From: a virus
Virus record (IMG/VR): IMGVR_UViG_3300025120_000391
Coordinates: 1 to 28,493 of that record
Strand: one strand, 5' to 3'
DNA: 28,493 nucleotides
Part shown: in pieces, positions 1-28,493 of the stretch
Position numbering within the stretch: position 1 is the stretch's first letter
Layout: each line of letters starts with the position of its first letter
Notes under the pieces: model-generated
What the model was told of the DNA's origin: nothing
Seen by the model: the letters and a program-made list of their open reading frames with translations, nothing else
The model's database searches: none
Position numbers and translations under genes: made by a program

Positions 1-3000
1 TGTGAACGATCATTAATCATTGCTTTTTGATAATACTTTGTTCTGTTTTGGTCGTTACTAAAAAACATTAGCTGACTAAGAATTAAATCAACAGCACTTA
101 GTTTGCTATGTTCTTTTGCAACATCTCCTTGATAATTTACAGCATCATCAATCATCCAATTAAATTCGCCAGTTTCCCAAACAGAATCAAAAACAGGGTT
201 GCTTCTCCATAAATAAACATCACCATTTTTAGTCCTTACTTTTTTATCATATTTTTCTTTTGCAAATGCAGAATGTCTTTTTGCATCAGCAAAAGTTCTA
301 TTTAAATAAGAACCAAATCTAATTGTACTAACAGTATTACCGGAAGAGTTTATAAACATATTAGCATTATCCAAACCTCTATCGTAAGTAAAACTAGCAA
401 AGTTCATTAACGCATTTACCTTACCGTCAACAGTTTGAATTTTTTTACCTGAATCATTTTTTATGCTAAACTTATCGTAATATTTACTTCCTTCTGTTTT
501 ATCTAATTGTTCAGCGGCAGTGTTTAAAACATCAGCCATAAAAAACCTCATAGATAAAACTTCTCTCTTTTTTGCATCTGTTTCGCTTCTAATATCTTGT
601 AAGGCTTTTGCTCTTTTTGTAATAGCTCCTTCGTTATTTATTTTAGTGTCTGCTTTTTGCTCATCAATAAGCCAGTTAATATATTGGTCAACAGTAAAGT
701 CATCTACTCTATCAAGCAAAAAATTACCTAGCCTATTAACCTGTTCAATGTCAAAATTAAACGTTCTTTCATCGTACTTAAATCCCCACTCTGGATTATT
801 TTTTTTCCTTAAATTCTCTAAAAGATCCGATATATTTCTTTTTGCAGAATTAACATCATTACCTCTACCAATAACAATTCCAAGGTTTCTAAATAGTTCA
901 CTCGTAAGCTTTTGCTTAATATCAAATGTTCTTGCTTGTCTTTTTTTAGATTTACTTACTGAAAATATTGAAGCACTTTTAAAACCTTTTTCATCCTCTT
1001 TAACAACTATTGATTTTTGAGGTATTGATTGATTTGATAACGCTTGATTTAATATAGATTGTAAGTCTGAAGTGCCAAACTGTTCGTCATAGTCTTTAAC
1101 AGCAACTAAAGTATTAAAAAGGGCAAAAGGTATATCGTTATTAGCAATTTTTGAGTCTTCACTAATTCTTGCTTTTAACTCATCAACAGTGCTACTTTTC
1201 ATAGCCGCATCAGTTAAGTAAGCAAAAACATCGTCTTGGTGTAATCTATCTCCATTACTATCAACCAATCTAGCCAACAAAGCATTAATAGAAGTGTTCA
1301 TTTTTTTAGAACCCTTTATAGCTTCTTTTTCTATTTTACCTGTTTCTGACTCTGTCTTTTGTTCTCTTTTAATAGCTTCATCAATATCAACTTGATTAAC
1401 TGACTCTGTAGGTAATACGGCTAAATACTCAACAACGCTATTTATGTGATCTTGGTAACTAATACCTTCATCATACATAGCGTTCTTTAAGAGTATTTCT
1501 GTTTGATTTAAGAAACTTAAATCATTAAACTTAACCTCATTAAACTCTTCGTTATTAGCTTTAAGATTTTCGTACTCTGTATTTAACTTGTCAGTATAAA
1601 CAAAATTACCTGACTCAAGTTTATCGCTAATCATTTTTTTAACACTACCTAAAACATCAGCAGCACCAAATGAAACATCACTATAATGCAAAGAATTTAT
1701 AGCAAATCTTTTAATATTTTTTAAAAGAAATCCACTATTAAAATTAGCATCTTTTACACTTATTGCTTTTCTTTCATATTTTTCAACACCCGATAAATAC
1801 GAAGTGTCAACCATTATAGGTTTGTTGTTAAATACTAAGGAGTCTGCTAAGTAGTCAACGTAGCTACTAGGCTTGTAGCCTGTAAACATTCTTTTAATCG
1901 CTCTCCACAACTTTTTAGCGATAGACATCCATTTGGTTATCTGACTATCAGAAAGTCTTTCCTCAAGCTTAGGAATAGCATTTTCAGACATAGCCTGCAC
2001 CAAAGCTTCCATAGCTTGTGTACGACCTGTATCGTTTGGATAAGAGCGTTTTGCATCAGTAAAGTATTGAGTTGTTTTAATCCAATCTAATGCTAAATCA
2101 ACAATTTCTTTATCAGCAATTAAATCTAAATATACGTGAGCAAATTCGTGTACTAATGTACTTTGAAATGCTTGGTCACTAATCGTAATACCTTTTTCAG
2201 AAACCTTACCTAAAACTTCAGCACCATACTTATCAAAAAGCATATCTACTGTACTAACAGGAATATTAGGAAACATCTTTTTAAAATGTCCTTTTATCTT
2301 TTCATAAAGTTCTAGATTGTCTGCTATCTTTTGTGATTCTGCAAATTTAGAAGCAACACCTTTTCGTTGAAGAAAGCCTCCTGTGTCTTCACTTGGTTTA
2401 TCTTCTATTTCGTTTTTATTAACTTGTGCTTCTTTTGTGTTTTGATTGTTATTGCTTTCTGCATTTTTTATTTCTTGTTCAGTAGCAGTTTTTTCAACAG
2501 TATCATTATCAGCAACACTAGTGCTAGACCCCCCATCATTTTTAGTAGTTTCTACCTCTACGTCTTCTTCTGTTTTTTGTTCAATAGTTGTAGTAGTTGT
2601 AGGTTTTAAAGCTAAAGTTTGTTTTTCAATTTCCTTTAAAACAGTTTCTTTAACACTCATTGTCTGATCAATTGTATTAAATATATCCTTACCTAATTGA
2701 CCTGCGTTTTCTAACCTTTCTTTTTTACTTAGATTTTTGTTATCTTCTTTAATTTGAGCTGCACTTCTATTATCACCTTTCGTTACAGGATTTCTTTTAC
2801 TATATTCTATTGCAAATTTACTTGCAGATTCTTCTGCTGTTTGATTCTCTAAAGAGCCCTCTGGTGTTTGAAGCCAGTTAGAAACAACACTTTCTAAAGA
2901 TGTATCATCGTTAATTTTAACTTCAGTAGTTGTATCAGTTGTAGGTTCTGCTTTGGTTTCTTCTTTACTATCCTTATCAGTTTCTTTGCTACCTTCGGTT

Positions 3001-5648
3001 TTTTCATCCTTTTTAGGTTTTATTGCGTCTCTATATTTTTGAAATTTTTCACCTTCTTTTTTTGCTTTCTTTTCTATTTCGTTAATAATAGCATTTGCAC
3101 TTCTTCTGTTTTTTAAATCAGACTTGGCTCTATCATAAGTTTCACGAATATCATCTTCAGTAAGACTACCTGCTTGTTCTGCTTGTCTTAAAGATGTTGC
3201 TGTTTTGTAAACATTAGGTGTGGTTTTTTCTTCCGCTGGTTTAGACTCTTCCTTTTTCTTTTCTTTTGCTTCAGTAGGTTTAGGATTAGCAAGATTATTT
3301 TTTAATCTCTGCATATCAATAGCAGATTGCTTTTCTTTTTGGTTAGGGTCTCCTTCTTTTATATTTTCTTCTTCTTCTTGCAGTTGTTCTTCTGTAGAAC
3401 CTTTTAAACTTTCAGAATATATATCTGCTTGAAAAGCTACTACTTCTGTTTCTTTTTGTTCTGGCTTTTCTTCTTTAGTTTCTTCAGGTTTTGTTTCTTT
3501 TTTTGCAAAATCTTTATCTTCTTTAACAAACTTATCTTTAGCTTCGTTTATTTCTTTTTCATAAACCTCAAACATCTCTTGCTCTTGCTCTGTAAAATCT
3601 TGCTCCTTTATAAGTTTACTAGCTAAATAGTTTATTCTGTCTTGAGAAATAACGCCATCTTTTTTAAATCTGTTATATTCTTCTTCTTCTATTTTACCTA
3701 AAGCCTTACCTCGTTTTTTTGCTTTAGAAATATTTTCTTTAAAATCAGACTTGTAAACTTTATCTATTTCTTCGTTTAGTTCTTCTTTAGTAGTAATTGC
3801 ACCACTTTCAATACCTACAGCAATAGCTTCGTAGGCATTCATTTTGTCATTAAACTCGTTTGGGTTTTTAGTTTCTGCTTGACCGCTTGCTAAAATTTCA
3901 GCAGAATTAACTCCTATTGCATCAAGCAATATTTTAAACAATCCGTTTCTTTCTTTGTTTATTTTAACAGACTCTTCTACTTGTGCATCTATTGCATCAC
4001 CCGCCTTTTCTCTTACTTGGTCTTCAGTTAAAGTTTTACTCTGTACGTTTTTAAATGCTCTATTTAAATTAAACATTTGATATTGAGCAACAGGATCACT
4101 TACTATTTTTACTACTTGATTTTGCTCTACAAACGAAGCCATTTCGTCTATTAGCTCGTTAGTAGCATTATAATCTTTTTGTGATATGTTTTTAGATTTA
4201 ACTGCTTTATCTAAAGCTTCTTTAATGTTTTCTCTATTTGTTGTTTTTTTGTTAGATACATCATCAGCAACAAGATTAAATATACTTTCATTACCTACAT
4301 TTCTTTCACCCGGCATAGCGTTTAATCTCATACCAGCCATTCCTCCACCAATAATACCACCAAGTATTCCTGCAAATACACTATTAGTAAATGTTTTTTT
4401 AGAATCTTTTCCATCTGTAAAAAACTCACCAATAGAATCAGCTTCTAAATCAAATACTTCTGTACCAAATTTTCCTTTACCAACAGTAGCCTCATCTTTA
4501 GCAAACATTTCATCATACATTTGCTTTGCCCCTTCTTCTATATAAGTCTGTCCAAACTCTTGTCCAAACTCTATAGCAGCACCTTCAACTACATTTAACG
4601 CTTTTAACCCTTTTGAGTATACAGGTAAAAAAGAATCCATTAATTGATTAGGAGTTTTTTTAGCTCCACTTTTAAAAGCTTTTTTAGAAGCCGCCTTTAT
4701 TAAGGCACGTTGAGCAGTTCTAGCAGGTATCTTACCAATCCATTCTAATGCCGCACCTTCTGTCAAAGAAACTACAGAAGCAACACCTAAAGCAAATCTA
4801 GCCGAGCTAGTAGGGTCTAAGCCTGCTTCTCTTGCCTCGTCTTGCACCATGTTATACATCATGGTCGTTCCTCCTAAAAAACTCCCTATACGGGCAGAGT
4901 TTTGTAAAGACTTTTCAGCACGTGATTGAATCTTTGCAAGTTTATTTTGCATGCTTTGTTTAACAACAGGGTCAACCTTTTTAAACTTAGGTATCTTGTT
5001 TGAAACCTTTCCTGCTTTGCTTGACTTAAAAATATTATTAGCAGCTTTGTTTATTTGATTTCTAGCTGTAGCACCGGCTTTATACCAACTTGAAGGGTCA
5101 GCTTCAAGTATTGCTTTTCTTGCTCTAGAAACAGACCTACCACCTTTACCAAGTAACTGTCCTGCTTTTGCAAACTTTCCTATCCCTGCAACAAATCCAA
5201 TACCATTTCCTAAACCAGCCCAAAAATGAGAAGAATTTATATCTCCAAATTTTTCTATTGGCTTATAGTAATCATCAGAATATATGTACTCAAAATTTTC
5301 AGCTGTTTTATTTACTTTTTCAATCCAATCGTTAGCAAATTCTGTTTCTTGTATTGCATTAGAAATAGTAGGTATTAAATTAGCCACACCTTCTGCAGTA
5401 CCAACAACAAAACTGTTCCAAAAACCAGCAGCAGCATCGTATAATGCGCCTTGATTAAATTCGGTGTCAGTAAAACCTTCTTCTTCAATTCTTATGCCCG
5501 GATTATAAGGGTCAACCGTTTCTTGTATGTTACTAAGGTCTTTAGATATAGCGTTTAAATCAAAATTTTGTTCTAGTCGAGATAAAGCTTCCTTATGCAG
5601 TTCGGGATTAAATTTTCTTTCTTGTTCAGAAGTTGGATTTTCTGGCAT
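1..5648 (-). CDS. Giant virion-type polyvalent protein with zinc-protease (HEFAH) motif, partial
   Basis: An uninterrupted reading frame starts at ATG 5648-5646 and is still open at the left edge, giving about 1882 visible residues; the C-terminus is outside. The N-terminal 450 residues hold several Ala/Gly-rich hydrophobic stretches, including a run of Gly and Ile near residues 420-438 that could contact a membrane. Residues about 600-1080 are a highly charged Lys/Glu/Thr-rich linker. At 2150-2136 the motif HEFAH (residues 1167-1171) is preceded by STLV, the pattern of a zincin metallopeptidase; Glu1214 in MEALVQAM is a possible third zinc ligand. Phage proteins of this size next to tail genes are often packaged in the capsid and injected with the DNA; multi-domain examples are called polyvalent proteins. 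Inference: a cargo protein that enters the host and may cleave a host target. Virion RNA polymerase is an alternative, but I saw no catalytic DxDxD motif in the visible part. Confidence 0.8.
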   Translation of the reverse strand, partial: MPENPTSEQERKFNPELHKEALSRLEQNFDLNAISKDLSNIQETVDPYNPGIRIEEEGFTDTEFNQGALYDAAAGFWNSFVVGTAEGVANLIPTISNAIQETEFANDWIEKVNKTAENFEYIYSDDYYKPIEKFGDINSSHFWAGLGNGIGFVAGIGKFAKAGQLLGKGGRSVSRARKAILEADPSSWYKAGATARNQINKAANNIFKSSKAGKVSNKIPKFKKVDPVVKQSMQNKLAKIQSRAEKSLQNSARIGSFLGGTTMMYNMVQDEAREAGLDPTSSARFALGVASVVSLTEGAALEWIGKIPARTAQRALIKAASKKAFKSGAKKTPNQLMDSFLPVYSKGLKALNVVEGAAIEFGQEFGQTYIEEGAKQMYDEMFAKDEATVGKGKFGTEVFDLEADSIGEFFTDGKDSKKTFTNSVFAGILGGIIGGGMAGMRLNAMPGERNVGNESIFNLVADDVSNKKTTNRENIKEALDKAVKSKNISQKDYNATNELIDEMASFVEQNQVVKIVSDPVAQYQMFNLNRAFKNVQSKTLTEDQVREKAGDAIDAQVEESVKINKERNGLFKILLDAIGVNSAEILASGQAETKNPNEFNDKMNAYEAIAVGIESGAITTKEELNEEIDKVYKSDFKENISKAKKRGKALGKIEEEEYNRFKKDGVISQDRINYLASKLIKEQDFTEQEQEMFEVYEKEINEAKDKFVKEDKDFAKKETKPEETKEEKPEQKETEVVAFQADIYSESLKGSTEEQLQEEEENIKEGDPNQKEKQSAIDMQRLKNNLANPKPTEAKEKKKEESKPAEEKTTPNVYKTATSLRQAEQAGSLTEDDIRETYDRAKSDLKNRRSANAIINEIEKKAKKEGEKFQKYRDAIKPKKDEKTEGSKETDKDSKEETKAEPTTDTTTEVKINDDTSLESVVSNWLQTPEGSLENQTAEESASKFAIEYSKRNPVTKGDNRSAAQIKEDNKNLSKKERLENAGQLGKDIFNTIDQTMSVKETVLKEIEKQTLALKPTTTTTIEQKTEEDVEVETTKNDGGSSTSVADNDTVEKTATEQEIKNAESNNNQNTKEAQVNKNEIEDKPSEDTGGFLQRKGVASKFAESQKIADNLELYEKIKGHFKKMFPNIPVSTVDMLFDKYGAEVLGKVSEKGITISDQAFQSTLVHEFAHVYLDLIADKEIVDLALDWIKTTQYFTDAKRSYPNDTGRTQAMEALVQAMSENAIPKLEERLSDSQITKWMSIAKKLWRAIKRMFTGYKPSSYVDYLADSLVFNNKPIMVDTSYLSGVEKYERKAISVKDANFNSGFLLKNIKRFAINSLHYSDVSFGAADVLGSVKKMISDKLESGNFVYTDKLNTEYENLKANNEEFNEVKFNDLSFLNQTEILLKNAMYDEGISYQDHINSVVEYLAVLPTESVNQVDIDEAIKREQKTESETGKIEKEAIKGSKKMNTSINALLARLVDSNGDRLHQDDVFAYLTDAAMKSSTVDELKARISEDSKIANNDIPFALFNTLVAVKDYDEQFGTSDLQSILNQALSNQSIPQKSIVVKEDEKGFKSASIFSVSKSKKRQARTFDIKQKLTSELFRNLGIVIGRGNDVNSAKRNISDLLENLRKKNNPEWGFKYDERTFNFDIEQVNRLGNFLLDRVDDFTVDQYINWLIDEQKADTKINNEGAITKRAKALQDIRSETDAKKREVLSMRFFMADVLNTAAEQLDKTEGSKYYDKFSIKNDSGKKIQTVDGKVNALMNFASFTYDRGLDNANMFINSSGNTVSTIRFGSYLNRTFADAKRHSAFAKEKYDKKVRTKNGDVYLWRSNPVFDSVWETGEFNWMIDDAVNYQGDVAKEHSKLSAVDLILSQLMFFSNDQNRTKYYQKAMINDRS

Positions 5649-5668
5649 TTCCTTTTTTTTTGTATAAA

Positions 5669-5676
5669 CAAATATA
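5669..5676 (-). promoter_or_regulatory. Possible Bacteroidetes -7 box for the giant gene
   Basis: Read on the minus strand this is TATATTTG, a match to the Bacteroidetes -7 element TAnnTTTG. It lies in the 36-base gap before the giant gene, about 20 bases ahead of its ATG. No TTG is seen at the expected -33 distance, and such boxes occur by chance in AT-rich DNA, so this is a weak call. Confidence 0.25.
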
Positions 5677-5684
5677 ATATCTTA

Positions 5685-7265
5685 TTAATTACCGTATGTG
5701 GACATTTGATAATTTACTACTCTTTCTGCTTCTTCAACTGAATAACCTTGATTAAAAACTAAATCATCAACCATTAATTTAAAATTATTTTCGTAATTCA
5801 TAACATCTCCTTGAAAAGTATTTCCTGCTTCGTAGTTTTGTATGTTAGTTCCTAAATTTCTAAACTTGGCAAGTTCTGTTGTAAAGCCTTTATCATAAAC
5901 TTCTTTTTCTACAGGTATAAAAACAAATCCTTCGTAACCATCTTTCTCTTCTACTCTGTAGCCTAAATCTTCATCATTGTCTTTAATTTCTATTCTTCGA
6001 GTTTTTTCTTTCCAATTATTTACGTTGTATGTGTAATCCTTAATATCATCAGGAGCAAAGTCGTCTTCATAAAAAACTTTAGCTTTTATAAAAGATTCTA
6101 CTTGTCCTGTGTTTGGATTTTCTTTAGCTACTTTTTCTAATAAGTTTATTGTAGCATTACTTAAATCATATTTCCCTACACCTTCATTTCTTTCTTCTTC
6201 ACTAGCATTAGCGTAATGTTCATCAAAAGCCGTTGGAACAACATCTTTAAAATAACTCTTAAAAAATTTCTGCTCTTTAGGTGGTATTCTTATTGAAGCA
6301 CCTTTAGCCGTAGGGTCTGCGTTTTTGCCTATTGTTGGCAACATTTTACCTGCGTTCTTTTTTAATCGTGTGTACTGCGTATTAAGTGTGTTTGTAATTT
6401 GTGTTTTACTTGAGTCTTTACCTCCTCTTGCTTTTCTGTACTCAATATCAGATTTCATTTTTTCTAACTCAAACTGATTCATAGCTTTCCATTTCAAAGC
6501 ATTTTCAGCAGTTAATCCTTCTCCATATTCATTAGCCACCTGATTTGCTTGCTCGTCGCTTATACCTTGTAATTTTAAAGCTTCTCTTACGTCTAATTCT
6601 GTAACTATATTGTCAGCAGACCAAGGCTTTTTAGCGTCTTTAAAATTAGATTTAAAAAATTGAGGATTAATACGACCTTTCTTTTCAATCGTTCCAACTT
6701 GTATCCTATCCAACAAACCTCTTTTACGTAAAGCCATTTGCTCTTCCATAGTTAAATTTTTTCTTTCTCTAACTATTTCGCCATTTTTCATTTTAGGCTT
6801 TCCTTGAGAATCAAATACCGGAACATCTATTTCTGCTCTGCCAACAAACATATCTTTTTGTTTAGCATCTATATATTGAGCGTATTGAGCTTTATTGCTG
6901 ACAGCATTTTTCATTTCGCTAGAAGTTAATATACTTCTTTGGTACTCTCCTAAATCAGTTACACCACCGGAAGCCATGTATTTCTTTAAGTCTCCGTTAA
7001 ATTTAGTAATCCCTTTTATAATGCTTAATCTAGATTGTTGCTCTTTTTGTTCTATTGCTTTTTGATCTTCAGGCAATACGTCAAACGTAGACATCTTATC
7101 TAACATTTCCTGCATACCTGCTTCGGCTTGCATTTGTGCTGCCATTTGTTTTTCAGAACGTTGTTCCATACGTTCCAACATCATTAAGTTAGACATTTTA
7201 TCTTGACGTTTTTGAGCCCAATTATCTGTTCCCGACAACGCTGCGTATAATCCAAAATCACCCAT
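5685..7265 (-). CDS. Probable internal virion/cargo protein (526 aa)
   Basis: A 526-residue protein of unknown biochemical function. The first ~70 residues are Met/Gln-rich and predicted helical (MQAEAGMQEMLDKMS and similar), followed by alternating charged helices. No catalytic motif, signal peptide or membrane segment is visible. Its start overlaps the stop of the upstream 61-residue gene by 8 bases, so translation is probably coupled. It sits between the muzzle/M23 genes and the giant protein, where crAss-like and other podovirus-like genomes carry proteins packaged inside the capsid or needed for ejection. Inference from context and composition: a virion-internal structural or cargo protein. 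A tail-associated role cannot be excluded. Confidence 0.7.
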   Translation of the reverse strand: MGDFGLYAALSGTDNWAQKRQDKMSNLMMLERMEQRSEKQMAAQMQAEAGMQEMLDKMSTFDVLPEDQKAIEQKEQQSRLSIIKGITKFNGDLKKYMASGGVTDLGEYQRSILTSSEMKNAVSNKAQYAQYIDAKQKDMFVGRAEIDVPVFDSQGKPKMKNGEIVRERKNLTMEEQMALRKRGLLDRIQVGTIEKKGRINPQFFKSNFKDAKKPWSADNIVTELDVREALKLQGISDEQANQVANEYGEGLTAENALKWKAMNQFELEKMKSDIEYRKARGGKDSSKTQITNTLNTQYTRLKKNAGKMLPTIGKNADPTAKGASIRIPPKEQKFFKSYFKDVVPTAFDEHYANASEEERNEGVGKYDLSNATINLLEKVAKENPNTGQVESFIKAKVFYEDDFAPDDIKDYTYNVNNWKEKTRRIEIKDNDEDLGYRVEEKDGYEGFVFIPVEKEVYDKGFTTELAKFRNLGTNIQNYEAGNTFQGDVMNYENNFKLMVDDLVFNQGYSVEEAERVVNYQMSTYGN

Positions 7266-7443
7266 TTTTTTTCTTTTTAACTACTTTTTTCTTTTTTTTC
7301 TTAACTGTTTTTTTAGCTTTGTTAAAAGCTTCATTAGTAGGTGCGCCTTTACTTCCCGGTCTACGCATAGTTTCTCCTGATCCTCCTGCAATTCTTTCTC
7401 TCTTTGCGTGTATGTTTGCATACAATCCTTTTTTTGCAGCCAT
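7258..7443 (-). CDS. Small lysine-rich conserved phage protein (GLYANIHAKRERI type)
   Basis: A 61-residue, very basic protein. Its N-terminal half contains KKGLYANIHAKRERI, then a Gly/Ser segment and RRPGSKGAPT. I recognise this pattern from small proteins in many aquatic phages; their function is unknown. The C-terminal third is almost all lysine and valine (KKTVKKKKKKVVKKKK), like a nucleic-acid-binding tail. It starts 2 bases after the stop of another tiny basic gene and overlaps the next gene by 8 bases, within the internal-virion-protein run. Inference: a DNA-condensing or virion-associated basic protein. The position and recognisable motif make a chance ORF unlikely. Confidence 0.75.
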   Translation of the reverse strand: MAAKKGLYANIHAKRERIAGGSGETMRRPGSKGAPTNEAFNKAKKTVKKKKKKVVKKKKNG

Positions 7444-7445
7444 CT

Positions 7446-7571
7446 TTATTTATTTTTTGGTAAAGTATGAGTGTACCCCTTCTTTTTTAAAGCTTGATGT
7501 TCTTTCATTGTTTTAGCAACTTTTTTAATTCCTGTCTTGCTATACATATTGTGTACCTTAAATTTTTTCAT
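7446..7571 (-). CDS. Tiny basic protein, 41 aa
   Basis: A 41-residue ORF, ATG at 7571-7569 and TAA at 7448-7446, beginning MKKFKVHNMYSKTG and containing QALKKKGYTHTLPK. It is short, but it fills the gap between the M23-domain gene and the 61-residue basic gene exactly, with 9 and 2 bases between them. Its MKKFKVH...KKKGYTHT pattern resembles tiny proteins I recall next to late genes in crAss-like phages. Composition is Lys-rich without acidic clusters, so nucleic-acid or virion binding is possible. Function unknown; called on spacing, start codon and sequence character. Confidence 0.6.
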   Translation of the reverse strand: MKKFKVHNMYSKTGIKKVAKTMKEHQALKKKGYTHTLPKNK

Positions 7572-7580
7572 AATTTGTTT

Positions 7581-9860
7581 TTATTGATTATTAGCTTTTT
7601 CTATATCAGATTCTACTTTTTTCTTTTGGTCTTTTAAAGTTTTTTGAGCTTTTTCTTTTTGATATTGTTGAGCCATTTTTAAAGCGTTATTGTTGTATTG
7701 TTTTCCTTTTAACATTTCTTTAGACAGTTCATTATAAATACTTCCTTCACCATATTGCTTTTCAAACATTTGCCTTTCTTGCATGTTTTTCATTTTGTCA
7801 CGAACAAGTTGAGCGCCAGTTTCTTTATTTAACATAGCAACTTTAAAACTATCGTCAAACTTTCTTCTATTATAAATTTCATCAGCCCCCGCTGCTCTGT
7901 CAAACCTTTGTTGATTCATTCTACGTACTGCAGAGTCTTCTGCTCCTATTTGAGCGTATCTGTTTTGTAAAGTTCCTGCCGCTCTACCTAAATTGCCTAA
8001 AGCAACACCAGAAGAGCCACCGGCAAATCTTCTAATGTTTTTGACATCATAACCAAATCCACGTTCTGCAAGTTGTTTACGCAAGCCCATTTCTTCATTT
8101 GACAAGCCCATGTTTCTTTGCCTATACGCTTCGTCTGTATAAGCGTTAAACATTGCACCTTTTTCGTAAGTAGGAACTTCTGACATTGCACCTTTTAATC
8201 CCATTAAACCAACACCTATATCACTAGCCATTGATATTAAATTACCATACTTGTCAATGTTTCTATTTTCTAACATAGATAAATCAGGAGTAAACTCTTC
8301 TACTGTTTCAGAATCTTCTAATTGTTTGTTTATTTCAGCTAAAGTTTCTTCAAGTGCTTCTTTATCATAATATTGTTCTTTGCCTAAATTAACGTCTGTT
8401 GTTTCGTCTTCTAAATTATCAACTTCTGGAGAAACACCAACATCAAAAGTTACCTGACTTGTATCTAAAGAAGTTGTAGTATTGCTACCTATTTTTCCTT
8501 CTGTTTTTTGTTTTTTTAATTCTTCAGCTATGTAATTTTGAAAAGGTTCTGTTTTACTTATTTCATTATACTTTTTATCAAGAGCCTTAAAATCTTCATA
8601 TCTTTGTACTTGAGAATCACTTTTATAATCAAATTCTTTACTTCTTTGACCACCTGACCCTCCTCCTGGCAATTTACCGTAAGTGTAATTTGTTACATTT
8701 TTACGTATAGCATCTACTTCTTTATTAAAATCTTCTTGAGAACTTTTTATTTCTGTTAAATTAGATTTTGCTTTTTCTATATCGCTTTTAATTTGTTTTC
8801 TTTCTTCAGGAGTAGCGGTAATTATTTTTCCTTGTAAAGATTTTAATTGATTTTCTGTAAAAACTTTAGAGTCTTGTATGTTTTTTTGTATCAAAGGTAT
8901 TCTAGCTGTATTTTCATATACTTCGCCTATTACAGAATAATCTAAATCTGAATCCTCAAATTCTATTTCTGACTGTTCAAATATTTGTCTTGTTTTTTCT
9001 ACAGACTCTCTTGTTACACCATCTTCAGAAATTACATTATTAATTTCGTTTATAAATAATTTTGCTTTGTCATTCTGTTTTGTAGTCTGAACAGAGCCGT
9101 CTTCGTTGATTTTTATTTTATTATAAATGTTATCAGTTTCACCATCTTCAGTAGTTTTACTAGCAACAGAATATTTAGAATTTCCTATAGTAACAAGATT
9201 TATTGAAGGAACTCCGTCAATAGAATTAACACTAGATTTAGTGTACGTATTTAATAGTCTTTCTCTTTGATCTCCATCTTTATCTGTTGTTTTTAAATAA
9301 GCTACCCATTTTTTATCATCAGTAGAACTTCTTACATCAAGTTCAGGTTCAGCATCTAAATTAGTTTTATTGCTACCCGAAATGTAAGTAGAAGGGTCTA
9401 TATGAGTTTCTAATTGTGTACCTACCTCTCCGTTAAATACTCTATATTTAATGTGAGGACCTGTACCTGAACCAGAGCCTACTCCGTACCCACCTAAATC
9501 GTCTCCTCTTTTTACTCTTTTCCCAATTATGTTTTTTTGTTCTTCAGGAGTCATAGCATCTAAGTGCATGTATTGCGACCTCGTACCATCATCGTTTTTA
9601 ATTATAAGATAATAGCCACCCGATTTTTCTTTACCTGTATCTACTAATGTTGGAGAACCGTCTAAAGAAGCTACTTCTACAACACCGTCTGTTAAAGATA
9701 CAACTCTCTCATTGTCGGTAGTCATATCTATTCCTTTAGAATGCTGCCCTTCTCTATTTTTAAAATCTTTACCTCTTACACCGTAACCATCTGTAATATT
9801 TATAGTCCTATCTCCTATAGTAACTTTTTGTTGTTTTTTTAAAGTTTCTTCTTTAGGCAT
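7581..9860 (-). CDS. Virion protein with N-terminal degenerate M23 peptidase domain
   Basis: 759 residues. Residues ~20-150 look like an M23 (lysostaphin/LytM-type) peptidase fold: GYGVRG, then H40-SKGI-D44 (the HxxxD zinc pair), YMHLD at 96-100, VKRGDDLG at 115-122, and GPHIKYRV at 133-140. Active M23 enzymes have HxH at the last site; here it is H135-I-K137, so one zinc-ligand His is replaced by Lys. The domain may be inactive or bind the metal differently. Residues ~260-420 and ~510-550 are long charged helices. The C-terminal ~200 residues are Arg/Gln/Met-rich and helical, like ejection proteins. M23 domains in virion proteins normally cut peptidoglycan during DNA entry. Inference: an injected or tail-tip protein whose peptidase domain may now be structural. 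It is not a lysis endolysin, being far too long and placed among virion genes. Confidence 0.8.
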   Translation of the reverse strand: MPKEETLKKQQKVTIGDRTINITDGYGVRGKDFKNREGQHSKGIDMTTDNERVVSLTDGVVEVASLDGSPTLVDTGKEKSGGYYLIIKNDDGTRSQYMHLDAMTPEEQKNIIGKRVKRGDDLGGYGVGSGSGTGPHIKYRVFNGEVGTQLETHIDPSTYISGSNKTNLDAEPELDVRSSTDDKKWVAYLKTTDKDGDQRERLLNTYTKSSVNSIDGVPSINLVTIGNSKYSVASKTTEDGETDNIYNKIKINEDGSVQTTKQNDKAKLFINEINNVISEDGVTRESVEKTRQIFEQSEIEFEDSDLDYSVIGEVYENTARIPLIQKNIQDSKVFTENQLKSLQGKIITATPEERKQIKSDIEKAKSNLTEIKSSQEDFNKEVDAIRKNVTNYTYGKLPGGGSGGQRSKEFDYKSDSQVQRYEDFKALDKKYNEISKTEPFQNYIAEELKKQKTEGKIGSNTTTSLDTSQVTFDVGVSPEVDNLEDETTDVNLGKEQYYDKEALEETLAEINKQLEDSETVEEFTPDLSMLENRNIDKYGNLISMASDIGVGLMGLKGAMSEVPTYEKGAMFNAYTDEAYRQRNMGLSNEEMGLRKQLAERGFGYDVKNIRRFAGGSSGVALGNLGRAAGTLQNRYAQIGAEDSAVRRMNQQRFDRAAGADEIYNRRKFDDSFKVAMLNKETGAQLVRDKMKNMQERQMFEKQYGEGSIYNELSKEMLKGKQYNNNALKMAQQYQKEKAQKTLKDQKKKVESDIEKANNQ

Positions 9861-9871
9861 ATCTTAATATT

Positions 9872-10705
9872 TTATAATAAATTAAATCTTGACTGTGCAA
9901 GTTTTTGATTTTCTAGTTTTTCAACTTCATCTTCAGCAGCTTGTGTATAATTTTTTTGAGCAGCGACCAACTCTAAACCACTACTGGCAACACCGCCCGC
10001 TAAAGGTATTTTGTCTAATAAATTAGATGCTTGACCTAATCTTTTTTGACGTTTTGCTTTTTTCATTAATTTTTTGTCTTCATTATCAAGCTCATTAAAA
10101 CTAAACCCTCTTTCTTCATATTTATCCATGTTAAGAGTTCCGTCATCATTTTCATCATTACCAATAGAATTTATTAATTCTGAATTGCTTTTATTTCCTA
10201 GTATATTATCAGCTCCTAAATCTAAAGTTTGCTTGGCTAAATCTGTACCTTCTGAATCTAGCATTTTTGTTAAATTACTACCTGCTGTACTTGTAGCTAT
10301 ATCTCTACCTCCACCTATTCCACCACCTTCAATCATGCTAGACCCTGCTTTTTTTGCAGCACCTATTCCACCGCCAACTCCTAATGTTAATCCAAGTTTA
10401 GCGACTTCGTATAAAAATTTACCTTTTGACAATCCTGCACTCATCCATTCGTCATCCGTTTCTTTCATAACGGTGTTAGCGTCAGTACCTTTTGTTAATT
10501 TTTTAGCTACATTTCTGCCAATTAAATTAGACGCTACTCCTATGTTCGGTAAAAAACTTTTTGCTTTTCCCCAAGCGTTTCTTTCTCCCGTATCTTTATA
10601 GCCCATTACAGCTAAAGCATTTTTTTTCCAACCCTTAACCTTTGTCATGCCTGGCGCAGGTTCTAAATGTCTAGGTAATTCTCTTGTGTCTTGAAATATA
10701 GCCAT
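9872..10705 (-). CDS. Glycine-rich probable virion protein (277 aa)
   Basis: 277 residues, unrecognised. It starts 2 bases after the muzzle-like gene ends. It has a basic N-terminus (KVKGWKKNALAVMGYK near residues 22-37) and a hydrophobic Gly-rich stretch near residues 105-120 (LGLTLGVGGGIGAA) long enough to enter a membrane. An acidic Asn/Asp segment around 175-210 follows, then a basic helix (KKLMKKAKRQKR) and a C-terminal coiled-coil-like end (AEDEVEKLENQKLAQ). Placement between the muzzle and M23-type proteins suggests an internal virion or ejection component; the Gly-rich segment would fit a membrane-penetrating role. That function is inference only. Confidence 0.7.
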   Translation of the reverse strand: MAIFQDTRELPRHLEPAPGMTKVKGWKKNALAVMGYKDTGERNAWGKAKSFLPNIGVASNLIGRNVAKKLTKGTDANTVMKETDDEWMSAGLSKGKFLYEVAKLGLTLGVGGGIGAAKKAGSSMIEGGGIGGGRDIATSTAGSNLTKMLDSEGTDLAKQTLDLGADNILGNKSNSELINSIGNDENDDGTLNMDKYEERGFSFNELDNEDKKLMKKAKRQKRLGQASNLLDKIPLAGGVASSGLELVAAQKNYTQAAEDEVEKLENQKLAQSRFNLL

Positions 10706-10707
10706 GA

Positions 10708-13700
10708 TTATTTTCTGTTAGAAAGTCTGTAATGATTTATTAAGTTATCAATTTTAATTGAATAGCTTGTGTTGTTTTGAAATTCAAAAATCATAGATAG
10801 CCACCTACCTCTCATACGGTCTAATTGATTTTGAGTTCTAATCGGCATTCTAAAGTTGTCTTCTAAAAACCTTACTCTTGTGTCTGATTGAACATCATAA
10901 AAATGTTTTTGTTGTTCTGTAGAGAAAATAAATTTACTCATCTTATCAACGCCTTGCTTATTAACTGCTACCCTTACGTTATCAAACAATTTAGAAAATT
11001 CACCTTGATCACTAACTGTAACTTTTAAACTTGTTTTCCAATTTTGACCATAATAATTAGCGTGTAATTCATTTTTGCCATGAACATAATATTTTTTAGG
11101 TTCAAGACTAGCCTGCTCACTAATTAAAAATTTATTATGAGAAATGTAAAAGTTAGGTTTAAAAGAATGAAATTGACTAAATGACTCTATGTATTCAGAA
11201 TAAACTACTGTTGCCCTAAAAGGCGTTATTTTGCTTTTATCAGTCAATAATGTGTATGACCAAACATCTGTGCTTGAATCTCTGTAAAACATATAGTTTT
11301 CACCCGGTTGTATTAAAACTAATCCGCTACTACCAGAACCTATATACTGTTTAACACCCATTGCATTAGATGTACTTTTTAAAGAAATATATTGTATAAT
11401 ATTAGTATTGTTTCCAAATTGACTATTACCCGCTGGCAAAGCTATTCCTTGTAAAACACCTGAAACGCCTTGCCAATTAATAAATACTGTTTCGTTATTA
11501 CCGTAATAAAACTCATTGTCAATTAAATCAGAGTTAATAGTAATTCCGTAATTAATACTAAAATATTCGTCTCTATTAAAAGTCCACAAGACTTCTCTAT
11601 CTTTAGAATTCCAAACTCCTAGTATTCCATTGTTATTAATTGGGTTGTCTTTATTTAAAAAGAAAGAAGATTCTTTTGCAAAGAAATAATGCATGCCTCT
11701 TAAATCAGAAAGATAACTTAATCCATCTTGAGCAAAACGCATTGCTTTTCCATTATAAACATCTATCCAATAAAATGCTTTTCCTGTGTTTACTAAAGAC
11801 CATTGGTTTTGATTACCAACAGAAGTTGATACATAATCAACACCATCTAATGCCGGACCTATACCAGTTGTTAAAGATTGAGTTGTTTCACTTTCTAAAG
11901 CTGCTCTATCAAACGCTCTAAGCCTACCAAATCCGGTTTCTTGAAAAGAATAAATTTGATTAAACAAAAAACTTGAGCTTGTAATTGGACCGTATACACC
12001 TTTTAAATCTTGAAATTTATTTACTTCAAACTGTCGCCAAGTATCAATAGGGTCGCCATAATATTTAGTTTTTGTATGCCTCCATCTAATAGGAAATTCA
12101 TTAATACTATCAAAATCTATAGGTTTTCCAGTAAAGAAAGTTGTTAATTCGCTAAAATTTATAACGTCATTATAATTAAAAATTTCTAAACGATTATTAG
12201 TTGAAGACGTATAAAACAAACCATTTGTCCAAATACTAGGAGTACCTCCAGGTCTAATACTAACATCAGTATACATTCTTTCTGGGTTTGTATTTGATTG
12301 TCTTAAGCTGTAATTATTTTCACTTTCTAAAGGAAAAACAATTCCATATCCAACTCCCGAATTACCGCTTGCCCCACTTCGTATTCTAGGATAAATTCTA
12401 GCAAATCCAAAATAATTTAAATAACAATCTCCGCCAAAAATTTCAATTTGATTATAAATATTACTAGAAGGAGTTGTAAAAGCGGTATTATTTATTGGTT
12501 GAAAATGACCTGTTGAATAAAAAATAGTTTCAGACAAACTACTAGCTGTTAAACCTCCATAAGCAGTTTCTGCTATGTTATCTCCATTTCTAGTGTAATT
12601 GCATATTAAAGCTCCTGATTGAGTTCCAGTAGTTAGAGTAGAGCCGCTATTATAGTTAAAAGCGCAAGAATGAGAATCAGACGTTAAACCTCCGGTAAAA
12701 TCTAAATGCCTATATAAAATACTATTTGGTTTTCCACCGCCTGCAAATTCTGTGCTATTCCCATAGCCTTCGGTATTAGGCGCACTGTCAGTTTCAAATT
12801 GTGTTGCATTATCAAAGTCAGTAGAGCCTCTATAATTTGGTAAAGATTGATTAATATTTAAATTATATTGATGTGTTATTTTAGCTGTCATTCCGTATGA
12901 AGGACGAATTTCTGCAAAAGTACCAGATACATTATTGTGATAATTATTAAAAGTTCTATACCATTTAGTAATCATTACGGCATTATCATCACCATTAGGG
13001 TTTTGGTCTAAAAATGTATAATTTGGACGATTAAATGAGTTGTCACCGGCATTGCACTGTTTATAGCAAGAGCCAACAATTTTTAATCTGTCACTATTAG
13101 TAACAACTGGCAAATTATTTGCAACATCAAAATCTACATCAGGAGCGTGTAAAATACAATCATTAGGTTTTATCCTAAATTTTTGACCGTTACTTCCTTT
13201 TATGCCAAACAGTTCAAATTCACCCGGATAACTTCCTGCCGCCCCTATTCTCATATGGCTTACCGGCCAAGGTCTTGTTCTTCCATCATCAGGATCAAAT
13301 GTGTTTGGCAATATCAAGCCTTGATGTAGTATTGATTTATTTCTATCTGTTCTAACAATAGAAAATCCGCTAATTCTATCTGCAATACCTGACAAATCTA
13401 AACCTCCAACTTCAATACCCATTATTCTAAGGTCTGAATAACCTGTATTATAATAACTTGTATTATTAATTAAATAGTCGGACAATAAATTTGTGTTATG
13501 AAAATCATTAGTAGGTACAGCAGGCTGTGTTAAAATTGCACTTCTTTGTCTTATAGTGCCATCTTGTTTTAATCTACGCCACTCATAAGATGTACTATAT
13601 TGATCTGGAAATAAAAAATCAGCTAAATGAAAAGCAAAATACGGATTTCCAACTTTATCGTAAAAAACAATACCAAATCTATAAACTTCACCACGAAAAT

Positions 13701-15030
13701 AACCGGTAAATAAATGCTCTACTTGTGTTCCGTTATAATTAGCGTAATCATTTTTTATACTATAAGTTTCTAAACTTGATTGATTTAATCTTTTGTTTGT
13801 AGTTACGTCTGTCCAGTCTTGGTCACGAACAAGAGGTGGTTGAGCTCCGACTGAGTCATAATTTTGATTGTTAGGTTTATGCTTATCGGAAGGCATATCT
13901 CTAAACTTAGGGCTAATTGTTAAGTCTACTAAAACCGCTTCTATTTCTTCGTCTGTAATAGACAATCTATTTTCGTTAATGTTTCCATAATACAAAACAT
14001 TGTCTTTAATATCTAATGTCTTTGCCGAGCTAACTGCTTGAAACTTTTCAGCTATAGTTGCTGCTACAACAGGTACACCATCATTAGAAGTGTGTTCAAA
14101 AGTCATTGTAGAGCCAGTTATTTCTGTTCTTAAAAAAATATTTGAAGAGTCTACAACTGTGGTTGTTTTAGAGTATAAATAAACAATTTCTATTCTTTTG
14201 TAATTTACATCTATACCTTTAATTTCTATTTTGATACCTTTTGATGAAGACTCACCAGAGCCTTCCATTTCATAACGAGGGGAATTGTCTCCATCAACAA
14301 CATCAGAAGTAACAAATATTTTTTTAGTAGGAATTGTCCAAGGAGTTACATATCCGTCAATTGTTAGCAATCTATAAGCATATTGATAAACACCCGTTAA
14401 TAAACTACCAGCAATATTTTCTACAAATTTTACTATACCAATATTAAAATCAGGTTGACTATTTATATTGTGTACAGATGTAGTTACTGTAGAGTATGCG
14501 TTTACATTATTTTTTGACAATCCAGTTGTTACATCATATTTAAAAGTATAAACACGTGGAGGATTAGATTTTGGAGTTGTTTTTTTTATCCCATCAACCC
14601 AATAAACTCTAATTTTTTCATTATTTTCATATAAAAATCTAGCGCATATTTCATTTTCTGGATTAAAACTTAATTTATTTGTATCAAGAGTATCATTAAA
14701 TAAAGTTTTATAAGTTCCTTGACCATCTTTATCAGTTCCAAGTATTCCGATTTCAGAAGCAGACAAATCTTCTTTAACAGAAAATATAATTTTTATATTA
14801 CCATCACCACAATAACCTATAGGAGCGTACCTTTCAGTATCATTACCGCTGTTTCCATTTAAAGTAAATGTAAGTTTATTACCATTGTCTTCTACCCAAT
14901 CAAGTGTTCCCCTTTTGTTAAACATTAACCGACCATTAATGTTGTCAACCATAGATGACGAGTTAACATTAGTTGGGTCGTAATCTCTATTTAAACCTTT
15001 GCTAAATGTGTTTTTACTAATCTGCCCCAT
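10708..15030 (-). CDS. Tail muzzle/stabilisation protein, crAss-like (1440 aa)
   Basis: At 1440 residues this is the longest complete gene in the window. The N-terminus (MGQISKNTFSKGLNRDYDP) has the F.kGL..D..P pattern I associate with the crAss-like tail stabilisation or muzzle protein, which extends the short tail nozzle. The rest is Asn/Ser/Thr/Tyr/Gly-rich with many predicted beta strands, typical of a large beta-propeller/nozzle protein. There is no enzyme motif, transmembrane segment or signal peptide. Its ATG overlaps the stop of the upstream ring-like gene as TAATG, so the two are coupled. Position after the ring proteins matches the neck-to-tail order of short-tailed phages, equivalent in role to T7 gp12 or P22 gp10. 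A receptor-binding function for parts of it is possible but not shown. Confidence 0.85.
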   Translation of the reverse strand: MGQISKNTFSKGLNRDYDPTNVNSSSMVDNINGRLMFNKRGTLDWVEDNGNKLTFTLNGNSGNDTERYAPIGYCGDGNIKIIFSVKEDLSASEIGILGTDKDGQGTYKTLFNDTLDTNKLSFNPENEICARFLYENNEKIRVYWVDGIKKTTPKSNPPRVYTFKYDVTTGLSKNNVNAYSTVTTSVHNINSQPDFNIGIVKFVENIAGSLLTGVYQYAYRLLTIDGYVTPWTIPTKKIFVTSDVVDGDNSPRYEMEGSGESSSKGIKIEIKGIDVNYKRIEIVYLYSKTTTVVDSSNIFLRTEITGSTMTFEHTSNDGVPVVAATIAEKFQAVSSAKTLDIKDNVLYYGNINENRLSITDEEIEAVLVDLTISPKFRDMPSDKHKPNNQNYDSVGAQPPLVRDQDWTDVTTNKRLNQSSLETYSIKNDYANYNGTQVEHLFTGYFRGEVYRFGIVFYDKVGNPYFAFHLADFLFPDQYSTSYEWRRLKQDGTIRQRSAILTQPAVPTNDFHNTNLLSDYLINNTSYYNTGYSDLRIMGIEVGGLDLSGIADRISGFSIVRTDRNKSILHQGLILPNTFDPDDGRTRPWPVSHMRIGAAGSYPGEFELFGIKGSNGQKFRIKPNDCILHAPDVDFDVANNLPVVTNSDRLKIVGSCYKQCNAGDNSFNRPNYTFLDQNPNGDDNAVMITKWYRTFNNYHNNVSGTFAEIRPSYGMTAKITHQYNLNINQSLPNYRGSTDFDNATQFETDSAPNTEGYGNSTEFAGGGKPNSILYRHLDFTGGLTSDSHSCAFNYNSGSTLTTGTQSGALICNYTRNGDNIAETAYGGLTASSLSETIFYSTGHFQPINNTAFTTPSSNIYNQIEIFGGDCYLNYFGFARIYPRIRSGASGNSGVGYGIVFPLESENNYSLRQSNTNPERMYTDVSIRPGGTPSIWTNGLFYTSSTNNRLEIFNYNDVINFSELTTFFTGKPIDFDSINEFPIRWRHTKTKYYGDPIDTWRQFEVNKFQDLKGVYGPITSSSFLFNQIYSFQETGFGRLRAFDRAALESETTQSLTTGIGPALDGVDYVSTSVGNQNQWSLVNTGKAFYWIDVYNGKAMRFAQDGLSYLSDLRGMHYFFAKESSFFLNKDNPINNNGILGVWNSKDREVLWTFNRDEYFSINYGITINSDLIDNEFYYGNNETVFINWQGVSGVLQGIALPAGNSQFGNNTNIIQYISLKSTSNAMGVKQYIGSGSSGLVLIQPGENYMFYRDSSTDVWSYTLLTDKSKITPFRATVVYSEYIESFSQFHSFKPNFYISHNKFLISEQASLEPKKYYVHGKNELHANYYGQNWKTSLKVTVSDQGEFSKLFDNVRVAVNKQGVDKMSKFIFSTEQQKHFYDVQSDTRVRFLEDNFRMPIRTQNQLDRMRGRWLSMIFEFQNNTSYSIKIDNLINHYRLSNRK

Positions 15031-15749
15031 TAAAAATATTTTTTGTTAGGTAAAGGTAATAGTTGATTAAACATGTTTGCAAGATATTCTAATTTAGCAG
15101 GACTAGGCATTTCGTCATTACCTCTTGCTTGAGCGCATAGGTAATACCACCTTGATTCTAACTCTTTATAAACATGATGAGGTATTTTACCGTTGTAGTA
15201 CTCTACAGATTTACATCTCCACATTAAATATTGAGAAACAGCCAACTCATGACTTTTAGAAATTAAAGGAAATCCTTCTTTGTCTATAGCAACACCTTGA
15301 TAGCTAATCCCAATTTCACTAATGTCTTTACTGTTTACGTATATGTATCTGTTTTTTAAACTAAAAACTAAATTATACGTGCTACCTGAATTTGCTTGCC
15401 TTGTGTTAGCGTTATTTAGTTTTGCGGACGATATGCTTGCTAAGTGCACAGAACCTCCGTTAGACTCGCTCTTATTAAACATAGAGAAGTTTTTATCACT
15501 AAACTCTATTTCTGTATCGTAATGTTTTAAACTAACTAATGATACGCAGTCATCGGGCAAGCAAGCTTTCATGTTTTTGACCGGTATTAAACATTCTTTA
15601 TGTATATATGAATTTTCAGTTCCAATTAAATTCTCAGCTTCAACAGACCACCTTGCAAAATCATCTATATACTGATTAACACTTTTTAAACCTAAATTAC
15701 CGGCTACATCACCAATAATTCTTCTTATAGAAATTTTGTCGCTATTCAT
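15030..15749 (-). CDS. Ring/tail-tubular-like neck protein (239 aa)
   Basis: 239 residues directly upstream of, and TAATG-coupled to, the muzzle-like gene. The N-terminal ~45 residues (ISIRRIIGDVAGNLGLKSVNQYIDDFARW) are helical, as in gatekeeper/tail-tubular adaptors. The middle is beta-rich, and the C-terminus has two helices (ELAVSQYLMWRCKSVEYY and VYKELESRWYYLCAQARG). Helix-beta-helix layout and size suit the ring proteins between portal and tail in crAss-like phages and T7 gp11/P22 gp4-type proteins. No catalytic residues seen. Inference from order and fold character: the last ring before the muzzle. Confidence 0.75.
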   Translation of the reverse strand: MNSDKISIRRIIGDVAGNLGLKSVNQYIDDFARWSVEAENLIGTENSYIHKECLIPVKNMKACLPDDCVSLVSLKHYDTEIEFSDKNFSMFNKSESNGGSVHLASISSAKLNNANTRQANSGSTYNLVFSLKNRYIYVNSKDISEIGISYQGVAIDKEGFPLISKSHELAVSQYLMWRCKSVEYYNGKIPHHVYKELESRWYYLCAQARGNDEMPSPAKLEYLANMFNQLLPLPNKKYF

Positions 15750-15757
15750 GTTTTTTT

Positions 15758-16201
15758 CTATTCTGTAAAATCAGCATACTCATAACCTCTATTGACTTGC
15801 TTCATCATTTTTTTAGTTTGAGTAGGGCTTAACTTTACGTTTATATTTTTCCACTTATCAGGTCTAAACCAATACAATTCATGCCAATATCCTTTTGTGT
15901 AAAACTCATCAACATTATCTGGTTTATAATATCTTTGTTTTTTGTTATTTCTTTTTTTTATAATTCTTAGACCTCCAAACTTATTAGGTAGTTTATACTC
16001 AAAACCTATTATTGTGTAATCTAATATAAATTTTAAATAAGGTTTTACTATATTTCTAAACTCTCTAAATGTAATTGTGCGTTTATTTAAGTATGGTCTT
16101 TTAGCAAGTTCTCTTTCTATTTCTTTAATAGCTTCTTCATAAACACCAATTAGCGTTACACGATTATTTTTATCCAATCTTTTGATTGTCTTTTCTTGCA
16201 T
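15758..16201 (-). CDS. Conserved neck-module protein, basic (147 aa)
   Basis: 147 residues, basic and aromatic-rich. It contains RTITFREFRNIVKPYLKFIL followed by a Gly-Phe-Glu and Leu-Pro turn (GFEYKLPNKFGGLRIIK), a pattern I have seen in small proteins of crAss-like virion blocks, then Trp/Tyr-rich WHELYWFRPDKW. It has no signal peptide or membrane segment. Its start lies inside the end of the upstream ring gene (32-base overlap), which points to tight co-expression. It is probably a minor neck or assembly protein; a DNA-binding role is an alternative given the charge. Exact function unknown. Confidence 0.7.
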   Translation of the reverse strand: MQEKTIKRLDKNNRVTLIGVYEEAIKEIERELAKRPYLNKRTITFREFRNIVKPYLKFILDYTIIGFEYKLPNKFGGLRIIKKRNNKKQRYYKPDNVDEFYTKGYWHELYWFRPDKWKNINVKLSPTQTKKMMKQVNRGYEYADFTE

Positions 16202-16868
16202 TGTTTAATTCATCATTTACAGCCGATTCAGTAAACTGTAATTCTTTTTGTAAAATATTTGTTAATACATAAACGTATAAATTAAGAGGAAGAGGATATT
16301 CACTTGTAGCGTCATTAAAACACGTAGGCTTACAACCTGCAACTGCATATTGATCTACTTTTGTTGGATTTTCAAAAACACCTCTTATATTTACATACTC
16401 TAATCCTATGTCAGTATTATTTAATTCAAAATACATATTATTGCCAATCATTGTTACTCTTGACATCATTTTTCCAAATTGAGTAGCAGATTTAAAATAA
16501 TCTGTATCTGCATTACCTAAAATAAAAGGCTCTCTTTTGTCAATTTTACCAACAAAAACTACGGCTCTGTCTTTAGGGAAATCTACAAATTTAGGTACTG
16601 TTACTTTTTTTATTTTGCAACCCCAAGAAACAGTAGGACAGTTAGAGTCAGTAGCATCTACTTCTACTAATGGAACAATACCTAAGTCTTGCACCATTTG
16701 CGGGTGTATGTCTTTTCCGTAATTAGTAGTTTGTAGTATTCCTTCTGCACGATAATATTCTATCCAAAACTTAATTTGAGATATAGTTAACAAGTCATCG
16801 TCAGAATTACCTTGACCATTACGTGCTATATTTTTAATATTGTATGCTAATTCATTCAATGTTGCCAT
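16170..16868 (-). CDS. crAss-like ring/connector protein (232 aa)
   Basis: 232 residues with a strongly recognisable crAss-like N-terminus: MATLNELAYNIKNIARNG, then DDLLTISQIKFWIEYYRA and VQDLGIVPLVEVD. Four cysteines lie as C77-x6-C84 and C179-x3-C183, possibly metal ligands or structural cysteines. The two outer regions are helical and the middle beta-rich, as for proteins forming dodecameric rings under the portal. It is the first gene after the hairpin terminator at 16885-16918, so part of its expression must come from read-through or a promoter close to its start. Ring function is by family recognition and position. Confidence 0.8.
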   Translation of the reverse strand: MATLNELAYNIKNIARNGQGNSDDDLLTISQIKFWIEYYRAEGILQTTNYGKDIHPQMVQDLGIVPLVEVDATDSNCPTVSWGCKIKKVTVPKFVDFPKDRAVVFVGKIDKREPFILGNADTDYFKSATQFGKMMSRVTMIGNNMYFELNNTDIGLEYVNIRGVFENPTKVDQYAVAGCKPTCFNDATSEYPLPLNLYVYVLTNILQKELQFTESAVNDELNNARKDNQKIG

Positions 16869-16884
16869 GCTTTCAAATTTAATA

Positions 16885-16918
16885 AAAAAAAGCTCGCTAT
16901 AAACTGCGAGCTTTTTTT
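16885..16918 (-). terminator. Symmetrical intrinsic terminator inside the late block
   Basis: Two arms, 16885-16897 (seven A then GCTCGC) and 16906-16918 (GCGAGC then seven T), are perfect 13-base complements around an 8-base loop. Flanking A and T runs give a U-tract on either strand. On the minus strand it follows the 236-residue head-associated gene by about 35 bases and precedes the ring-protein ATG by about 17. It probably reduces transcription from the abundant capsid-side genes into the neck and tail genes. Confidence 0.85.
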
Positions 16919-16952
16919 AAATTATTATTGATTTGCTCTTTAAAAATTAATT

Positions 16953-17663
16953 TTAAATTGCAGCAATTAAAGTTGCTAATTGAGCTTTATAACCTGAATG
17001 CTTAGCATAAATCTTTAAGTTATAAGCAACTTCTCCTTTTGAATCTATAAAAGGTTGTGCAACTTGAGAATTGTAAGGTAAACACACAGTATTGTAGCTC
17101 GCTTCTGTTATTTTGTCTGCAGGAATACCAGCATCAACTAAATCTGAAGGTTGACCTTCTGAAATAACAGTGTCAGTAATAACGCTTGCTATTGTTCCGT
17201 TTGTAGAAGCTGTGTAAACAAATACTTCTAAACCATGAGAATCATCACCAACTTGAGTAACAGTTACAACACCAGCAGAGTTAGAAACTGAAGCAAATGG
17301 ATAATCAATAAGCCCTGCATCTATTTCTCTTTGAATTTTTGAAACCAAAGAAACAGCTATTGCAGTAGTACCAGTTGCTCCCGTTACAACATCTATAGTG
17401 TAAGTTTTTCTAAACTTTTGACTTGCTGTAAGGTTAGAAGAAAATGTCACTTTAGCTTGATCACCCGCTACGTAAGTTCCTGCAAAAGTTATTGCTACAG
17501 AACCTGCTGTTCCTGCTTGCGCACTAATATCAATTGCGGACACACCAAGTAATGAAGCTTCTGGAACTACAAAGTCAGGAGCTAGTGTAACCATTCCGTT
17601 TGTGTTTACCGGTGCAACAGATAATGCTGCATTTGATACGATTGAAATTTTTTGTCTTGCCAT
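16953..17663 (-). CDS. Probable head-associated/decoration protein (236 aa)
   Basis: 236 residues, rich in Ala, Val, Thr, Ser and Gly with alternating beta-strand patterns (VAITFAGTYVAGDQAKVTF, GVVTVTQVG). Charge is low and there is no catalytic motif, typical of a beta-sandwich decoration or auxiliary capsid protein. It lies between the capsid/connector genes and a strong terminator that ends right after it. That arrangement suggests it belongs to the highly expressed head segment. It was not recognised at family level. Alternatives are a head fibre or a tail-tube-like subunit, though long tails are not otherwise indicated here. Confidence 0.7.
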   Translation of the reverse strand: MARQKISIVSNAALSVAPVNTNGMVTLAPDFVVPEASLLGVSAIDISAQAGTAGSVAITFAGTYVAGDQAKVTFSSNLTASQKFRKTYTIDVVTGATGTTAIAVSLVSKIQREIDAGLIDYPFASVSNSAGVVTVTQVGDDSHGLEVFVYTASTNGTIASVITDTVISEGQPSDLVDAGIPADKITEASYNTVCLPYNSQVAQPFIDSKGEVAYNLKIYAKHSGYKAQLATLIAAI

Positions 17664-17678
17664 CTTAATAAATTTTAA

Positions 17679-17933
17679 TTATTGTTTTTTAAATAAAAAT
17701 GAATTGAATTTTAATGGTCTACCTCTATGGAAGACTACTTTTTTTATAACCTTTTTCTTTTCAGCAATAGGTTTTTTACTATGTTTTTTTATTGCGCTAT
17801 GGTATATGTTCGTTAAAGAATCTAAAGAACCTTTGATTTTTCCCTTATTAGCTCCGCTAATAAACTTTGGGTATTCAATGTTATTTTGTTCAAACGCCTT
17901 TTGAGCTTCTTTTTTTGATTTAAACTTTTCCAT
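17679..17933 (-). CDS. Small lysine-rich protein (84 aa)
   Basis: 84 residues starting MEKFKSKKEAQKAFEQNN, with K-rich segments (KKHSKKPIAEKKKVIKKVV) and a basic C-terminus. I chose ATG 17933-17931, 4 bases after the upstream stop, over an in-frame ATG at 18005: the longer form would overlap the upstream gene by 68 bases and adds only low-complexity residues. No known domain. It has the same basic character as the two tiny genes at 7258-7571. Inference: a nucleic-acid-binding or minor virion protein; function unknown. Confidence 0.6.
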   Translation of the reverse strand: MEKFKSKKEAQKAFEQNNIEYPKFISGANKGKIKGSLDSLTNIYHSAIKKHSKKPIAEKKKVIKKVVFHRGRPLKFNSFLFKKQ

Positions 17934-17937
17934 ATTT

Positions 17938-18591
17938 TTATTTTTTATTTTCGTTTTCACTTGCAATTTCATTAGCTTGAAATTGATATTGAATTTGGCT
18001 TTCAACAGTACCTAACATTTTTCTTACAGCTAAATTAACAACTTCTTCATGAACGCTTTCTGGAAGCTCACAATTTACATTACTAGCCGGAGTTGTAAGA
18101 TTATTACTTACATCAACCGGAGTTTTTAAATAAACCAAGCTAACATTTGTTGGAGTAGTGTCGCTTAGTATTCTTAATACGTCACCTGTTCCAACAATGT
18201 TTTCTTGCACATATCCTAAGTTGGCATCACTGTTCTTGTTAAACGGGTCGTTTTGATTTCCAGCTTCATCATCCCATTGTACGGGAGATATTTTTCTAGT
18301 AATCAAATTACCGCAACTGTCTGGTGTAGTACCTTTTAGGGCTAACGTGTATCTAAAATCAGTTATTGTTGTTAAGTTAACTTGTGCAACCGTACCTTCA
18401 GATTTAGTGCGGACTAAAGTATTTAACTTTGCACGAGCCTCTTCATTTTTTTCAAACTCTCGATAATTAACATCGACAATTTGCTTCATGGCAAGGTTTA
18501 TAAACATATCCTTTTCCTCAGAAGTAAACCAAGGAGCATCTGCTTTATCAATAAGCAAATCGGCTAGTTTGTGCATTTGTATAATATCCAT
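17938..18591 (-). CDS. Head-tail connector/ring-like protein (217 aa)
   Basis: 217 residues. The N-terminal ~65 residues are helical (MDIIQMHKLADLLIDKADAP, then SEEKDMFINLAMKQIVD and EFEKNEEARAKLNTLV). A beta-rich centre follows (residues ~70-150), then a C-terminal helix beginning near ELPESVHEEVVNLAVRKML. This helix-beta-helix plan and length fit the adaptor/ring proteins stacked below the portal in crAss-like phages. It begins directly at the base after the upstream stop, with no gap, and is followed 4 bases later by a small basic gene. No enzyme motif seen. Assignment is by position and architecture. Confidence 0.72.
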   Translation of the reverse strand: MDIIQMHKLADLLIDKADAPWFTSEEKDMFINLAMKQIVDVNYREFEKNEEARAKLNTLVRTKSEGTVAQVNLTTITDFRYTLALKGTTPDSCGNLITRKISPVQWDDEAGNQNDPFNKNSDANLGYVQENIVGTGDVLRILSDTTPTNVSLVYLKTPVDVSNNLTTPASNVNCELPESVHEEVVNLAVRKMLGTVESQIQYQFQANEIASENENKK

Positions 18592-19317
18592 TTAGTCTAC
18601 TGCTTTTTCTAATTCGTTTGCAATGTCTTTGTTGTTTTTTAAAAACGTAACAGCACCATCAAATGTAGTACCCATGTTTACAGAACCAAACATCATTCGA
18701 TTCAATGAGTCAATTACAGTTTTTTGTGCTATTGCATTTCTTACAAGGACTTTCATTGGATAATCAGGCGAATTGTACTCTTCTAACAACAGTTCTGCGT
18801 TACTCTTACGCTTTGTACTATCATAGTTGTCAATGTACTCATACAACTCTCTTTTAACAACATTAAAGCTGCTATTTGGTTTTATGTTTACGCCTAACAC
18901 CCTTACCAAAGAAATTAACTCTTTGTCAGAAGATTTAGAAATAATTGTTTCTGCTTTATTTTTAAACTCACGTTTATTAATAAAATCAACAGCACCTTCT
19001 TCTAAATTAACCAACTTAATAATAGAACTAGGACTATTAACATAATGAGGGTGATGTATTAACTGACCATACAATAGTCTGTCGTTTTCACTCTCTAGCC
19101 TTAGTGTTCTTTTTCTAGTAATCTTTTCTATTCTCTCTGCTCCGTTTGAATCCACAAACGGTCTCCAAGTGTGATTACCAAAATCATCTATCATGTTACA
19201 ACTTCTTACAGTAATAGTACCGGTACGCTTAGGGTCAACTAAACGTACCTCGACTATTCCTGATATAGGTAATCCTTTTGTCAAATTCTTTATCTCTGCT
19301 TTTGCTAACTTTTCCAT
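18592..19317 (-). CDS. Unknown head-block protein next to the capsid gene (241 aa)
   Basis: 241 residues, 26 bases after the capsid gene. The N-terminal ~110 residues look beta-rich (ISGIVEVRLVDPKRTGTITV, RKRTLRLESENDRLLYG) and the C-terminal half is helical and charged. There is no recognised family, signal peptide or transmembrane segment. Genes in this slot of crAss-like genomes encode auxiliary capsid or neck proteins, so a capsid-associated or assembly role is the best guess. The N-terminal half has the look of a small barrel that docks on another protein. Function not established. Confidence 0.68.
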   Translation of the reverse strand: MEKLAKAEIKNLTKGLPISGIVEVRLVDPKRTGTITVRSCNMIDDFGNHTWRPFVDSNGAERIEKITRKRTLRLESENDRLLYGQLIHHPHYVNSPSSIIKLVNLEEGAVDFINKREFKNKAETIISKSSDKELISLVRVLGVNIKPNSSFNVVKRELYEYIDNYDSTKRKSNAELLLEEYNSPDYPMKVLVRNAIAQKTVIDSLNRMMFGSVNMGTTFDGAVTFLKNNKDIANELEKAVD

Positions 19318-19343
19318 TTTCCTTTTCTTTTATATTTTAATTT

Positions 19344-20714
19344 TTAAGCAAAAATTAATTGTCCACATGATAGTGGATTTCTAACTATCATTCCTGATTC
19401 TGAAAGTATTTCCATTGAAAAACTATCTCTAGAAGATACAGCCATCATTTGCGCTTGATTGAACGGGTCAACCATTCCAGGCAAATACTTAATAATCATT
19501 GAACGATTAATACCTCCTGCACCTTTAACTTTTCTTTCAATGTTAGAAACACCGTCAGTTTGTCCAAAGTTTAAGAATACCATTCTAAACGATTCTTTCA
19601 AGTAACCAGATTTAGGGTCAATGTCAGTATGTAAGTTTGGATCATCAAAGATAGGACAGTGAGCAAGAGTAAGTCTACTTCCAAGAGCATTGTAAGTTGT
19701 AAAGTTAACTCCAATTTCAGTTTCTGAACCAACTTTAGCATCATACACCAAGTTACCTGATGGGTAAACTAAATCTTTCATTGCTTTGTGGAAAGCTACT
19801 TTACCGGCAGTACCAGTATAAACTATCCAATGAGAATTCATTTCTCCTGTGTTAAGAGATAGCTGAGCTAAAAAGTCAGTAATTCTTTCTTCAGTTAGAA
19901 CACCATTGTAAGTGTCAACGTTTGCAGAATCAATTTGCTTAAGTATTCCGTCACCACTAATAATAGGCTTACCGTTGTTATCAAAAACTTTAGCGTTTCC
20001 ATTAACATCCATAGTTGACTGAGAATACCAATCAGAAACTTCTCTTTCATACAAGAAATCTTCTTCCATGATTTTTTGTTCTGTAAAGAACCAAAGTCTT
20101 TCTCCGTTGTTTTCTATCCAAGTAATATCAGTTAAAGCTGAACCCGTAATAGATTTTGCTTTTCTACTAATCTTAGTATAGTTAACATACCAATCAGGGT
20201 AAACAGAGTTTTCGTAACCTCTTTCAGAACCTTCTGTAAATGCAGAACCTGCAGCGTTAACAGTTTTACCTGCAGTAAAGTTTGCCGCAGCTATTGTTTT
20301 AGTTGCATCGTTAGTTTGTATTTTTGCAGAAAAAGTATAACCCCCTACACTAACAACCGGCTCTCCAATAAGAATTGCAGAAGTTCCATCTTGGAATCTT
20401 ACAATATCATTTGGATTTAAAAAGTTTTCTTCTGTTTCAAAAGTAAATGTACCATTTGCTGCACCGTTACCCCCATAAGTACCTGTAAGGGTAGAAGGTC
20501 TGTTTGTACGACCTAGTACTGCCCACTTAAATGAGTTATCTCCAATAACCTCTTCTTTTGCAAAACGAGACGTACCATCTACAAAGTAATTCAAAGAATA
20601 CTGTGGGTATTGTCTAATTAATGTTGTTGCAATTTCTGGATACTTTAGCAAGTTAGTTACTAAAGCATTCGACTGTACGGTTTCTTTACCGTATGAACCT
20701 TTGTTAAATTTCAT
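19344..20714 (-). CDS. Major capsid protein (HK97-fold, crAss-like)
   Basis: 456 residues. Recognisable crAss-like capsid character: SLNYFVDGTSRFAKEEVIGD near residues 40-60, a beta-rich Gly/Thr segment (residues ~75-145) fitting an inserted domain, then NYTKISRKAKSITGSALTD and a Trp-rich helix (WFFTEQKIMEEDFLYERE), and near the end INRSMIIKYLPGMVDPF. It forms the icosahedral shell. Size is usual for HK97-type capsid proteins and slightly short for crAss-like ones. It sits one gene after the portal, with the acidic scaffold-like gene between. The 35-base upstream gap is A/T-only in character with no Shine-Dalgarno, as expected in Bacteroidetes. A protease-cleaved N-terminus is possible but not visible. 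Confidence 0.9.
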   Translation of the reverse strand: MKFNKGSYGKETVQSNALVTNLLKYPEIATTLIRQYPQYSLNYFVDGTSRFAKEEVIGDNSFKWAVLGRTNRPSTLTGTYGGNGAANGTFTFETEENFLNPNDIVRFQDGTSAILIGEPVVSVGGYTFSAKIQTNDATKTIAAANFTAGKTVNAAGSAFTEGSERGYENSVYPDWYVNYTKISRKAKSITGSALTDITWIENNGERLWFFTEQKIMEEDFLYEREVSDWYSQSTMDVNGNAKVFDNNGKPIISGDGILKQIDSANVDTYNGVLTEERITDFLAQLSLNTGEMNSHWIVYTGTAGKVAFHKAMKDLVYPSGNLVYDAKVGSETEIGVNFTTYNALGSRLTLAHCPIFDDPNLHTDIDPKSGYLKESFRMVFLNFGQTDGVSNIERKVKGAGGINRSMIIKYLPGMVDPFNQAQMMAVSSRDSFSMEILSESGMIVRNPLSCGQLIFA

Positions 20715-20749
20715 TTGACTATTTTTTAAATTTTAAATTTCTGTTTTAT

Positions 20750-21826
20750 TTAAGACATAAACTTGTTAGCATTAAACTCTCCGTCACCTTTAGGGTCTGC
20801 AAACGTTCTAGAATTAGCATCAACGTCAGGGTTTCCAATCTGATTTAACACATCTTTTCTACCACTGTTAAAGCCTTTTGTTTGCATCGCTTTTAAAATG
20901 ACATCTTTGTTAGCCCAAAGCCAAGCGCAATCTGCAAGTGATTTTTCTGTTTGAGTAATATCTTGTAAAAATTTTCCGCTAACAATATACTCTTGATGGC
21001 TTTTACGAATTTCGTTTGCCTTCTCAGTAGTACTAGCTATTTTAAACCCAAACATTTTTTCTGTTGAATTTAAATAGTCATTAAGGCTTTTAATAGAATC
21101 TTCACGATCTTTTTCTTGCTTTGCAGTTTCAGTTCGTTTGTCATCTATAATAGTTTCCTTTTCAGAAGCTATAGCCTTATTAAGTGTGTTGCGGACTTTC
21201 TTTGCTTCAATGTCAACCATGTCGTTATCCAACATTCTTTCCATTGCGTTTTCTAATTCTACTCCTTCAAATCCATCAGCGATTAAACTTCGCTCTACAA
21301 GTTCTTTATCTTCTAATTTAATAAGATTTTGTAAGTTATCAATCTTTTCGTTCTTTTCTGGATAGCTTTTTTTCAAAAGCTCGTTTTCCTCTTGTAAAGA
21401 TTTATATACTTCTTTAAATTCTTCTTTTGTTTTTACTTCTAGTCCAACCTCTTTAAAAAACTCTTCATAACTAGGCTGTATGTTTTTTTCTGTAACAGCT
21501 ATATCGTTATTGTTATCAGTATTTTCTTCAGTTTTAGAACTTTCTTCTTCTTGTTTATTTTCTTTTAAATACTCTAGACCTTTATCCCAACTAAAATCTT
21601 CTTCTGATTTGTTGTCTTCATCCTTACTGTTTTCTACGTTAGGCTCGTCAATATTGTTATTGACTTCATTTTTCTTTTCTTCTTTTGGCTCTTCTGTAAA
21701 AAAAGCATTTGGATTAAAAGATAAATCTAACTCTTCTGTTTCTTGCTCTTTAACTTCAGCATTTCTTTCTTCAGTTGCAGTTTCTTGCACTGATTCCGTT
21801 TCATTTACGTTTTCTTCTTCGTTCAT
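20750..21826 (-). CDS. Scaffold-like acidic capsid assembly protein (358 aa)
   Basis: 358 residues, strongly acidic in the first 120 (runs of Glu, Asn, Asp, Thr, e.g. EEPKEEKKNEVNNNIDEPN), then long heptad-like helices from ~130 to ~290 (KEEFKEVYKSLQEENELLKK). The C-terminus (VDANSRTFADPKGDGEFNANKF) could be a capsid-binding tail. Position between portal and capsid, charge and coiled-coil content are classic for a scaffolding protein that guides procapsid assembly and then leaves. No protease motif is seen, so how it is removed is unclear. Acidic low-complexity genes evolve fast; this call rests on context. Confidence 0.72.
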   Translation of the reverse strand: MNEEENVNETESVQETATEERNAEVKEQETEELDLSFNPNAFFTEEPKEEKKNEVNNNIDEPNVENSKDEDNKSEEDFSWDKGLEYLKENKQEEESSKTEENTDNNNDIAVTEKNIQPSYEEFFKEVGLEVKTKEEFKEVYKSLQEENELLKKSYPEKNEKIDNLQNLIKLEDKELVERSLIADGFEGVELENAMERMLDNDMVDIEAKKVRNTLNKAIASEKETIIDDKRTETAKQEKDREDSIKSLNDYLNSTEKMFGFKIASTTEKANEIRKSHQEYIVSGKFLQDITQTEKSLADCAWLWANKDVILKAMQTKGFNSGRKDVLNQIGNPDVDANSRTFADPKGDGEFNANKFMS

Positions 21827-21853
21827 TGCTTATAAATTTATAAAAAAAAATTA

Positions 21854-24058
21854 TTATTGTACTGGTTTATCTTTTTGCTGCATTAGTTCTTCTTCTTTGT
21901 TTGAATTTTGTAACATCATTTTATCTAGCTCATTTTGTTGTTGAACGTCTTGACCATCTGAATCAAACTCTTGCGTTTGGTCTAATTTTCCTTGGTCAGC
22001 ATTAATTTTCATTTCAGCAACTTTAATGTCTGTTTCTGAATTAATCTTAGCAACTTCAATAGGTACTTGAATTTTCTGTGCGTCAATTTCGTTTTTCTGA
22101 GACTCAATCTGTTGCATAGTTTGCTGATTTGCTTGCTCTCTTTCTTGCATAACCTTAATACCCTCTGTTAAAATTTTCTCTACTTCAACAGCACTTTCAG
22201 CATTTAAAGCTTTCATTGTAGATAAAGGATCAAGACTTCCGGTTGAAGCCATTCTGTCCATCATGCTATACATGGATTGTTTTTTAGACAACTCTTTAGC
22301 TGAATTTTCAACAAATAACCCAATCTCATCTAACGCAGAAGTCTTCTTCCATTTAAAGACCTCTATGCCCATATCTCCAAATATGTTTATCATTCTATCT
22401 TCGTCAGCCCAACAGTACCTAAAAAGGTTTGATAAAGCGTTTAGGGTGTCTCCAACTAACTCATAGTGTATGTCAAACAAAGGCGCAGTAATTAATGTTG
22501 ACTGCATTACACTTCTTTCATTAACACCAACAGCGTCACTTGATTTAGTTATACCTGCTCTACTTGCCGTAATACCAGTAAGTTGGTCAGCAGTCTGTTC
22601 AAGCATAACTTTTAAATTAATTAACTGACCTACCGATTGAGATAAAGTTAAATCTACTTGCTGAAACTGATTAAAAGAACGTGTTTGCATTCCTTCTTCA
22701 TTAGTGTTAATTACGGCTAACCCACTGTTTTTTAAATGATAAAGAACATCATTTAATTGCATTCCTTTTGGTTTTTGAGCTACATCATATACTAATGCCT
22801 TACCTCCTGAACGTGCTAATGCTAGTTCTATGTGATAATTTACTATATTGTAAAGCAACTGTATATTTTTTAAACTATCTACAATAGATAATGTAGATTG
22901 ATTAAAAGCATTTCTTATAACACCAAAAAAACTTAGTTTACAGTTTGCATAATTGTCTTCGTGCCGAATAATATTTGGTCTTCTACCGTATTTTAATATA
23001 ATGTTATGTCCAACTTGTATGCAATATCTTACATCACTAATAACTCTTTTAACAATTTTTTCACCTTCTTTTGGTATATAGTCGTCTTTGACCATCTTGT
23101 AATAGTCTATCTCGTCATCATACTTATTAGGTGAAACTTTATATTTAATAGTTTTTAAAGACTTCCATTCTATTTCAACTACTCTAACTTTTAACGCTCT
23201 ACTTTCAGAAGTCATGTAAGCATCATAAGCAGAATTAAATTGAGTAATTTGGTCTGCATCCATTTTTTCTAACTCTTCTAGTTTATCAACCATTGAGCCT
23301 TCTAACTGAAACCTATCTACAATTTCGTTTACCGTATACCAGTTGTCTAAACCTGCATACTTACAATCTTGTAAAGTTTCTTTGTCACTGTCTACATCGT
23401 AAATAACTGACCTTGGGTCTATTCTTTCTACATAAGGGTCTCTATTTTTAACCATTACTCTATAAAATTCTTTACCAGTAATTGCTAAATCATAAAAACC
23501 TCTTTTAAATAAAGATTTTAATTTTTGTTTTTGAGCTATATATTGCAGTCCAACATTTACTTGCTCTTCAACAGCATCACGAAACTTCATGTTTTGAAAA
23601 GACTCTATGTCTTCCGGTATCTCAGCTCCAACTTCTTGGTCAGATATTTCAGAACCTAAAACCTTTTCTATTTCTCTTCTGTGTGGTCTAAGTAAAACCT
23701 CAGCAGCCATTTGTACTTTTTGCTCGTTTTTTCTACGTATAGCGTTTTTATTTATAACATTAACACTCCATCTTAACGGTTGAGAAACAACTTCACCTAC
23801 TAGTAAATCTATTTTAGGCATGATGATAGGATAATTAACTAGTCTTGCTGGTGCAGTAATACCATACATGTCAGTAACGTATTTAAACTGTTTGGTATCA
23901 AACTGACCATGAACAAGCAAATAGTTTTCGTAATCCTTAATTTTTTCTTGGGTAAATTTATTAGAACCCTTGTTGTTTTGAAGTACAGCGTCTAGGCATT
24001 CTTTGTGCCACTCTTCCGTTTTCTTATCTTCTGGAATGTTTTGTTTTGGAAATCTCAT
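21854..24058 (-). CDS. Portal protein, crAss-like
   Basis: 734 residues. A helical N-terminus leads to NYPIIMPKIDLLVGEV (75-90) and QPLRWSV (93-99), a crAss-like/SPP1-type portal pattern. Then FYDLAITGKEFYRVMV, ERIDPRSVIYDVDSDK, and the stem/clip region (NAFNQSTLSIVDSLKNIQLL, LEQTADQLTGITASRAG) follow. The last ~90 residues are Gln/Met/Lys-rich coiled coil, matching the barrel/crown tail. The portal is the dodecameric ring through which terminase pumps DNA and to which the neck attaches. It starts 7 bases after the terminase stop. Length is typical for the large portals of this group. Confidence 0.92.
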   Translation of the reverse strand: MRFPKQNIPEDKKTEEWHKECLDAVLQNNKGSNKFTQEKIKDYENYLLVHGQFDTKQFKYVTDMYGITAPARLVNYPIIMPKIDLLVGEVVSQPLRWSVNVINKNAIRRKNEQKVQMAAEVLLRPHRREIEKVLGSEISDQEVGAEIPEDIESFQNMKFRDAVEEQVNVGLQYIAQKQKLKSLFKRGFYDLAITGKEFYRVMVKNRDPYVERIDPRSVIYDVDSDKETLQDCKYAGLDNWYTVNEIVDRFQLEGSMVDKLEELEKMDADQITQFNSAYDAYMTSESRALKVRVVEIEWKSLKTIKYKVSPNKYDDEIDYYKMVKDDYIPKEGEKIVKRVISDVRYCIQVGHNIILKYGRRPNIIRHEDNYANCKLSFFGVIRNAFNQSTLSIVDSLKNIQLLYNIVNYHIELALARSGGKALVYDVAQKPKGMQLNDVLYHLKNSGLAVINTNEEGMQTRSFNQFQQVDLTLSQSVGQLINLKVMLEQTADQLTGITASRAGITKSSDAVGVNERSVMQSTLITAPLFDIHYELVGDTLNALSNLFRYCWADEDRMINIFGDMGIEVFKWKKTSALDEIGLFVENSAKELSKKQSMYSMMDRMASTGSLDPLSTMKALNAESAVEVEKILTEGIKVMQEREQANQQTMQQIESQKNEIDAQKIQVPIEVAKINSETDIKVAEMKINADQGKLDQTQEFDSDGQDVQQQNELDKMMLQNSNKEEELMQQKDKPVQ

Positions 24059-24065
24059 CTATCTA

Positions 24066-26000
24066 TTAATCAAATTTATAATTGTAGGTTGGTGCTTTGC
24101 TTGAACCTTCAATACCATTAACTGATACAATATTACCATTTACATTTTTAAAATGAGGTATAAACAGTTTATTATCCTCATCGTCTTTTTCTCTTGCTTT
24201 TACTGTTCTTAAATTATCAGCATCGTGCATTAAAGCCATACCAAAAGCCATTGCTCTATCTGTATTGGCTGTTCCGTAAACACATAATTCATTTAGCAAA
24301 GGTAAGAAGTAAATATCTTCCCAATGCTCTTTAACGTATTCATCTAAAAATTCTGTTATCATTTTCTTCTGATGTGTTTTCATATGTATCCCGTATTTAT
24401 TAGTAACAGTACTATATGGACTATCAGCACTTCTAGGTCTTTCTTTTAAAAACCTAAAAACTTTATTATTTATAAAATACTTAAAAAAGTTATCATCGTT
24501 ATACTCTACTAATATCTTACTGTCGTAAAAGATAGCTAATTTCAAACAGTTTTCATAAAAGGCTTGTTTGCTTTCAGGTCTGTCTGTATAAAAAGCTACT
24601 GGATATTCACCGGGAGTTTCTACCCCTACAAATCTTCTATAAACACACATACAACCTTTAGACCGTCTGCTATTTGCTTTTCCGTTCTTTTTTATCTCTT
24701 CTAAATCATCATCAATATGATAAGGATCTACTGCGGCAATGTCAACATTTTTTAAATCTGTTAAAGGCATGTCTACAATTTCAAAAGGAAATGGATTATC
24801 GTCGTTATCGTAATCTTTTTTATTTCCAAAATCTTCCACCCATACCGGATAGCTTCCAAATATTTCTTTGCCGTTTTCATTTTTTTTCCATTCTAACCTA
24901 CCTCTTCTTACTATATCAAACTTGTTATTTGTTTTTATGTTCGCTATTTGTTTGTTTAATAAGTCAAGTCTAAATGGAGAACCACCCGTTCTAAGAAAGG
25001 CGTGTTCAATTTGCAAAGGCATTTCTTGTCTAAAAGCGTATAAATCTGAAATATCTCCTGACTGTCTTTTTTTCTCTGCTCTGCTTTCAATATCTTTTGT
25101 AGCTCCGTCTACATCAGATTTACCATATTTTATATCAAAATAACCTGGATACACTTTAGCTGCGGGTATAAATAAAGGCTTTAGATTATACTTGTCTGCA
25201 TTTAAAAACATTTCCATATAATCGTCAGACTCTATTTCCATTTGGTTAGATGTACCACCAATTATAGGTGTACCAAACTGAATAGCTCCATCTCTAAAAC
25301 ACTCTTCATTTGCTTGATAACCTTTTTTAAGTTTTAAAAACTCTCCTGCCTCTTCAAAAACCATGTAGTTTAAAGATGTACCACGAAACGCACCGGGATT
25401 GTCCATAACTCTAAAATGAACCATAGACTTCATACCTTTGTCTACCCACACACCATCTTCTTTTACTTTATAGCCAGACATTAATATATCTTCATTATCC
25501 CTAAGAACTTTAGGTCTAAGCTGTTTAGGTAGCTCGTTGTACGAAAGCATCATTTTCTTTTTAAAGTCAAGCACGTAGTCTTCTTTTTGTGAGCCTATAC
25601 CGTTTTCACTATGACTATAACAAACCCATTCGTGTAACAATAAATTTGCATTCATAAAAGAAAATCCTTTTCGTCTTGCTTTTAAAACTATAAGCCCGTA
25701 ACCGTTTTCTTTAGCATCATGTACTGATTGAAAATATTCATGGTCTTGGTCACGATATACCGGAGAAATCATTCCTTTACGTCTAGCGTTAGGAGCAAGT
25801 CCATGTATTTTAGAAAAGTTTAAATAAAAATAATAGTTACCGGGTATCCATGTACCGCCAGTAGGTTTATAACCCTTAAGAATTCTTTTTCTTTGCTCTT
25901 TCCAAAAATGAGCGTACTCTAAAGTTCCGGGCGTAAACTTTTTGTAGTTTTTTAAATTTTTGTCGAATATAACAGGCTTATACTTGTTCCCTTCAATCAT
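24066..26000 (-). CDS. terL: Terminase large subunit
   Basis: 644 residues with all parts of the packaging motor. ATPase: Walker-A-like KARRKGFS at 107-114 following LIVL, Walker B YMVFEEAG at 212-219 (Glu216/Glu217), and coupling motif GGT at 248-250. RNase-H-like nuclease: first Asp in AVDPY (Asp425), acidic residue in LVEYND (Glu499), and the last Asp in NTDRAMAFGMAL (Asp581). It cuts concatemeric DNA and powers translocation into the procapsid, docking on the portal encoded next. Its ATG overlaps the stop of the preceding 180-residue gene as TAATG. The non-canonical Walker A (no GxxGxGKT) is usual for this terminase type. Confidence 0.95.
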   Translation of the reverse strand: MIEGNKYKPVIFDKNLKNYKKFTPGTLEYAHFWKEQRKRILKGYKPTGGTWIPGNYYFYLNFSKIHGLAPNARRKGMISPVYRDQDHEYFQSVHDAKENGYGLIVLKARRKGFSFMNANLLLHEWVCYSHSENGIGSQKEDYVLDFKKKMMLSYNELPKQLRPKVLRDNEDILMSGYKVKEDGVWVDKGMKSMVHFRVMDNPGAFRGTSLNYMVFEEAGEFLKLKKGYQANEECFRDGAIQFGTPIIGGTSNQMEIESDDYMEMFLNADKYNLKPLFIPAAKVYPGYFDIKYGKSDVDGATKDIESRAEKKRQSGDISDLYAFRQEMPLQIEHAFLRTGGSPFRLDLLNKQIANIKTNNKFDIVRRGRLEWKKNENGKEIFGSYPVWVEDFGNKKDYDNDDNPFPFEIVDMPLTDLKNVDIAAVDPYHIDDDLEEIKKNGKANSRRSKGCMCVYRRFVGVETPGEYPVAFYTDRPESKQAFYENCLKLAIFYDSKILVEYNDDNFFKYFINNKVFRFLKERPRSADSPYSTVTNKYGIHMKTHQKKMITEFLDEYVKEHWEDIYFLPLLNELCVYGTANTDRAMAFGMALMHDADNLRTVKAREKDDEDNKLFIPHFKNVNGNIVSVNGIEGSSKAPTYNYKFD

Positions 26001-26542
26001 TACTTAAACATTTCTTCTTGTTCAAAAATAGATAAATCATCATCACCATTTACTCCTGCCATTTTGTTTCCGCTTTCTATTTCTGTAATGATAGCGTTTT
26101 TAAGTTCTCTTCTGGACTTAGCAGCTTTACCCATTTCTACTTGAAGATCATTTATAGTGCTAATGTTTTCTGCGTTAACTTTTAGTTCTTTAAACACTCT
26201 TATAACTTCTGATGACTTATCAACCATAGAACGATACTCTTCGTAATCAGGGTCATAGCTAATTGCTTTGTATTCTTTTACAGCATCAATTATTAAAGGT
26301 TTGTCTTTAAAAGTGCATTTGTCTTTTTCTAGCAGCATATTGTTAATCATTGTTTCTCTTTGCTGTTTAGGTAAAGACCTATAAGGGGAGCGATAGTCGT
26401 GCATAGCTACAATCCACTTAACCGCTTTAGAACCTAGGTATTTGTTTTTATAAACTTTAAAAAGGCTAGGCAATAAAGCTACACCCTTGTCTTTTATTAA
26501 AATATTACCTTCTGTGTCTATATCTACTAAAGTTCCAAACAT
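26000..26542 (-). CDS. Unknown protein coupled to terminase; small-terminase candidate (180 aa)
   Basis: 180 residues. The first 20 look like a small beta hairpin (MFGTLVDIDTEGNILIKDKG). The middle has helices with basic/aromatic residues (YRSPYRSLPKQQRETMI), and residues ~105-155 form a likely coiled coil (SSEVIRVFKELKVNAENIS, KAAKSRRELKNAII). The end is acidic and mentions FEQEEMF. Stop and terminase start overlap (TAATG), so the products are probably made in step. Position directly before terL and the coiled-coil centre fit a small terminase or packaging cofactor, but no clear helix-turn-helix is visible, so this is only a candidate role. Confidence 0.65.
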   Translation of the reverse strand: MFGTLVDIDTEGNILIKDKGVALLPSLFKVYKNKYLGSKAVKWIVAMHDYRSPYRSLPKQQRETMINNMLLEKDKCTFKDKPLIIDAVKEYKAISYDPDYEEYRSMVDKSSEVIRVFKELKVNAENISTINDLQVEMGKAAKSRRELKNAIITEIESGNKMAGVNGDDDLSIFEQEEMFK

Positions 26543-26769
26543 ATACCTAATGAGCCTATTATTTTTGCGTCTTTCAACACTTTATTTATTTGAGTTACGT
26601 ATTGACCCTCATTGGTTGCTACTTCTGCCATTAGTAATTTAAGCAACCCGTTAACAATACCAGGCATTCGTCTTTGCTCTTCCGTACCGTATAGTCCGTC
26701 ACTACGCAAAAACAACAACTCTTCGTTTACGCATACAGAGGTTTCTGTTATTCTTTTTACTACTGTCAT
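26527..26769 (-). CDS. Small unknown protein (80 aa)
   Basis: 80 residues, unrecognised. It begins with a short beta-like stretch (TVVKRITETSVCVNEELLFL) and ends in helices (IVNGLLKLLMAEVATNEG, VTQINKVLKDAKII). The start overlaps the preceding stop as ATGA, and its end overlaps the next gene by 16 bases, so it is embedded in a tightly coupled set leading into terminase. No enzyme or membrane feature. Real-gene status rests on the overlaps and ordinary amino-acid composition. Confidence 0.6.
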   Translation of the reverse strand: MTVVKRITETSVCVNEELLFLRSDGLYGTEEQRRMPGIVNGLLKLLMAEVATNEGQYVTQINKVLKDAKIIGSLGICLEL

Positions 26770-27089
26770 TCCGGGAAAAAATTAAAGTTATAATAGTACT
26801 CTCCAACTATTTTTGACCTTTTTAGTATATCAGCGTCAATCATTGAGCTAATACCGTTGTATATAGTTTTTCTTGTAACTTTCAAATAAAACACTAACTC
26901 AATTGGATTAATATATACAGTTCCGTCGTGAGCTAAGTACTTGTTGTTGTTCTCTAACAAAAATAAATATAAACTCCTACCACTATCTTTCATTAAAATT
27001 ATAGCGTTAATCTCTCTAAAACTTAATCCTACTTTAGACTTTTTATACGGTGAAATAATTTTATTTGTTTTTTCAATAGTTCTTTCCAT
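26766..27089 (-). CDS. Winged-helix-like DNA-binding protein (107 aa)
   Basis: 107 residues. Residues ~20-105 have the layout of a winged helix: SFREINAIILMKD (helix), LYLFLLENNN, then INPIELVFYLKVTRKTIYNG (~60-79, helix-turn-helix-like, with recognition helix TRKTIYNGIS), MIDADILKRS (wing helix) and beta strands VGEYYYNFNFF. This resembles plasmid/phage replication or regulatory proteins of RepL-like type. It is the second gene of the minus-strand block, overlapping the MazG gene by 17 bases and linked to the next by ATGA. It could regulate the block or help in packaging as a DNA-binding partner; the target site is not identifiable here. Confidence 0.65.
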   Translation of the reverse strand: MERTIEKTNKIISPYKKSKVGLSFREINAIILMKDSGRSLYLFLLENNNKYLAHDGTVYINPIELVFYLKVTRKTIYNGISSMIDADILKRSKIVGEYYYNFNFFPE

Positions 27090-27441
27090 GTCTATGACCT
27101 CTGGTTTTGTTGTACTTTAACTTTAAATCAATGTGCCTTTGAATATCAATATGTAGGTATCCACACATGTCAAGAAGCCTAATTATAGCATCAGCTATTT
27201 CATCTTCTACAGTATCTTTAATTGCTTCTTTAAATGCAATTTGAAAATCATGTCGAGCGTTTAATATATTTTCATAATAGTTTAAATCAGCTTTTAAAGA
27301 GTGTCTGTCAGCTTCTAACGCTTCTCCTAGTTCAGAAACAACCAACATAAGCATTGTTCCTAATTGCTTTTTATCACCATTATAAAAACCTTTTAGCTTA
27401 CTGCTTTCGTGTATTTTTTCTGAAAACACTGTTAAATCCAT
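27073..27441 (-). CDS. MazG-type nucleotide pyrophosphohydrolase (122 aa)
   Basis: 122 residues. All-alpha NTP-PPase pattern: VVSELGEALEADR with E37-xx-E40, then DTVEDEIADAIIRLLD with E81-xx-D84, which bind Mg2+ and the triphosphate. The end (YLHIDIQRHIDLKLKYNKTR) also matches the family. MazG-like enzymes hydrolyse (d)NTPs to monophosphates; phage versions are thought to adjust nucleotide pools or alarmone levels. This is the first gene of the minus-strand block, next to the divergent promoter region, so it is probably transcribed first. Substrate cannot be told from sequence. Confidence 0.88.
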   Translation of the reverse strand: MDLTVFSEKIHESSKLKGFYNGDKKQLGTMLMLVVSELGEALEADRHSLKADLNYYENILNARHDFQIAFKEAIKDTVEDEIADAIIRLLDMCGYLHIDIQRHIDLKLKYNKTRGHRHGKNY

Positions 27442-27679
27442 TGTTTTTGTTTGATTTGTTTTGTAATAGTTTGCAATACTTTAATTAAAGATACAAAAAA
27501 AATAACAACGTAAAAAATAATTACATTATTGATAATTATACTTGTGTAATCAATATACAATATGTAACTTTGACGGGGGGATTATAGGGGGGTAATGTTC
27601 GTCATTAACAACAAGCTTAAACAAAACTGATTTTCTTTGAAAATCCTACTAGTTGAAAGCTAAGACTACAATGTAAGCA
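27442..27679. promoter_or_regulatory. Divergent intergenic control region
   Basis: 238 bases without a gene, separating the minus-strand virion block from the plus-strand genes. It is very AT-rich except for two runs of six G at 27575-27580 and 27587-27592. A plus-strand Bacteroidetes-type promoter is visible. A 6-base inverted repeat ATTGAT (27528-27533)/ATCAAT (27549-27554) lies across it. No good minus-strand -33/-7 pair was found for the MazG gene, so its promoter is unassigned. An origin function is possible but unsupported. Confidence 0.6.
27542..27572 (+). promoter_or_regulatory. Bacteroidetes-type promoter (TTG - 20 - TAACTTTG)
   Basis: TTG at 27542-27544 and TAACTTTG at 27565-27572 match the Bacteroidetes -33/-7 consensus (TTG and TAnnTTTG) with a 20-base spacer. 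The predicted start falls near 27577-27580, within the first run of six G, giving a leader of about 100 bases to the ATG at 27680. Confidence 0.6.
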
Positions 27680-28036
27680 ATGAGTAACAATGTTAAACAA
27701 TACGCAAACGATTATAGACCAAACGTTTGTATTGCAGATTACACAATTAAATATTTTCCAGCTAAGTACAAACAGAAAATGTTAGGCACTAAAAAAGAAA
27801 AAGATTTTGCATCTAAATTTGTTAGATCAATTCATGTGTTTAAAGAGTCGATACTTCTTAACGATGAAGGTCAATTTGTAAATGAAGATTTAAAAAGAAG
27901 CCACGTAAGGCGTGTTTTAAAAAGAAGAGGTGTTAGCTATAGCGAAGACTTTATATACTTGCTTAGAAATCTTAATATACACTCTCAGAGCAAGGCGACC
28001 TACACTTTAAATGGGGCAATAAGACCTTTACTATAA
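27680..28036 (+). CDS. Unknown basic protein, first gene of the plus-strand block (118 aa)
   Basis: 118 residues, basic, unrecognised. Segments include YTIKYFPAKYKQKMLGTKKE, a helix FASKFVRSIHVFKESIL, an Arg/Lys cluster DLKRSHVRRVLKRRGVS near residues 75-92, and a C-terminus with YTLNGAIRPLL. The cluster could be a nucleic-acid-binding helix, but no known fold is clear. It is preceded by the best promoter in the window with a ~100-base leader and followed by a probable terminator, so it seems to be its own transcription unit. Being first after the divergent region, it is a candidate early gene. Function unknown. Confidence 0.7.
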   Translation: MSNNVKQYANDYRPNVCIADYTIKYFPAKYKQKMLGTKKEKDFASKFVRSIHVFKESILLNDEGQFVNEDLKRSHVRRVLKRRGVSYSEDFIYLLRNLNIHSQSKATYTLNGAIRPLL

Positions 28037-28062
28037 GTATGTAGTTATTGTCTCATTTTTAA
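28009..28062 (+). terminator. Probable intrinsic terminator after the 118-residue gene
   Basis: Arm 28009-28022 (AAATGGGGCAATAA) pairs with 28045-28058 (TTATTGTCTCATTT) as 14 base pairs including two G-U wobbles, followed by a T-rich stretch. The gene's stop codon (28034-28036) lies in the 22-base loop. The wobbles become mismatches on the other strand, so it should act on plus-strand transcripts only. Confidence 0.5.
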
Positions 28063-28076
28063 TTTTAGAATTAATT

Positions 28077-28084
28077 TATATTTG
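28077..28084 (+). promoter_or_regulatory. Probable -7 box for the P-II gene
   Basis: TATATTTG fits the Bacteroidetes -7 element TAnnTTTG and lies 30 bases before the P-II ATG, just after the predicted terminator. The -33 region has only T-rich sequence without a clear TTG at the right distance (the nearest, 28048-28050, is 26 bases away). The promoter may therefore be weak or activator-dependent. Confidence 0.4.
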
Positions 28085-28114
28085 TAATCAATTTTTAACC
28101 AATAAATAATCACT

Positions 28115-28453
28115 ATGAAAAAAGTAGAGTGTATCATCAGGAAGTCTTCCTTCGCTGATGTAGAAGCCGCACTTTTGGACATTAAGGTAACTTTCTTTAG
28201 TTACTGGGATGCAACCGGAGTAGGCAATGAAAAACATGGTAGTAGCTATCGTGGGGTAACTTACAATACTAATAAGATACCTCGTGTGTATCTAAGTATT
28301 GTTGTTTCTAATGAGTTCTTAGATAGAACTGTAAAAGCCATATTAGATTCCGGTAATACGGGTCAAGTTGGTGACGGTAAGATATTTGTCTCTAATATTG
28401 AAGAGGCTTATAGAATACGTACAAGTGAACGTGGTAATCAAACTTTAAATTAA
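28115..28453 (+). CDS. P-II nitrogen regulatory protein (GlnB/GlnK family)
   Basis: 112 residues, the usual P-II length. Start MKKVECIIRKS aligns with the first beta strand. The T-loop region (residues ~33-54) carries GVGNEKHG and YRGVTY; Tyr50 aligns with E. coli GlnB Tyr51, the uridylylation site. The B-loop TGQVGDGKIFV (82-92) and C-loop YRIRTSERG (99-107) are intact, with Lys89, Arg100 and Arg102 at the ATP/ADP-phosphate positions. P-II trimers sense ATP/ADP and 2-oxoglutarate and control nitrogen proteins; the GlnK type plugs the AmtB channel. Compared with E. coli the T-loop is one residue shorter and Gln39 is replaced by Glu39; from memory this resembles Bacteroidetes P-II, implying acquisition from such a host. 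The next ORF looks like Amt, the classical partner. No disruption is visible, so it is probably functional. Confidence 0.93.
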   Translation: MKKVECIIRKSSFADVEAALLDIKVTFFSYWDATGVGNEKHGSSYRGVTYNTNKIPRVYLSIVVSNEFLDRTVKAILDSGNTGQVGDGKIFVSNIEEAYRIRTSERGNQTLN

Positions 28454-28458
28454 AAAAA

Positions 28459-28493
28459 ATGGAAAGTTTATTTACTGCAAATAACGTGTGGAT
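28459..28493 (+). CDS. Probable start of an Amt/AmtB ammonium transporter, partial
   Basis: An ORF starts at ATG 28459, 5 bases after the P-II stop, and leaves the window after 11 residues: MESLFTANNVW. From memory this matches the N-terminus of ammonium transporters (MExLFTxNNxWMM...), just before the first membrane helix. The glnK-amtB gene pair is one of the best-conserved linkages in bacteria, which raises the likelihood. Eleven residues cannot prove the family or show whether the gene is intact. If correct, it would move ammonium across the inner membrane and be gated by the P-II protein encoded before it. Confidence 0.55.
   Translation, partial: MESLFTANNVW

What the first reader, a model, noticed from the sequence alone, without database searches (positions are those of the whole stretch)
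1..5648. Giant polyvalent protein with an embedded zincin protease
More than 1880 residues with Gly-rich hydrophobic segments, a long charged linker and HEFAH at residues 1167-1171 with a possible third ligand Glu1214. Next to virion genes this suggests an injected multi-domain effector whose protease acts in the host cell. I do not know a described target for such a domain in this phage group.
Basis: partly seen in the sequence, partly recalled or inferred. Interest (0 to 1): 0.6.

Follow-up and report, generated by a model that had tools for sequence, protein, structure and literature searches.

The report
Protease domain in crassvirus RNA-polymerase cargo protein
The half-gene at the edge of this phage fragment encodes the front part of a giant protein that a crAss-like phage very probably packs into its particle and injects into bacteria; it contains a genuine-looking zinc-protease domain placed just ahead of the phage's own RNA polymerase, an arrangement already known in related phages, whose exact cutting target has never been shown.

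Summary
ORF 3..5648(-) has 1882 residues and runs off the contig; HEFAH is at 1167-1171 (chance expectation 0.005), and Glu1214 is the nearly invariant third-ligand position in 37 aligned homologues. AlphaFold2 of residues 1102-1281 (pLDDT 90.5) gives a zincin: HExxH on one helix, Glu1214 on a later one. The phage is a crassvirus, and the gene lies where PhicrAss001 gp47, an MS-detected virion cargo protein, lies. Two relatives (59% identity and more distant) show the missing half: 3360-3472 residues carrying the RNA-polymerase motif DxDxDGD, homologous by profile to crassvirus vRNAPs. The zincin matches the zincin of gp47-type proteins (E 4e-7; reversed and shuffled controls 0.03-0.9). So this is not a stand-alone effector. 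It is the zincin-containing N-terminal half of a vRNAP cargo polyprotein. RefSeq already annotates such a protein ('RNAP associated protein fused to zincin protease'), and Iyer et al. 2017 described zincins fused to virion RNAPs as a general feature of polyvalent proteins. Most likely role: processing of the cargo polyprotein at the membrane-module/RNAP junction. Cleavage of a host target is not excluded. New member of a known kind.

The parts
1..5648 (-). N-terminal 1882 residues of a giant crassvirus cargo protein; cut by the contig end
   Evidence: ORF open at contig end; full-length relatives of 3472 and 3360 aa
4209..5471 (-). residues 60-480: Gly-rich, partly hydrophobic conserved N-terminal module (probable membrane/ejection part)
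   Evidence: about 75% identity to nearest relative; hydrophobic peak at 424-442; function inferred
2364..3551 (-). residues 700-1095: charged, poorly conserved linker; relatives carry other inserts here
   Evidence: identity falls to 7-43% in its second half; J-domain-like insert in one relative
1806..2345 (-). residues 1102-1281: zincin-like metallopeptidase domain
   Evidence: 37-sequence alignment, AF2 pLDDT 90.5 / pTM 0.86, VIA-align rows mostly HExxH zincins, hhalign to gp47-type zincins E 4.4e-7
2136..2150 (-). HEFAH, residues 1167-1171, on predicted helix (model residues 61-75)
2007..2009 (-). Glu1214, predicted third zinc ligand on predicted helix (model residues 107-130)
   Evidence: E113 of the domain, nearly invariant; helix in model
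3..1781 (-). residues 1290-1882: region leading into the RNAP half; the RNAP motif itself lies beyond the contig end
   Evidence: aligned to L002 and L026 relatives, in which DADHDGD follows at residues 2538 and 2587
5685..7265 (-). 526-aa protein in the position of cargo protein C2 (gp46-like by synteny)
   Evidence: gene order as in PhicrAss001; weak match to gp46, E 0.02
7581..9860 (-). 759-aa protein with Peptidase_M23 domain, in the C1 (gp45) neighbourhood
   Evidence: Pfam PF01551 1.1e-9
10708..15030 (-). muzzle protein (gp44-like), anchor of the synteny
   Evidence: blastp to PhicrAss001 gp44, E 3e-14 in a six-protein database
19344..20714 (-). crassvirus major capsid protein, assigning the phage
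   Evidence: Pfam Crass_capsid PF23898, 2.8e-52

Best explanation
The ORF is the N-terminal half of a virion-packaged cargo polyprotein of a crassvirus. From the N terminus: a Gly-rich hydrophobic module, a charged variable linker, a zincin-like metallopeptidase (H1167, H1171 and E1214 binding zinc, E1168 as general base), and, beyond the contig end, the double-psi-barrel-type virion RNA polymerase. The protein is packed in the capsid, threaded through the tail at infection, and refolds in the host. The zincin most likely cleaves the cargo proteins themselves, releasing the RNA polymerase from the membrane/ejection part before packaging, in the head, or on arrival. Shown or strongly supported: the ORF, the zincin fold and ligands, crassvirus identity, synteny, fusion to an RNAP in relatives. 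Inferred: presence in this phage's virion (about 0.85), catalytic activity (about 0.8), cargo rather than host protein as substrate (about 0.5).
For: Zincin: chance 0.005; Glu1214 nearly invariant; AF2 pLDDT 90.5 with an N-terminal helix, three strands, the HExxH helix and a Glu helix, matching the core described for polyvalent-protein MPTases in PMC5512222; best structural neighbours are HExxH zincins. Identity: Crass_capsid 2.8e-52; muzzle match; gene order muzzle-C1-C2-giant as in PhicrAss001, whose gp47 is MS-detected in virions (PMC10172136). RNAP half: DADHDGD in both full-length relatives; hhalign to seven crassvirus RNAPs E 3.8e-7 over 196 columns, controls 0.09-0.67; weak Pfam RdRP match 0.0097 to the same region, as expected because crassvirus RNAPs resemble eukaryotic RdRPs (PMC7886860). 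Junction position: in split-gene crassviruses the zincin ends the gp47-type protein (2159/2343, 1777/1993, 1815/2020); in fused giants it lies 1186-1541 residues before the RNAP motif (cr125, cr113, cr10, L002, L026, L056, L075). The HExxH is intact in all of these.
Against: No cleavage product has been looked for here, and I know of no report that crassvirus cargo proteins are cleaved; N4 vRNAP is packaged unprocessed despite its zincin (PMC5512222). PhicrAss001 gp47 keeps the zincin although its RNAP is a separate gene, so releasing a fused RNAP cannot be the only role. phi14:2 g067 and cr111_1 gp32 lack HExxH, so the domain is dispensable in some crassviruses. N-terminal homology to gp47 itself is not detectable (hhalign E 0.011).
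Confidence: 0.55

Rival explanations
1. The zincin is a true effector: after injection it cuts a host protein (defence or transcription factor).
For: The protein is probably delivered to the cytoplasm; the model's structural neighbours include target-specific effector proteases and IrrE/PprI; Iyer et al. list host cleavage as one of three possibilities.
Against: The domain is tied to the RNAP junction across the order, and its sequence is well conserved with no sign of the fast change expected of an arms-race enzyme. No target is suggested by any data here.
Confidence: 0.3
2. The domain is a folded remnant used for packaging or as a structural element, not an active protease.
For: A homologous domain in PhicrAss001 gp49 has lost the first histidine (PEEFAH) yet is recognisable (profile E 2.9e-6; hhalign). 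The zincin-containing region of N4 vRNAP is needed for encapsidation (PMC5512222).
Against: In the gp47-type position the HExxH is intact in every member that has the domain, and the third ligand is nearly invariant in the window's family.
Confidence: 0.15
3. HEFAH is a chance motif in an unrelated helical region.
For: No Pfam match above cut-off; no Foldseek PDB match with E under 0.001; first AF2 run with three sequences was poor.
Against: Expected 0.005 such motifs; third ligand conserved in 37 homologues; confident model with the right topology; profile match to crassvirus gp47-type zincins.
Confidence: 0.03

Closest known systems
PhicrAss001 gp47 (262.5 kDa RNAP-associated cargo protein) and cr11_1 gp65 'putative RNAP associated protein fused to zincin protease'
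   Same: Same position after muzzle, C1 and C2; large size; zincin homologous by profile for gp47 (E 4.4e-7); gp47 found in virions
   Different: There the zincin is at the C terminus and the RNAP is a separate gene; here the two are one polypeptide in the relatives; N-terminal regions not detectably similar; cr11_1 zincin matches only weakly (E 0.033)
Fused giant proteins of Suoliviridae (cr125_1 gp21, cr113_1 gp38, cr10_1 gp32)
   Same: Same order in one chain: N-terminal module, zincin (HEAFH/HEAWH/HEAYH), RNAP (SDFDxDK)
   Different: 4300-4500 residues instead of about 3400; the RNAP motif is SDFDxDKLY/F rather than SDADHDGDKVF
N4-like virion RNAP fused to zincin-like MPTase (polyvalent proteins, Iyer et al. 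2017, PMC5512222)
   Same: Virion RNAP and zincin in one injected giant protein; same zincin core
   Different: N4 RNAP is of T7 type with the zincin C-terminal to it; here the RNAP is of the cellular/RdRP-like two-barrel type with the zincin N-terminal to it

Membership tests
zincin-like metallopeptidase (gluzincin type) of polyvalent proteins | HExxH on a helix | tested here: met
   Model residues 66-70 in helix 61-75
zincin-like metallopeptidase (gluzincin type) of polyvalent proteins | conserved Glu on a following helix as third zinc ligand | tested here: met
   Glu1214 nearly invariant in 37 sequences, in helix 107-130; the distance to the histidines could not be measured because coordinates are not given
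zincin-like metallopeptidase (gluzincin type) of polyvalent proteins | N-terminal helix and three-stranded sheet before the active-site helix | tested here: met
   Helix 11-24, strands 30-33, 46-49, 52-56 against the description in PMC5512222
zincin-like metallopeptidase (gluzincin type) of polyvalent proteins | significant match to a solved zincin | tested here: inconclusive
   VIA-align Z up to 6.3, top rows mostly zincins but Z below 8; Foldseek E 0.45 at best
zincin-like metallopeptidase (gluzincin type) of polyvalent proteins | zinc-dependent proteolysis | not testable with these tools
   Needs purified protein
Crassvirales | crassvirus capsid, terminase and muzzle proteins | tested here: met
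   Crass_capsid 2.8e-52; TerL matches crassvirus terminases; muzzle
crassvirus RNAP-associated cargo protein (gp47 type) | gene directly after muzzle, C1 and C2 | tested here: met
crassvirus RNAP-associated cargo protein (gp47 type) | sequence homology outside the zincin | tested here: inconclusive
   N-terminal hhalign E 0.011
crassvirus RNAP-associated cargo protein (gp47 type) | presence in virions | not testable with these tools
   Known for gp47 of PhicrAss001 (PMC10172136), not for this phage
crassvirus virion RNA polymerase | DxDxD catalytic motif within an RNAP-homologous region | tested here: met
   In relatives L002 and L026 only; hhalign E 3.8e-7. In the window itself the region lies beyond the contig end

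The most novel reading that the evidence does not exclude
Across crassviruses the zincin at the boundary between the ejection module and the virion RNA polymerase is a maturation protease that frees the polymerase from its membrane-bound leader during delivery, so that transcription is switched on by proteolysis inside the newly infected cell.
Probability: 0.3. Interest if true: 0.65.

Novelty: new member of a known kind. Interest (0 to 1): 0.32.

Why it matters
Crassviruses are very abundant phages that bring their own RNA polymerase into the cell, and how such giant cargo is activated after ejection is open. A conserved, apparently active protease sitting between the ejection part and the polymerase gives that question a simple handle: look for the cleavage and mutate one glutamate. 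The family found here (most of the 49 IMG/VR stretches) shows that the arrangement reaches well beyond the gut phages in which it was annotated.

Tried and rejected
tblastn of the whole ORF, of the relative's RNAP half and of the zincin alone against 50,697 phage records: no match. PHROGs and Pfam on the full proteins: nothing above cut-off; over the 37 zincins the commonest Pfam name was SprT-like, sub-threshold. PDB sequence searches: none for the ORF or RNAP half; zincin profiles gave only E above 0.05. First AF2 run with three sequences failed (pLDDT 46.8); the 37-sequence run succeeded. A MAFFT alignment of the second-protein zincin misplaced its EEKLVE motif and was not used for folding. 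Direct hhalign of the RNAP half to phi14:2 g066 found no catalytic-motif alignment (E 0.049); only the family profile worked. A chance HExxH was rejected. A stand-alone toxin/effector gene was rejected because relatives fuse it to an RNAP. Yutin 2018 and Drobysheva 2021 are not held in the library, so their wording could not be checked.

Full report
What is there. The window is a complete IMG/VR record of 28493 bases. On its minus strand it encodes, from right to left, a crassvirus-type block: terminase, portal, major capsid protein (Pfam Crass_capsid 2.8e-52), tail proteins, a 1440-aa muzzle protein, three proteins of 277, 759 and 526 aa, and then the ORF of the finding, which runs off the left end after 1882 residues. 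The terminase matches crassvirus terminases at 25-29% identity, so the phage is a distant member of Crassvirales.

Checking the observation. HEFAH is at 1167-1171 and residue 1214 is Glu. From the protein's own composition 0.005 HExxH motifs are expected. The hydrophobic Gly-rich stretch and the charged linker are as described.

The rest of the gene. One relative, L002 (59% identity in the best segment, matched over the whole ORF), has the complete gene: 3472 aa. A second, on the contig of L026, has 3360 aa. Both continue into a region with SDADHDGDKVFIY, at residues 2538 and 2587. A profile of this region matches seven crassvirus RNA polymerases (E 3.8e-7, 196 columns, ending in their SDFDxDKLY motif); reversed and column-shuffled controls gave 0.09-0.67. 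Pfam RdRP matches weakly in the same region (0.0097), which fits the known likeness of crassvirus RNAPs to eukaryotic RdRPs (PMC7886860). So the finding is the N-terminal half of a virion RNA-polymerase polypeptide. The RNAP half is inferred from relatives and is not in the window.

The zincin domain. Conservation along the protein peaks, among other places, in residues 1100-1290. A scan of IMG/VR for T..HE[FY]AH.Y found 49 stretches, nearly all in very long ORFs, ten of which in the DNA held also carry DxDxDGD. Six of 29 of these contigs carry a recognisable crassvirus capsid gene, so the domain may reach beyond typical crassviruses, although many records are fragments. In an alignment of 37 members Glu1214 is nearly invariant; this column had not been fixed by the search pattern, whereas T, HE, A, H and Y had. 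AlphaFold2 with that alignment gave pLDDT 90.5 and pTM 0.86: a helix, three strands, the HExxH helix (61-75) and a helix with Glu1214 (107-130). VIA-align's best rows are mostly HExxH zincins (anthrax lethal factor protease domain, PPEP-1, PprI/IrrE, further down MATCAP and an entry on DPC-repair proteases) with Z up to 6.3, which is below the level at which a single match is secure. Among predicted viral proteins the best matches are giant crassvirus proteins and, lower down, 'large polyvalent protein associated domain' proteins.

Relation to known crassvirus proteins. In PhicrAss001 the order muzzle gp44, C1 gp45, C2 gp46, gp47 matches the window. gp47 has HEAFH near its C terminus, and the window's zincin aligns with it (E 0.004 in a six-protein database). 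A profile of gp47-type zincins (PhicrAss001 gp47, cr10_1, cr125_1, cr113_1) matches the window's family at E 4.4e-7, controls 0.03-0.9. gp47 was detected in virions by mass spectrometry (PMC10172136). cr11_1 gp65 in the same position is annotated 'putative RNAP associated protein fused to zincin protease'. The domain is therefore known in this order. A second zincin of the same superfamily lies near the N terminus of the next giant protein in L002, L026's contig, L056 and L075. A homologous domain in PhicrAss001 gp49 has lost its first histidine, and phi14:2 g065 carries an intact version.

How it most likely works. Where the genes are split, the zincin ends the gp47-type protein (PhicrAss001, cr11_1, cr107_1); where they are fused, it lies 1186-1541 residues before the RNAP motif. 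All seven fused proteins of this layout have it, against three of five split ones; Fpv20 gp33 is an exception, with HExxH near its C terminus. The simplest reading is that it cuts at or near the boundary between the ejection part and the polymerase. Iyer et al. 2017 (PMC5512222) proposed the same class of role (self-processing before packaging, in the head, or after injection) for zincins fused to N4-type virion RNAPs, and host-protein cleavage as the alternative. Against a simple processing role: N4 vRNAP is packaged uncut, split-gene phages keep the domain, and some crassviruses have lost it. Nothing computed here can separate processing from a host target.

Verdict. Observation confirmed; interpretation partly supported; new member of a known kind, of moderate interest because the cleavage question is directly testable in cultured crassviruses.

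Noticed in passing
L002:15828-16400 (+): The relative's RNAP has an ADP-ribosyltransferase-like insert just after the DxDxDGD motif (Pfam ART-PolyVal 1.6e-4, below cut-off), absent from the otherwise collinear L026 protein.
   Followed up: partly
L026:14200-14622 (+): The variable linker before the zincin holds a DnaJ-like segment with HPDKN (Pfam DnaJ 0.003, below cut-off), while the window and L002 carry unrelated sequence there: a slot for swapped inserts.
   Followed up: partly
L002:18429-21701, L035:10228 onward, L056:7007-7585, L075:7122-7700: The next giant gene carries a second zincin of the same superfamily (TPPHEYAHxY...EEKLV), so two paralogous zincins sit in adjacent cargo genes.
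   Followed up: partly
window 7581-9860 (-): The M23 peptidase domain reads GPHIKY where active M23 enzymes usually have HxH, so it may have lost a zinc ligand; the same change is in L002, and the L026 homologue seems to lack the domain.
   Followed up: no
L040, L047/L063, L048, L067, L068, L086: Giant ORFs from other viral contigs pair the zincin with a different motif, DGDWDGD, 838-985 residues downstream; no crassvirus capsid was found on those of these contigs that were searched, so they may be another phage group with its own virion RNAP.
   Followed up: no
L017:11549-25057 (cr125_1), L020:3392-16378 (cr113_1): The giant RNAP genes contain 73-78 in-frame TAG codons, as expected for amber recoding in these crassviruses.
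   Followed up: no
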